Shown piece by piece: positions 1 through 64,000 of a DNA stretch of 64,000 nucleotides. The notes beneath the pieces are model-generated. The model had not been told where the DNA came from and did no database searches. It saw nothing but the letters and a program-made list of their open reading frames with translations. The stretch comes from Diplonema papillatum (Eukaryota; Euglenozoa; Diplonemea; Diplonemida; Diplonemidae): contig JAPJBO010000796.1 of NCBI GenBank assembly GCA_030068145.1, positions 41,537 to 105,536 on the forward strand. The letters are read 5' to 3'. Numbering within the stretch: the first letter of the stretch is position 1; each line of letters opens with the position of its first letter. The translations under genes were made by a program, and so were the position numbers.

Positions 1-730
1 GAACGATGGGCAGCCGATCGCGGTGTGCACAGAGCACAGCACGACGAAGTGCGGCGAGTGCAAGACGGCGGCGGCGTGTTGCCGCAGCGGGCATCATGCC
101 TGCCGCACGCATGGCAGAGGAACCTGCCAAGAGTGCAAGAGGCTCCCTACGCTGACGCAGAGGCGACCGGCGGCATGTTGCCGCCGCGGCCACCACCAGT
201 CCAACGAACCGAACGTCCCGTCAACCCCCGGACGCAACAAGAAGAAGAGGCCCTCCTCACCCACCCAGGTGGGCGTACAACGGGGAACGCCAGTTGGAAA
301 GCGAGCGGCGCAAGCGCCGCCCGCGGCAACGAAAAAGGAGACGGCGACGACCGGACGGGCGACCAAAAGGCCGCCACCAACGCCAGGAACCAGCGAACGA
401 CCAGCGCTGAAGAAAAGGGTGCTAGGCACCCCGAAGGAAGGCCCGATCGCCGGCCGCAAGCGGAAGAAGACGAAGGCGACCACCCCCGACTCAGGGGTGC
501 ATCGAAGGAAGAAGAAGGTTCCGAGGGCAAGCAGCTCTCAGAAACGACCGGGGACCACGGGCACGCCAATGCCCTCGAAAGTGAAAAACGGGCACACGTG
601 CCCGCCCTCGTACTCGCCGACTCAGTCTCTGGAATCACAAGAAAGCCAAACCCCGCTAGCTCCACAAATGCTCGACCTTGACGACGCAATGGCAGGTGAC
701 GACGTCATCCGATAACCTGACTTTCAAGGC
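1..730 (+). mobile_element. Element A: 3' end of a non-LTR retrotransposon
   Basis: This is the tail of a retrotransposon whose body lies left of the window. It is nearly identical to the last 0.8 kb of element D (about 44930-45666) and closely related to the end of element B. The 3' untranslated part is only 15 bases long and has no poly-A. It is followed directly by the 52-bp motif at 731-782, after which element B starts. Confidence 0.85.
2..715 (+). CDS. ORF2 C-terminus of element A (partial)
   Basis: An open frame enters from the left edge and stops at TAA 713-715. It encodes the last two Cys/His-rich repeats of the element ORF2 (pattern C-x2-H-x4-C-x2-C followed by CCR-x-GHH). A Lys/Arg/Pro-rich basic tail follows, with several KKR/KRKK clusters, and the end is acidic (DLDDAMAGDDVIR). 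The same order is seen in ORF2 of elements B and D. In those proteins this region lies downstream of endonuclease and reverse transcriptase, so it is probably a zinc-binding, nucleic-acid-binding tail. The upstream part is outside the window, so completeness of the element cannot be judged. An internal ATG at 23 is not a real start. Confidence 0.85.
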   Translation, partial: NDGQPIAVCTEHSTTKCGECKTAAACCRSGHHACRTHGRGTCQECKRLPTLTQRRPAACCRRGHHQSNEPNVPSTPGRNKKKRPSSPTQVGVQRGTPVGKRAAQAPPAATKKETATTGRATKRPPPTPGTSERPALKKRVLGTPKEGPIAGRKRKKTKATTPDSGVHRRKKKVPRASSSQKRPGTTGTPMPSKVKNGHTCPPSYSPTQSLESQESQTPLAPQMLDLDDAMAGDDVIR

Positions 731-782
731 AGTGCATGCTAATCCATGTGGTTCGTGTACTTAAAAGAACTCAATGCTTAAC
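731..782 (+). repeat. 52-bp target motif, copy 1 (between A and B)
   Basis: This motif starts AGTGCATGCTAATCCATG and ends near CTCAATGCTTAAC. The same 52 bases recur at 8731-8782, 27457-27508, 40903-40954 and 45667-45718. This copy forms the 3' boundary of A and the 5' boundary of B, with one or two base differences from the others. It is interpreted as duplicated target DNA. Confidence 0.85.
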
Positions 783-983
783 AAAATGTACTTTATTGGT
801 GGCTTACCGTGGTCGCCGGCAAGCTCCCTCGGGCTTGTTAGGAAACATACGGTACCGGACCCCTCCGGTGAAAGCAACACACCAAGAAAGCGCGGAAAGA
901 TACGTAAAAAGAAAAAAAAAAAAAAAAAAAAAGAGAGAGAACAGAGAGAATCAGAGAAGACAGAAGGCCAGCCTCCCCACGGG

Positions 984-2705
984 ATGGAGGAGCTCCAACG
1001 CTTCATCGCGAGGGCGCAGCACCTTGCGGAGAAGGCGGTGAGCGAGGCGGACATCAGCGCCGCGTACGGGATCGTCAAGATCCTGCTCGTTCTTGCGGAG
1101 AAGGCGGCGGGGCAGCCCGTGAAGGCAGAGCAGACGCAGCCTGCGAAGGCAGGGCGGAAGCAGGCTGCGAAGCAGACGGCGGCGACACCGGCGGCGAAGG
1201 AGACGAGGGCCGACGACGCCCGCGACGTGCAGACTGACCGGGAGGACGCAACGCAGCGGCCGGGCGTGACATGGGCGAACGTGGTGACGAGAAGTCCGCA
1301 GGCGAGGGGCGGATACGTGAAAGCGCCGGGAGTCAGCCGCGGAAAGAGGCTGAGGCCATGCGACTGGCATGTCGAGGTGGTCGAGGCGGAGAAGGCGGAA
1401 GACATCCGGCAGGGGGTGGTCTACGCCGGAAGAAAGGAAACGGGGGAGCAGCTTGGTGCGGGGTACCGAGAGCTGTTGGAGATGGAGGCGAAGGACCTTA
1501 GGGTCGCGCTGGTGACGCCGGGCAGGCTGACGGACGAGAGTCGGGAGCGGATCGTCAGATTCGACAACGGCACGGAGGCGTCGTGTTACGTGACGCAGTG
1601 GGGTGGAGCCGACGTCGGGCGTGTACCGATCGCGAAGGAGGTCGAGGTGGGAGATGCGACCACGGTCATGTGGTGTACAGTAATGTACAAGGACGTCGAC
1701 GAGAAGACACGCACCTCGCTGAAGAGTGCCGCGACGGGAGCAGGAGCAGCAGACGTGCTGTGTCGAAGAGCAGCGGCGGCCGCGGGGGTCACCATCGAGA
1801 GGAGGCATCGGTTTAACCACCGTTGCACGTCGACGCGGCACACGGTGTCAGTGCGGGTCACGACGCGCGAGGCGCCGACTCTACTGCGCTCCAGCGGCAA
1901 GGGGGGCGTGTACTGGGCCGCGCCATCCTTCGTCAATGGCAACGAGTTGCACCCCGTCGTGTGGCTGGCGGAGGATGCCAAGCTGGAGCAGGCGATGGAG
2001 ATCGCCGGACACGCCGACGCGCTCGGGGTGGCAGCGGCGAGGACGCGGTACGGGGTGCGCTACTCCGCCAGCAACCCGGCGGCCCGCAGGACGCTCATCG
2101 ACAGGGCCGGCTCCTTGGCAGCGCCGGAGCGCCAGGGCCCCCCCGAGGCGAGGTTCCTGGTGGAGAGCGAGGTCGGTGAGCATCAGGAGGAGATGCTCGC
2201 CGCACTGCGTGCGGTGCAGTGGGACTGCCGGGTCACGAAGTGCTTCGTGACAGGCAGGCGCACCAACCTGGTGGTCAACGCCAGCACGGACCCGCCAGCC
2301 GAGGTGGTGAAGAGGGCGAACAGGACGCCGCTCTACATCCGGAGGGTGAGGGTCGGCGACGTACCTAGCGGTACGAAGCATTGGAAGGGCCGCATCCCCA
2401 ACGCGCGGCTACCCCAGGGGGAACAGGATGCCCCACCGGCGGCTCGGCAGGAGGACGTGGCGCCGAGCGCGAAGCGGAAGGCGGGCGAGATGGAAGGCGA
2501 AGCCGCGGGAAGTGCGGAAGGCGAGATGCAGGTCGATGCGCACGTCCACAACTGGGGCGATGACGTGGAGAAGACGAAGGTGGCCTGGAAGTGCAGCCGC
2601 TGCAACGGAGGGAAGGGGAAGAACACGCTGCAGAGGAAGTGCGCGTGTGGTGCCAGAGTGTGCCACGAATGCTACCGCACCAGGGAGAAGGCTGGCAGTG
2701 GCTGA
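984..2705 (+). CDS. Element B ORF1 protein (nucleic-acid binding, gag-like)
   Basis: The start at 984 (MEELQRFIARAQ) is preferred over an in-frame ATG at 774, which lies in the upstream motif. It aligns with the start of element C ORF1 (MDDVDALIARAS). The protein has 573 residues. The N-terminus is helical and is followed by an Ala/Lys/Gln-rich linker. A central domain shared with C contains LLRSSGKGG and SFVNG about residues 295-320. The C-terminus is Cys/His-rich (WKCSRCN, then KCACGARVCHECY), a treble-clef-like zinc site. ORF1 proteins of non-LTR elements package the RNA and escort it. No RRM or canonical CCHC gag motif is visible. The stop lies 93 bases before ORF2. Confidence 0.8.
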   Translation: MEELQRFIARAQHLAEKAVSEADISAAYGIVKILLVLAEKAAGQPVKAEQTQPAKAGRKQAAKQTAATPAAKETRADDARDVQTDREDATQRPGVTWANVVTRSPQARGGYVKAPGVSRGKRLRPCDWHVEVVEAEKAEDIRQGVVYAGRKETGEQLGAGYRELLEMEAKDLRVALVTPGRLTDESRERIVRFDNGTEASCYVTQWGGADVGRVPIAKEVEVGDATTVMWCTVMYKDVDEKTRTSLKSAATGAGAADVLCRRAAAAAGVTIERRHRFNHRCTSTRHTVSVRVTTREAPTLLRSSGKGGVYWAAPSFVNGNELHPVVWLAEDAKLEQAMEIAGHADALGVAAARTRYGVRYSASNPAARRTLIDRAGSLAAPERQGPPEARFLVESEVGEHQEEMLAALRAVQWDCRVTKCFVTGRRTNLVVNASTDPPAEVVKRANRTPLYIRRVRVGDVPSGTKHWKGRIPNARLPQGEQDAPPAARQEDVAPSAKRKAGEMEGEAAGSAEGEMQVDAHVHNWGDDVEKTKVAWKCSRCNGGKGKNTLQRKCACGARVCHECYRTREKAGSG

Positions 2706-2798
2706 CTGCATCAGGATCCCCGGGCCACCGGAGGACCGAGGCCCTCGTTCGGGCTGCCGAGTCCTAGCAACGCTACTAGGCAGTTCGATCACGCAGCA

Positions 2799-5700
2799 AT
2801 GCGCGAAGGGGGCGGCAGACCCTCTTCTTCTTCTTTCTCCCCCTCTCTCGACGCGCCAGGCCTCAGTCGTCCGGGAGTTTTACCCCGAGGGCCCGACATT
2901 GCGCACAAACAAACCCCCCACAATGACCAACATCCGCGGCCGACTTACGGCGAGGGGCAAAGACCCGGGAGCAAGCCCCCCCGAAGCAGGGAGGATGGAC
3001 CCATTCCCGGGCTCAGCTTCCAGACGATCCCTCGGGACCTCCTGGAGAGGCTGAGCCGGGTCCCCGAGCTCAGACCGGAAGCCCCCTGGGGAAGGCTGGG
3101 GGGAGGGCATGGCAGGGAAACCCAGCAGTGGGGGCACGCCTATCGACAGGGCGGACCCCCGGTCAAACTGGAGCGGGGGATCCCCGAGGGGCCCCTGAGA
3201 GAAGCTGCGGATGTCATACGTGACCGTCTGGGGTGGGAACCGGACCAGTTGCTGGCCAACTGGTACCGGAAGGGAGTGGGGATAAACCCCCATAAAGACC
3301 AGCAAGAACTTGGACCGAGGGTTGCGACTGTTTCGCTACTGAGTGACACGGTCATGGAGTGGGAGAGGGGGACCCAAAGAGTGAGAACCCCGCTGCCAGC
3401 CGGCACTCTGTGCCACATGGAGGGCGAGGCCAGGAACCTGTGGACACACGGGATCCGTCCCGGTGATGTCACACACGACAGGGTCTCGCTCACCTACAGA
3501 GCTGTGCACGAGGGAAGGGCCCGCTGCTCCTCCCCCACCAGAGGAGAACAAGGTACGCTGGATCCACCCACAATGCCCCCCCCACCCCCCCCACAGTCAC
3601 TCACCCATCCCCCCCATCAACAGTCCAACCCTACGCATTTATGTAACAGTAAAAGAACAGAAGAATCAGTCAGAGGATCTGCACGAGAGCGGCTGTTAAC
3701 AGCTGGGGACGTCGAACAGAACCCTGGTCCCGGCCGCACGGAGATGAAGTTCGCGACGCTCAACGTGACCAGCATGCTGCAGTACATAGTAGCGGTTAAC
3801 GCGGTGGAAGCCGACCTTCTTTGCTGCCAGGAGGTCACACTCCTTCGATGCAAACGGGCACAGGCGGAGGAATACCTACGGAATTGGTGCTGCCACTGGG
3901 GTCCGCCACCTCCCGGGAGACTCTGTAGAAGCTCCGGTAGTCGCTCGACGACGAACGCTGCGAACGGGGGACTCTGCACTCTAGTACAGAGGCCGATACC
4001 GGCGTACGACACGTTGGCAGCGCTCTCGCACGTGGCGTTACGGTCCCCGGACCGGGTAAGCCATACTGTAGTCGCAACAGGGACCGGCAGCACCTTCGTG
4101 CACGTGTTCAATGTCTACTGCCCATCAGGAAACGGGAGGGCGGAGAACGAGGAACGTGAGGACATGCTGGAGAAGGTCCTCTTTGCGGCGGCAGACAGCC
4201 TCGGCGACGTCCCCATACTGGTGATGGGAGACCTCAACACGGAAGAAGATCGGTCCCCTGTTCTGCGGAAGGCACTTAGGAACGGATGGTCCGACGCAGC
4301 GGAACTGCACCATGCGCGCACCGGGAACACGCCTCCGCCACCGACCTTTACCAGCGCCCGGACGTCAGGCACGAGGATCGACCGCATACTCCTCAACCGC
4401 ATAGCGGCGTGTGCATTCCGTCAATGCGTCACCACCGCGGTGAACGTACCGGGACACCGGCTCGTGACAGTGACCCTGGATATTGCAGCGCTGCGCCAAA
4501 GCGTGTGGCGATTTAAGGTGCCGCGGGAGATCCCGACAGAGGGGGGGTCCAAGTGGGACCTCTCGGAAGCAGAAGCCGACAGGGAAGCCGTACAGAGACT
4601 GGCCAACTCCGAATTCGCGGAACGATTGGCGGCGCAGCGGGTGGAAGAGGCCTGGCTCGAGTGGTCACGGGTCAGTGAGCGGTACTTGCAGGATGCATTC
4701 GCCGTCCCTGTGGAAGAGAGAGGAAGGGGTACCGGCCGGGGGATGAAGACATTGCCGAGGAGGGTCTGTGTCACGGCGGGCACTGCGACCGACGGGTCGG
4801 GGGCAGCGAACAGCAGGCAGCTACGGCTTAGAAAGGCCATCCACCGGATGGAACGCATCTGCAGCTACCTCGCGCAACGTCGCGGGCCGGAAGCTGTTCC
4901 ACATGAGGTGTCCCTCTGCTGGCAGAACTGCAAGCGGCTGGCACAAGCGTGCATGGTGGGCGACCAAGGCGCAGGGGGGTTTCCGGATCATGAGAAGGCG
5001 AAGCAGCTGCTCACAGCGTTGCGGGAAGAGACGAGTAGGCTCGGAAGGGAAGGATCTGCGGCCAGGTTTACGAAGTACCGAGACAAGCTTAACGAGAGGG
5101 CGGACGCGAGCAGACGATGTCTAGCGACCGTCTGCGCCGGTCGCGCTGAGCCGTCGGGTGTGTTGCGCACCGGAGCGAAGATGACTGCAAATGTGGACGA
5201 GATGGACGAGGTGTTGCACACTGCGTGGGACGCTATCCTGCGTAAATACAAGGACCGGCCAGAGCCGGAGTACGGACCGTTTCGGGATCGGTTCCAGGAG
5301 CACATCGACACACACTTGATGGAACCCGGGACGATCACGGGGGAGGAGCTGCGGACTCTGCTAAGGAAGAAGCCGAAGAAAAGCGCGTCAGGCGTGGATG
5401 GCTGGCGCATGGCTGAACTGCGGGAGTTGCCGCTTCCCCTGCTGAATGCGCTAGCGGATGTCATGAACCTGGTCGAAGTGACTGGGGTTTGGCCGGCGAG
5501 CATGACAACTGCCCTGGTGTCGATGGTGCCGAAGGATGAGAGCCAAGACCCGCTGCACACGAGGCCAATAACCGTCACGTCCGCTGTGTACCGCCTATGG
5601 GCGTGCCGCAGGCTTGCGGACATAGTCCTGTGGCAGGAGAAGTGGATCGAAGAAGGACAGAAGGGCTTTCGACCGGGTCACCGTATCGAGGACGTCCTGA

Positions 5701-8700
5701 TGGAGATAGGGCTCGAGATGGAGGACGCCTTGCTAGATGGAGAGCCGCTCTACGGAGTGGCGCTGGACTTCCGGAAATGTTTCGACATGGTCCCGCGAGA
5801 GATAGTGCTGCGCCTGGCCGGGGACTTAGGGTTGCACAATCGGGTTCTCAAGCCGCTGAGGGCGATCTACAGACTGCTCGCGAGACGCTTCAAGCTGCCT
5901 CTAGGGGTGGGCAGGGAGTTTAGTGTGACCAATGGTATCCTTCAAGGGTGCCCTGTATCCGTCATCCTCATCAATGCCCTGCTGTCGGTAGTGATGAAGG
6001 CGGTCAAGAAAGAAGCGGAGGGGGTGAGCCCAAAGTCGTACGCGGACGATGCCACGCTGCTATCGCGGCTGTCGGAGGCCGCCCTGCAAAAGGGGGTGGA
6101 CGTGGTAGACGAGTTCTGCACGCTCACCGGAATGGAGCTGAACCTCCAGAAAACGGTCGCCTTCTCGACGAGACGTAGGCATCAGTCGACGCTCAGACTC
6201 CGCAGCGTGGATGCGCTGCTGCGGTTTGGCAAATCTGTCACGTGCCTGGGGGCCCTAGTCTCGACGGCGAAGAATAGGACAGAAAGGTCCGACTCGGAGA
6301 GGGTGGAGAAGGCGGCTGCCCTGGCGGAAGGCCTCCGCCATGCGCCGTTCCGGTACGAGAAGCGGGTCCGGATTGTACAGTCGAATGTGCTGCCGGCGGC
6401 GCTGTCAGGCTGCTCTTTCGCGCCGGTGTCGAAGGTGGCAATGAAACGGCTGACGACGTCGGTGATGGGACTGATCTGGGGTGGGTCCAACCCAAAGCGC
6501 GCGAGGGAGATGGTCCTAAATTTTCAGGAGAAGGGCCACCTGACGGACCCCAGTACATGCCTAGCATATAGGGTGACGACGGCGTTCTACGCGGCGTGCG
6601 AGAGGTTGCCACGACTTCTGCCTCTGATGGAGAGCATCCGGGGAAGGTACGCCGAGGAGGACCTACCCCTGGGGCCAGTTGGACTGGCGATGAAGAGCAT
6701 GGAGGAGTGTGGACACGTATGGGGACCAGGGCCCCTGTCTCGCACGCTGAGGAATGGTGCAATATTTGACCCGATAGCCTCGACACCCTCGAAGAGGGGG
6801 CATGAAGTGAGGGCGGATTTGAGGGCGAAGACGTGGTCCCGTCTGGTAGCGAGGCGGCCGGGATTTGAGGGTGTACAGAGAGCCGACTTGGAGCGGACGA
6901 ACTCCTTCTGGAGGATGCGTGAATGTCCCGCGCACACCGCGAGGCTTATACGTGTAGCGTTGGCGGGAGGAGTGAACACGGCTGAGTTCACGTCGCGGAT
7001 GAGACAGGCCGGAGCTGAGCCGCAGGCGCCCAGCTGCAAGCACTGTGGAAGCGGCGACACCGAGGACGAGAAACACGTATTCTGGGACTGCGGAGCGTAC
7101 TCGCACATACGGCGACGAGAGGCACATGCCGAGCTGATGGCGGCCAACCGCGCCGACTGGCCCAGATGCACGCTGGAACACGGAGTGGTAGTACCCGAAA
7201 ATGCCCACTTCTCGAGGCGGCTCCAGGAGATGATGGCTGAAATCCTTGCGGAGCGGGCAGGGCTCGAAGCACGAGGCTGGGTAGCCAGGAACCCCACGAC
7301 CCCCTGGTCGAGAGCGGATGCGATGCCTGCCGAGAAGCTCGACCACCCCTTTGCGCGGATTGCCCCGGCATGGGCGTGGGAGCGGAACAAGGCCTGGGGG
7401 CTACCGACGTTTTATGCGTTGGTAGCGTGGCTGTCAGACATGGAGTGGACCGAGAACGGGCAGGCGTCAATGCTAGAGCTTGCCATCGACTTTGAACTCT
7501 TTTCAGGCCTCAGCATACCGCTGCACGAGAATGCACCGAAGGGGGTGAGGGAGCGAGGAAACGTCCTGCGCTGCATGATCAGCGCGTTGGACAAGCTGGC
7601 GACACAGCAAGGGCTGGGGAGTTGCGAGCGAGGCGAGAGAGTATGCCCGACGACGTCGCTGTCGTTCATGGGCATCACGGGGATATCGGGGGTGCGGCCC
7701 AGGCCCCGCTTTCGCGAGGCACACACGGGGACGATCCTCGAAGAGCAGGTGAAGGGAAGCGATGTAGGGACGCAGTTCCCGACGTACCCGGACTGGACGG
7801 CCGAGAGAGCGGCGAGGTGGGCCCTGCCTGCCCCACCACAGCTGCACCCCGACCCCGTGCATATGCCGGGTGTCGGAGTAGAGAAGGCGCTCGTCACCTG
7901 CGCGACCCACCACAAGGGGAAGTGTGAGGCGTGTCGAGCACTCGTCCGAAGGGACGTGCCCACGGTAGAGATGTGCTGTCGGCACCATCACCACGCTGAC
8001 GATGGGCAGCCGATCGCGGTGTGCGTGGAGCACAGCACGACGAAATGCGGCGAGTGCAAGACGGCGGCGGCGTGCTGCCGCAGCGGGCATCATGCCTGCC
8101 GCACGCATGGCAGAGGAACCTGCCAGGAATGCAGGGGGCTCCCTACGTTGGCGCAGAGGAGACCGGCAGCGTGCTGCCGCCGCGGCCACCACCAACCCAA
8201 CGAACCGAACGCCCCGGCAACCCCCGGACACAGCAAAAAGAAGAAGAGACCCCTCTCACCCACCCAGGTGGGCGTACAACGAGAAACACCGGCGGGAAAG
8301 CGCGCGGCGCAGGCACCGCCCGCCGTGGTGAAGCAGAAGACGGCGACGACCGGACGGGCGGCCAAGAGGCCGCCACCAACGCCAGGGACCGGCGAACGAC
8401 CAGCGTTGAAGAAGAGGGTGCTCGGCACCCCGAAGGAGAGCCCGATCGCCGGCCGCAAGCGGAAGAAGGCGAAGGCGACCACACCCGAGTCAGGGGTGCA
8501 ACGAAAAAAGAAGAAGGCCCTTAAAGCAAGCAGCTACCAGAAACGTCCGACGTCCCCAAGCACTCCGGTGCCCTCGAGAGTGAAAAACGTGCAAGCCTGT
8601 CCGCACCTGTGCCCCCCCACGCAATCTCCAGAACCGCAAGAAAGCCCAGCGCCCCTGGCGCCACAAGTACTCGACCTTGACGACGCAATGACAGGTGACG

Positions 8701-8714
8701 ACGTCATAAAGTAA
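2799..8714 (+). CDS. Element B ORF2: AlkB-like domain - 2A - APE endonuclease - reverse transcriptase - Cys/His repeats
   Basis: A 1971-residue polyprotein. Residues about 105-235 look like an AlkB 2-oxoglutarate/Fe(II) dioxygenase: NWY at 154-156, HKD at 165-167, the third iron ligand H217, and R228 to R234 with the AlkB spacing R-x5-R. A Pro-rich linker leads to a canonical 2A peptide (GDVEQNPG/P, residues 303-311). This should release the AlkB part during translation. The APE-type endonuclease follows (about 316-575; LCCQE near 341-345, GDLN with D478, RIDRIL, PGHR). The reverse transcriptase covers about 865-1120 (motif A D990, YADD 1081-1084). A C-x2-C-x9-H-x4-C knuckle starts at C1413. 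From C1701 there are three Cys/His repeats and then a basic tail. All key residues needed for activity are present. The AlkB fusion is unusual for this class. Confidence 0.88.
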   Translation: MREGGGRPSSSSFSPSLDAPGLSRPGVLPRGPDIAHKQTPHNDQHPRPTYGEGQRPGSKPPRSREDGPIPGLSFQTIPRDLLERLSRVPELRPEAPWGRLGGGHGRETQQWGHAYRQGGPPVKLERGIPEGPLREAADVIRDRLGWEPDQLLANWYRKGVGINPHKDQQELGPRVATVSLLSDTVMEWERGTQRVRTPLPAGTLCHMEGEARNLWTHGIRPGDVTHDRVSLTYRAVHEGRARCSSPTRGEQGTLDPPTMPPPPPPQSLTHPPHQQSNPTHLCNSKRTEESVRGSARERLLTAGDVEQNPGPGRTEMKFATLNVTSMLQYIVAVNAVEADLLCCQEVTLLRCKRAQAEEYLRNWCCHWGPPPPGRLCRSSGSRSTTNAANGGLCTLVQRPIPAYDTLAALSHVALRSPDRVSHTVVATGTGSTFVHVFNVYCPSGNGRAENEEREDMLEKVLFAAADSLGDVPILVMGDLNTEEDRSPVLRKALRNGWSDAAELHHARTGNTPPPPTFTSARTSGTRIDRILLNRIAACAFRQCVTTAVNVPGHRLVTVTLDIAALRQSVWRFKVPREIPTEGGSKWDLSEAEADREAVQRLANSEFAERLAAQRVEEAWLEWSRVSERYLQDAFAVPVEERGRGTGRGMKTLPRRVCVTAGTATDGSGAANSRQLRLRKAIHRMERICSYLAQRRGPEAVPHEVSLCWQNCKRLAQACMVGDQGAGGFPDHEKAKQLLTALREETSRLGREGSAARFTKYRDKLNERADASRRCLATVCAGRAEPSGVLRTGAKMTANVDEMDEVLHTAWDAILRKYKDRPEPEYGPFRDRFQEHIDTHLMEPGTITGEELRTLLRKKPKKSASGVDGWRMAELRELPLPLLNALADVMNLVEVTGVWPASMTTALVSMVPKDESQDPLHTRPITVTSAVYRLWACRRLADIVLWQEKWIEEGQKGFRPGHRIEDVLMEIGLEMEDALLDGEPLYGVALDFRKCFDMVPREIVLRLAGDLGLHNRVLKPLRAIYRLLARRFKLPLGVGREFSVTNGILQGCPVSVILINALLSVVMKAVKKEAEGVSPKSYADDATLLSRLSEAALQKGVDVVDEFCTLTGMELNLQKTVAFSTRRRHQSTLRLRSVDALLRFGKSVTCLGALVSTAKNRTERSDSERVEKAAALAEGLRHAPFRYEKRVRIVQSNVLPAALSGCSFAPVSKVAMKRLTTSVMGLIWGGSNPKRAREMVLNFQEKGHLTDPSTCLAYRVTTAFYAACERLPRLLPLMESIRGRYAEEDLPLGPVGLAMKSMEECGHVWGPGPLSRTLRNGAIFDPIASTPSKRGHEVRADLRAKTWSRLVARRPGFEGVQRADLERTNSFWRMRECPAHTARLIRVALAGGVNTAEFTSRMRQAGAEPQAPSCKHCGSGDTEDEKHVFWDCGAYSHIRRREAHAELMAANRADWPRCTLEHGVVVPENAHFSRRLQEMMAEILAERAGLEARGWVARNPTTPWSRADAMPAEKLDHPFARIAPAWAWERNKAWGLPTFYALVAWLSDMEWTENGQASMLELAIDFELFSGLSIPLHENAPKGVRERGNVLRCMISALDKLATQQGLGSCERGERVCPTTSLSFMGITGISGVRPRPRFREAHTGTILEEQVKGSDVGTQFPTYPDWTAERAARWALPAPPQLHPDPVHMPGVGVEKALVTCATHHKGKCEACRALVRRDVPTVEMCCRHHHHADDGQPIAVCVEHSTTKCGECKTAAACCRSGHHACRTHGRGTCQECRGLPTLAQRRPAACCRRGHHQPNEPNAPATPGHSKKKKRPLSPTQVGVQRETPAGKRAAQAPPAVVKQKTATTGRAAKRPPPTPGTGERPALKKRVLGTPKESPIAGRKRKKAKATTPESGVQRKKKKALKASSYQKRPTSPSTPVPSRVKNVQACPHLCPPTQSPEPQESPAPLAPQVLDLDDAMTGDDVIK
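3105..3503 (+). other. AlkB-like dioxygenase domain within ORF2 of element B
   Basis: These codons carry the signature of the AlkB branch of 2OG-Fe(II) oxygenases. The HxD motif is at 3291-3299 (His, Lys, Asp) and is followed by RVATVSL. Then come a G-x-LCHM-x-G strand and a TH near 3444-3449. Finally DRVSLTYR supplies the two arginines that bind 2-oxoglutarate and shape the pocket. Known AlkB proteins remove methyl lesions from DNA or RNA bases. Substrate and activity here are inference. Elements C and D lack this part (D by truncation). Confidence 0.8.
3693..3731 (+). other. 2A ribosome-skipping sequence in element B ORF2
   Basis: The codons read LLTAGDVEQNPGP, matching the class-1 2A consensus D-(V/I)-E-x-N-P-G/P. 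The ribosome is expected to skip the Gly-Pro bond between 3728 and 3729. This separates an N-terminal protein with the AlkB-like domain from the endonuclease-RT. 2A sequences at the start of non-LTR ORF2 are known from trypanosomes and several animals. Confidence 0.9.
7899..8192 (+). other. Triple Cys/His repeat in ORF2 of element B
   Basis: Three consecutive modules share the pattern C-x2-H-x(3-4)-(K/T)C-x2-C, then 7-16 residues, then CCR followed by two or three His residues. They begin CATHHKGKCEAC, CVEHSTTKCGEC and CRTHGRGTCQEC. Each offers enough Cys/His for a zinc site. A basic Lys/Arg/Pro tail follows. The same block occurs in A and D but not in C. Confidence 0.75.
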
Positions 8715-8730
8715 CCTTAAGCGGCGACAC

Positions 8731-8782
8731 AGTGCATGCTAATCCATGTGGTTCATGTACTTAAAAGAACTCAATGCTTAAC
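8731..8782 (+). repeat. 52-bp target motif, copy 2 (3' of element B)
   Basis: This copy directly follows the 16-base 3' UTR of element B. The sequence just after it (AACAAGATTTGACGTGGGT) resembles the flank of the motif at 27509 and 45719. The resemblance soon fades, as expected if B inserted in another copy of a target family. Confidence 0.85.
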
Positions 8783-8888
8783 AAGATTTGACGTGGGTGG
8801 CTTTGTATTTACATCTGAATGACACCTCAATACGAAAAAGTTGTCGACAACTAACAAGTAAAAAGCAAAACTTCATTTCTGGCGATTA

Positions 8889-8914
8889 ATTTCAAGCGAA
8901 CTTTAACTCTAAAA
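8889..8914 (+). repeat. Short dispersed repeat S, copy 1 (3' end only)
   Basis: It ends TTCAAGCGAACTTTAACTC plus an A run, the common 3' end of repeat family S. Other copies: 9731-9802, 10163-10374, 10703-10757, 13583-13654, 15843-15899, 24092-24288 and 27738-27808. All lie on the plus strand. They share the 3' end and vary in 5' extent. Confidence 0.6.
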
Positions 8915-9461
8915 CTACCCATTTCTTTCTTGGTGGTCGTAGGTCGGAGATTTCGGAATACCGGAACGATTCCGACTTGCCCCTGTTTTCGAGTCCAGAC
9001 GCAGATTGGCTTGGGCTTTCACATTTGCTTTGCATCATCCACTTCGCATCATACGCAGCTGGGACCAACCCGCGAACGGGTGCTGTTCTAGTATAGTACG
9101 CTGGCGCACAAACCTTTAGCACTACAACTCTAAACACCTTTTTTTTCAAGAATTGTGTGCTCCCGCGTCCCCCACAATGAGAGAGCATGGACGGGATGCA
9201 TTGTCCGAATGAGGCAAATGAGGCGGAGCTGGCGTGACCCTGATTTAAGACAACGCGACCGGAAGAAGAAAAGCTAGCCAAGCAACTTCTGCCGATAGAG
9301 AAAACCGGCCTCAAAGAAGTCAACTGCCTTCGGGTGGCTGGTCTGACACTCGCTGTCGTCGGAGGGGTGCTTCCTGGTGAAGGTAAACTGAAAGGATTCA
9401 ATGTAGAGACGGCGGACATGTATTTATGCTGTAAACGGTGGCACACGAGCCGATGTTCGGA

Positions 9462-9965
9462 CAAAGTTGCCTCTAAAAAGTAAAGACACGTCAGAAAATG
9501 AGCAATGTGTGTTGCTGCGGATGGATGTACTTCGAAACCTTCGCAAGACCACCCCTATCCCGGTTGGCAAGAGTTCGCCTTGCGGAGGAGCGCAAAGACT
9601 GGCTGCAAACCGCGGCGTGGGACGACAGCCAAGAACACTCACCTATCCTGGCGAGACTTGCCAAAACGAGCAAGTAAAGTGTACACGAAAGATGCCCCCC
9701 CAAACCCACCCAGTACGTAGTAGCTTTAAAAGAACCCATTCGACGAAAGTCACCCGGAGACTCTAAAATCCCGGATTCTTAAGCGAACTATAACTCTAAA
9801 AAGTAAATAACGCAAGTAAAGACACGTCAAAAAAAATGAGCAATGTTTGCTGCTGCGGATAGATGTGCTTCAAAACCTTCGCAAGACCACCCCCAACCCG
9901 ACAGTTCGCCTAGCGGAGGAGCGCAAAGACTGGCTGCAAACCGCGGCGTGGGACGACAGCATGCC
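9462..9965 (+). repeat. Two copies of a 165-bp segment
   Basis: The stretch 9462-9630 recurs at about 9793-9960. Both copies contain GTAAAGACACGTC, then AACCTTCGCAAGACCACCC, then GCGGAGGAGCGCAAAGACTGG. In both, the latter can be read as VRLAEERKDWLQTAAWDDS. A copy of repeat S (9731-9802) lies between them. It could be a duplicated exon fragment or a non-coding repeat. Confidence 0.6.
9731..9802 (+). repeat. Dispersed repeat S, copy 2
   Basis: It begins AGAACCCATTCGACGAAAG, continues GTCACCCGGAGACTC and ends AACTCTAAAA. This matches the consensus built from the other copies, including the 5' part shared with 27738-27808. Confidence 0.7.
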
Positions 9966-10146
9966 GAGGCTAGCCTCGGAAAGGAGACGGACCAGGGGAG
10001 GCAAAGGCGGCAAGGGTTCGAAGCGACGGGAAGGGGGCGGCGGCGGAGGCGGAAAAAGTGGCTACAGGGGCGGCGGCAAAGGCGGCGGCAAGGGTGGCGC
10101 GAGGGCCTCCGAGCAACCCGAGGCCGCCGCCGTGGACGACTGGTAA
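9847..10146 (+). CDS. Possible Gly-rich protein or terminal exon, unrecognised
   Basis: An open frame ends at TAA 10144-10146 and encodes a peptide with VRLAEERKDWLQ followed by a Gly/Lys/Arg-rich stretch resembling RGG-type RNA-binding tails (many GGGK and GGKG units), ending AAAVDDW. The first half lies in a duplicated segment, and repeat S lies directly upstream. RLAEERK-W recalls the N-terminus of SUMO-conjugating E2 enzymes, but the match stops after ten residues, so I do not call it one. It could be the last exon of a gene, a pseudo-exon or chance. Codon GC matches real genes in the window better than the flanks do. Confidence 0.25.
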   Translation: MLLRIDVLQNLRKTTPNPTVRLAEERKDWLQTAAWDDSMPRLASERRRTRGGKGGKGSKRREGGGGGGGKSGYRGGGKGGGKGGARASEQPEAAAVDDW

Positions 10147-10162
10147 GAAGTCGGTCACCAGA

Positions 10163-10374
10163 GAAAATGGCAAAGCACATAGGGAATAAGAGCGCGTGCT
10201 AAAATAAGTCGAATAGTCGGCAACAGGCAACAAAGATACACGCACAAGTACACAGTACTGCCACTACAGCAGATACGATACGCACACTAACATACTATAC
10301 CTTGAAGGAACCTTTACGACAATGGTCCCGGAGACTTAAAACCCCCGGATCCCTAAGTGAACTTGCACTCTAAG
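10163..10374 (+). repeat. Dispersed repeat S, copy 3 (long form)
   Basis: This long copy matches 24092-24288 over about 200 bases. Shared blocks include AATAAGTCGAAT, TACTGCCACT, GCACACTAACA, and then AAGGAACCTTTACGACAATGG. It ends at the common 3' end CACTCTAAG. Confidence 0.7.
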
Positions 10375-10486
10375 AAACGCGCACGGCGCCCCCGCTCGTT
10401 TTGCGGGACCCTGCGATCGGTTGTCGCGTGTTGGGCTGGCAATGACACTTTGTGTGTGGGTTCGCACGTTTTTTTTTTTGTGTTGC

Positions 10487-10695
10487 GCACGTGCTTTGTA
10501 GGAAATACCTGAGGAGACTGCCAGTTTTCTGCGAAATCTCAATGAATCAAAAATAGTGTGGTACTCATCGGCATGCAGATGTCCCCCCACTATTGCAACA
10601 ATATTCCAAATCTCAAAGGAGGTAAATGTGCTGCAGCCCACACGAAACACCGGTAAATCTGGGTTTAGTGGCGGGCGTAAGCGTTCAACAAAAAA
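10487..10695 (+). repeat. Dispersed repeat T, copy 1
   Basis: It shares GAGACTGCCAGTT, then GGAGGTAAATGTGCT, CCCACACGAAACAC and GGCGGGCGTAAGCGTTCAAC with 55405-55612 and 57093-57229. In the latter two places it forms the first part of host-gene introns. This copy has an extra block of about 60 bases near 10540-10610. Confidence 0.7.
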
Positions 10696-10702
10696 TTATC
10701 AG

Positions 10703-10757
10703 CGGTCACACGGAGACCCTAAAACCCCGGAATTTCAAGCGAACTTTAACTCCAAAA
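10703..10757 (+). repeat. Dispersed repeat S, copy 4
   Basis: It reads GGTCACACGGAGACCC, then AAAACCCCGGAATTTC, and ends AACTTTAACTCCAAAA. It lies directly after repeat T copy 1. Confidence 0.7.
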
Positions 10758-10859
10758 AAAAAGACCCACTTTTTTAGCTGTGTCGTTTTCTCCCCCTCCT
10801 TCGAAATGAGCACAAGGCAGTCCCTAGAGTATTTTGTGTTAACAAGGCATTGTTAGGAC

Positions 10860-12329
10860 TTACAATTAGTAGTCGGCACTGCGTGCAACTTGCCAAAGCA
10901 GATGAGCACCGTCGTACGCACACACGGAGGAAAGCGCCGTACTAACCTTTTGCTGTATTAGGCATGATTAGCATGCGATCGAATGTTACAGTCTTTTTCA
11001 GCTGAGCACTTACGCTCCCCCTTTTGCGTTTGAAATTGCCACTCCTGCAGGGGGGGGGTAACAATTCAAGACAATTTCAAACGTCCACCGTGTATAAGTG
11101 TCACCCCTACCTTTGAAATGTCAGTCCCCGACAGTTTTTGCAATTTGGGGTGGTGGGAATTCCACGCGTCGCCCTTGGTATTGAGTTAACCTGTCCACCT
11201 TCGACAGCTTTTGCAATTTGGGGTGGTGGCAATTCCACACGTCGCCCTAGGTAATGCGTTGACTTGTCCATCCCCTCCTGATAGACCACGGTGTGCCGTA
11301 AGCAATTCTCTGAAGCTTCGGGGGATGTGGATGGACCTGATAAAACGTGGACCCTGGTGACCGCGATAGACAGCGGCAGGCAACTCGATGCGGTTCCAGG
11401 AGATACGAAGGCCGGCCCTCCGGGCAACGAAAGAGGAATGAGCCCGGCGAGAAAGTAGCTACTCCGACTATTCGCTCCACGGCACGCAGCGTGTCATGAA
11501 TATCCTTTCCCGTCTAGGGTAGGTCTCTACCGGATGGAGCTTGTTTGTCTTCTTCTCCTTCTTTTTCTTGTTTTTTTTTTCTGCTTTTCTTCTGCTTTTT
11601 TTCTTTCTTTTTCTTTTGCCTTTTTCCTTTCTTTTTTTTTGGTTCTGAAAGCAACAAAATAAAGAGGGAAGGGAGACGTAGAATTTTCAACGAAGAGGAA
11701 TCGATAATCAAAAGCTTCTCGCAGAAAAGCCAGGCCGTTCTTTTTTTCTCTTTCTTCTTTCGACGACAACGAACGCACACACACCCCCCCCCCCCCCTCT
11801 CCGCGGTTAAATAACCTGGCCTCAGTGGTGCAAGCACCACGCGCTCTTCAAACCCAAGAAACATTTTCCCCCCCACACGCACCAAACTCCACACTTCGGA
11901 CTCCCACACCGGATTGCGGGAATGATTTTGCGGTCGTTAGTGCAGCCCGGCTCACTCCCTGATAGCGGATAGAGTGACCGCTCCTGCACATCCGCACTCC
12001 CGCATTCGCTCTGGATTTGCCTGCCGAAGTCCGGGGGTGCAGGTTTACCGTGTGTTTTCTTTTGTGTGTGGTTACAGCACACATCTCCTCCTTCGCGATC
12101 CGGGCGCGATTTTCACGGATCAATAGCCCCTCAGTTTCTTCATGGGACGCAGGCTAGTCAGGCAAGCACTGCCGACGGACCGCGCGCTTCCTGCGACCAG
12201 AAAAAGTCACGAGGCAACTCTGACTTGTCGTCACATCACCCAGTTAACCCGGTGCAATTTCCAGTATCTTCTGCTCTCTCCCCCCCCCGTCTCGTCGCAG
12301 CTTCCATCGGTCGCTTGCTGCGCTCGTGT
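10860..12329. other. Stretch without a recognised gene
   Basis: No convincing exon was seen. It contains a G9 run near 11050, a tandem pair of about 73-bp units at 11131-11275 (GCAATTTGGGGTGGTGG in each), a pyrimidine-rich strand at 11545-11650, and a C-rich run at 11785-11800. Two copies of GTGTTAACAA..GCATTGTT with similar flanks lie at 10838-10905 and 26890-26960. Confidence 0.5.
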
Positions 12330-12855
12330 TGTCCTTTGACAGGGTGAACAGGCGCCTCTCGTCTCACTTTTCAGATAACTGGGCTGTGTCATGCTTGCTC
12401 TTGCCAGATGGAGTGATGTTGTGTTCTTTGAACAAGCGCCTCCACGTCTCACCTTCAGAAAGGACTATGTCATGCTTGCCAGATGTAGTGGTGTTGTGTC
12501 CTTTGAACAGGCGTCTCCACGTCTCACCTCCAGAAAGGACTATGTCATGCTTGCCAGATGTAGTGGTGTTGTCCTTTGAACAGGCGTCTCCACGTCTCAC
12601 CTCCAGAAAGGACTATGTCATGCTTGCCAGATGTAGTGGTGTTGTCCTTTGAACAGGCGTCTCCACGTCTCACCTCCAGAAAGGACTATGTCATGCTTGC
12701 CAGATGTAGTGGTGTTGTGTCCTTTGAACAGGCGTCTCCACGTCTCACCTTTCAGAAAGGACTATGCCATGCTTGCCAAATGTAGTGGTGTCGTGTCCTT
12801 TGAACAGGCGTCTCCACGTTTCACCTTTCAGAACGGGCTATGCCATGCATTGCTC
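12330..12855 (+). repeat. Minisatellite, 73-75 bp unit, about 7 copies
   Basis: Each unit has TTTGAACAGGCGTCTCCACG, then TCTCACCTCCAGAAAGGAC, TATGTCATGCTTGCCAGATG and TAGTGGTGTTGT. Inner units are nearly identical. The first and the last are more diverged, as is usual for arrays that grow by unequal exchange. Two-base length changes break the reading frame. Confidence 0.85.
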
Positions 12856-13582
12856 TTGTCGTGCAGTGCGTGTCTACTGAGGATTTCGCCGGCCACTCGA
12901 GCGAGCGTCAGTACTTCACTGCGGAAGGACATCTGCACCTACACACGTTCTGGTTGTAGTGCACCCACATTTCCAGCTTCCCGCTCACTGTTTGGACCAG
13001 GGTTTAATTGAAGGCCGATTTCCCGGTTTCCATAACCGGTTTCGAGCCGGTCCACCTGGAACCGCATCGAAGTGCCGGCTGCTTTTCGGCTTCATCACGT
13101 GGGCGGTCCTGAGATTACCCCCTCAGGTGACACCACTTTTATTTTCTTAGCCACATGCAATGTGTGAGGAAACTGAACCGCCCAAGTAGGACCTTCTGGT
13201 CACGATCATTTGCCAAATTTGCCTCCTGAACCCACGTCCAGGATTTGGGCTCAGGGTAGTGCGGTCAACGAAACCTCTAGTTTCCCTTTCTACTTTTTCC
13301 GCGGATCTTATGGCAAAACACGGAAACCCCAGGAGTAGGAATTCCCTTCTCCACCGTACGTTACGGTCCGCAACCCCCTGGAAACAGAAGACAGCAGAAC
13401 GGCGCACCCCGCATGCCTAAAAGTGCCAACTAGCAGTAAATAGGGGGGGCCCAAGACTCCACTCCTCGAAGAGATGTACTTGGTGTCGGTCACAAACAGT
13501 CCCGGACATGGCTAGCCATAACCCATAACGAAAGCGTGCACCAAATATACAACCCGTAACCATATAGCCCTTTCTTGCTCTA

Positions 13583-13654
13583 GAGAACCCATTTTACAAC
13601 GGTCCCACGGAGACCCTAAACCCCGGAATTTCAAGCGAACTTTGACTCTAAAAA
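13583..13654 (+). repeat. Dispersed repeat S, copy 5
   Basis: It starts AGAGAACCCATTTTACAACG, continues GGTCCCACGGAGACCC and ends AACTTTGACTCTAAAA. Confidence 0.7.
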
Positions 13655-15018
13655 GCAAGAATCAAGCAGAGACTAGGAACACCGGCTCCTTCAAACGATG
13701 GAACCGGTGCGCCGTTGAGCAAGCACATATCTATTCCACGAATGTCTTCCCCCCCGCGCCCCTGAGAAAGAGGGAGAGAGAGATAGAGATTTTCTACCCC
13801 TGGAGAGAACAAGAACCTTTTGCCTTATCATTTTCACCACCGTTGATCATTTGATGCAGTTTGGCTGCTTCGTCTATCAGTGCAGGCCACATTTTCGGAA
13901 ATGTTCTGCAGAACAGTCTTAACCAGGAAGCTGAGAGAGAACGGTCTGACCACTGAGAAGCTGAGCTCAACTATGCTTCCAACGGTCTGACCACTGAGAA
14001 GCTGAGCTCAAGTACGCTTCGAACAATACAAATTAGTACGACGAGAAGCAGAGAAAAGAACAGAGGAAGAAAAAGCGTTCCTCAGGATCCTCGCAAACGC
14101 TGATACGAGGTATCAATTGAACCCGCAGTGCAAGCGACCAAGAGAACGATCAATGCTGATTTCGCGAACGAAGCGGGGAGTATTCTCAGTTGGGGCGGTT
14201 TCGGCCCGATGGCAAGCCAAGAGCAAAAGCAGAAACACTACAACCGAGCGACCCGCTAGCAGCAAAACTGACATCTCTTCTGCCTTCCTTTGAGGGCCAA
14301 AACGTTGTCATGGGATCGTTATCTCGGAATGTGTACCTTTGGCAGAGCACAAAATGCACGTGACCTGGTGGCTAGCTTGTTTTCCGACCCGAAATACACC
14401 CGACGATGGAAGTTGACAAGTGCCAATACGTTGTCGCTCGGGCGAAGGGCGTTGTTCTGTTTAGTCAAAACAACCCACCCTCAACCCTCCAACCCCCACC
14501 CCCAACCCACACCCCCGGAAAAGAATAACCTGTTCTTCTTGACCCTCTTCCCTTTTTTTTTTTGCATCTATTTTCTTTTTCCCCGGAGAAAATCTTAGTT
14601 CTCGCTTAGGTTTTTCTTTACTTTTTTTGTTTCTCTTTTTTTTGTTTGCTTGTTCCTGCTGCTGCTGCTGCTTTTTGTTTTTCTTCACCGTGCGGTGCCG
14701 TGCACCGTTAATTCATGGAAGACGCGTCTTGTCTTTTTTTCCTCCTTTTTGCCAATTGCGTCGCGGTCGCTGATCCCCCAACCGCCAGCATCATGTACTT
14801 GATGCGACGCGGAACAAGTGCTGACAGCACCGCCCGGCGAATAGAGGGCCACAAAAGTGGCAAATCGACCGGTCGGGGGGTGCTTAGCAGCCAATGGCCT
14901 GGTGGCTGAGTGCACACCTAAGCAGGGCTGCATCCTCGTGTTGTAGCCGCGATGTGTATAAGGCTTCGTGGGGGCCTGGTCAACCACCTCATCACAATAG
15001 GCGCAAACTTCTCGACAG

Positions 15019-15300
15019 TGATTGGACAGTCGGGATGACGGGGGAGGGTCTCCATGAAGAAGAGAAAAGTAAAGCAAGACCTGCTCCCTGCGCCAGCTGT
15101 CTCCGGCTGCTTCGGCAGACGACACATACTACTACTACTACTACCTCCTTTCGAGAGTCTTCACTACAGGGCACAAACCTTTCGCGAACGTGATTGGACA
15201 GTCGAGATTGCCGGGGGCGGGTCTCCATGAAGGGAAAAGTAAGCAAGAGCTGCCCCTGCTGTCGCCGGCTGCTTCGGCAGACGACACATATTACTACTAC
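15019..15300 (+). repeat. Tandem duplication of about 110-120 bp
   Basis: GTGATTGGACAGTCG, GGTCTCCATGAAG, GGCTGCTTCGGCAGACGACA and an ACT-triplet run occur in order at 15019-15145 and again at 15190-15300. Confidence 0.75.
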
Positions 15301-15842
15301 ACGACGCGATGCGTGCACAGAGGCAGTCTGTACCGGCTTGTGCAGTCTATCGTCACAGATTGTTGCTGCAATATCAAGTTCAAACTACTACGGGGCAGCA
15401 GGACACCTTGTCCAGGTGGGTAGCGTCACCTCCCCGATGCGAGCTGATTGCCGGATGGATGCGGGCAACTGCACCTTTGTACCACCGACACCCTCTGGGT
15501 GCTTCCAGGTTACGCGCAATCGGGGGTTTGAAACACGATGATTAATATCAATAGCCCGCACCCACGCGGCGTTGACTGTGGCTGGTCTTTGTAGGGGCTG
15601 GCTTGAGGTTACTTTGATCAAACTCACACTAAGCTGAAACTACTACTACTACCCCTTTCGAGAGTGCGAAGCGTTCGCGTTCGATGGCGTTCTGCAAACT
15701 CCCGGTGCCACTCCCTGTCTCCTAGTTCTGGTGGTGTCGCTAACGCCGTCAGTCTCTTAGCCTCCAAACACATCGAACGACGTGAAGCACCAGGATCTAG
15801 GAGTACCTGAACGACCACGTCATGCACTCTCACGGGAGACAA

Positions 15843-15899
15843 CCGGTCACCCGGTGACTTTAAACCCCTGAATTCCCAAGCAAACTTTCACTCCAAAAA
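15843..15899 (+). repeat. Dispersed repeat S, copy 6
   Basis: It has CCGGTCACCCGGTGACTTTA in place of the usual GGAGAC, then AACCCCTGAATTCCC, and ends AACTTTCACTCCAAAAA. A run of 24 A bases follows at 15962-15985. Confidence 0.65.
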
Positions 15900-16085
15900 T
15901 ACTGTCCACGTCAACAAAACAGGAAGCGAAAAAGGACAAGCAAACACAAAGACACACAAACCAAAAAAAAAAAAAAAAAAAAAAAGAAACAGTCGGTGAA
16001 AGGAATAAGAGCGGGGTCACATCCGGAAGGCGGTTTTGAAGGTCCTTCAACAGGGGCGGGGAGCCGGTGAAAGGAGAGGGACACA

Positions 16086-16401
16086 ATGGCGGACACACCG
16101 TGGTCGCAGTTCAAGAACGAGAAGACGGAGAGCTCGGAAACGTGGCGCAGCGGGTCGCAGTGGGCCTGCTGCGACGAGTACGACGTCTTCTGGATGACGG
16201 TCTTCTGCTTGCCGTGCCAAATCGGCCGCGAGTGGAATGCGGCGAAGACGCTGCAGACGTACAGCACCAACTGGCCCATCTGCCTCCTCACGCTGTTCTG
16301 CGGCTGCACGTCTTGCTGCGTCGTCGGCAACCTCCGGACGTCCGTGCGCAAGATCGGAGACTCTTCGGTCTCCCACTCCAATCCCGAGTCGTGGATTCCT
16401 G
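16086..16401 (+). CDS. PLAC8-domain protein, exon 1
   Basis: The ATG at 16086 starts MADTPWSQF. The exon encodes the first half of a PLAC8 (DUF614) Cys-rich domain: WACCDEYDVF, then FCLPCQIGRE, a hydrophobic CLLTLFCGC segment, and RTSVRK. It ends in the first base of a Gly codon, followed by GTATGT at 16402. Splicing to the acceptor at 24400 gives ...SWIPGSALEDYCCALFCTPC, restoring the family's I-x-G-S-x2-D and CCxxxxCPC-like motifs in frame. The predicted protein is 145 residues, normal for the family. PLAC8 proteins are small membrane-associated proteins linked in other organisms to cell size control or metal handling. The role here is unknown. Retrotransposon C begins 27 bases after the splice donor, in sense orientation. 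Confidence 0.8.
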
Positions 16402-16610
16402 GTATGTCTTTTTGTACTGGACTTCTTCTGTACTTTATTGGTGGCTTGCCGTGGCTACCCTTGAAGGAAAGCGGCTCCGGGTTCTGCCCGGAAACACCTC
16501 GGGTGAAGAAAAAAGAAGTGGTGGGATATCAGATCAGAAAAAGAGAGAACGAGTATAAGTATCAGCTAAGAGAAGCGTGAAGGGGGGTCCATCCCCGCTC
16601 TCATTCGAGT

Positions 16611-18413
16611 ATGGATGACGTCGACGCACTGATCGCCAGGGCATCCGCCTTGGCTGGGAAGTGCCATGACAAAAAGACGAGGCAGCAACTGCTGTCTATC
16701 TTAGACGTCATCCTGTCCTTGGTCGAGACAGGGATGGCCGGATCGTCGCCCGCACCGCTTGGCGCCCAGAAACCCGCGCCCCCTTCGACGCATGGCTCCG
16801 GGGCACAAGAGGCTCGACCTCCGGTATCCGAGAAGCGTTCGGTGTCCGATAAGCGACCGGTATCCGAGAAGCGACCGGACCCCTCCACCGAAGATTCATG
16901 GGCGGAAAGGATGCGCCGCTCTACATCGACGAAGCAACCGCAGGTGCCTAGCACGTGGTCGGAGAGGACGCGCCGCACCCGTCCGAAGGCCAGTATGGTC
17001 TTCCATGACTGGCAAGTGGCGAAGGTCGGGTCTACCGACGAGTTGAGGAGCGGAAAGGGCGGCCTACTCGTGGCTGCAAGTGTCGAAGATGCGGAATCCG
17101 CATGGGGTGCGGCCCTCGACACCGTCGCGGTTTACCCCGAAGCGAAGGTTGCCGTCGTCTGCAGCGTTCCGTGGGACGGTTCGGTGAGGCACCTCGTCAC
17201 CTTGTCTGACGGCGGTCATCAGGACGTATGGTCGCGGTTCCAAAACCTGGCCCTGCCCACGGTGCATTGCAAAGCAGTCGACACCCTCCAGCCGACGACA
17301 CAGGTTTGCCTGTTCCAGGTGCGCGCCGCCTACGTCCACGCGGCCACCTGGGATACCGCGATGAAGGCCGCACAATCTGTGCGGATTATGGCGAAGAAGG
17401 CCGCAGAAGCGGAAGGACTGCGCATGGATTGGAGCGCAGTGTTCACAAAGGTGCACCGCCGGCAGGGGGTGTGTGAGGTGAGCGTGCGCGTCCCGATCGT
17501 TGACGTGCAGAAGCTGCTGCGGAGCTCCGGCAAAGCCGGAACATTCTGGAAGGCCTTGTCCTTCGTCAACGGGACGGACACCATGCCGGCGGTGTGGGTG
17601 AGTGACTGCACCCTTGAAGAGGCGCGACGGCTGGCGGCACTGACTCCGAATACGTTCGGGGTAATCGCGGGCACAAAGACGGGTGTCTTCGGCATTCGGA
17701 CGACCCCGGAACACGTTGCCGCCACCGAATCCGCGGTCGGAAAAAAGCTGTCGAAGCGCCAACTGCGTGGCGACAAATACGTGGTCACCACCGCGTGCGC
17801 TTCGGAACACGCGACCGACCTCCTTGCCGCCTGCGCTGCTGCCGGCTGGAAGGTCGAACAAGCCGGGGCCTTCAAGCGACAAGGTAAGACCGTGTGCATC
17901 GTCATCGCCGACACGGGCCCACCTGCACCCGTGTTCTTCCGGCTCGATCGCGCGTCTATTTCGATAAGGAAATACGACCGCTCCACTGACGCGAGGCAAC
18001 GGAAGGGATTCTCCACGCAGTGTCAGCGGGAGAAGGTCAAACTCCCACCCGAGTTCTTCGCTAGCCTCAACGAACGGCCCGAGCCGTCTCCGGGCCAAAA
18101 GAGGGGACGCACAGAGGATGAGACAACTGAGTCCCAGGAAAAGCTAGCACGGGTGGACGGCAAGGACAACATGGTCACCGACTGCCGGCACACCAGCTGG
18201 CAGGAAGCACACTCGAACGCCGAAGCTTTCCTCTGCGTGGTCTGCGCCAAAGGCATGCAGGTCGGACAAGCCAAGCGGCTTTGCGCGCACGGCCCCTGCC
18301 AGGCTGCAATCTGTCACGCATGCTGGACTAAGTCGCGGGCCACGCCGCCAACTTCATCTCCCTCGCCCGCGCAGGCGACCGCCGACGTCCCCCCCCCGGA
18401 GTCACAATGGTGA
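16611..18413 (+). CDS. Element C ORF1 protein
   Basis: A 600-residue protein starting MDDVDALIARASALAGK, homologous to element B ORF1. The conserved core LLRSSGK-x-G-x2-W-x4-SFVNG is near residues 303-323, and a Cys/His-rich end (FLCVVCAKG, then CAHGPCQAAICHACW) is predicted to bind zinc. The middle part has a repetitive VSEKR/VSDKR segment near residues 65-85. Like other ORF1 proteins it probably binds the element RNA. It ends ATGGTGA, where the TGA stop overlaps the ATG of ORF2. Confidence 0.8.
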   Translation: MDDVDALIARASALAGKCHDKKTRQQLLSILDVILSLVETGMAGSSPAPLGAQKPAPPSTHGSGAQEARPPVSEKRSVSDKRPVSEKRPDPSTEDSWAERMRRSTSTKQPQVPSTWSERTRRTRPKASMVFHDWQVAKVGSTDELRSGKGGLLVAASVEDAESAWGAALDTVAVYPEAKVAVVCSVPWDGSVRHLVTLSDGGHQDVWSRFQNLALPTVHCKAVDTLQPTTQVCLFQVRAAYVHAATWDTAMKAAQSVRIMAKKAAEAEGLRMDWSAVFTKVHRRQGVCEVSVRVPIVDVQKLLRSSGKAGTFWKALSFVNGTDTMPAVWVSDCTLEEARRLAALTPNTFGVIAGTKTGVFGIRTTPEHVAATESAVGKKLSKRQLRGDKYVVTTACASEHATDLLAACAAAGWKVEQAGAFKRQGKTVCIVIADTGPPAPVFFRLDRASISIRKYDRSTDARQRKGFSTQCQREKVKLPPEFFASLNERPEPSPGQKRGRTEDETTESQEKLARVDGKDNMVTDCRHTSWQEAHSNAEAFLCVVCAKGMQVGQAKRLCAHGPCQAAICHACWTKSRATPPTSSPSPAQATADVPPPESQW

Positions 18414-21400
18414 TCCACGCCAACGATTTGTCCCCCCAGCCGACGAGAGAGTTCTATCTGGCCCTCGTAGCGTACGCGCTTCTCGTGACTCAAGGTATCG
18501 AACCCAACCCTGGCCCTCCACCAATTCGAATTGTGACTATAAATGTCACGTCCTTGATGAAGAACCTGTACCTCCTCATCTGCATAGCGGCGGACATCAT
18601 CTGTGTTCAAGAAACGAAGTTGACGAGTGCCGGGCAGAGAAGTATCCGGATGGCCCTGAAACAAGCCGGCGCCCTTGATGTATGGCAACCCTTCTTCGGC
18701 AGCTGCTGTGTTGGGCGGAAGTGCGGCAACAGCGTCCCATCCCAGGTTACAGGAGGTAGTGCAGGAGTCGCGATTTTCGTCAAGAAAGGCTTGCCTGCAT
18801 GTATCGTCGAGCCTTTTGACGCAGCCGAGCAACGTGCCTACGAATCGGCCCGCTTCTTGCATGTACGTGTCGCGACAGGTGTAGGTAAAGGAGCCGTACA
18901 CGTGGTGTCATTGTACGGTCACTGTGGCATTTCCGAAAAACCCGAGCGGGAAAGGTTGATCGAGGGATCCCTGTGGGGATTGCGCCAGCGCTTGGGTGCT
19001 GTGCCCCTTGTCGCCGCCGGCGATTTCAACACGACCCCCCTCGGTTCCCCGGCGCTCCGTTTCGCCTTGCGCAACGGCTGGTCGGACTCTGCCGAGCTGC
19101 AAGCTGAAGCCCTGGGAAGTCCTGCAGAGTTTACATGTTACCACGGTCAGCCGTCACGCATCGACCTTCTTCTCACCAACGAAGTCGCTTCTGCCGCTCT
19201 CGGTCGCGTGGAGACTTTCGAAGCCGGCCTCCCTACGCACAAGGCGGTCCGAGCCACCTTTAATCTTGCAGTATTCCAACAACTGAACCCGGTACTCCGG
19301 TACCCCCGGGCAATTCCAAGCACCGGGCTGAGCGGCCTGGACGACCCGAATGCCCTCCGGAACGTCTCTGAGAAGTACCGCCTCGGGGACCCTTGCCCCC
19401 CCGGGCTCGAAGGTAGCCCCCGGGTGAACTTCCTCTGGCAACGGACTTCGCGAGCTGCGGAAGAGTACCTCATCCTCAAATCCGGAATCGAAGGCAACCT
19501 AACCGGGTACTGTGGCCGTGGCGTACGTCGGGAATTGAACTCTCAGCGAGTATCGGCGAGGCCGTCCCCTGAAGGTGCGGGAGCCGATACAGCTTCTTTG
19601 AAGAGAGCCAGGTGTCTCCTTGGGCGCATACGGGAGTACGCAGCCGCCAGAGCCAAATGGGAAAGCACAATCGTCTCCCCTGGCCCTTTGCCCTTCCAGC
19701 TTGAGGGACAGTGGACGAAAATACGCTCCTTTCGAAGTTTCGTGTTGCTGCGCACGGATGGGAAGTGTGCTCTGCCACCCGAGCCGCCGTCAGCGAAAAT
19801 CGGAAGAGGCCTCGCGTTTACCGTCTCAGGACTGTGTCGTGACCTGGCGCATAGCACGCTAACTTCGAGATACCTGAAGAGCGCGAGGAGTCAGCGGGAG
19901 CTTCGCGACCCCCTGGGGAAGGAATCGTTCGCTTGGGTGAAGAAAGACGCGCCATCGGGGTTATCGTTTGTAACTGGGGCCGATGGGCGGCTCACTGCGA
20001 ACTTGGCAGAAGTTGACGCGTTGGTGAGGAGGAGTTGGGATCCAGTGCTCCGCATGTACGCCGAGAAGAGGGAACCCGAGTTTGCCCCTTTCTTCCAGGA
20101 GTACAAAGACTTTATCACGCAACACCCATGCAATCTAAATCCGATCACGGCCGAGCGGCTTCGTCAGGTGGCGAAAAAGAAGAGCGTACAGACGTCTTGC
20201 GGTGTCGACGGCTGGCGCATGCGTGAAATCGCCGTTCTGCCGAATGCAATCCTGGAAAGCTTTGTCGCGGTGCTCAACGAGGTAGAGGAAACCGGCTTCT
20301 GGCCCGACGGAGTCCTGGACGCAATGGTCACCTTAATTCCTAAAGGAGAAGGGAGTGATCCACTGAAGCTGCGTCCGATTACTGTCTCGAGCGTGGTATA
20401 CCGACTCTGGGCTAGCGTGCGCCTACAGGATGTCATGCTCTGGCAAGAGCTATGGATTCACGGGTCGCAACATGGTTTCCGGCACGGCCACTCCTGCGAC
20501 GACGTGGTCATGGATATCGCCCTGTCGATAGAGGAATCACTGACAAACGGTACACCCCTGTGCGGGGTCGCACTCGACTTTGCCAAGTGCTTTGACCGCG
20601 TCCCTCAGGCCCTGGTGCTCGACTTGATGGAGGCGCTTGGGCTTCACGAGCGTGTGCTGGCACCCTTACGCCACATATACAAGCACCTGCGGCGTCGCTT
20701 CCGGTACCCCTTGGGAGTCGGCGAGATGTTCACTGTCACCAACGGAATTCTCCAGGGCTGCCCGATATCAGTGGTCCTGATCAACGCGCTCCTCTCTGTT
20801 CTCTCGAAGGCCTTGGTCAGCCGAGCTCGGGTGAGTCCGAAGTCGTTCGCCGACGATCTGTACCTGCTGTCGCAACTTGCGAGGCTACTCCAAGAGGGAA
20901 TTCGAACCACAGAGGTGTTCGACAGCCTGACAGGCTTTGCCCTCAACGAGGACAAGTCGGTCTCCTTCTCGACGTCCCCAGAGCCTCCTCGCCTCGTGAT
21001 CGGTCGCAAAATAATTCGATCGAGCAAAATAGTGAAGGTTTTGGGTGTCCCCCTGGGCACAGAGGGACCCGTTGACAACCGCAGGGCCAACGCCACGGTC
21101 GAGGCCGCGGCCAGACTTGAGGCGGCGCCGCTCATGCATCGCACGAAGTTCCGCATAATGCAGACGATCGCAGCCTCCGCGTATTACGGGGCGGCCTACT
21201 GCACGAATACAACAGGTGGCTTCGTCAACAGCTCAACGCTCCGAACGGCACTCTCCGCTTGCGTGATCCCTCGATCTAACCGGGCGAAGAGCCCTCTTGC
21301 GGTTCTCTCCCTGGTTGCTAAAGCACACCTGTGTGATCCGGCATGCGCCTCAGGTTTCAGCTTATTCCGCACGTTCGTGAAACAATACGGGAAAGAGAGG

Positions 21401-22786
21401 TTTCGGGTGAGGATGGACGCTCTCCTTCGCGTGGGAGCCGACTCGTCTATCAAGGGTCCCGTAGGTCTTATGGCTAATCTTCTGCGGGAGATAAGATTCC
21501 TACGGGCCACGCAGCACAGCTTCCAGTCCCTGTCTTTCGACGGGACTCCCGTGTCGCTACTCGGTAAAGAAGCCCCACACCTCTTTCGTGAGGGCCTGCG
21601 TCTGCGCGCGTGGCGTTACTTGACCACACAGAGACAAGGATTTGACGGAATCGAAGGAGGGGTGGACGTACGTGCCATGAATCGGCTTTGGCTGAACCGC
21701 GCGACGGACCACAAATTGAGTTCCGCGATCAGTCGATGTATTGGGGGAGCGGTGTACTCACGGGAATGGTGCCGCAGGAAGTGGGGTTCGGGGAGCGGCG
21801 ACTGCGAGTTCTGCGACAGCGGTGCGACGGGGACCCTGTGGCATTACTACTGGCAATGTCCGGGCCCAGGTTGTAGATGGAACGAGCTGCGATCCCGGTT
21901 TTGCATTGCTGAGGCGATGGTCCGGGACATGCCCCAGTGCTTGTGCATTAGAGGGATACCCCCCTACGGGACCCCTCCTGACCTCCTGGAGAAGATCCAG
22001 AGGCTGATCGGTACGATCTCAATCGAGATGGCGCAGGCGCAGCGGAGCCTTGCGGCAACACGCCCTTGGGAACTCGCCTCAGGTGCGTCGACGAAATACG
22101 ACGTACACTTAGCAACGGACAGTCGTAAGTTGCTAACGACCAACATCGGAACCCGCTTCGCAGCGACGTTGGTCTTCTGGCTGCGGAGTCTATCATGGGT
22201 CAGCTCCAACCCTCTCCCGACGACAGGCGTGGAACTCGCGCTTGATTTTGAGGCATTTACGCGTTCGAAGCTCCCAGGGAGAACCTTCGCCGAGAAGGGG
22301 CTGCAAATTGGGTACCTTATGCGAGCTATCAACGACCTGTGCTGCGCCGACTCAGGAGTCGCCTCCTTCCCTGGGAAGTGGCGGCAGGGGGTCTGTTCCC
22401 TCCGCTGTTTTGGTGCGCCGGCTATGCCGGGTTGTACCCACCGCCCACGCTTTGCGGCTGGACGGAAGACCGAGTGGATGTTGGGCAAGCTGGAAACAAT
22501 TTGCGCCCGTAACAGCTGGAACGATGCCGTGCCTGAATATCCGCACGACGTACCCTATGTTCAGTGGGAGTTGAGATTCTCTGTCAAGATGCTAGCCGCC
22601 GCCATAGGGCGGGCTATTGCCAAAAGGAGGAGAGCCCGCGAAACAACGTGCCAACACACGCCTGCCAGGCGGTCTCGTCCGCCAGTCAGAACGCCCCCGG
22701 CTGCGCCACCATCGGTGCAACAATCATCTTTGACAGGGCCACGGCTCGCTCCGCGCCCACGGCGCAACGACTTGCGCCCGCCGTAG
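18407..22786 (+). CDS. Element C ORF2: 2A-like leader - APE endonuclease - reverse transcriptase
   Basis: A 1459-residue protein whose ATG overlaps the ORF1 stop (ATGGTGA), suggesting termination-reinitiation. The 36-residue leader is hydrophobic (FYLALVAYALLV) and ends GIEPNPG/P, a 2A-like sequence with Gly in place of the usual first Asp. The endonuclease covers about 40-290 (TINVTS, CVQETK, GDFN with D206, RIDLLL). The reverse transcriptase covers about 565-840 (GVALDFAKCFD, NGILQGCPIS, FADD 814-817). A C-x2-C...H-x4-C knuckle occurs in the C-terminal third (CEFCDSG..WHYYWQC). The tail is basic and Pro-rich. No AlkB-like domain is present. Confidence 0.85.
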   Translation: MVIHANDLSPQPTREFYLALVAYALLVTQGIEPNPGPPPIRIVTINVTSLMKNLYLLICIAADIICVQETKLTSAGQRSIRMALKQAGALDVWQPFFGSCCVGRKCGNSVPSQVTGGSAGVAIFVKKGLPACIVEPFDAAEQRAYESARFLHVRVATGVGKGAVHVVSLYGHCGISEKPERERLIEGSLWGLRQRLGAVPLVAAGDFNTTPLGSPALRFALRNGWSDSAELQAEALGSPAEFTCYHGQPSRIDLLLTNEVASAALGRVETFEAGLPTHKAVRATFNLAVFQQLNPVLRYPRAIPSTGLSGLDDPNALRNVSEKYRLGDPCPPGLEGSPRVNFLWQRTSRAAEEYLILKSGIEGNLTGYCGRGVRRELNSQRVSARPSPEGAGADTASLKRARCLLGRIREYAAARAKWESTIVSPGPLPFQLEGQWTKIRSFRSFVLLRTDGKCALPPEPPSAKIGRGLAFTVSGLCRDLAHSTLTSRYLKSARSQRELRDPLGKESFAWVKKDAPSGLSFVTGADGRLTANLAEVDALVRRSWDPVLRMYAEKREPEFAPFFQEYKDFITQHPCNLNPITAERLRQVAKKKSVQTSCGVDGWRMREIAVLPNAILESFVAVLNEVEETGFWPDGVLDAMVTLIPKGEGSDPLKLRPITVSSVVYRLWASVRLQDVMLWQELWIHGSQHGFRHGHSCDDVVMDIALSIEESLTNGTPLCGVALDFAKCFDRVPQALVLDLMEALGLHERVLAPLRHIYKHLRRRFRYPLGVGEMFTVTNGILQGCPISVVLINALLSVLSKALVSRARVSPKSFADDLYLLSQLARLLQEGIRTTEVFDSLTGFALNEDKSVSFSTSPEPPRLVIGRKIIRSSKIVKVLGVPLGTEGPVDNRRANATVEAAARLEAAPLMHRTKFRIMQTIAASAYYGAAYCTNTTGGFVNSSTLRTALSACVIPRSNRAKSPLAVLSLVAKAHLCDPACASGFSLFRTFVKQYGKERFRVRMDALLRVGADSSIKGPVGLMANLLREIRFLRATQHSFQSLSFDGTPVSLLGKEAPHLFREGLRLRAWRYLTTQRQGFDGIEGGVDVRAMNRLWLNRATDHKLSSAISRCIGGAVYSREWCRRKWGSGSGDCEFCDSGATGTLWHYYWQCPGPGCRWNELRSRFCIAEAMVRDMPQCLCIRGIPPYGTPPDLLEKIQRLIGTISIEMAQAQRSLAATRPWELASGASTKYDVHLATDSRKLLTTNIGTRFAATLVFWLRSLSWVSSNPLPTTGVELALDFEAFTRSKLPGRTFAEKGLQIGYLMRAINDLCCADSGVASFPGKWRQGVCSLRCFGAPAMPGCTHRPRFAAGRKTEWMLGKLETICARNSWNDAVPEYPHDVPYVQWELRFSVKMLAAAIGRAIAKRRRARETTCQHTPARRSRPPVRTPPAAPPSVQQSSLTGPRLAPRPRRNDLRPP

Positions 22787-22916
22787 TAGTACGGGATAGT
22801 AGTGGGGCGACCGGATACTCCTCGGAGAGATGGTCCCTGCACTCTAACTCGTCTCTCTCTCTCTCTCTCTCTTTTTTTTTCAAGACTGTTTCTTGTAGTA
22901 AGCGGTCGGTTTTTTG

Positions 22917-22995
22917 AACTGGAGTTTTATGTCAGCTAAATCCGACCAAAGCCTTCGTGGGCTTCGCAATTCGACGCAAACAGAAGTAATTCTCG
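22917..22995 (+). repeat. Dispersed repeat U, copy 1
   Basis: AACTGGAGTTTTATGTCAGC through AAGTAATTCTCGT is the reverse complement of 54078-54155, with few changes. A partial relative lies near 56097-56125. Confidence 0.7.
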
Positions 22996-23093
22996 TTTTG
23001 TCCGGCGAGCGCTGTAGCGGAACTGATGTGAAAGCGAGCACGAAGAGGTCGGATGCGCGATCTGTCTAGCCACCTGCGAACGTAGGCGATGCC

Positions 23094-23430
23094 CCACCTG
23101 TTGCGTTGAGAACACTCCGCAAAAAGCAAATTGGATGCCTCACACGTGCTGCGTTGAGAACACCACCTGTTGCGTTGAGAACACTCCGCAGAAAGCAAAT
23201 CGGATGCCTCACACGTGCTGCGTTGAGAACACCACCTGTTGCGTTGAGAACACCACCTGTTGCGTTGAGAACACTCCGCAAAAACCAAATTGGATGCTCC
23301 CACACGTGCTGCGTTGAGAACACCACCTGTTGCGTTGAGAACACTCCGCAAAAAGAAAATCGGATGCTCCACACGTGCTGCGTTGAGAACACCACCTTTT
23401 GCTTTGAGAACACCACCTGTTGCGTTGAGG
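23094..23430 (+). repeat. Composite minisatellite (21-bp core, 69-bp higher unit)
   Basis: The core TGTTGCGTTGAGAACACC recurs about eleven times. It is interleaved with CTCCGCAAAAAGCAAAT and GATGCCTCACACGTGCTGCG to give a larger unit of about 69 bases. It lies inside the PLAC8 intron. Open frames on both strands are repeat artefacts. Confidence 0.8.
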
Positions 23431-24400
23431 GACAGATTTGCTTGTTGCGGAGTGCATCCGTGGAACTTCGTTTTTAGCTTACGTGATGTTTTCATTTTCA
23501 ACTGTGAAATCGAGCGGGGCGATGTCAGTCTTGCAATGAATTACAACTCGGGTTCGTAAGGAGCTGAGGCAATTGATCGGCAGCTACTTCTTCGTCTTCC
23601 CCACTTCGCAATTTCGGTCGCGAAGCAGGCGGGATCGGGTAATGGAACCTCCGCACCGTGCTTCTGTAACACGCAGAACGCGGGGAAGGGGAACGTGTTT
23701 TCCCAACTACTTTGAAGCCCCTTCCCGAACGTGGCATCCAAGGAAGGTGCAAACATGGAGGGTGCTACGTCTCCTCGAACGTGAGCTTGATCCTCCGAGG
23801 AAGCACGAACGCCACCACTATTGGGCAGCTTGAGCCGAAGCTCGGCGCCGGTCTCTCCGGACTGCACCAGGAGAGAACTTCGCGGCGGATCACAAAGCAT
23901 CCGCCCTGCACGAGGCACGCGCCCATGACCCGTGCACGGCTACCACACGCTTTCAGAAAGTCACGTAGCTCTCTCTCTCTCTTGGAAAGTCAGCGCGATA
24001 GTGATGCCAACGAGAGCACAAATAGGTGGGGGGGGGGGGGGGGCGAGATCGCTTTCCTCGCGAACGTGACTCGGTGGTCGGTCGCAAGAGCCATGGAAAT
24101 GGCAAGACACATACCAAATAGGAGCGCGCGCTGTAATAAGTCGAATGGTCGGCAATACGCAAGTACACGTACTGCCACTGCAGCAGATACGATGCGCACA
24201 CTAACACAATACCTTAAAGGAACCTTTACGACAATGGTCACCCAGAGACTATACAACCCCGGATCCCTAAGTGAATTTGCACTCTAAAGAGCTAAGATCC
24301 CGCGATTTTCAAGATCCCGTCATTTTGAAAGCGCCCATCTTGCCATCAGAAGCTAAGATCCTGTCATTGTAGCTCGTATCCTGCCATTTTTTCCCCACAG
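23431..24400. other. 3' part of the PLAC8 intron
   Basis: No exon was recognised. It contains a fragment at 23966-24030 related to the GA-tract-linked repeat at 53943-54060, a G18 run near 24028-24045, the long repeat S copy at 24092-24288, and short repeats of AAGATCC(C)GTCATTTT before the acceptor at 24400. Confidence 0.55.
24092..24288 (+). repeat. Dispersed repeat S, copy 7 (long form)
   Basis: It matches 10163-10374 through AATAAGTCGAATGGTCGGCA, TACTGCCACTGCAGCAGAT, AAAGGAACCTTTACGACAAT and the common 3' end CACTCTAAAG. Confidence 0.7.
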
Positions 24401-24522
24401 GCAGCGCTCTCGAAGATTACTGCTGCGCCCTGTTCTGCACGCCGTGCGTTGTGTGCCACCTGGGCCGGGAGCTGAAGGCCCGCAGCTACCCCACAGGAAC
24501 TATCTGCCAACGCATGGAATAG
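24401..24522 (+). CDS. PLAC8-domain protein, exon 2 (terminal)
   Basis: The acceptor TTTTTTCCCCACAG ends at 24400. The exon completes the Gly codon left open by exon 1 and encodes SALEDYCCALFCTPCVVCHLGREL, then a short tail to TAG at 24520-24522. CC-x3-C-x2-C and the RE-L end are typical of the second half of the PLAC8 domain. Phase (1 base + 2 bases) and motif order agree with exon 1, so the 8-kb gap is best read as an intron swollen by element C and other repeats. A (TG)n tract starts about 54 bases after the stop. Confidence 0.8.
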
Positions 24523-24572
24523 TCGTCGCGCGCACAGTTCTGGTTCTTGTCTCTCTCTGCCATTCACTCAGT

Positions 24573-24749
<177 letters not shown>

Positions 24750-24756
24750 AAGTTCA

Positions 24757-25215
24757 GGGCTTTGAGTGGGTAACGTCTGAATCGAAGTATAGCCCACTTG
24801 TCACTTTCACCAGTCGGCTTTGAGTTTCCGACACGCTGCTTTTGGGTCCTGGGACTCCTCTCCGAAGGGTGGGTGGGGCGGGATCCCTCGGGGGACGGAT
24901 AGAGCGTGGGAGGCTGTCAGCTTCTGCATCCGGCACTCGGCTTAAGTCTTCTGTTTTCATCTTGCGGTGTTAGCTGCACGGGGGTTTCGGCCCCGTGCAA
25001 CAGCTAAGTGTCTTTACACAGGCGGCACATCTCACCCGAGGATGTGGCAAGCTCTCTCTGTGCAATGAGCTTGGCCTGACTAGCTGTTCCAAACTCCTGG
25101 TGCAAGCACCCGTCATGGTCGGCAGTCGCCACCTGGGTCACAGTTTAGAGTCCTGTTCCGAGACTCGCTCGCACGGGGAAGTGGCGCGAATCACTTGTCG
25201 CCAAGCATTCTGCAA
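24757..25215 (+). repeat. Inverted repeat, left arm
   Basis: Its reverse complement occurs on the right in two pieces. The part 24757-24967 matches about 34905-35060 (and again 35108-35225). The part 25010-25215 matches about 29040-29215. The 41-bp satellite splits the right arm. Between the two matched parts this arm has one monomer-like sequence (GCAACAGCTAAG..ACACAGGCGGCAC), the likely form before expansion. Confidence 0.7.
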
Positions 25216-25999
25216 TGATGACGACTGCTACCCCTGTGTGTGTGCTGGAATCCCGTCTGTGTATCTTCGCTATTCCTGGGAAGTCGATAAAACGCATGTG
25301 GCTCCGTTCTTAGCTGTTCCGCTATCTCCTCCCAGCTGTTTTTTTGCAGCAGAGCAAAAGGAGAGGCATCCGTCAGAGACGGAACGAAGGGATTCGAAGG
25401 GGGAGTACAAAAAAAAAGGAGGCAACGGTGGGGCCTGCAGGCGTTTTGTCAGTTTTTGCTTTACCCCTCCAACCTCGCTTTTTGGCGAGGAGTTTGCTCA
25501 GAAACGTGAGGATTCCAACTTGACGGCGCTAAAGCAAGCTTGCTAGGTGTGTGTGTATGTGTGCGTGTTTCTGTTGGTTGGGGGGCCCTGCAGGGGTTAT
25601 TTTCTGATAAGTGAGAGAAGTTCTGGACGAACACGTATCCGCGTAGCAGTGCACTGTGTACACTACACCACAGGATACCATACACTTTTAGTGCATCTAG
25701 GAGGATGCTGAGTGCACCGTTTGGCCCGTTTGCTTATCCGTCCTAGTGTACCACTGAGGAAGGGAATTATTGCTGGCTTCTGGCATCATCGCACTCGATC
25801 TGAGGCGGGGTCTACAGCAGTTACTCGGCTGGCGCTATGCTCTATCCAAAGAAAAAATAATGAGGAAGGTGAGACAGACATTCTTTGTTATCCTGCCGAG
25901 TTTGGTTCTATTCAGTGACGTCGCACAGACGTGCAACCCCGCCTCCACCCAAACTCTTCTGGTGTTGGTTCGGGAAGGTGCTCATGCTGCCATGCGCTT

Positions 26000-26215
26000 T
26001 GCTCCAATTCCCACAGTAAGCCACAGTATGTGGTTGTACACACCTAGTACTGTTCCAATTCCCACAGTAAGCCACAGTATGTGGTTGTACACACCTAGTA
26101 CTGCTCCAATTCCCACAGTAAGCCACAGTATGTGGTTGTACACACCTAGTACTGCTCCAATTCCCACAGTAAGCCACAGTTTGTGGTTGTACACACCTAG
26201 TACTACGTACTGCAC
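26000..26215 (+). repeat. Minisatellite, 51-bp unit, about 4 copies
   Basis: Each unit contains TTCCCACAGTAAGCCACAG, TATGTGGTTGTACACACC and TAGTACTG. The length is a multiple of three, so frames stay open on both strands without being evidence of coding. Confidence 0.9.
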
Positions 26216-26609
26216 ACCGTGAAACTGCTAACGGTGCAGTGTATACAGTCACACACGTAGCGTGTAGTGTGTATACACAGTACGCTTATACGGAAAGGCG
26301 GTCTTGGCGTGCGGAGTGGACCTGTTTGGACAAGTACGAAGTACACAAAGAAACCGTAGCAACCAGCAACCCCCGTGTCAAGGCGTGGAGCAAATAACCA
26401 GGTTCGTGCCGTCGGCGCAAGTAGTCGAGTATTCCCATTTTGTGCTTCCCTTTTCTTTTGTTTTCAGGTTTGTAGAGGTTCAAGCGAACGTGCTTCTTGA
26501 ACGTGCAGCGAACACCGGAAACCGCCAGCAAAGTAAACTACTCAGGAAAAAAAACTTCACGCTCTGAAAAACGTACAACAGAAAGTGCGACCAAAAGTGT
26601 TCCAGTATT

Positions 26610-26860
26610 GAGCCGCTCGGCCGGAAATACTCGACGGAGCCGCTTCGACTCCGAATGGAAGGGAGAAAATATAGAGGTAAGGGGCTAATACAATAGCGTG
26701 TTGTTTTCTCACTCAGGACTTTGACCTGGTGTTTGTGTGATTTGTCGTGTAGGGGTAGACCCGCATGACCTCACGTCCGTTCAACACGTGACAGCACACG
26801 GGATCCCTTCGGTTCGTCGAGCATTTCCTTTCAAGCTGGCGCTTATGTAAACAAAAATCA
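26610..26860 (+). repeat. Dispersed repeat V, copy 1
   Basis: Shared with 46930-47220: CGCTTCGACTCCGAATGGAA, AATATAGAGGTAAGGGG, TTTTCTCACTCAGGAC, CCCGCATGACCTCACGTCC and CAAGCTGGCGCTTATGTAAA. GAG|GTAAGG and CTCACTCAG|GAC look like a splice donor and acceptor inside the repeat. Confidence 0.7.
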
Positions 26861-27309
26861 TATGACCCTCTTTTTTGATTCTTTTTTTGTGTTAACAATG
26901 CATTGTTGGTACTAAGAATTAGTAGTTGGCAGCGTACTACATGAAACTTACCAAAAGCAGGCGAGAGGTGCGCACAAACAAAGTCTTGTTGCTCTTGGAA
27001 TCTGACTTCCCGGTTAGATTAACTGTTTTGAAGTGTCAGGGAAAATACCTGATGTAGCTGTACATGTGCCTACACGTCTGTACACATGGCACGGGGTTCA
27101 GAGCCTGTCCACAAATCGCAGAAGATTCTATTCCAAGAAGACCTGCTTTCCCGAGAATTCCGCTCAGGCGTCTTGCGGTCAGAAGCTGAACGCAAAAAGA
27201 GTGCCAGCAAAGCCGCCCAACGACAGCAGGGAGTAGACTCGCCTACCCCAAGGCGTCTGTCGGCAGGATTTCTTCAACAGCGGTAGTTGCTTGGGCTGGT
27301 TCTTTACGA

Positions 27310-27690
27310 GGGCACAAACCTTCCTTCTCTTCCCTTCTCTTTTGCATTTCAGGCCTGCATGTCCCATCAAGAGCAATCGAAAAGAAAAAAGAGCGTTGTA
27401 CCACCTCGCGGTGTCACGGGATGTTTGGCAGCCGCAACTTAAAAGGACTCACATACAGTGCATGCTAATCCATGTGGTTCATGTACTTAAAAGAACTCAA
27501 TGCTAAACAAACATAACGTGAGCGGCGCCGAAGCTTTACCAGCTTCGGCTGACACCATTTGCGCACTTAACCATGGTTAAGAAGACGACTGAAAGCATAG
27601 ACACAAAGATAGCTCAAAGCATCTGCAGAATAACACGGAAAGCCTCTAGGAAAAACCCCTTTTTCACATTTCTTCTTCTTCTTCCCCTTC
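27310..27690 (+). repeat. Target-locus repeat, uninterrupted copy
   Basis: This 380-bp segment carries the 52-bp motif (27457-27508). Its left flank matches 40740-40902 and its right flank matches 45719-45880, the two sides of element D, so it represents the empty form of the D insertion site. To the right of the motif are a perfect 9-bp-stem hairpin (27527-27549) and a perfect 16-bp palindrome (27566-27581). It could be a small RNA gene or an older mobile element. Confidence 0.75.
27457..27508 (+). repeat. 52-bp target motif, copy 3 (without an element)
   Basis: Same 52 bases as at the element boundaries, here without a retrotransposon next to it. A tiny 5'-truncated element tail cannot be fully excluded. 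Confidence 0.8.
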
Positions 27691-27737
27691 CCCTTCTCTT
27701 CAACAAAACTACGCACTTTTCTTGTTTTTTTTTTGTA

Positions 27738-27808
27738 AAGAACCCATTTGGCGAAAGGCCGCCGGAGACTTTGACATCTCGGAGTCTCAAGCGAACTTCC
27801 ACTCTACA
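27738..27808 (+). repeat. Dispersed repeat S, copy 8
   Basis: It starts AAGAACCCATTTGGCGAAAG, continues CGGAGACTTTGACATC and ends AACTTCCACTCTACAAC. Confidence 0.65.
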
Positions 27809-29039
27809 ACATGGCCACCTTGTGTGGAACATGCCCAGTGGCTGAAGAAACCGGCGTGCCCAAAGCAGGTGCTCGCCGTTAATGATAAAGCATGGAATAG
27901 CACGGGATCGATTCTAGCGACTCCTTTTGTGCTCCAACTCGCAGGGGATCCGTTTACGTTGCAGATTCAGACCAAACGGCCTAAATCTGCAAACCGGGGT
28001 TGACCGGGGAAAAAATAAAAAAAATTGTCGGAAAAAACGCAAAACACAGCGTTTCCAGGAAAGATAGGTGGGGGGAGTGGTATTTACACGCAGCACCCCC
28101 TGTTTCCGCTGATGGTGCCCCGCTTCATGCGTTCATGGCCTATTGCACAGAACTATTCCGAACACGGTATTGCAGCCCTCCTGGTGCCCCCGAAAACCCT
28201 GTATTGCGTAGTAGTTCCCGTGCGGGTTTGTGAAACGGCGAGGGCTACGTTTTAAAAGTGCACTGGACTTTCTTTTGTCGCAAGTTGTATAAGCCCTGTC
28301 AGGACCGTTTCGACACTAAGTTAGCCACCAACTGCATCCCGGAGTATCAAAATGCAGCCCTACCCCGTATTGCGTAGTTCCCGCGTAGTTTGTGCGTATA
28401 AGTCTATCTTTGAGTGCGTGAGCCCCTCCGAAGAAAGGTCCATCACACTAGTTCCAAGCTACTTAACCCGGGTCTCTGGGTCTTATTACCAGGGGACCAG
28501 GGAAAGCCTGCTACACGGGAGCCAAGCTTCACATGTTCGGCGGTACTGCAGAGCCACGGGCCTACGGGTCAAGTGGCTACCGATTTCCAAGCATCAAGGC
28601 TTGGCGCACCTTGGGGCTTGGCGCTCGCGCTGAACATAAGCTCGTCGAGACGGTCAGCCGCAGGGCAGAGCGGACGGGGTTGTAGCACTGTGCTGCCTCC
28701 GACTCAAGCTTTGCAAGCTGTGGTTGACCGTCACGTTCCTGGACCAGGAGCGGCGTTTTTTCTCTCTTCTTTTTCTTCCTTCTTTTTCTTCCTTCTTTTT
28801 CTTTCTGAATCCGGCTATTTGTCTCCTTGTGTCTCTGTCTTTTCCCCCCTCAAAACCAGCTGGCTTGAAAACCCTCTTCCGCCTCAGTTGTCGAGTCTTT
28901 TGTTTTCTTTTCTTGCCTCGAATTGTATCCATTGTTCGTGCGCACAAACGAGCCCCAGGGTTCCGGTACCTTCTTATCCTTGATACTCAGGATCTCGCCG
29001 TGGGGGCCTCCAAAACACTTGGCCTTTTAACAGGCCACT
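27809..29039. other. Stretch without a recognised gene
   Basis: No exon was recognised. It has two loosely repeated segments near 28170 and 28360 (CCCCGTATTGCGTAGT-like) and a pyrimidine-rich strand at 28755-28850. Confidence 0.45.
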
Positions 29040-29210
29040 TGTTGATTCGAGGGCCACTCCCTCGTGCGAGCGAGTCTCGGAACAGGACTCAAAACTGTGA
29101 CCCAGGTGGCAACTGCCGACCATGACGGGCGCTTGCACCAGGATCTTGGAACAGCTTGTCACGCTAAGCTCATTGCACCAAGAGAGCTTGCGACATCCTC
29201 GGGTGAGACG
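29040..29210 (-). repeat. Inverted repeat, right arm, first piece
   Basis: Reverse complement of about 25030-25215. Shared text includes GACCATGACGGGCGCTTGCA and CACCCAGGTGGC-like blocks. Its end runs directly into the satellite. Confidence 0.7.
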
Positions 29211-32200
29211 TGCCGCCTGTGTTGACTCTCAGCTGTTGCGACGCGGTGCCGTGCAGCCTGTGTTGACTCTCAGCTGTTGCGACGCGGTGCCGTGCCGCCT
29301 GTGTTGACTCTCAGCTGTTGCGACGCGGTGCCGTGCCGCCTGTGTTGACTCTCAGCTGTTGCGACGCGGTGCCGTGCAGCCTGTGTTGACTCTCAGCTGT
29401 TGCGACGCGGTGCCGTGCAGCCTGTGTTGACTCTCAGCTGTTGCGACGCGGTGCCGTGCAGCCTGTGTTGACTCTCAGCTGTTGCGACGCGGTGCCGTGC
29501 AGCCTGTGTTGACTCTCAGCTGTTGCGACGCGGTGCCGTGCAGCCTGTGTTGACTCTCAGCTGTTGCGACGCGGTGCCGTGCAGCCTGTGTTGACTCTCA
29601 GCTGTTGCGACGCGGTGCCGTGCAGCCTGTGTTGACTCTCAGCTGTTGCGACGCGGTGCCGTGCAGCCTGTGTTGACTCTCAGCTGTTGCGACGCGGTGC
29701 CGTGCAGCCTGTGTTGACTCTCAGCTGTTGCGACGCGGTGCCGTGCAGCCTGTGTTGACTCTCAGCTGTTGCGACGCGGTGCCGTGCAGCCTGTGTTGAC
29801 TCTCAGCTGTTGCGACGCGGTGCCGTGCAGCCTGTGTTGACTCTCAGCTGTTGCGACGCGGTGCCGTGCAGCCTGTGTTGACTCTCAGCTGTTGCGACGC
29901 GGTGCCGTGCAGCCTGTGTTGACTCTCAGCTGTTGCGACGCGGTGCCGTGCAGCCTGTGTTGACTCTCAGCTGTTGCGACGCGGTGCCGTGCAGCCTGTG
30001 TTGACTCTCAGCTGTTGCGACGCGGTGCCGTGCAGCCTGTGTTGACTCTCAGCTGTTGCGACGCGGTGCCGTGCAGCCTGTGTTGACTCTCAGCTGTTGC
30101 GACGCGGTGCCGTGCAGCCTGTGTTGACTCTCAGCTGTTGCGACGCGGTGCCGTGCAGCCTGTGTTGACTCTCAGCTGTTGCGACGCGGTGCCGTGCAGC
30201 CTGTGTTGACTCTCAGCTGTTGCGACGCGGTGCCGTGCAGCCTGTGTTGACTCTCAGCTGTTGCGACGCGGTGCCGTGCAGCCTGTGTTGACTCTCAGCT
30301 GTTGCGACGCGGTGCCGTGCAGCCTGTGTTGACTCTCAGCTGTTGCGACGCGGTGCCGTGCAGCCTGTGTTGACTCTCAGCTGTTGCGACGCGGTGCCGT
30401 GCAGCCTGTGTTGACTCTCAGCTGTTGCGACGCGGTGCCGTGCAGCCTGTGTTGACTCTCAGCTGTTGCGACGCGGTGCCGTGCAGCCTGTGTTGACTCT
30501 CAGCTGTTGCGACGCGGTGCCGTGCAGCCTGTGTTGACTCTCAGCTGTTGCGACGCGGTGCCGTGCAGCCTGTGTTGACTCTCAGCTGTTGCGACGCGGT
30601 GCCGTGCAGCCTGTGTTGACTCTCAGCTGTTGCGACGCGGTGCCGTGCAGCCTGTGTTGACTCTCAGCTGTTGCGACGCGGTGCCGTGCAGCCTGTGTTG
30701 ACTCTCAGCTGTTGCGACGCGGTGCCGTGCAGCCTGTGTTGACTCTCAGCTGTTGCGACGCGGTGCCGTGCAGCCTGTGTTGACTCTCAGCTGTTGCGAC
30801 GCGGTGCCGTGCAGCCTGTGTTGACTCTCAGCTGTTGCGACGCGGTGCCGTGCAGCCTGTGTTGACTCTCAGCTGTTGCGACGCGGTGCCGTGCAGCCTG
30901 TGTTGACTCTCAGCTGTTGCGACGCGGTGCCGTGCAGCCTGTGTTGACTCTCAGCTGTTGCGACGCGGTGCCGTGCAGCCTGTGTTGACTCTCAGCTGTT
31001 GCGACGCGGTGCCGTGCAGCCTGTGTTGACTCTCAGCTGTTGCGACGCGGTGCCGTGCAGCCTGTGTTGACTCTCAGCTGTTGCGACGCGGTGCCGTGCA
31101 GCCTGTGTTGACTCTCAGCTGTTGCGACGCGGTGCCGTGCAGCCTGTGTTGACTCTCAGCTGTTGCGACGCGGTGCCGTGCAGCCTGTGTTGACTCTCAG
31201 CTGTTGCGACGCGGTGCCGTGCAGCCTGTGTTGACTCTCAGCTGTTGCGACGCGGTGCCGTGCAGCCTGTGTTGACTCTCAGCTGTTGCGACGCGGTGCC
31301 GTGCAGCCTGTGTTGACTCTCAGCTGTTGCGACGCGGTGCCGTGCAGCCTGTGTTGACTCTCAGCTGTTGCGACGCGGTGCCGTGCAGCCTGTGTTGACT
31401 CTCAGCTGTTGCGACGCGGTGCCGTGCAGCCTGTGTTGACTCTCAGCTGTTGCGACGCGGTGCCGTGCAGCCTGTGTTGACTCTCAGCTGTTGCGACGCG
31501 GTGCCGTGCAGCCTGTGTTGACTCTCAGCTGTTGCGACGCGGTGCCGTGCAGCCTGTGTTGACTCTCAGCTGTTGCGACGCGGTGCCGTGCAGCCTGTGT
31601 TGACTCTCAGCTGTTGCGACGCGGTGCCGTGCAGCCTGTGTTGACTCTCAGCTGTTGCGACGCGGTGCCGTGCAGCCTGTGTTGACTCTCAGCTGTTGCG
31701 ACGCGGTGCCGTGCAGCCTGTGTTGACTCTCAGCTGTTGCGACGCGGTGCCGTGCAGCCTGTGTTGACTCTCAGCTGTTGCGACGCGGTGCCGTGCAGCC
31801 TGTGTTGACTCTCAGCTGTTGCGACGCGGTGCCGTGCAGCCTGTGTTGACTCTCAGCTGTTGCGACGCGGTGCCGTGCAGCCTGTGTTGACTCTCAGCTG
31901 TTGCGACGCGGTGCCGTGCAGCCTGTGTTGACTCTCAGCTGTTGCGACGCGGTGCCGTGCAGCCTGTGTTGACTCTCAGCTGTTGCGACGCGGTGCCGTG
32001 CAGCCTGTGTTGACTCTCAGCTGTTGCGACGCGGTGCCGTGCAGCCTGTGTTGACTCTCAGCTGTTGCGACGCGGTGCCGTGCAGCCTGTGTTGACTCTC
32101 AGCTGTTGCGACGCGGTGCCGTGCAGCCTGTGTTGACTCTCAGCTGTTGCGACGCGGTGCCGTGCAGCCTGTGTTGACTCTCAGCTGTTGCGACGCGGTG

Positions 32201-34902
32201 CCGTGCAGCCTGTGTTGACTCTCAGCTGTTGCGACGCGGTGCCGTGCAGCCTGTGTTGACTCTCAGCTGTTGCGACGCGGTGCCGTGCAGCCTGTGTTGA
32301 CTCTCAGCTGTTGCGACGCGGTGCCGTGCAGCCTGTGTTGACTCTCAGCTGTTGCGACGCGGTGCCGTGCAGCCTGTGTTGACTCTCAGCTGTTGCGACG
32401 CGGTGCCGTGCAGCCTGTGTTGACTCTCAGCTGTTGCGACGCGGTGCCGTGCAGCCTGTGTTGACTCTCAGCTGTTGCGACGCGGTGCCGTGCAGCCTGT
32501 GTTGACTCTCAGCTGTTGCGACGCGGTGCCGTGCAGCCTGTGTTGACTCTCAGCTGTTGCGACGCGGTGCCGTGCAGCCTGTGTTGACTCTCAGCTGTTG
32601 CGACGCGGTGCCGTGCAGCCTGTGTTGACTCTCAGCTGTTGCGACGCGGTGCCGTGCAGCCTGTGTTGACTCTCAGCTGTTGCGACGCGGTGCCGTGCAG
32701 CCTGTGTTGACTCTCAGCTGTTGCGACGCGGTGCCGTGCAGCCTGTGTTGACTCTCAGCTGTTGCGACGCGGTGCCGTGCAGCCTGTGTTGACTCTCAGC
32801 TGTTGCGACGCGGTGCCGTGCAGCCTGTGTTGACTCTCAGCTGTTGCGACGCGGTGCCGTGCAGCCTGTGTTGACTCTCAGCTGTTGCGACGCGGTGCCG
32901 TGCAGCCTGTGTTGACTCTCAGCTGTTGCGACGCGGTGCCGTGCAGCCTGTGTTGACTCTCAGCTGTTGCGACGCGGTGCCGTGCAGCCTGTGTTGACTC
33001 TCAGCTGTTGCGACGCGGTGCCGTGCAGCCTGTGTTGACTCTCAGCTGTTGCGACGCGGTGCCGTGCAGCCTGTGTTGACTCTCAGCTGTTGCGACGCGG
33101 TGCCGTGCAGCCTGTGTTGACTCTCAGCTGTTGCGACGCGGTGCCGTGCAGCCTGTGTTGACTCTCAGCTGTTGCGACGCGGTGCCGTGCAGCCTGTGTT
33201 GACTCTCAGCTGTTGCGACGCGGTGCCGTGCAGCCTGTGTTGACTCTCAGCTGTTGCGACGCGGTGCCGTGCAGCCTGTGTTGACTCTCAGCTGTTGCGA
33301 CGCGGTGCCGTGCAGCCTGTGTTGACTCTCAGCTGTTGCGACGCGGTGCCGTGCAGCCTGTGTTGACTCTCAGCTGTTGCGACGCGGTGCCGTGCAGCCT
33401 GTGTTGACTCTCAGCTGTTGCGACGCGGTGCCGTGCAGCCTGTGTTGACTCTCAGCTGTTGCGACGCGGTGCCGTGCAGCCTGTGTTGACTCTCAGCTGT
33501 TGCGACGCGGTGCCGTGCAGCCTGTGTTGACTCTCAGCTGTTGCGACGCGGTGCCGTGCAGCCTGTGTTGACTCTCAGCTGTTGCGACGCGGTGCCGTGC
33601 AGCCTGTGTTGACTCTCAGCTGTTGCGACGCGGTGCCGTGCAGCCTGTGTTGACTCTCAGCTGTTGCGACGCGGTGCCGTGCAGCCTGTGTTGACTCTCA
33701 GCTGTTGCGACGCGGTGCCGTGCAGCCTGTGTTGACTCTCAGCTGTTGCGACGCGGTGCCGTGCAGCCTGTGTTGACTCTCAGCTGTTGCGACGCGGTGC
33801 CGTGCAGCCTGTGTTGACTCTCAGCTGTTGCGACGCGGTGCCGTGCAGCCTGTGTTGACTCTCAGCTGTTGCGACGCGGTGCCGTGCAGCCTGTGTTGAC
33901 TCTCAGCTGTTGCGACGCGGTGCCGTGCAGCCTGTGTTGACTCTCAGCTGTTGCGACGCGGTGCCGTGCAGCCTGTGTTGACTCTCAGCTGTTGCGACGC
34001 GGTGCCGTGCAGCCTGTGTTGACTCTCAGCTGTTGCGACGCGGTGCCGTGCAGCCTGTGTTGACTCTCAGCTGTTGCGACGCGGTGCCGTGCAGCCTGTG
34101 TTGACTCTCAGCTGTTGCGACGCGGTGCCGTGCAGCCTGTGTTGACTCTCAGCTGTTGCGACGCGGTGCCGTGCAGCCTGTGTTGACTCTCAGCTGTTGC
34201 GACGCGGTGCCGTGCAGCCTGTGTTGACTCTCAGCTGTTGCGACGCGGTGCCGTGCAGCCTGTGTTGACTCTCAGCTGTTGCGACGCGGTGCCGTGCAGC
34301 CTGTGTTGACTCTCAGCTGTTGCGACGCGGTGCCGTGCAGCCTGTGTTGACTCTCAGCTGTTGCGACGCGGTGCCGTGCAGCCTGTGTTGACTCTCAGCT
34401 GTTGCGACGCGGTGCCGTGCAGCCTGTGTTGACTCTCAGCTGTTGCAGCCTGTGTTGACTCTCAGCTGTTGCGACGCGGTGCCGTGCAGCCTGTGTTGAC
34501 TCTCAGCTGTTGCGACGCGGTGCCGTGCAGCCTGTGTTGACTCTCAGCTGTTGCGACGCGGTGCCGTGCAGCCTGTGTTGACTCTCAGCTGTTGCGACGC
34601 GGTGCCGTGCAGCCTGTGTTGACTCTCAGCTGTTGCGACGCGGTGCCGTGCAGCCTGTGTTGACTCTCAGCTGTTGCGACGCGGTGCCGTGCAGCCTGTG
34701 TTGACTCTCAGCTGTTGCGACGCGGTGCCGTGCAGCCTGTGTTGACTCTCAGCTGTTGCGACGCGGTGCCGTGCAGCCTGTGTTGACTCTCAGCTGTTGC
34801 GACGCGGTGCCGTGCAGCCTGTGTTGACTCTCAGCTGTTGCGACGCGGTGCCGTGCAGCCTGTGTTGACTCTCAGCTGTTGCGACGCGGTGCCGTGCAGC
34901 CT
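29211..34902 (+). repeat. Satellite array, 41-bp unit, about 139 copies
   Basis: The unit is GCAGCCTGTGTTGACTCTCA followed by GCTGTTGCGACGCGGTGCCG and T. The copies are almost all identical. A few of the first copies read GCCGCCTG instead of GCAGCCTG, and one copy near 34446 lacks 15 bases. The period is not a multiple of three, and no long frame exists. The homogeneity points to recent expansion or strong homogenisation. Copy number may be distorted by assembly. Confidence 0.97.
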
Positions 34903-35230
34903 CCACCCCAGAGATGAAAACAGAAGTCTTGAGCCGAGTGCCGGATGGAGAAGCTGCTCCGCGAAAGAACGTCACAGGACCCAAAAGCAGCGTGTCGGAA
35001 ACTCAAAAACTGGTGAACATGACGCGTGAGATACACTTCACTTCAGACGTTGCCCACTTCAAGCCAGCTGCACTTCATCAACACGCATAAACACACGAAT
35101 ACCCAACCTTAGGAGAGGAGCCACAGGACCCAAAAGCAGCGTGTCGGAAATTCAAACCCCCCGACTGGTGAACATGACATGTGAGCTTCACTTCACTTCG
35201 CTTCAGACGTTGCCCACTTTAAGCACACAA
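34903..35230 (-). repeat. Inverted repeat, right arm, second piece with internal duplication
   Basis: 34908-35060 is the reverse complement of about 24780-24967 (GATGAAAACAGAAGTCTTGA, CCCAAAAGCAGCGTGTCGG). The inner part is repeated at 35108-35225. It ends just before the promoter region of the sugar-phosphorylase gene. Confidence 0.7.
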
Positions 35231-35323
35231 AACGTACACACATACACTCACACCCACGACTAGGAAAAAGTAACAAAAAAAAAGAAGCATAGTCGTGTGC
35301 AGGAAGCGCAGCCTTCTGGAGGC

Positions 35324-35329
35324 TATAAA
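35324..35329 (+). promoter_or_regulatory. Possible TATA box of the GH65 gene
   Basis: TATAAA in the context GGCTATAAACC lies 61 bases before the first in-frame ATG (35390). This allows transcription to start about 25-30 bases downstream. It is a single-motif inference. Confidence 0.35.
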
Positions 35330-35389
35330 CCACCAGAAACAGCGAACAAGACGCGCCGCGCAGCGCCGCCTCCCCTGTCCGGCGCGGAG

Positions 35390-38300
35390 ATGGCGACGGG
35401 AGAGGAAAGCTTCAACGGCGGCTCGGCCGACAACCTGGGGTCGCCACAGTGGCACCTGCTGACGCCGCTGGGCGGCGGCAGCGGCGGCAGCTTCAGGCAC
35501 CGGCGGCAGGTCAGCACCGCGACGAAGGGCGTGTCGACGCTGCTGACCGCTTCGCCGGCCGACGGCAAGCTGGTGGAGCACCCGGAGACGCCGATGACGC
35601 CGAGCGACCACTTGGGGTTCGAACTGGACCACCTCGAGGCGGAACGGGTCGACATCAGGGACCTCGGGCTGTACGTCAAAGCGGCGATCATCGACTTGGA
35701 CACTCTCATCCCGCACAAGGAGCTGACCCACGCGTCGGCAGAGGCGGTGTTCAACGGGTATTTCAAGGAAAACGGCAAGGTCCCCATCGACGCGACCGAC
35801 CACCGAGAGTTTGCAACGGCGCCAGCTAGGGAGCAGGGTGTGCTCGCGGCGCTCGCGAGGCGCGGGCTGGAACTCCCGTGGGGGTCTCCTAGAGACTCCG
35901 GGTACAGCAGTATCTCGGGGATCGACAGTTTGCTGCAGAAGGAGATCGCTCAGCGGTATGCAACGACGCACTTCGCGGCGTCGCAGCCGATGGTCGCGTT
36001 CCTGAAGAGTCTGCAGGCCAACGGCCTCAAGCTCGGCGCCGTGAGCACCTGCGAGTGCGCGGTTACGATGCTGGAGAAGTGTAAGCTCGCGTACCTGTTC
36101 CAATGCGTCGTCGACCTGAAGGTCATCTGGCAGTACCGGCACCGGCCGAAACCGGCGCCCGACGTCTTTTTGCACGCGGTCTACGACCTAGGTGTGGCGG
36201 CCTCGGAAGCGATCGTGATCGAAAGCTCCGGGGAGGGCGTCCAAGCGGCGCGGGAGGGGAATTTTGGGCTGGTCATCGCCGTGACGCAGTCCGCGCAGGC
36301 CGGGTCGGAAGACGATTCCGGCATCCGGAACGTGAGTTCCGCGGACTTCGTCACCGATGACCCGCGGAGCATCAGCATCGCGACCATCCTGGAGTGGTTC
36401 CTGAAGGGCGTGCAGAAGGACTCGTGGAAGATGACCTTCAACAACTTCTCGGCGCCCCACGAGGCCCAGCGGGAAACCCTCACCACCGTCGGCAACGGCT
36501 ACTTCTCGTCCCGCGGCTGCTCGGAACTCCACGCAATGGAGTTCGACGCGTCGGGCTCCCTCATCCACTACCCGGGGCACTACATCAACGGGATCTACAG
36601 CCGGACGCGGTCCCAGGTCGACACGGAGTGGGTCGAGAACACCGACTTGGTAAACTGCCCGAATTGGTCGTACGTCCGGGTGATGATCGGCGACCCGACG
36701 GCGCCGGGGGCTGCTTTTTTCGACCCGCACCACTGCGAAATCCTTGAGTACGCGCACCAGCTGAACCTGCACGACGCGGTGCTGGAGAGGTCGATCACGG
36801 TTCGCGATGAGAAGGGTAGGATTAGCCGCATAGAATCGGCGCGGATCGTGAGCATGGACCTGATGCACGTCGCCGCACTGTCGTTCACGTTCACGCCCAT
36901 CAACTACTCAGACACGGTCACCATCCGGTCCGGCGTAGACGCGAACGTCGAAAACGCACTCGTCAAGCGGTACCGCGGGCTGCAGTCGAAGCACCTGACC
37001 GTCATCGGATCGGGGCGCCCCGACAAGCTTGGCCCGTTCTACATCCTCACGAAGATCGCGGAGCCGGAAACCGTGATATCGACCGCCGTCAAGCACAACG
37101 TCACCCTCACGCAGGGCGACAAGACGGTCGTCGTCAAAAGCGAGCGATTCTCGACCGAAAACGGCGTCGCGTACGAGGAGTTCACGGCGACCGTAGGGGT
37201 CGAGGGCGAGGGAGAAGGCAGCTTCCAGGTCGACAAGATCGTGTCTGTGTACACGTCGAAGGACAGCTATGACGAGTCTGAAAAAGAGCTGCCAGGGCTC
37301 TCGCGGCGGAACTCGAGCCTCCTGGTGGGGAAGAGCTACCTCCACCGGCCGAGCCACCTCGCGAAGGTGCGGGGCCACTCGTTCAACCAGCTTTCGCCGT
37401 CTGTGGCGCTCGCCACGGTGCTCGAGAAAATCTCGTGCCTCTCGCCGAACACGTGCTGCCAGCAGGCGCGCCGGTCGCGGGGGTTCAACGCGCGGGCGAG
37501 CAAGCCGAAGCCGCAGTCTCCGACCGCCAAGGCGGACGCTACCGCGGCGGCGAAGCCTAAACCCCTGGACCCCGCGGCCGTGGGAGCCGCCGACACGGTG
37601 CCCGACGCGTGCGCGCACTGCGGGCGGCCGGCGGCCGACGACGCCGATTTGCTCGAGAATTCGGGGAGTCTCAGCCTCCCGCGGTCGGAAACCGACACCG
37701 CAGCGCTGACGCGCACATCGAGCTGCATGGCGAAGCCGGTTGCGTCGCCGAACGGGGTTTCCCCCCTCGAAAGCGGGTGCAGCCCCGTGCGCGGACTGCC
37801 GCGTACCCGGTCCGAAGGCATGTCGTCGCTGATCAGCTTCACGAAGCCGGACGACGCCGACGAGAAGGAGTGGGGCGCGAAGACTGTCGGCAGCCAGTCG
37901 AACCCAGTCAGCGGCAGCGACTCCACCGAAGACCCGCCTGAAGTCCGCCACGCAGCCCTCGTCGCAGCTTCCCTCCACATCCTGCAAGACCTCGCCTCCT
38001 ACCACCGAGTGCTTGAACCCCACAGGCAGGCGTGGGAAGACGTTTGGGAGTCGAGCGACATGCAAATCGAGGGCGACCGAGCGTGCCAGCGCATCACCCG
38101 AATCCACACGTACAACCTCTTCGTGACCGCGAGCCCGTTCATCCTCCAGCTGGACACCGGCATCCTTGCGAGGGGCCTCCACGGGGAGGCGCACAGGGGC
38201 CACGTCTTCTGGGACGAGGTTTACTCCTTCCCGTACTACCTTAGCGCGAACCCGGACATCTGCCGGGCGCATTTGCTGTACCGGAGCAAGAGGTTGAAGG

Positions 38301-39406
38301 CGGCTCGCGAGGAAGCGAAGGCCCGCGGGTACAAAGGCGCCATGTACCCGTGGCAGACGGCTGACACCGGGAAGGAGGTCACGCAGCAGTGGCACTACAA
38401 CCCGCTTTCGAAGAAGTGGCACCGAGATTACTCGTCGCTGCAGAAGCACATCAACATCGCGATCTTCTACGACGCGTGGCTGTTCAATCACCGCGTCCGG
38501 GACGAGGAGTTCATCCCGGTGACGAGCAAGATCATGTTCTCGATCGCGCTGTTTTGGTCGTCGATTTCGGACCTGGGCGAGGACGGCCGGTACCACATCC
38601 GCAAAACGATGGGGCCGGACGAGTTCCACGACGCGTCGTCGCTCAAAAACGAGGTCTCCCTCGAGGCGTCCGCGAAGCGGCTTCGCTCGGCGGAGGACAC
38701 CCTGCTCAACCTCGTGTCCGACGTCGTCCTGTCCTACGGTGCAACCGAACCGTTCATCACGCTCACCGTCACCGACGCGGCTCGGGGGTTCCCAGACTCG
38801 GCGGCGCACTTCGCGACGAACGGGCAGGCCGCCGCGAATTGTACCGTTCGGTTGTTCGACTTCGACATAGATCCCGTCGCGCGGAGTGAGCAGGTGAAGC
38901 GGCTGATTTGGGTCGCGGAAGCGCTGTCCGAAGGGCTGCACGCGATCCGGGAGGACGATGCCGTGAAAAAAAGCCGCGCGGCGGACCTGAAGACGGCGGC
39001 CCACGCGCTGCACGACGAAATCAGCAGCGACTCTCTCGGCGTGAGCGACAACGCGTACACCAACGTGATGGTCGTGTGGCTCCTGCGGCAGGCGCTCGAG
39101 CTGCTGGATGCGCCTGGGTTCAACAAAAAGGTGCTTGCCGCCTCAGGGGTCTCGGCCGACGACGTCGCGAAGTGGCGCGTGATCTCGAACAAGATGTACG
39201 TCTCCATCGACGACACCGGAGTGGTCGAGCAGTTCAAAGGCTTCTTCGACCTGCCGCCGCTCGACATCGACAAGTACAAGCACCGGTACAAGGACCTCTC
39301 CCGCATGGACCTCGTCCTCCAGGCAGAGGGCGAGTCAGCCGCGAACTACCAAGTCCTCAAACAGGCAGACACGCTGATGCTGTGGTACCTGCTGACGACG
39401 GAAGAG
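35390..39406 (+). CDS. beta-PGM-like / GH65 phosphorylase / HAD phosphatase fusion, exon 1
   Basis: The first ATG of the frame is at 35390 (MATGEES). Residues about 95-330 resemble beta-phosphoglucomutase: nucleophile DLDT with D102 and D104, VSTC, then KPAPDVF and VIESSGEGVQAA. In that last motif the usual Glu-Asp is Glu-Ser, so activity is uncertain. A GH65 fold follows from about residue 355: N-terminal beta-domain, a low-complexity insert around 630-840, and the catalytic helical domain with HIRKTMGPDEFHD, whose E1078 is the expected general acid. GH65 phosphorylases split trehalose, maltose or kojibiose (or trehalose-6-P) with phosphate into beta-glucose-1-P, which beta-PGM can turn into glucose-6-P. 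The exon ends LLTTEE before GTCTGC at 39407, in phase with exon 2. The exact donor is inferred. A later GT at 39426 would break the frame. Confidence 0.85.
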
Positions 39407-40739
39407 GTCTGCAATCCCAACCCATGTAAAACAAAAAAAAAACAGTGTAATTGGTGTGGTCGGTATAGCCAGGGGGAACTACGGGGGAACTACGGGGAAC
39501 TGACCTTGGGGTGTCTTTTTTTTTTGTAGTGATTTTTTTCAAGCGCCACGCACCGGCGCCAAACCGGGAGCTTTGGAGTGAGCAAGACGGTTCCTCTTGC
39601 TTGGGCTTTCCACAGAAGGGCCAAGCCTTTTGAAAAATGGAGCCTTCGGGGTGGGGGGGGGTGGTGCTTCGTGTCGCCGTGGCATGGAGGGTTCGTTTGA
39701 ATGTAGACTCGAACGCTATCGTAGGACTCGCAGAAGTCGGTTGGCTCACGCTTACAGGAACCTAAGTAAAGCTCGCTACCGGGCTCCCTTCAACGTTCCC
39801 CAAGAGGACTGAAGGAAAAGCTTCAGTTGCTACCATTGCGTGCTTGTACTGGTCCTTGAAAATAACGCGTTATCGTGACGGATGGCAGAGGCCTGACCGA
39901 TGGAGATCTGCAGGATATCTTGGACAGCCCACAGATAAATTTGGCAGCACACAATCAAGAGTCCGGTGATAGACGAAAGGATGTGCTTGAGTCCAACTTG
40001 TGTCTGCATGGAAGGGAGCTGATAAGAAGTTACTTCTTGATAAACTGCATGCCCTCACCCGAAGCATGCCATTCAAGGCTAATTTTGTTGTGGGCAAGAT
40101 CTCTGGAACAGAAGGATGCAGAGCCCGAAAAGCCCAAGGCTTTGCCGTGTCCGAAGTCTTCCTCTCGCCAGCGAAAGAAGCAAACAAGCCAGAGCCTCTC
40201 CTTGCGCGCCATTCCGACACTCCAATCCCTCTTGGGTTTGGGCAAGAAGGTGATCCGCAATCAGGTGGCGTTTGCATCAGCTCCTCTACTCTGGGAGAAA
40301 CCGGAAGCTCTCCGGAGATGGTACCTGCATTCCAACTCGTCCTCTTGGGAAAGGCCAATCGACGGCTGTATGCAAGTGGGCGGAGGTCCTGGGACTGCGA
40401 AGGCGTGCGCTCTGTTCTGCCCGTGCCGCCATAGCCATCTTATCCTCGGCCAAGCACCAGTTTCTCCTCCTGCAACGCAACCTTGCCTTCAGCATGGCCA
40501 TTATGACAGTCATTCTGGTTATCAACCTTACTCCTCGCTCGGGTTGCCGTCTCGACCGCGACCGCCTCTGATAGTTTGGGTTAGAATACAAATCATCTGT
40601 GGCGATTTGCGGTGTCGCGGTTATCTCTTCGTACGTGACCATGCTTTCGCCTCTTTAGCTCGACTTGATCGTCGCGCTCAGGCGCGTTTGGTGCCTCGCT
40701 TCCGTCCTATCTGGAGCGCTGGCCCGGCGAGCTACGAGG
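39407..40739. other. Start of GH65 intron 1
   Basis: Intronic. GGGGGAACTACGGGGGAACT at about 39472 recurs near 47250. An open frame at 39875-40894 has no recognisable domain and includes a fragment (CCTGGGACTGCGAAGGCG) of a repeat found elsewhere, so I do not call it a gene. Confidence 0.5.
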
Positions 40740-40902
40740 GCACAAACCTTTCCCCCCCCTTTTTTTTTTCCCCCGTCTCCTTTCCATTCTTGCATTTCAG
40801 GCCTGCATGCCCCATCAAAAGCAATCGAAAAGAAAATAAACGAGCGTTCTACCACCTCGCGCGGTGTCACGGGATGTTTGGCAGCCGCTGCTAAACAGTG
40901 GT

Positions 40903-40954
40903 AGTGCATGCTAATCCATGTGGTTCATGTACTTAAAAGAACTCAATGCTAAAC
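40903..40954 (+). repeat. 52-bp target motif, copy 4 (5' of element D)
   Basis: It ends at the 5' junction of truncated element D. Because D starts inside its endonuclease coding region, this motif cannot be part of the element and must be target DNA. Confidence 0.88.
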
Positions 40955-43900
40955 ACGCGCACGCAGCAGTACGGTCCCCGGACCGAGTGAGCCATACGGT
41001 AGTAGCAACAGGGGCCGGCAACACGTTCGTGCACGTGTTCAATGTCTACTGCCCTTCCGGAAACGGGAGGGCGGAGAGCGAGGAGCGTGAGGACATGCTG
41101 GAGAAGATCCTCTTCGCAGCGGCGGATAGCCTCGGTGACGTCCCCATAATGGTGATGGGTGACCTGAACACGGAAGAAGACCGGTCCCCTGTACTGCGGA
41201 AGGCACTAAGGAATGGATGGTCCGACGCAGCGGAACTGCACCATGCGCGTACCGGTGACACACCACCACCACCGACCTTTACCAACGCCCGGACATCGGG
41301 CACGAGGATCGACCGCATACTCCTCAACCGAATAACGACGGGAGCTTTCCGCCAATGCGTCACCACCGCGGTGAACGTGCCGGGACACCGGCTCGTGACA
41401 ATGACCCTGGACATTGCGGCGCTGCGCCAAATCGTGTGGCGATTTAAAGTACCGCGGGAAATCTCTACGGAGGGGGGACCCAAGTGGGGCCTCTCGGACA
41501 CAGAAGCTTACAGGGAAGCCGTACAGAGACTGGCCAACTCCGATTTCGCAGAACGGCTGGCAGCACAGCGAGTGGAAGAGGCCTGGCTCGAGTGGTCACG
41601 AGTCAGTGAGCAGTACTTGCAGGATGCCTTCGGAATCCCTGCGGAAGAAAGGGGAAGAAGTACAGGACGGGGGATAAAGACGTCACCTAAAAGAGTCTGC
41701 ATCACGGCAAGCACTGCGAGCGACGGGTCGGGGGCGGCGAACAGCAGACAGCTACGGCTCCGGAAGGCCATCCACAGGATGGAACGCATCTGCAGCTACC
41801 TTGCGCAACGGCGCGGGCCGGAGGCAGTTCCGCATGAGGTATCCCGTTGCTGGCAGAACAGCAGGCGGCTGGCACAGGCGTGCATGAAAGATGGCCAAGG
41901 GACAGAAGGATTCCCGGATCATGAGGAGGCGAAGCAGCTTCTCACGGCATTGCGGGAAGAGACGAGCAGGCTCGGAAAGGAAGGATCGGCGGCCAGGTTT
42001 ACGAAATACCGAGACAAGCTGAACGAGAGGGCCGATGCGAGCAGACGATGTCTGACAACCATCTGCGCCGGACGCGCTGAGCCGTCGGGGGTGTTGCGAA
42101 AGGGGGCGGGAGTGACTGCAAATGTTGACGAGATGGACGAGGTGCTGAACACTGCGTGGGACCCTATCCTGCGTAAGTACAAGGACGGGCCAGAGCCGGA
42201 GTACGAGCCGTTTCGGGATCGGTTCCGGGATCACATCGGCCCACATATGATGGAAGCCGGAACAATCACGGGGGAGGAGCTGCGAATTCTGCTGAGGAAG
42301 AAGCCGAAGAAAAGCGCGTCAGGGGTGGATGGCTGGCGTATGGCTGAACTGCGGGAGTTGCCGCTCCCCCTGCTGAATGCACTTGCAGACGTCATGAACC
42401 TGGTCGAAGCAACTGGAGACTGGCCGGCAAGCATGACAACTGCGCTGGTGTCGATGGTGCCGAAGGATGAGAGTCAAGACCCGCTGCACACAAGACCGAT
42501 AACCGTCACATCCGCCGTGTACCGCTTATGGGCCTGCCGCAGGCTGGCGGACATAGTTCTGTGGCAAGAGGAATGGATCGAAGAAGGACAGAAAGGCTTT
42601 CGACCGGGTCACCGGATCGAGGACGTCTTGATGGAAATTGGGCTCGAGATGGAGGACGCCTTGTTAGACGGGGAGCCGCTCTACGGTGTGGCGCTGGACT
42701 TCCGGAAATGCTTCGACATGGTCCCGCGAGAGATAGTACTGCGCTTAGCCGAGGACTTAGGATTGCACAATCGGGTTCTCAAGCCGCTGAGGGCTATCTA
42801 CAGACTGCTCGCGAGACGCTTCAAGCTACCATTAGGGGTGGGCAGGGAGTTCAGTGTGACCAACGGTATCCTTCAAGGGTGCCCTGTATCCGTCATACTC
42901 ATCAATGCCCTGCTGTCGGTAGTGATGAAAGCGGTCAAGAAAGAAGCGGAGGGTGTGAGTCCAAAGTCATACGCGGACGACGCCACACTGCTGTCCAGGC
43001 TGTCGGAGGCCGCCCTGCAAAAGGGAGTGGACGTAGTAGACGAGTTCTGCACACTCACCGGGATGGAGCTAAACCTCCAGAAGACGGTCGCGTTCTCGAC
43101 GAGACGTAGGCATCAGTCGACTCTCAAACTCCGCAGCGTGGATGCGCTGCTGCGGTTTAGCAAATCCGTCAAGTGCCTCGGGGTCCTAGTCTCGACGGCG
43201 AAGAATAGGACGGAAAGGTCCGACTCGGAGAGGGTGGAGAAGGCGGCTGCCCTGGCGGAAGGCCTCCGCCATGCGCCGTTCCGGTACGAAAAGCGGGTCC
43301 GGATTGTGCAGTCGAATGTGCTACCGGCGGCGCTGTCAGGCTGCTCTTTCGCGCCGGTATCGAAGGTGGCGATGAAACGGCTGACGACGTCGGTGATGGG
43401 ACTGATCTGGGGTGGATCCAACCCGAAGCGCGCGAGGGAGATGGTCCTAAACTTTCAGGAGAAGGGCCACCTGACGGATCCCGGTACATGCCTAGCATAT
43501 AGGGTGACGACAGCGTTTTACGCGGCGTGCGAGAGGTTGCCACGACTGCTGCCTCTGATGGAGAGCATCCGGGGAAGATACGCCGAGGGGGACCTACCCC
43601 TGGGGCCAGTTGGACTGGCGATGAGGAGCATGGAGGAGTGTGGACACGTATGGGGACCCGGGCCCCTGTCTCGCACGCTGAGGAATGGAGCAACGTATGA
43701 CCCGTTAACCTCGGCACCTTCGAAGAGGGGACATGAAGTTAGGGCGGACTTGAGGGCGAAGACGTGGTCCCGACTGGTGGCGAGGCGGCCGGGATTCGAG
43801 GGCATACAGAGAGCCGACCTGGAGCGGACGAACTCCTTCTGGAGGATGCGTGAATGTCCCGCGCACACCGCGAGGCTTATACGTGTAGCGTTGGCGGGGG

Positions 43901-45666
43901 GGGTGAACACGGCTGAGTACACGTCGCGGATGAGGCAGGCCGGAGCTGAGCCGCAGGCGCCCAGCTGCAAGCACTGTGGAAGCGGCGACACCGAGGACGA
44001 GAAACACGTATTCTGGGACTGCGGAGCGTACTCGCACGTACGGCGACGAGAGGCACATGCCGAGCTGATGGCAGCCAACCGGGCCGACTGGCCCAGATGC
44101 ACGCTGGAACACGGTGTGGTAGTACCCGAGAATGCCCAATTCTCGAGGCGGCTCCAGGAGATGATGGCTGAAATCCTTGCGGAACGGGCTGGGCTCGAAG
44201 CACGTGGCTGGGTGGCCAGGAACCCCACGACCCCCTGGTCGAGAGCGAATGCGATGCCTGCCGAGAAATTTGACCACCCCTTCGCGCGGATTGCCCCGGC
44301 ATGGACGTGGGAGCGGAACAAGACCTGGGGACTACCGACGTTTTATGCGTTGGTAGCGTGGCTGTCGGACATGCAATGGACCGAGAACGGGCAGGCGTCA
44401 ATGCTGGAGCTTGCGATCGACTTTGAACTCTTCTCGGGCCTCAGCATGCCGCTGCACGGGAATGCGCCGAAGGGGGTGAGAGAACGGGGAAACGTCCTGC
44501 GCTGCATGATGAGCGCGTTGGACAAGCTGGCGGCACAGCAAGGGCTGGGAAGCTGCATGAGAGGAGAGAGGGTGTGCCCGACGACGTCGCTGTCGTTCAT
44601 GGGCATCACGGGGATATCGGGTATACGGCCCAGGCCACGCTTTCGCGAGGCACACACGGGGACGATACTTGAGGAACAAGTAAAAGGAAGCGATGTAGGG
44701 ACGCAGTGCCCGACGTACCCTGACTGGACGATCGGGAGAGCGGCGAGGTGGGCCCTGCCTGCCCCACCACAACTACACCCAGACCCCGTGCATATGCCGG
44801 GTGTCGGTATAGAGAAGGCACTCGTCACGTGCGCGACCCATCACAAAGGGAAGTGTGAGGCGTGCAGAGCACTCGTCCGAAGGGACGTTCCCACGGTAGA
44901 GATGTGCTGCCGGCACCATCACCACGCGAACGATGGGCAGCCGATCGCGGTGTGCACAGAGCACAGCACGACGAAGTGCGGCGAGTGCAAGACGGCGGCG
45001 GCGTGTTGCCGCAGCGGGCATCATGCCTGCCGCACGCATGGCAGAGGGACCTGCCAAGAGTGCAAAAGGCTCCCTACGCTGACGCAGAGGCGACCGGCGG
45101 CATGTTGCAGCCGCGGCCACCACCAGTCCAACAAGCCGAACGTCGAGTCAACCCCCGGACGCAACAAGAAGAAGAGGCCCTCCTCACCCACCCAGGTGGG
45201 TGTACAGCGGGAAACGCCAGTAGGAAAGCGAGCGGCGCGAGCGGCGCGAGCGCCGCTCGCGGCAACTAAAAAGGAGACGGCGACGACCGGACGGGCGACC
45301 AAGAGGCCGCCACCAACGCCAGGAACCAGCGAACGACCAGCGCTGAAGAAGAGGGTGCTCGGCACCCCGAAGGAAGGCCTGATCGCCGGCCGCAAGCGGA
45401 AGAAGACGAAGGCGACCACCCCCGACTCAGGGGTGCAACGAAGGAAGAAGAAGGTACCGAGGGCAAGCAGCTCTCAGAAACGACCGGGGACCACGGGCAC
45501 ACCAATGCCCTCGAAAGTGAAAAACGGACACACGTGCCCGCCCTCGTACTCGCCGACTCAGTCTCTGGAATCGCAAGAAAGCCAAACCCCGCTAGCTCCG
45601 CAAATGCTCGACCTTGACGACGCAATGGCAGGTGACGACGTCATCCGATAACCTGACTTTCAAGGC
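40955..45666 (+). mobile_element. Element D: 5'-truncated copy of the A/B family
   Basis: It starts within the endonuclease region of ORF2 (equivalent to about 4030 in B) and ends 15 bases after the ORF2 stop. It is bounded by 52-bp motifs at 40903-40954 and 45667-45718 and lies in sense orientation in the first intron of the GH65 gene. The outer flanks match the uninterrupted locus at 27310-27690. Confidence 0.9.
40956..45651 (+). pseudogene. Element D ORF2, truncated at the N-terminus
   Basis: The frame is open from the 5' junction to TAA 45649-45651. It lacks the AlkB-like domain, the 2A peptide and the first part of the endonuclease. It keeps GDLNTEEDRSP, the whole reverse transcriptase (GVALDFRKCFD, QGCPVS, YADD), the CCHC knuckle, the triple Cys/His block and the basic tail. 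An upstream in-frame ATG lies in the flanking motif, so it is not the natural start. No stops or frameshifts have accumulated, pointing to a recent insertion. Its C-terminus is almost the same as that of element A, including a small Arg-Ala duplication difference. Confidence 0.85.
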
Positions 45667-45718
45667 AGTGCATGCTAATCCATGTGGTTCATGTACTTAA
45701 AAGAACTCAATGCTAAAC
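45667..45718 (+). repeat. 52-bp target motif, copy 5 (3' of element D)
   Basis: It follows the 15-base 3' UTR of D and continues into the hairpin and palindrome region shared with 27509-27690. Confidence 0.88.
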
Positions 45719-45880
45719 AAACATAACGTGGGCGGCGCCGAAGCTTTACCAGCTTCGGCTGACACCATTTGCGCACTTAACCATGGTTAAGAAGAAAACT
45801 GAAAGCAAAGACACAAAGATAGCCCAAAGCATCTGCAGAATAACACGAAAAGCCTCTAGGCAAAAACCCGTTTTCACTTT
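45719..45880 (+). repeat. Right flank of the D insertion site
   Basis: It matches 27509-27680, including the hairpin (45737-45759, GCCGAAGCT..AGCTTCGGC) and the palindrome CTTAACCATGGTTAAG at 45776-45791. Confidence 0.8.
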
Positions 45881-47303
45881 TCTTCTTCGATTGCTCGTCC
45901 AGGTTCATCGCTTGCTGCACCGGCGCTTTCACACGCCGCACTTCTAGTGCTCGTGGCACACCCGCTCACTCCACTTTCGTGTTCCGTAGCGTTGAACATC
46001 GCCCATCTCGCCGCACGCTCCGCCCTTCCACCTCCGTACGTCAGGAAAAGATCCATCCCTCACGCCTCGCCGCTGAACTCGTGCCGTCGTCAGCTGTGTC
46101 TCGAGCACTTCCATCGTCTCCGTACCACCACGGAAGATCGGCCTCATCTCGTACCCCGTGAGGCACGGCGGGGCTCCCACCGTTCTCAGCGACCCCATCT
46201 TCTCCAGCTTCCTGCCTGGCAGAAGCGGTCCGTCACCGTTCGCTCCAGCGCATCCCCGACGGTTTTTAAAAGTTTTGAGAGTACCTCGCACGCATGCTCA
46301 ACGGTGTCCCATCCGTCGTCGCTACGACACTGCCCGGAAGATCCAGTTTGGTCCACACTTCAAAGTCGACGGCGAGGTTTCGAGACGTCTGCGGGTTTTG
46401 AGACGTCACCCGCCACCGACCAGCACATCCCATCCAACCAATACTGCAGCGCCCGGAACCATCTCTCTCCTCCGACCGCCGCGAAGGTCTCCGGTCCCGC
46501 GATCGCTTCGAAACCCGGCCGGCGCGGGGCTTCCGATAGAACATTTCCTGCTCTCCTTACCGCAGCTGATCCTGTCACTACCTCTCAAACCGTGACTCCC
46601 AGTCTGTCCTTCCTTCTCATCCTATTCCTTCCTCTTCGGGGCACGCATAGCACATGGCCGCTCTGCGCAAGTTGGGCCGTAATACTGCACCTTTGTAGCT
46701 CTTCCGCCCAGGGCCGACTGCAGAAAGTGGTCGCCACAAAGAAATTACCCCCCGAAATTCACCGATTTTGGCCTGGACCAGGTGGCTTGTCTCCTGGGGT
46801 CTTTGATCTTGGTACGCTCGAAGTACCCGGAATTGTCCGTATTTTGTGACGAAAAAGTGCAAAGTAGCTTAGAAATGCTCTCCCGGACCCAAGGCTGCAT
46901 CCCTGAAGCACTCAGCGAAAAAACAAGAAACGAAAATACTCGACGTAGCTGCTTCGACTCCGAATGAAAGGGGGGAAATATAGAGGTAAGGGGCAAATAC
47001 AATACAAACACAATCTGATTTGTTCTTCGCTTACACCATCCGTGTTTTCTCACTCAGGACTTTGACCTGTTGTGTTTGTGTGATTTGTCGTGTAGGGGTA
47101 GACCCGCATGACCTCACGTCCGTTCAACACGTGGTTCGGTAGTTACAGCACTTGGGATCCCTTCTGTTCTTTGTCGGGCAGCATCGTCGAGCATTTCCTT
47201 TCAAGCTGGCGCTTATGTAAAAAAAAAAAAAGACACCCCCCCCCCCATGTTGAACTACGGGGGAACTACGGGGAACTGGCCCACCGACCACACCGGTCAT
47301 GAT
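45881..47303. other. GH65 intron 1, middle
   Basis: Long open frames on both strands between 45940 and 46850 show no domain that I recognise. The second copy of dispersed repeat V is at 46930-47220. GAACTACGGGGGAACTACGG at about 47252 repeats the text near 39475. Confidence 0.45.
46930..47220 (+). repeat. Dispersed repeat V, copy 2
   Basis: It matches 26610-26860 with the same internal splice-like borders (GAGGTAAGGGG and CTCACTCAGGAC) and a longer spacer between them. Confidence 0.7.
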
Positions 47304-47305
47304 TA

Positions 47306-48240
47306 AAGGGGGGGTAGACCTACTATCCAGGGGGACCTATTATCCTAGGATAATAGGTCGACTGGTTTTGGAGATAAATTTAACTTTTTAATTATTCAGC
47401 GGCGAGTAAATCTTTTATGGAAGTACCTGCTGTGAGTGTAACACCAGCATACCAAGTGAGAAGAAGTGTGGAAACAGCATAGAATGTAAATGTTGCCAAC
47501 AAGCAAGAAGAGAGAGTGAAAACAAGAAAAAAGAGCTGTTAAAACGGAAAAGAGGCTGATCAATGCTTTCTCAAAGGCCGCGGTTTGGTGTAGTGTGTTG
47601 TGAACCAGCACACTCTGCCGCCCTGTGGGTGCGCTTTGCTTTGCTGGTGCTGTGAAGAGGACGGCTGAAGCGCCGGCTGGTGTGGACTAGTTTCTGTTGT
47701 CTCAGTGCACTCAGCATTGGTCGGACCCGGTGCAGGTGCAACTGGTGCAGATACGGCTGGTATGTCAACCTGTGGGTTGTTCGGTGGCACTTCTTCCTTG
47801 AATTCTACCGCATCCAGTGCAGGGAACGTCGGCCAGGCGGTCGTGGGAGTGCCTTGTGATATCGAAATCCCTCAGTTATGTTAGGGATGAAGCCAGAGGT
47901 GACAGAAAATTTTGCCACAGGGAAGGGGGCTTGTGGCAGCCAAGCGTTCATAGCAATTTGCTTTTCAATCTTTCGATGTCGGCTCTTCCTAACCTAGACA
48001 AGCAGAATTGTCAAAGGGCACCCACCAACACTCGAACGGACAGGTTGGTTTTACCAAACAATAATCAATATCGCGCCGAAGGCGCGAAGGAAAAAAACAC
48101 CACCCTGCAACAAAACCCTGGATAGCCCTAGGATAAGCATTGGATAAAGCCTGGATAATAGCAATTTCTAACGCCACTAGTTTTAATGTTCGCGGAATCT
48201 CCGGAAAAAAATCGGGTGGATAGTAGGTCTACCCCCCCTT
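47306..48240 (+). mobile_element. Non-autonomous DNA transposon with 24-bp inverted ends and TA duplication
   Basis: The ends are perfect inverted repeats: AAGGGGGGGTAGACCTACTA plus TCCA on the left (47306-47329), and the reverse complement on the right (48217-48240). TA dinucleotides flank both sides (47304-47305 and 48241-48242), as for Tc1/mariner-type insertion. The interior is AT-richer than its surroundings and starts with a perfect 26-bp palindrome (47334-47359). No transposase was recognised, so it is probably mobilised in trans or dead. Confidence 0.85.
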
Positions 48241-48401
48241 TAGTCATCTTACAGGTGAAAATGGCTTGCTAGTGCCACTATTAAGAATGACTAGGAACGT
48301 CACCAGTACCCCATCTTTCCCGCCGGTTCAATTTTAGCGCCAGCCTCCAAAAACCGGGGGGTTTTATCTCCAGCTTCAGCTCCAGTTTCTGAGGTTGGAC
48401 G

Positions 48402-48806
48402 TCACGAGATCAGCAGCGACTCCCTCGTTAGCGACAACGCGTATACCAAGGTGGTGGTCGTGTGGCTCCTGCGGCAGGCGCTCGAGCTGCTGGACACGCC
48501 GGGGTGCAACGAAAAGGTGCTTGTGGCCGTCTCAGGGGTCTCGGCCGATGACGTCGCGAAATGTCGAACAAGATGTACGTCTCCATCGACGACACCTGAG
48601 TGGTCGAGCAGTTCAAAGGCTTCTTCGACCTGCCGCCGCTTGACATCGACAAGTACAAGCACCGGTACAAGGACCTCTCCCGCATGGACCTCGTCCTCCA
48701 GGCAGAGTGCGAGTCGCCCGCGAACTACCAAGTCCTCAAACAGGCAAACACGCTGATGCTGTGGTACCTGCTGACGACGGAAGAGATCTGCGATCCCAAC
48801 CCATTC
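48402..48806 (+). pseudogene. Degenerate copy of the 3' end of GH65 exon 1
   Basis: It corresponds to about 39016-39424. Relative to the functional exon it has small deletions near 48430 and 48562 that shift the frame, and a TGA replacing GGA after GACACC. The GT of the splice donor is changed (GAGATCTGC for GAGGTCTGC). It lies inside intron 1 and cannot contribute to the protein. Confidence 0.85.
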
Positions 48807-48899
48807 ACGGCGCACTAGCCATGTACAAAAACAGCATCTTACTAGTGAAACTGGCTTACTAGTGCCGCTGTTGAGGATGACTGGTGCCACTATTAAGAA

Positions 48900-49048
48900 T
48901 GACTCGATGGCTAGTCTAGTAAGATCACCAGTAAAAGACTAGTGATCTTCCTAGTAAGGGGGGTGAAGTAGGATTTGGTTTCCCCCCACAATTCTCTCTC
49001 GTTTTCGTCTGAAGAAACCGTATTGTCAATTCTATCACACACGTTCAG
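48900..49048 (+). repeat. Hairpin-rich intron repeat before exon-2 copies
   Basis: Blocks such as ACTAGTAAGATCACT and AGTGATCTTACTAGT, with TGGCTTCCTAGTGCCACTAT, recur at 48240-48300, 48840-48960, 49300-49480 and 49800-49980. The best hairpin is 49354-49394 (18-bp arms, one mismatch, 5-base loop). Confidence 0.75.
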
Positions 49049-49277
49049 GTGTACGGGATCCTGAAGTCCCTCGGGTACTTGGGGAACCTGCAGAACCACG
49101 TGGTCGACGAGTCGACGGGGAAGCTGTTCGACGCCACCGAGCGAGACTACTACGTCCCGAAGACGAACGATGGGTCGTCCCTGTCGTACATGGTCCACGC
49201 CCACATCGCCGGCGAACTCGGCGACTACACGGAGCAGTGGTCGTGGTACACGGAGGCCGCGCGCATTGACATGTACA
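49049..49277 (+). pseudogene. Partial copy 1 of GH65 exon 2
   Basis: It follows a good acceptor (CACACGTTCAG) and starts VYGILKSLGYL like exon 2. It lacks 15 bases found in the true exon (codons LLRRN) and loses homology after ARIDMY. It then runs to a stop at about 49354. If spliced to exon 1 it would truncate the GH65 domain. It is either a dead duplication or a poison exon. Confidence 0.8.
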
Positions 49278-49555
49278 GAAAACAGAGTGTAATGACGAGT
49301 CATCTTACTAGTGAAAATGGCTTCCTAGTGCCACTATTTAGAATGACTATATGACTAGTAAGATCACTCGTAAATGACTAGTGATCTTACTAGTAAGGGG
49401 TGACTAGTGCCACATCAAGAATGACTGTAGTAACATCACTAGTAAACGACTAGTGATCTTGCTAGTAAGGGGTGAAGTAGGATTTGGGTTCCCCCCACAA
49501 TTCTCTCTCTTTCGTGTGAAGAAACCGTGTTGTCAATTCTATCACACACATTCAG

Positions 49556-49784
49556 GTGTACGGGATCCTGAAGTCCCTCGGGTACTTGGGGAACCTGCAG
49601 AACCACGTGGTCGACGAGTCGACGGGGAAGCTGTTCGACGCCACCGAGCGAGACTACTACGTCCCGAAGACGAACGATGGGTCGTCCCTGTCGTACATGG
49701 TCCACGCCCACATCGCCGGCGAACTCGGCGACTACACGGAGCAGTGGTCGTGGTACACGGAGGCCGCGCGCATCGACATGTACA
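49556..49784 (+). pseudogene. Partial copy 2 of GH65 exon 2
   Basis: Almost identical to copy 1 (including the missing 15 bases) and spaced 507 bases from it. The downstream hairpin repeats are duplicated with it. The true exon follows 500 bases later. Confidence 0.82.
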
Positions 49785-50055
49785 GAAAACAGAGTGTAAT
49801 GACGAGTCATCTTACTAGTGAAAATGGCTTCCTAGTGCCACTATTTAGAATGACTATATGACTAGTAAGATCACTCGTAAATGACTAGTGATCTTACTAG
49901 TAAGGGGTGACTAGTGCCACATCAAGAATGACTGTAGTAACATCACTAGTAAACGACTAGTGATCTTGCTAGTAAGCGGTGATTTGGGTTCCCCCCACAA
50001 TTCTCTCTCTTTCGTGTGAAGAAACCGTGTTGTCAATTCTATCACACACATTCAG

Positions 50056-51189
50056 GTGTACGGGATCCTGAAGTCCCTCGGGTACTTGGGAAACCTGCAG
50101 AACCACGTGGTCGACGAGTCGACGGGGAAGCTGTTCGACGCCACCGAGCTCCTGCGCAGGAACCGAGACTACTACGTCCCGAAGACGAACGATGGGTCGT
50201 CCCTGTCGTACATGGTCCACGCCCACATCGCCGGCGAACTCGGCGACTACACGGAGCAGTGGTCGTGGTACACGGAGGCCGCGCGCACTGACATATACAA
50301 CAAGAGCGGCACGACCGGCGAGGGCATCCACTGCAGCGTCATGGCCGGCAGCCTGACCTTCGTCGCGACGTGGTTCGTCGGCCTGCGGGAGGGCGCGCGC
50401 GGCGTGTGGACGGTGGCCCCGAACCTCCCGGCGCACTGGTCCGGCGTCACGCTACGGCAGAAGATCCAGGGCTACGATTACTGGATCCGGGTCAACCCGA
50501 CGGAGGTGAAGCTGCGGCTCGAAGGCGACGTGCAGCCGAACAAACCGCTCGTCACGTTCAAGATCGCCGGCACTGAAGTCCGCCCAGGCCCGTGGAGCAT
50601 GGTCAGCGTCCAGCACGACTCGCTGTGCAAAATCCTCGAGTTCTACGAGCTTATGCGGCACACCCTCCACCACCGAAAGGTCATGTGCAACAACTACTTC
50701 CTCGGCGGGATCCTGTGCGATCGCAAGCAAGTCGAAGTCCTCCGCCACGCGCACCGCATCCTACGCGACTTGCCGAAGGACAGCCGGAAGAAGGTCAAGC
50801 TGTGGCTTTCTTCGGGGACCCGCGTCGAGTGCGACCTTACGTACGAGATAGTCGAGCTCGAGAAAGACATCTGCCTGATCGACCGGGGTGAGCAGGTAAT
50901 GGTGGACACTATGGTGGCTCCTGGCGTCAGCAACTTCGCGCACTGGGTCAGTCAGGGCGTCGCATTCCTCAGCGACCTGAACCTGCTGCAGGTCAACTGG
51001 CTGACCGACCGCGACGGGACCACCAACAACTACTGCGGGCGGTACAACTCGTCGGTGCAGAGCGTCTACAACAGCATCTGGATCACCCGGTTCGCGCTCT
51101 GCTGCCGCCGGGCCGTGTTCATCACGTCGGCTCCGCTGGCCAACCCCGGTATCATCAACGTCTCCGTCAACTTCGAACATGCCTTCGTG
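50056..51189 (+). CDS. GH65 / HAD phosphatase fusion, exon 2
   Basis: The acceptor CACACATTCAG ends at 50055. The phase is 0, joining LLTTEE to VYGILKSL. The exon completes the GH65 catalytic domain (RDYYVPKTNDGSSLS, HIAGELGDY, TGEGIHCSVMAGS), its C-terminal beta part (VAPNLPAHW, IQGYDYWIRV), and a linker region. It then opens a HAD phosphatase: TDRDGTTNN, with the DxD nucleophile motif at 51007-51015, and VFITSAPL as motif II. The exon ends NFEHAFV before GTATGC at 51190. This HAD type resembles trehalose-phosphate phosphatase and relatives. Combined with GH65, the likely substrates are trehalose and its phosphate, but this is inference. Confidence 0.85.
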
Positions 51190-51209
51190 GTATGCGTGCT
51201 TGTTTGTTG

Positions 51210-53886
51210 CCTTGACTTGAGATTGATTGACTTTGGTCTGACACAAGACAGACTTTATTCTGACCTCGTGTCTGACTTTAATCTGACTTTGGTCTGGATT
51301 TAGGTTGGCTTTGACTTGAGATTGACTGACTTTGGTCTGACTCAAGACAGACTTTAGTCTGACCTCGTGTCTGACTTTAATCTGACTCTGGTCTGGATTT
51401 AGGTTGGCTTTGACTTGAGATTGACTGACTTTGGTCTGACTCAAGACAGACTTTAGTCTGACCTCGTGTCTGACTTTAATCTGACTTTGGTCTGGATTTA
51501 GGTTGGCTTTGACTTGAGATTGACTGACTTTGGTCTGACTCAAGACAGACTTTAGTCTGACCTCGTGTCTGACTTTAATCTGACTCTGGTCTGGATTTAG
51601 GTTGGCTTTGACTTGAGATTGACTGACTTTGGTCTGACTCAAGACAGACTTTAGTCTGACCTCGTGTCTGACTTTAATCTGACTTTGGTCTGGATTTAGG
51701 TTGGCTTTGACTTGAGATTGACTGACTTTGGTCTGACTCAAGACAGACTTTAGTCTGACCTCGTGTCTGACTTTAATCTGACTTTGGTCTGGATTTAGGT
51801 TGGCTTTGACTTGAGATTGACTGACTTTGGTCTGACTCAAGACAGACTTTAGTCTGACCTCGTGTCTGACTTTAATCTGACTCTGGTCTGGATTTAGGTT
51901 GGCTTTGACTTGAGATTGACTGACTTTGGTCTGACTCAAGACAGACTTTAGTCTGACCTCGTGTCTGACTTTAATCTGACTTTGGTCTGGATTTAGGTTG
52001 GCTTTGACTTGAGATTGACTGACTTTGGTCTGACTCAAGACAGACTTTAGTCTGACCTCGTGTCTGACTTTAATCTGACTCTGGTCTGGATTTAGGTTGG
52101 CTTTGACTTGAGATTGACTGACTTTGGTCTGACTCAAGACAGACTTTAGTCTGACCTCGTGTCTGACTTTAATCTGACTTTGGTCTGGATTTAGGTTGGC
52201 TTTGACTTGAGATTGACTGACTTTGGTCTGACTCAAGACAGACTTTAGTCTGACCTCGTGTCTGACTTTAATCTGACTTTGGTCTGGATTTAGGTTGGCT
52301 TTGACTTGAGATTGACTGACTTTGGTCTGACTCAAGACAGACTTTAGTCTGACCTCGTGTCTGACTTTAATCTGACTCTGGTCTGGATTTAGGTTGGCTT
52401 TGACTTGAGATTGACTGACTTTGGTCTGACTCAAGACAGACTTTAGTCTGACCTCGTGTCTGACTTTAATCTGACTTTGGTCTGGATTTAGGTTGGCTTT
52501 GACTTGAGATTGACTGACTTTGGTCTGACTCAAGACAGACTTTAGTCTGACCTCGTGTCTGACTTTAATCTGACTCTGGTCTGGATTTAGGTTGGCTTTG
52601 ACTTGAGATTGACTGACTTTGGTCTGACTCAAGACAGACTTTAGTCTGACCTCGTGTCTGACTTTAATCTGACTTTGGTCTGGATTTAGGTTGGCTTTGA
52701 CTTGAGATTGACTGACTTTGGTCTGACTCAAGACAGACTTTAGTCTGACCTCGTGTCTGACTTTAATCTGACTCTGGTCTGGATTTAGGTTGGCTTTGAC
52801 TTGAGATTGACTGACTTTGGTCTGACTCAAGACAGACTTTAGTCTGACCTCGTGTCTGACTTTAATCTGACTTTGGTCTGGATTTAGGTTGGCTTTGACT
52901 TGAGATTGACTGACTTTGGTCTGACTCAAGACAGACTTTAGTCTGACCTCGTGTCTGACTTTAATCTGACTCTGGTCTGGATTTAGGTTGGCTTTGACTT
53001 GAGATTGACTGACTTTGGTCTGACTCAAGACAGACTTTAGTCTGACCTCGTGTCTGACTTTAATCTGACTTTGGTCTGGATTTAGGTTGGCTTTGACTTG
53101 AGATTGACTGACTTTGGTCTGACTCAAGACAGACTTTAGTCTGACCTCGTGTCTGACTTTAATCTGACTCTGGTCTGGATTTAGGTTGGCTTTGACTTGA
53201 GATTGACTGACTTTGGTCTGACTCAAGACAGACTTTAGTCTGACCTCGTGTCTGACTTTAATCTGACTTTGGTCTGGATTTAGGTTGGCTTTGACTTGAG
53301 ATTGACTGACTTTGGTCTGACTCAAGACAGACTTCAGTCTGACCTCGTGTCTGACTTTAATCTGACTCTGGTCTGGATTTAGGTTGGCTTTGACTTGAGA
53401 TTGACTGACTTTGGTCTGACTCAAGACAGACTTTAGTCTGACCTCGTGTCTGACTTTAATCTGACTTTGGTCTGGATTTAGGTTGGCTTTGACTTGAGAT
53501 TGACTGACTTTGGTCTGACTCAAGACAGACTTCAGTCTGACCTCGTGTCTGACTTTAATCTGACTCTGGTCTGGATTTAGGTTGGCTTTGACTTGAGATT
53601 GACTGACTTTGGTCTGACTCAAGACAGACTTTAGTCTGACCTCGTGTCTGACTTTAATCTGACTTTGGTCTGGATTTAGGTTGGCTTTGACTTGAGATTG
53701 ACTGACTTTGGTCTGACTCAAGACAGACTTCAGTCTGACCTCGTGTCTGACTTTAATCTGACTCTGGTCTGGATTTAGGTTGGCTTTGACTTGAGATTGA
53801 CTGACTTTGGTCTGACTCAAGACAGACTTTAGTCTGACCTCGTGTCTGACTTTAATCTGACTTTGGTCTGGATTTAGGTTGGCTTT
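51210..53886 (+). repeat. Minisatellite, 99-bp unit, about 27 copies
   Basis: The unit contains GACTTTGGTCTGACTCAAGA, CAGACTTTAGTCTGACCTCG, TGTCTGACTTTAATCTGACT and TGGATTTAGGTTGGC. It lies in intron 2. Units alternate mostly between CTGACTTTGG and CTGACTCTGG, suggesting a 198-bp higher-order unit. Because the unit is 33 codons long, the minus strand stays open for about 1000 codons. Confidence 0.95.
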
Positions 53887-53942
53887 ACTGTAGACTAGTT
53901 GTGTAGGGCGACCCCTGCCGAAGACTTATTAGTAACGTCTGA

Positions 53943-54060
53943 CTCTCTTTCTCGGGAAAAGTCAGCGCGGTAGCGATGACCACGAGAACACGTTCAGGTG
54001 CGTGGGGAGGCCCTGGGACTGCTAAGGCGAGACTACCCCCGTCCCTGTCCCTCCCCGAGA
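53943..54060 (+). repeat. GA-tract-linked repeat, intron copy
   Basis: CTCGGGAAAAGTCAGCGCGG through GGCCCTGGGACTGCTAAGGC is the reverse complement of the repeats at 57413-57500, 59513-59600 and 59803-59890, which border the RT elements. Confidence 0.75.
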
Positions 54061-54077
54061 GCGCCCCCGGAGCGACG

Positions 54078-54155
54078 AGAATTACTTCTGTTTGTGCCGA
54101 ATTGCGAAGCCCACGAAGACTTTGGTCGGATTTAGCTGGCATAAAACTCCAGTTG
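54078..54155 (-). repeat. Dispersed repeat U, copy 2
   Basis: Reverse complement of 22917-22995. Confidence 0.7.
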
Positions 54156-54606
54156 AACGAAGCACCGCGCACAAGGTTTACTTGATCTCGCACCTATGTT
54201 CCGCTACCAAGATGCTCTGTTGTAACTCACCCACGAACACAGTACTCCGGGTCTAAGGGTAAAGAGACCCCCTCAATGCGAGAGTGGCACTCCCTCAGTG
54301 CGGCAGTGGCACTCCCGCACTTTTTCACTCCCGCATTGACTTAGTACATGTCCGGGGTGCGTTAAAGATCGGCGGTTAAACGAAGCACCGCGCACAAAAT
54401 TTGCTTGATCTCGCACCCACTTTACCGATACCAAGTAGATGCTAGAGGCTCTATTCGAACTCACACACGAACACAGTACTCCGGGTCTAAGGGTAAAGAG
54501 TACTTCGACTTCAATGGAGTGCGTAAGACGAAGCAAATTACTGAAGCAGAGCAGCGTAAAATGCACGACCTTAACACGAAGCTTTCCAACCTCTGCAAGC
54601 AGCCCG
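54155..54606 (-). repeat. YR-element terminal-repeat fragments with partial copies of exon 3
   Basis: 54155-54222 and 54376-54462 are reverse-complement relatives of the terminal repeat at 59956-60030 (GATCTCGCACC, CCGATACCAA, GATGCTCTATT-like blocks). Each is followed by the acceptor-like ACGAACACAG. A copy of the start of exon 3 comes next: 24 bases at 54243-54266, and about 130 bases at 54477-54606. A third terminal fragment (54793-54833) precedes the real exon 3. Confidence 0.75.
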
Positions 54607-54845
54607 CTGTGCTGCTGACCGCCATGGGAAGGGGGGTGATCCCGTGCACAGCACATGATCGGCACATGCGTGCCTCCCCAAAATCCCAAACCCCGAACCC
54701 TGAACTGTTTTTCCTTCGAATGATGGACAGCCCAACGTTTTATCTTTGCGTTCTTTCTTCTTTGCTTTGTGCGTATAACGTGCGGAAATAAAACCGATAC
54801 CAAGTAGATGCTAGAGGCTCTATTCTAACTCACACACAAACACAG

Positions 54846-55388
54846 TACTCCGGGTCTAAGGGTAAAGAGTACCTCGATTTCAACGGCGTGCGTAGGACGA
54901 AGCAAATTACTGAAGCAGAGCAGCGTAAGATGCACGACCTTAACACGAAGCTTTCCAACCTCTGCAAGCAGCCCGAGTACAGCAAGTTCACCCTGATCGG
55001 CTCCGGCCTCCAGCTGAAGTTCGCGCAGACAACGGTTGCGAGGCAGGACATCTACAACACCATCCGCCGGAAGGAGTCGAACGACTTCTTGAAGGTGGTC
55101 ACGAACATCTGCAACGAGGTCAGCCGGGGCGGCTTCGAGATCATCGACACGGGTTTGGACATCGAGGTGATGCCGAAGGAGGTCGACTCTACGGAGACCA
55201 GGGGATTCGACAAAGGCGACGGTCTCGTGTGGCTAGACGCTGAGTTGAACTTGGGCCTGGAAAAGGGCATCAACCTCATTACCGGAGACACATCCGGAGA
55301 CGTTCCGATGGTGCGCGAGGCCATGAAAGCGTGCCCGGACCGCACCTTCGTCATCTTCGTCACGAAGGACAAAACACTGCAGCAGGAG
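54846..55388 (+). CDS. GH65 / HAD phosphatase fusion, exon 3
   Basis: The acceptor CACAAACACAG ends at 54845. The phase is 0, so FEHAFV joins YSGSKGKEYLD. The exon encodes the cap and second half of the HAD phosphatase: LIGSGLQLKF, ARQDIYNTIRRK, IEVMPKEV, the motif III lysine in FDKGDGLVWL (about 55212), and motif IV GDTSGD with Asp at 55287 and 55299. Together with DRDGT in exon 2 all four HAD motifs are present, so the phosphatase is probably active. The exon ends KTLQQE before GTCTCG at 55389. Intron 3 begins with dispersed repeat T. Confidence 0.85.
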
Positions 55389-55404
55389 GTCTCGTTCTTT
55401 TATT

Positions 55405-55612
55405 TTGTATAGGCACCCGCTTTGTTGAAAATGCTTGAGGAGGACTGCCAGTTGCGATAGATCAAAGGAGGTAAATGTGCTCTAGCCCACACGAAACACA
55501 GGTAAATCTGCGTTCAGTGGCGGGCGTTAGCGTTCAACAAAAAAGACCCACTTTGTGGTTGTATTGTTTTCTCCCCCTCTAGCCTCCTTCGGAATGAGCA
55601 CAAGGCAGTCCC
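55405..55612 (+). repeat. Dispersed repeat T, copy 2 (start of intron 3)
   Basis: It begins about 16 bases after the exon 3 splice donor (TTTTGTATAGGCACCCGC) and continues GAGGACTGCCAGTTGCGATA and GGAGGTAAATGTGCT, matching 57093-57229 and 10487-10695. Confidence 0.8.
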
Positions 55613-57000
55613 GTTCTTGCAGCAAACATTTGGCACTTCGGATCTTTGCTTAAGAGAAAACCTTCAACTGCATTTTGCTATTGGGACCTTGCGATATGCA
55701 AAATTGGTCGAATCGAAATTCTCGAAGATCAAGAGTCTCAAAAAAGGGGCCATAATGTCCGAGATAGTGAACCAAAACTTAAGTTCGCCATTCAAAATCA
55801 TCCGGGCTCGGCAGCAAGAACCTCCCACCCCGCCTCCCCTTCCCGAGACGGTTTTCCACTGACGTAGAACCCTCACTCATCTTCACTGCAGGTAGATCTG
55901 CGACAAGCTTTTTATTGTTCAACGCCTGCAAAAGCACGGCGTTTTTGAACGCTGCACGCGATTGGTGCTTGCTGTGCAAGCATCACCTGTTGATGCTGAC
56001 CTGCCGCTTCCACGAATACCCCTCTTTTCTTGTTTCCCTGTCTGTTTTTCGTGTTAAAAGTCGCACTTTTCGATTGGACCGCAATGGGGAAATTAGTGGA
56101 GGTTTAATGTCAGCTAATTTCGTGCAAGCGTCGGCAGAAGCGAAACCTACCTAGCATTATCCTTCGATTTTCGGGACAATCCCATGGTACCGCGTGGAAT
56201 GGCGCGATCGGGCCCACGGCGGCGCAAGCCAGCTAACGGGGGTCGCGCACGCAGCCTGTCTGCTCGCGCCGGCCCGGCCCGCAACCGCAGCCGCCATAAG
56301 GCGGCCACATTCGCCCGTGCCGTGCCCACACGCCGGCCAGCTCATCCCATCGAGCTAGCAATCCAGCTAAGGAGCACAACCGAGGATCCCGTAGCGTCAG
56401 CGGTCCGGCCAAGGAACGTAGCCGAGGTCCGTTTGGTAGAACAGCGCATTAAACATGAGTTAAATTCGCACACCGTTCCGAAGGCAACCGCACCGAAGGA
56501 GAATTAAACACCTATTTAATAGCATAATGCATGGTGACGTCGATATGCCGACCGATAATCTTTTGATATTTTTTGAAATATTTGCAAACGTATTGACAGA
56601 CCTCAAGAATCAATGCATTTTTGTCGAACATGAAAGGCAGCTTGTCCCCGCAAACCGTAGCGCTTGCACTTGCGTCCTGAATCCAGCTTTTACCTGAAGA
56701 CGATTAGTCAATCAACTGCGTTCAACGAAAACAAATCTTTTTATCATCCGCATCGTTAGTTTTGTACCAGCCGCGTTTGTGCGAGTGACAAGCTCTTGTT
56801 TTGAACACAGCATTGTACTTCGTCGGAATATTTCTGTCCAAACCCTCCCCCTTTCTGTCCAAACCCGACCCCGTACCAGATCCATACCAAACCCGCGGAC
56901 TTCGCCAGTTTTGCTCGATTTCGGCCGATCTTTCTGCTGCTTTGCTTTCGCGTTGGTTCCGGATATTATCGTAGCCGCTTCGCAACAAACCATCACGCAG
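55613..57000. other. GH65 intron 3, remainder
   Basis: No exon was recognised before the acceptor at 57000. It contains a GC-rich block with an open frame at 56184-56507 (unrecognised, Arg/Ala-rich) and an AT-rich stretch at 56510-56720. Confidence 0.5.
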
Positions 57001-57078
57001 GTATCCGCCATGTGCCCAAGATCCATATTCCTGCCGACTCCTGACGTTCTGTGCTACGTGCTCAGCGAAGTAGCCAAG
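57001..57078 (+). CDS. GH65 / HAD phosphatase fusion, exon 4 (short)
   Basis: A 26-codon exon between acceptor CATCACGCAG and donor GTATGC, phase 0 on both sides. It reads VSAMCPRSIFLPTPDVLCYVLSEVAK. This is the expected continuation of the HAD domain, where the family has a strand (Cys-Pro..FV) and then a Thr-Pro-Asp followed by a helix. It is too short to stand out as an open frame. The gene continues beyond it. I found no final exon up to 64000, so the next intron probably contains both RT elements described below. Confidence 0.7.
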
Positions 57079-57092
57079 GTATGCAGCTTTTT

Positions 57093-57229
57093 TTGTATAA
57101 GCACCTGCTTTGTAGGAAATGCTTGAGGAGACTGCCAGTTGCGATAGATCAATGGAGGTAAATGTGCTGTAGCCCACACGAAACACAGGTAAATCTGGGT
57201 TTAGTGGCGGGCGTAAGCGTTCAACAAAA
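57093..57229 (+). repeat. Dispersed repeat T, copy 3 (start of intron 4)
   Basis: It begins about 14 bases after the exon 4 donor with TTTTGTATAAGCACCTGC and continues as in copy 2 through GCGTAAGCGTTCAACAAAA. Confidence 0.8.
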
Positions 57230-57238
57230 TTCCGTGAG

Positions 57239-57240
<2 letters not shown>

Positions 57241-57301
<61 letters not shown>

Positions 57302-57500
57302 ACATCAAAACAAGTCAAAGGGTGTGGGCCTCCACCGTCAGGTGGGCCCCCACCGTCAGGTGGGCTAGGCTAGTTCCGGGGTGGCTCCCTGGGAGGGACA
57401 GGGACGGGGTTAGTCACGCCTTAGCAGTCCCAGGGCCTCTCCCCACCCACCTGTATGTGTTCTCGTGGTCACCGCTACCGCGTTGACCTTTCCCGAGAAC
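57241..57500 (-). repeat. GA tract and terminal repeat of the minus-strand RT element
   Basis: A (GA)n run at about 57241-57299 is followed by a copy of the RT gene's last codons (AACACATCAAAACAAGTCAA), a duplicated GTCAGGTGGGC(C/T) block, and the 88-bp repeat 57413-57500. That repeat recurs at 59513-59600 and 59803-59890. Confidence 0.8.
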
Positions 57501-57503
57501 ACA

Positions 57504-59512
57504 TCAAAACAAGTCAAAGGGTGTGGCACGTGACCGCGGGAGCGGAAGTTGCGCCGGGAACCGAGGCAACGAGGTCCCCCGCGTGTACGGGTCCGCCAGC
57601 TGTCCGCCGGACGGCACCCAGTCAGGGCGGAGGACAATCCCTCTGCGCCCGGCAACACGAAGAGACCGGGACAAAACGCGATTCGCGGCGTACGAGGAAG
57701 AACTCCCCTTCGCCACGGCGCCCACAACCGCCGCGTTGTCGATGCGGCACCGCTGCGCCCCCGGCGCCCAGCACAGCCGAACCACACCTTCCGCGAACGC
57801 CAACATCTCCTTCAAGTTGATGTGGGCGTCCGCGTCCGGTCCCGCGAACACGCCCTGCCGCCCGTCCACGAACCGGCCTTCCGCCTCCAGCAGCGCCGCC
57901 CACGCCCGCGAGCTGGCGTCCGTCCACAGGACGCTCCCTGTGTCCTCAGGGACGCCGCCCACGACCCACGGGTTCTCCCGGACGATCTTCCGGAGCGCGC
58001 CCAGCTCCCGTCTCGCCGACGGAGGAACGTCGACGACCTCGTCCCACACCGGCGCTGCGGCACCCACCATGCGACCGCCGAGCCTCCCCGCGAACGACAG
58101 CAACGCCGCGAAATGGCAGCGGGGCACCGCCAGGATGTCCGTCGCCCAGACGGCGCCCCCGAAGACTTCGGCGAACTGACGGGCCGTCGCTCTGCCGGAA
58201 AGCACCGCCGTCATTCCGCTGCCGTCGACCCACCGCTCCGCCCACGACGGGTCGAGCCTGTGCCGCTGCGTCTCGGCAGCCAGGTCGAACTCCACACCCA
58301 CACACACGAACCGCGAGCGAACCTGCCACAACGCGTCGTCGCCTTCCGCCCGCACTTCGACCCGCGCCGCCTGCGCCCGCTTCCGAAAAACGGCCACGTT
58401 CCGCTCTGCCTCGTCCAGCGTCCCACCCAAGACAAGGAAGTTGTCCACCCAGGCGAGGCCCAGGTCCCGGACCAGCACGTTCGACGCGCGCTGCGCAATG
58501 CACGGCGCCCAAGACCACCCCATGCACAGCACGTTCAACAGCATGTCGCACCCCTTCATACCAATCCCGAAATATCGCGAAATGCTCGCGTCTACTGGGA
58601 ACTGGTAGAAGTACGACACGCCGTCGCACTGCATGGCGAACCGGTGCCTCTCGACCTCGGCGATGAAGTCGCGCAGCCGGGGCAGGTCCATGCTGGGCGG
58701 CCGGCGCATCGCGTCGTTCAGCGGCCGGGCATCCAGAACGAGACGTGCCGTTCGTCCGTCCTTCTTCGGCGTCGTGAAGGCCTTCATGGCGAATGCCGGC
58801 CGCGAACGTGCGTCGCTCGCCACCCCGCACGACCGCAGAGTCGCCCGGTGTCGCTCCATCCCGCGCGACGGCACCCGGCACCCGCCTGCGGCGTCCCCAG
58901 ACACGAAAGCCTCCGCAAACGCTACCGGATCCATCAACATCGGCAGCACCTCGCGGAATCGACCGACACCGTCCATCGCCGCCAACGCCTCCACGTCGAT
59001 GCGGTTCGACGTTACCCTCGCCAGAGGGAGCCCCGCGTCCGCCCGCCTACCCGGAGCCACTCGACACCCTGGAAGTGAGGGCGTCGACGAGTAGGTCGAG
59101 CTGGACACGTTGTCCGGGGCTTCGTCGTACACCGCCAGCCCGCCCGCGATGCCCTGCAGCCGCCTCTGCAGCCCTGCAAGACGCGACGCATCCCGACCCA
59201 CTCCGCCTACACGGCCACCGCGACCGGCCGACTGCGGGCCCCCAACGGCAAGCACCCACGTCGGCGAGAGCGAACGGCGGCCGCACCCGTCCCCGCGGCG
59301 CTTTCCCCCGTCCACCCTCGGTCGCTTCCTCACCCAGCGACCAAAGGCCTGCCGCTCGTCGTCCGGCTCGTCCGCCCGACTGCGGCCGTCCACCCGCACC
59401 ACGCGCTCCACCGGACGGGTTGTGGGCCCTCCCGTCCATCTCCACCACGCGCGCGTCCATGTCACCGCCATTCCAACCCTACCATTCGGAGTCCCGAGAG
59501 CAGTAAGGCGGT

Positions 59513-59519
<7 letters not shown>
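57504..59519 (-). CDS. Reverse transcriptase-RNase H of a tyrosine-recombinase-type retroelement
   Basis: A 671-residue open frame. RT motifs: FTTPKKDG and RLVLDARPLND (about 248-269), motif A MQCDG with D299, motif B LCMGWSWAP (331-339), and motif C WVDNF (357-361), where the usual second Asp is Asn. RNase H follows, with WTDASSRAWA, NLKEMLA, CRIDNAAV and VPSGGQLADPYTRG. The order and style are those of DIRS/Ngaro-like elements, as in the plus-strand neighbour. No gag or recombinase gene is adjacent. The unit is bordered by 88-bp direct repeats. The first residues are read from the border repeat, so the true start may be the second Met (about 59471). The changed motif C makes activity doubtful. 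Confidence 0.8.
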
Positions 59520-59955
<436 letters not shown>

Positions 59956-59962
<7 letters not shown>

Positions 59963-60081
59963 AATAGAGCATCTATTTGGTATCGGAAAGTAGGTGCGAG
60001 ATCAGGCAAACCTTGTGCGCTAGCTTCGTTTAACCGTGAATCTAATAATCAGGGCTTACCCCACATTCTCGCTTTCATTTT
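59956..60081 (+). repeat. Left terminal direct repeat of the YR element
   Basis: It starts GAGTTTGAATAGAGCATC, continues TATTTGGTATCGGAAAGTAG and ends in CCACATTCTCGCTTTCATTT. It is repeated at 63883-64000, and diverged reverse-complement fragments lie in GH65 intron 2. Confidence 0.9.
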
Positions 60082-60129
60082 ATTTCCATTCTCTTTTATT
60101 CCATACACAACTCACACCCCCTCTTCCCA

Positions 60130-60903
60130 ATGCCTGATTGCGAACACTGTGGAGGAACCTTCGATGCGAAAGGTCTTACCGGGCATCAAAAAGCATGCAA
60201 GAAAAGGCAACGAGATGAGGAAGAGGAGGAAAGAGAGGAGAAAGAAGAAGAAGAAGAACACACCGAGGGGGTAGAGCCCGGCCTGGCGGCCGTGTTAAAG
60301 GAGCTCCGGCGGCTCAACTCGAGAGTCGCCGGGCTCGAGGCAGGCCAGGCGAGGAGGCCGGCGAGGGCGACCGTCGTGTCGCCCCCATCGGAGGGGAGCG
60401 ACGACGACGGGGCCGAAGGCCTCGACGAGCTCGACGAGCTCGTGCTCCAGCCAAAGAAGTGGCTGGACTTCGGTCAGACGGGCCCGGTGGCCCGTGAACT
60501 TCTCGTGGCTCGACTGAAGGTCGAGCACGAAGAGCTGCTGAGAGGCAGCATGGGACACGAGGCGAAGAGCCTCCTTGCCCTGTTGGGCAAGTTGCTGAAG
60601 GGCGACCTCGAGGCCGCCGTATTCGAAGTGGGCACCCGCCTCCGTGAGCTGGACGGGAGAGCGCGGCGAGGACCCCGATGGGGGAGCGAGTTCGCCCGCA
60701 CCATGCGGGGCCGCAAGCAGGACCCCGACTGGGAGAAAGCGGAGAAGGCGGCCAACAGCCACGCCCGAGGGTGGGGCGGAGGCTGGAACGCCCACGAACC
60801 GCGCGGCCAACGGAGCGCCCCCAGTCGGGGCTCTTCCGGGGCTTCGGCCCGCTCCCGCTCCCCGTCGGGAAAGGGGGGCAAGGGCGGCCGGGGCCGCAAA
60901 TGA
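60130..60903 (+). CDS. Gag-like protein of the YR element
   Basis: A 257-residue protein starting MPDCEHCGGTFDAKGLTGHQ. The N-terminal C-x2-C-x12-H-x4-C motif is a zinc finger. Next come a very acidic/basic stretch (EEEEREEKEEEEE), a helical middle part with LRRLNSRVAGLE and a domain around 100-190, and a Gly/Arg/Ser-rich basic tail likely to bind nucleic acid. Position as first gene, zinc finger and basic tail fit a gag role. Sequence recognition beyond that is weak. The recombinase gene starts 54 bases after its stop. Confidence 0.7.
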   Translation: MPDCEHCGGTFDAKGLTGHQKACKKRQRDEEEEEREEKEEEEEHTEGVEPGLAAVLKELRRLNSRVAGLEAGQARRPARATVVSPPSEGSDDDGAEGLDELDELVLQPKKWLDFGQTGPVARELLVARLKVEHEELLRGSMGHEAKSLLALLGKLLKGDLEAAVFEVGTRLRELDGRARRGPRWGSEFARTMRGRKQDPDWEKAEKAANSHARGWGGGWNAHEPRGQRSAPSRGSSGASARSRSPSGKGGKGGRGRK

Positions 60904-60957
60904 AGTTGGGCGTGGAACAGTCGGCTGGGATTTGGTCCCCCCAGGCCGAAGACCTTG

Positions 60958-61956
60958 ATGGACCCGGCGAGAGCGAGGCGGCTCCTCGACACTCGTCTGT
61001 GGGAGAGCGGCACCGCGAGCGATCAGGCGAAGGCCTTGGTCAAGACCGCACGGCAGACGGGGGTGAACTCCGACGACCCCCTCCAGATGGCGCAGTACAT
61101 CGCGCAGCTCGGGCGCGGTCGCCATCACTCCACCGCCACCCGGACGGTGCTAACGAGCTTCCAGCTGTTTCTGGACTCGGTGCCGTCACCGCCGAAGAGC
61201 CTGGCAGACCAGATCGCTGCCTGGGGGGCTTGGCTCATCACCGTGCGTCAGGTTTCCGGCTCGACGGTCGGCAGGTACGTCGGTCTGCTGCAAGCCCACC
61301 TCGAGTCGAAAGGGGTGCCCGTGCAGCAACGTCGCCTTCCGTGGTTGCAACGGCTGTTGACGGGCGCCCGAAGAATGGCCGTGGCGCTGCCGGTGAAGCG
61401 AGGGGTGGCGGCGTCGAAGGAGGCCGTCATGCGTGCGGTGGCCGCAGAGGCGGAGAAGGACCTCCCGACGGCCGCCGCCCAGGCTTTGATGTGGACGCTG
61501 GCGTCTCGCTCGGAAACCGTTCTGAGCCTGCGGAAGAGGGACCTCACGGTGTCCCGCCGCGGCCCGTCCCCCACCATCCTCGTCGACATTTGGAGGGAGA
61601 AGTCGCGCCAGGCAGACAAGGGGCGGTACGGACTCGTCGCCGCTCCTCTGTCCCTCATCGTCCTGCGGCACCTCGACGGGATCACGGGCCCGAACTCCCT
61701 GCTGTTCCCGGACCTCGAGTACCACCAAGTGCTCTCGGCGGCGAAGCGGACGTTGGGGAGGTCCTACTCGACGAAGAGTTTCCGGAGGGGCGCGGCCACC
61801 GCGTTGCGGGAGACGATGAGCGAGGACGACGCGATGGCAGTCACGGGCCACCGGAAGAAGAGTGTCTTCCGGTACTACGTCGAGGGCCCGGCCGTCGACA
61901 CCCTGAAGACCCTGGAGTCGGCACAGCGGGTGCTCCAGGGCGCCTCCCGGGACTAG
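60958..61956 (+). CDS. Tyrosine recombinase of the YR element
   Basis: A 332-residue protein starting MDPARARRLL. The N-terminal half is a SAM-like DNA-binding domain. The catalytic half has R184 (LASRSETVLSLRKRDL), a beta-hairpin Lys region near 222-224, SFRRGAAT with R276, VTGHRKKS with H298, and YY at 306-307. The usual His three residues before the second Arg is Lys (KSFR), a known tolerated change. It would integrate a circular cDNA by strand exchange without target duplication. It lies upstream of the RT gene on the same strand, while DIRS and Ngaro elements usually carry it downstream. Confidence 0.85.
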   Translation: MDPARARRLLDTRLWESGTASDQAKALVKTARQTGVNSDDPLQMAQYIAQLGRGRHHSTATRTVLTSFQLFLDSVPSPPKSLADQIAAWGAWLITVRQVSGSTVGRYVGLLQAHLESKGVPVQQRRLPWLQRLLTGARRMAVALPVKRGVAASKEAVMRAVAAEAEKDLPTAAAQALMWTLASRSETVLSLRKRDLTVSRRGPSPTILVDIWREKSRQADKGRYGLVAAPLSLIVLRHLDGITGPNSLLFPDLEYHQVLSAAKRTLGRSYSTKSFRRGAATALRETMSEDDAMAVTGHRKKSVFRYYVEGPAVDTLKTLESAQRVLQGASRD

Positions 61957-62006
61957 CCAACCCGCCTCTCTTTGACAGCCGTTTCCCGACGCGACAGAAA
62001 CACCCC

Positions 62007-63695
62007 ATGCCCGACGCCGGCTCTTTGCCTCGGCAGGTCGTGGGCCTGAAATCGCGGAGATCCAGGTTGCTCAGGGGAAGGAGGCTTTTTCTACGGCTTC
62101 ACCCACACTTTTACGACCCTCCCACCACAGTCCCCCTCGGATACCTTCCGCCGGAAACCAGAGGTCTCGTCCCGGCGGTCGGTGCTCCGAGGTCGGCGAA
62201 GCCGCTTGACGTCACGGCGGTACCTCCGATCGACCTCCGTGCGCTCCGGGATCTCGCCAGGCCCGGAGCCCGGTTGCACAGCCTGCTCGACCTCCTCACG
62301 GACGGACACGCTTTCCGACGGAAGCTACTGGGCACGCCGCTCGTGCCGGGTCGGAAGAGCGACGCGTTTGCGCACCATGCGGTGACGCTGGAGGGCGTCG
62401 GCTTTGTGGAACGCGTTCCCCGCTCGGAGCCGCTGAAGTGCGTACTGCCGGCGTTCGCTGTCGAGAAGGGGGAGCACCACTCCCGTGCCATCGTCGATGG
62501 CCGCCCGCTGAACGAGCTGATGGAGCCTCCGCCGAAGTTCAGCCTCTTGCGTGTCGACGAGGTCATCGCCAAGATGATGTCGAAGTCGCACGCAGTCGTC
62601 GTCGACCTGAAGTCCTACTTCTTCCAGTTCCCAGTGGGACGGTCGACGTCGGCTTTCTTCGGGCTCCGGACCAGGAGGCCCGACGGGGGCGTGGCTCTGT
62701 ATCGGTGGCGCCGGCTTACGATGGGCTGGTCGTTCTCGCCCGTGATCGCACAGGACTCTGCGCTGGTCATCACGGAACCCGCCGGGGACGATAGGATAGT
62801 CTGGTACGACGACTGGGCCCTCGTCGGTGACTGTCCGGACGCGCTTCGCGCTGTGCGCGACCGAGTCCTGCGACGCGCCCGCAAGGTGTGCATGACGGTC
62901 AACGACGAGAAGTCCGTCCTCGAGCCCAGCTCGACGCCGGTTGTCTTGGGAGTCGAGTTCGACCTCGCGGCGAAGAGATACCGGCTGAAGCAAGAGTGGG
63001 CGAGGAAGGCGCACCTCCTCTTTTGCTCGGTCGATTCGACGCGGATGACTTTGCGTGGCGTTTGGAAGGTCGTCGGGACCGCTATTTGGGCGTGGACGGT
63101 GTGGGGCACGCCGCTCTGCAGGGTGAGCCCGGTGCTTGCGTGGATGGGAACCCTGGCGCACCAGGTCCTGACCGGTTCCCTGGGCTGGGAGTCGCTGGTC
63201 CGCGTGAGCGACGACGTTTTTCCGTTCCTTGCGGGAGTGAGACGGCGTCTGTCGGGCAACCGGTGGGTCGTTTTCGACTCGAAGCAACGGGACACCCTCG
63301 TGGAGGCGTGGTCCGACGCCAGCATGCAGGGATGGGCCTGGCTGGTGGGTTCCATGGCGATGTGGGGCCCGTGGAGGGATGTCCCGCAGCACATCTTCTT
63401 CGCTGAGCTGACGGCGGCGAAGTTCGCGATTGCGTACGCGGCTTCTCGCTCTCCGCTGTCGACGATCAGGATCTTCGTCGACAACTTGCCCGCCGTCAAC
63501 TGCTTGAGGAACTGGAAGTCGAAGACCCAGCTCGGGAACTTCATCCTGTGCAAGGTCCGCGACGTCTTGGAGGAACACCAGTGCGTCCTCGAGACTGTAT
63601 GGGTCCCGACTGCTGAGCAACTGGCAGACGTCTGGACGCGGGACCCATACAGGCAGGGCATCCAGCCGCCCCGGACCCCGTTCTGCGTTGCATGA
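62007..63695 (+). CDS. Reverse transcriptase-RNase H of the YR element
   Basis: A 562-residue protein. The frame is open further upstream, but that part overlaps the gag and recombinase genes, so ATG 62007 (MPDAGSLPRQ), 50 bases after the recombinase stop, is chosen. RT: KCVLPAFAVEK and RAIVDGRPLNE (144-170), motif A VVVDLKSYFFQFP with D200, motif B LTMGWSFSP, motif C WYDDW (266-270). RNase H: AWSDASMQGWAW, FAELTAAKFA, IFVDNLPAVN and VPTAEQLADVWTRD provide the acidic residues. It is related to the minus-strand RT at 57504-59519 but keeps both Asp of motif C. Confidence 0.88.
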   Translation: MPDAGSLPRQVVGLKSRRSRLLRGRRLFLRLHPHFYDPPTTVPLGYLPPETRGLVPAVGAPRSAKPLDVTAVPPIDLRALRDLARPGARLHSLLDLLTDGHAFRRKLLGTPLVPGRKSDAFAHHAVTLEGVGFVERVPRSEPLKCVLPAFAVEKGEHHSRAIVDGRPLNELMEPPPKFSLLRVDEVIAKMMSKSHAVVVDLKSYFFQFPVGRSTSAFFGLRTRRPDGGVALYRWRRLTMGWSFSPVIAQDSALVITEPAGDDRIVWYDDWALVGDCPDALRAVRDRVLRRARKVCMTVNDEKSVLEPSSTPVVLGVEFDLAAKRYRLKQEWARKAHLLFCSVDSTRMTLRGVWKVVGTAIWAWTVWGTPLCRVSPVLAWMGTLAHQVLTGSLGWESLVRVSDDVFPFLAGVRRRLSGNRWVVFDSKQRDTLVEAWSDASMQGWAWLVGSMAMWGPWRDVPQHIFFAELTAAKFAIAYAASRSPLSTIRIFVDNLPAVNCLRNWKSKTQLGNFILCKVRDVLEEHQCVLETVWVPTAEQLADVWTRDPYRQGIQPPRTPFCVA

Positions 63696-64000
63696 GGATC
63701 TTTACCTCGGAAGTTTTGTTTTTACGCTCCTGATAGCGCTATTCTTTGCGAGACCCGGAGGCAGCGGGATCTCAGCTCTTTAAGTTTCACGTCCAGGGAT
63801 TTTTATTCCACATTCTCGCTTTCATTTCACCAACCCTGTGACAATTATCATCTTCACCGTTTCTGCCAACGCGACCTTTTCCGAGTTTGAATAGAGCATC
63901 TATTTGGTATCGGAAAGTAGGTGCGAGATCAGGCAAACCTTGTGCGCTAGCTTCGTTTAACCGTGAATCTAATAAACAGGGCTTACCCCACATTCTCGCT
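63696..64000 (+). repeat. Right end of the YR element with terminal repeat (cut by window end)
   Basis: After the RT stop there are about 110 bases of non-coding sequence, a short copy of the repeat's distal part (63809-63828), and the full direct repeat from 63883. The repeat runs off the window. Confidence 0.85.

Follow-up and report, generated by a model that had tools for sequence, protein, structure and literature searches.

A non-LTR retrotransposon of Diplonema papillatum carries, in the same open reading frame as its endonuclease and reverse transcriptase (RT), a domain of the AlkB family of 2-oxoglutarate (2OG)-Fe(II) dioxygenases, enzymes that remove methyl groups from RNA or DNA. 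The host is a single-celled marine flagellate. Profile matches and a structure model indicate that the AlkB fold is complete and that no iron- or 2OG-binding residue is missing from it, and the domain is kept by purifying selection that is stronger than that on the linker. By sequence, this element, a young, target-specific APE-type LINE, is not the sole carrier of the domain: members of the same AlkB clade are recognized in Helitrons and in another element type of the same genome.

An AlkB domain, a 2A peptide and LINE enzymes in one frame

The window that we analyzed is a stretch of 64,000 nucleotides. The element, a non-LTR retrotransposon of the APE type that prefers a particular target, occupies positions 799..8784 of the forward strand, on which all of its parts and the features just upstream of it lie; its 3' limit is exact to within a few bases, and the whole element including a leader remnant spans ~787-8784. 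ORF1 (984..2705) runs from the first in-frame ATG within the element to a UGA stop. Its C-terminus is Cys-rich and finger-like, and ORF1 has no Pfam match. ORF2 (2799..8714; 1,971 amino acids from its ATG) encodes an AlkB domain, a 2A peptide, an APE-type endonuclease (PF03372; 3774..4409), an RT (PF00078; 5553..6167; active site YADD) and a Cys/His-rich tail. The original prediction had described one open frame with AlkB, 2A, APE endonuclease and RT in this order, and Pfam matches and motif reading agree with it. At the end of ORF2 (~7900-8330), repeated Cys/His-rich segments are followed by a basic tail, and no Pfam family matches this region. The 3' terminus, CTTAAAAGAACTCAATGCTTAACAA (8760..8784), overlaps the target motif GCTTAAC with its final bases. 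Copies truncated at the 5' end are present (for example, beginning at window positions 1202, 2335, 2505 and 2786), and together with the APE endonuclease and RT they complete the set of features that define an APE-type non-LTR retrotransposon.

The profile PF13532 matches ORF2 at 3195-3500 with an E-value of 4.9e-14 and 53.4 bits, compared with a curated cut-off of 31.2; a 2OG-Fe(II) profile match was the test set beforehand for the predicted dioxygenase. No other dioxygenase family is detected in ORF2 by Pfam at E-values up to 1. The modeled part of the domain extends from 3006 to 3524, and structure prediction, which had also been proposed as a check, yields a confident model with AlkB-family folds among its matches. 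Among solved structures, the best sequence match is ALKBH8 (profile search, E 5.1e-18). The HxD iron-binding motif (H-K-D; 3291..3299), the distal iron-binding His (3447..3449) and the R-x5-R motif (RVSLTYR; 3480..3500), with its 2OG and substrate arginines, are all present. When eight transposon AlkBs from the LINE, Helitrons and a third element type are aligned, the residues N, Y, H, D, H, R and R are invariant in all eight, and each row has the HxD...H triad, R-x5-R and N-x-Y of the AlkB family. A chance motif or a decayed insert is excluded by the Pfam match, the invariant residues and the structure model, and a single odd copy is excluded by the many genome copies and PF13532 matches.

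The 2A peptide, SARERLLTAGDVEQNPGP, is found at 3678..3731, and a skip is expected between its last G and P. The LLTAG context upstream of the 2A is favorable for ribosome skipping, which would free the endonuclease-RT protein. The sequence GDVEQNPGP satisfies the D(V/I)ExNPGP motif given for 2A, or StopGo, peptides (PMC4981915).

Genome searches covered an assembly of 271 Mb. An exact match to the 933 bp at 2799..3731 occurs in at least 31 places, window included, among 40 DNA matches scored of 290 candidates; on the basis of these identical matches, the element looks recently mobile. Twenty copies were fetched, all drawn from the other exact 933-bp matches. They are 99.6-99.98% identical to the window in main blocks of up to 8 kb, with L010 as a lower exception (two blocks, at 97.7 and 99.2% identity). 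A complete 2,002-aa ORF2 frame is retained in 14 of the 20, and the rest are broken, 5'-truncated or at contig ends. AlkB is unaltered in 20 of 20, but this observation is circular because the copies were taken from exact matches.

Directly upstream of the element, in head-to-tail orientation, is the 3' tail of an older related copy (1..786), which has 85% identity to the 3' part of the fetched copies and shares their 3' end, CTCAATGCTTAACAA. Copies L024 and L028 are also preceded by such tails, which are 96-98% identical. Elsewhere in the window, nearly perfect satellite arrays occupy 29209-34902 and 51212-53886, with units of 41 bp (~128 copies and a further 11) and 99 bp (27 copies).

One AlkB clade in LINEs, Helitrons and other elements

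Selection was assessed by comparison with the subfamilies L059 and L060, whose AlkB domains are 84-85% identical to that of the window, and also with L061; the order of AlkB, 2A and endonuclease is the same in all. The AlkB dN/dS values for the window versus L059, L060 and L061 are 0.178, 0.164 and 0.143, compared with linker values of 0.725, 0.725 and 0.384. Between the LINE and a further carrier, type E (described below), AlkB values are 0.158-0.262. Near-identical pairs are uninformative in this regard (window-L055, 0.319 from six changes; L059-L060, 1.31 from five changes). For three pairs, the AlkB value is below that of the linker in 1997/2000, 1867/1934 and 1850/2000 bootstraps, although the 95% intervals overlap save for window-L059; these bootstraps used a fresh alignment without L062, in which the window-L059 linker value is 0.684. 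The 2A is retained across subfamilies as GDVEQNPGP or, in L061, as GDIEQNPGP. Thus, AlkB is under purifying selection that exceeds that on the linker, and, as the original prediction required, the AlkB region persists with intact HxD and R motifs both in further copies and in subfamilies that have diverged.

To place the domain among related LINEs, endonuclease-RT regions were compared in 25 rows, comprising the window and 24 of 46 protein matches. A 2A-bearing label applies to 11 of the 25 rows, window included, with P0027 and P0029 having only 2A-like motifs, and the label is scattered over the tree (nine changes, no better than shuffles). Among these rows, AlkB was detected only in the window's family, but gene models are often truncated, and even near-identical records such as P0005 are without AlkB. 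In P0017, one frame holds a Cys-rich finger-like stretch, a 2A, a second 2A and the endonuclease-RT, without AlkB. In P0036, an OTU protease domain is N-terminal to the endonuclease, at the place of AlkB, and P0033 has the same arrangement just below the Pfam cut-off. Given these arrangements, the stretch N-terminal to the endonuclease seems to be a slot for modules, of which AlkB would be one tenant.

Of 250 candidates in a genome-wide profile search with PF13532, 150 were scored, and the counts from this search and from the 2A matches listed, like the other genome counts given here, are lower bounds. Frames of at least 1,900 aa hold at least 76 of the 150 scored matches, and for at least 82 a 2A was scored on the same strand no more than 800 nt downstream; a 2A nonetheless exists at some of the 68 places for which none is listed (for example, C817, which is L059). 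Thirty of the 150 matches were read for sorting, and four more were fetched later. Sorted by sequence, 17 of the 30 belong to a distinct transposon-borne clade, and the 13 loci outside it are labeled host-type. Helitron_like_N is in the same frame as AlkB in C166 (2,986 aa) and C1735 (3,249 aa), and two branches of the clade (L036/L037/L039 and L046-L050) include these frames. In L037 (C166:25894-26286, reverse strand) and L049 (C1735:10668-11105, forward strand), Helitron proteins of ~3,000 aa start with an AlkB of the LINE's clade. A third carrier, type E, is represented by L062 and P0002, and in P0002 the AlkB domain precedes an OTU-like domain that is below the Pfam cut-off. P0004 is of the same multidomain type, which combines AlkB with an OTU-like domain. 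A fourth carrier, type C (L043-L045), is a repeated frame of ~360-520 aa that bears AlkB and has a tail rich in Lys.

The AlkB tree has 83 rows (8 transposon, 12 host-type and 63 other) and omits host-type L035, which is too short, L061, near-copy transposon loci and 57 of 120 listed homologues. The transposon AlkBs are on one side of one branch with a long stem and support of 100/99, in a tree whose bootstrap had not settled; several host rows are on very long branches, and outer placement is unsure. Recent capture from a present host AlkB is unsupported, in that the eight transposon rows group with none of the 12 host-type rows. The AlkBs of the LINE and type E are 79% identical, which suggests that the domain has probably been passed between elements. 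Because it is present in an unrelated transposon class of the same genome, AlkB is probably a shared tool that helps jumping genes spread.

Spliced leader, insertion target and expression

The 5' end of the element in the window is preceded by the last 12 nt of a spliced leader (TGTACTTTATTG; 787..798). The leader, AACCAACGATTTAAAAGCTACAGTTTCTGTACTTTATTG, appears under the name "Euglenozoa 14" in a text that makes no mention of Diplonema (PMC3795323). With its first AA left off, it is found 517 times in the genome, whereas the reversed control occurs 0 times. Twelve full-length 5' ends were read, 11 from fetched copies and one from the window, with L009 and L010 apparently representing a single site. 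Of the leader's 39 nt, 38 are present in one of these ends (L018, at the same junction) and 12-14 in the other 11. L023 also bears a leader piece, with an internal gap. Genome-wide, the last 12 leader nt are joined to the element start at 61 places, 20 of which extend to 18 nt or more, and 5' ends either have ~37-39 nt of leader or retain just the final 12-17 nt of it (12-14 nt in those that were read). All 20 long-leader junctions fall among the long matches of a further query. Because 17 of the 20 match no more than the initial 56 nt of that query, almost all with the same identity value, and because pairs ~8.5 kb apart are present on two contigs, the long leaders, which are mostly one near-identical group, may represent one lineage.

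The cut leaders could reflect a stop in reverse transcription or an inherited end. L022 has a second leader remnant that is joined elsewhere, to GTGCTACGGG, and is also cut at 13 nt, which favors a stop; however, the other cut ends could be inherited. AATAG precedes GTGCTACGGG at the related sites L009, L010 and L025, where it marks a likely trans-splice acceptor. Pseudouridine itself is not known to be a substrate of AlkB or to act as a strong block. The short ends coincide with the position that corresponds by homology to pseudouridine 28 in the leader of trypanosomes (PMC9283944).

At the 3' side, 15 of 17 visible ends run into TAAC or AAAC, a spacer and ACGTGGG, and those of L013 and L015 differ, indicating a variant site. 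The 5' flanks have GCTTAAC or GCTAAAC in nine of 12 cases, the exceptions being L012, L013 and L023. The predicted empty target, CGCTGCTTAAC-spacer-ACGTGGGCGG, is found at 590 sites in the genome, compared with 0 for the control. This target (window 8770-8810) is a repeat whose spacer classes recur in the 3' flanks of the element, and no Rfam family was found for it (the sole match, at E 0.46, is taken as chance). The element SLACS inserts into spliced-leader RNA genes. Such insertion is rejected for the Diplonema element, whose flanks are another repeat and which, in L018, has a complete leader directly before it.

ORF1 and ORF2 are in the same frame and are separated by a UGA (2703..2705; context UGA CUG). 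The same UGA is present in three copies of a sister subfamily (L055, L057 and L058) that have no downstream ATG: ACG replaces the ATG at 2799, and the next in-frame Met is beyond the HxD motif. Each of the three retains the entire 2,002-aa frame, and loss of the ATG from an intact frame makes UGA readthrough or non-AUG initiation likely in this subfamily. AlkB may therefore be produced as an ORF1-AlkB readthrough product that is parted from the endonuclease-RT by the 2A. The original prediction was right on the identity of the domain, the order of the parts and the 2A. However, the single UGA within one frame and the sister subfamily without an ATG mean that a separate demethylase is not assured, and the first interpretation is partly supported, as right in kind.

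Possible roles and known systems

It is probable, in our view, that a LINE polyprotein gained an AlkB domain upstream of a 2A and that this domain demethylates the element's own nucleic acid, thereby countering silencing or easing copying. Ribosome skipping would release the endonuclease-RT, and AlkB would be delivered alone, from an ATG or ACG start, or joined to the ORF1 protein through UGA readthrough. An ORF1-AlkB fusion would place AlkB on the element's own ribonucleoprotein, where it would oxidatively strip N-methyl groups from element nucleic acid, most likely the spliced-leader-bearing RNA and possibly DNA. Demethylation would then counter host silencing, or ease expression and copying. 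Both the oxidative demethylase activity and its substrate are presumed here from sequence. Because RNA-copying LINEs and DNA-copying Helitrons share this AlkB, its substrate is probably common to both (mRNA or chromosomal copies) and not just the reverse-transcription template. A more specific proposal, in which the clade is a tool of unrelated transposons and the LINE's member, fused to ORF1 by readthrough, erases base methyl groups from the leader RNA of the element, among them marks that stall RT, seems doubtful. The two kinds of leader end fit RT-stalling marks, but the proposal is weakened because most long leaders are near-identical and may be one lineage.

Unlikely, although less so than this last proposal, is that AlkB acts on DNA, repairing or demethylating (for example, 6mA or alkylated bases) the target, cDNA or integrated copies and so countering silencing. 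Helitrons, which have no RNA intermediate, carry the same clade, and a parallel exists in a 2OG dioxygenase that passes among DNA transposons including Helitrons (PMC12730594). DNA methyltransferase homologues are described in the D. papillatum genome paper (PMC10161547). In addition, the profile matches include NMAD-1, which was deposited as a DNA N6-methyl adenine demethylase. However, ALKBH8, whose AlkB domain matches best by sequence, is a tRNA-modifying enzyme, and no AlkB enzyme is known to act on 5mC. That same match, and the public annotation of the related protein P0002 as a tRNA carboxymethyluridine methyltransferase, would suit ALKBH8-like work on tRNA or host RNA in trans that tunes translation for the element. 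This role is improbable: the RRM and methyltransferase parts of ALKBH8 are absent from ORF2 in Pfam searches, and the name of P0002 probably derives from its AlkB part, because Pfam finds there only AlkB and a sub-threshold OTU. We give as little credence to a spent or passenger domain, kept for nucleic-acid binding or by hitch-hiking with no enzymatic role. Relatives without AlkB do exist, but the cofactor residues are invariant in all eight rows across three carrier types, and purifying selection on AlkB exceeds that on the linker.

The presence of AlkB in a LINE, and the spread of a single AlkB clade across the LINEs and Helitrons of one genome, suggest that methylation of bases is a genuine field of conflict between host and transposons in diplonemids, a species-rich group of marine protists. 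The genome paper infers dynamic regulation by demethylation from a dozen AlkB homologues (PMC10161547), a number of the same order as our 13 host-type loci. Bearing on this inference, no fewer than 82 of the 150 AlkB matches that were scored are located just ahead of the LINE's 2A. Gene replacement in D. papillatum is mentioned in the same paper (PMC10161547), and with an element that was seemingly mobile recently, the system is testable.

No LINE or Helitron with AlkB was found in searches of the open-access full-text literature, judged from titles, abstract starts and a few passages, which agrees with the original prediction, whose author was aware of no such domain order in a described element. 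In RNA-virus polyproteins (grapevine viruses, picorna-like viruses and others), AlkB is likewise built into a replication polyprotein, and the AlkB fold matches such proteins in BFVD at 27% identity or less, a likeness by fold; the replication machinery, however, is different. The dioxygenase domain of ALKBH8 resembles that of the Diplonema element, but the latter is part of a transposon polyprotein, and Pfam finds neither the RRM nor the tRNA methyltransferase domain of ALKBH8 in ORF2 or ORF1. LINEs of the L1Tc/ingi type have an RNase H domain after the RT, whereas none is detected in ORF2 (Pfam, E up to 1), and L1Tc is not known to have AlkB. The likeness to L1Tc is a 2A in a euglenozoan APE-type LINE, and the difference is that the 2A of the Diplonema LINE separates AlkB from the endonuclease-RT. 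In trypanosome LINEs such as L1Tc of Trypanosoma cruzi, 2A sequences are known in frame with active proteins (PMC4981915).

Another retrotransposon with an added AlkB-family 2OG dioxygenase is a Ty3/Gypsy element of Phalaenopsis orchids, for whose AlkB protein RNA binding and in vitro demethylation of m6A RNA have been described, an H448A mutant serving as control (PMC9289625). The orchid element is an LTR element in which AlkB is a separate extra ORF nested among plant ALKBH5 homologues (PMC9289625), whereas the Diplonema element is a LINE with a 2A-linked AlkB of a separate clade common to Helitrons; its ORF2 has an APE endonuclease and, by Pfam, no integrase family. Fungal TET/JBP proteins are 2OG-Fe(II) dioxygenases carried by many transposon lineages, including Helitrons, for which an anti-silencing role has been proposed and of which, by their author's account, no retrotransposon had one (PMC12730594). 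These are not AlkB proteins, and no TET/JBP-type dioxygenase was found in ORF2 (Pfam, E up to 1). Thus, the single AlkB clade carried by the Diplonema LINE and Helitrons parallels the fungal TET/JBP spread but involves a different enzyme family and includes a retrotransposon among its carriers.
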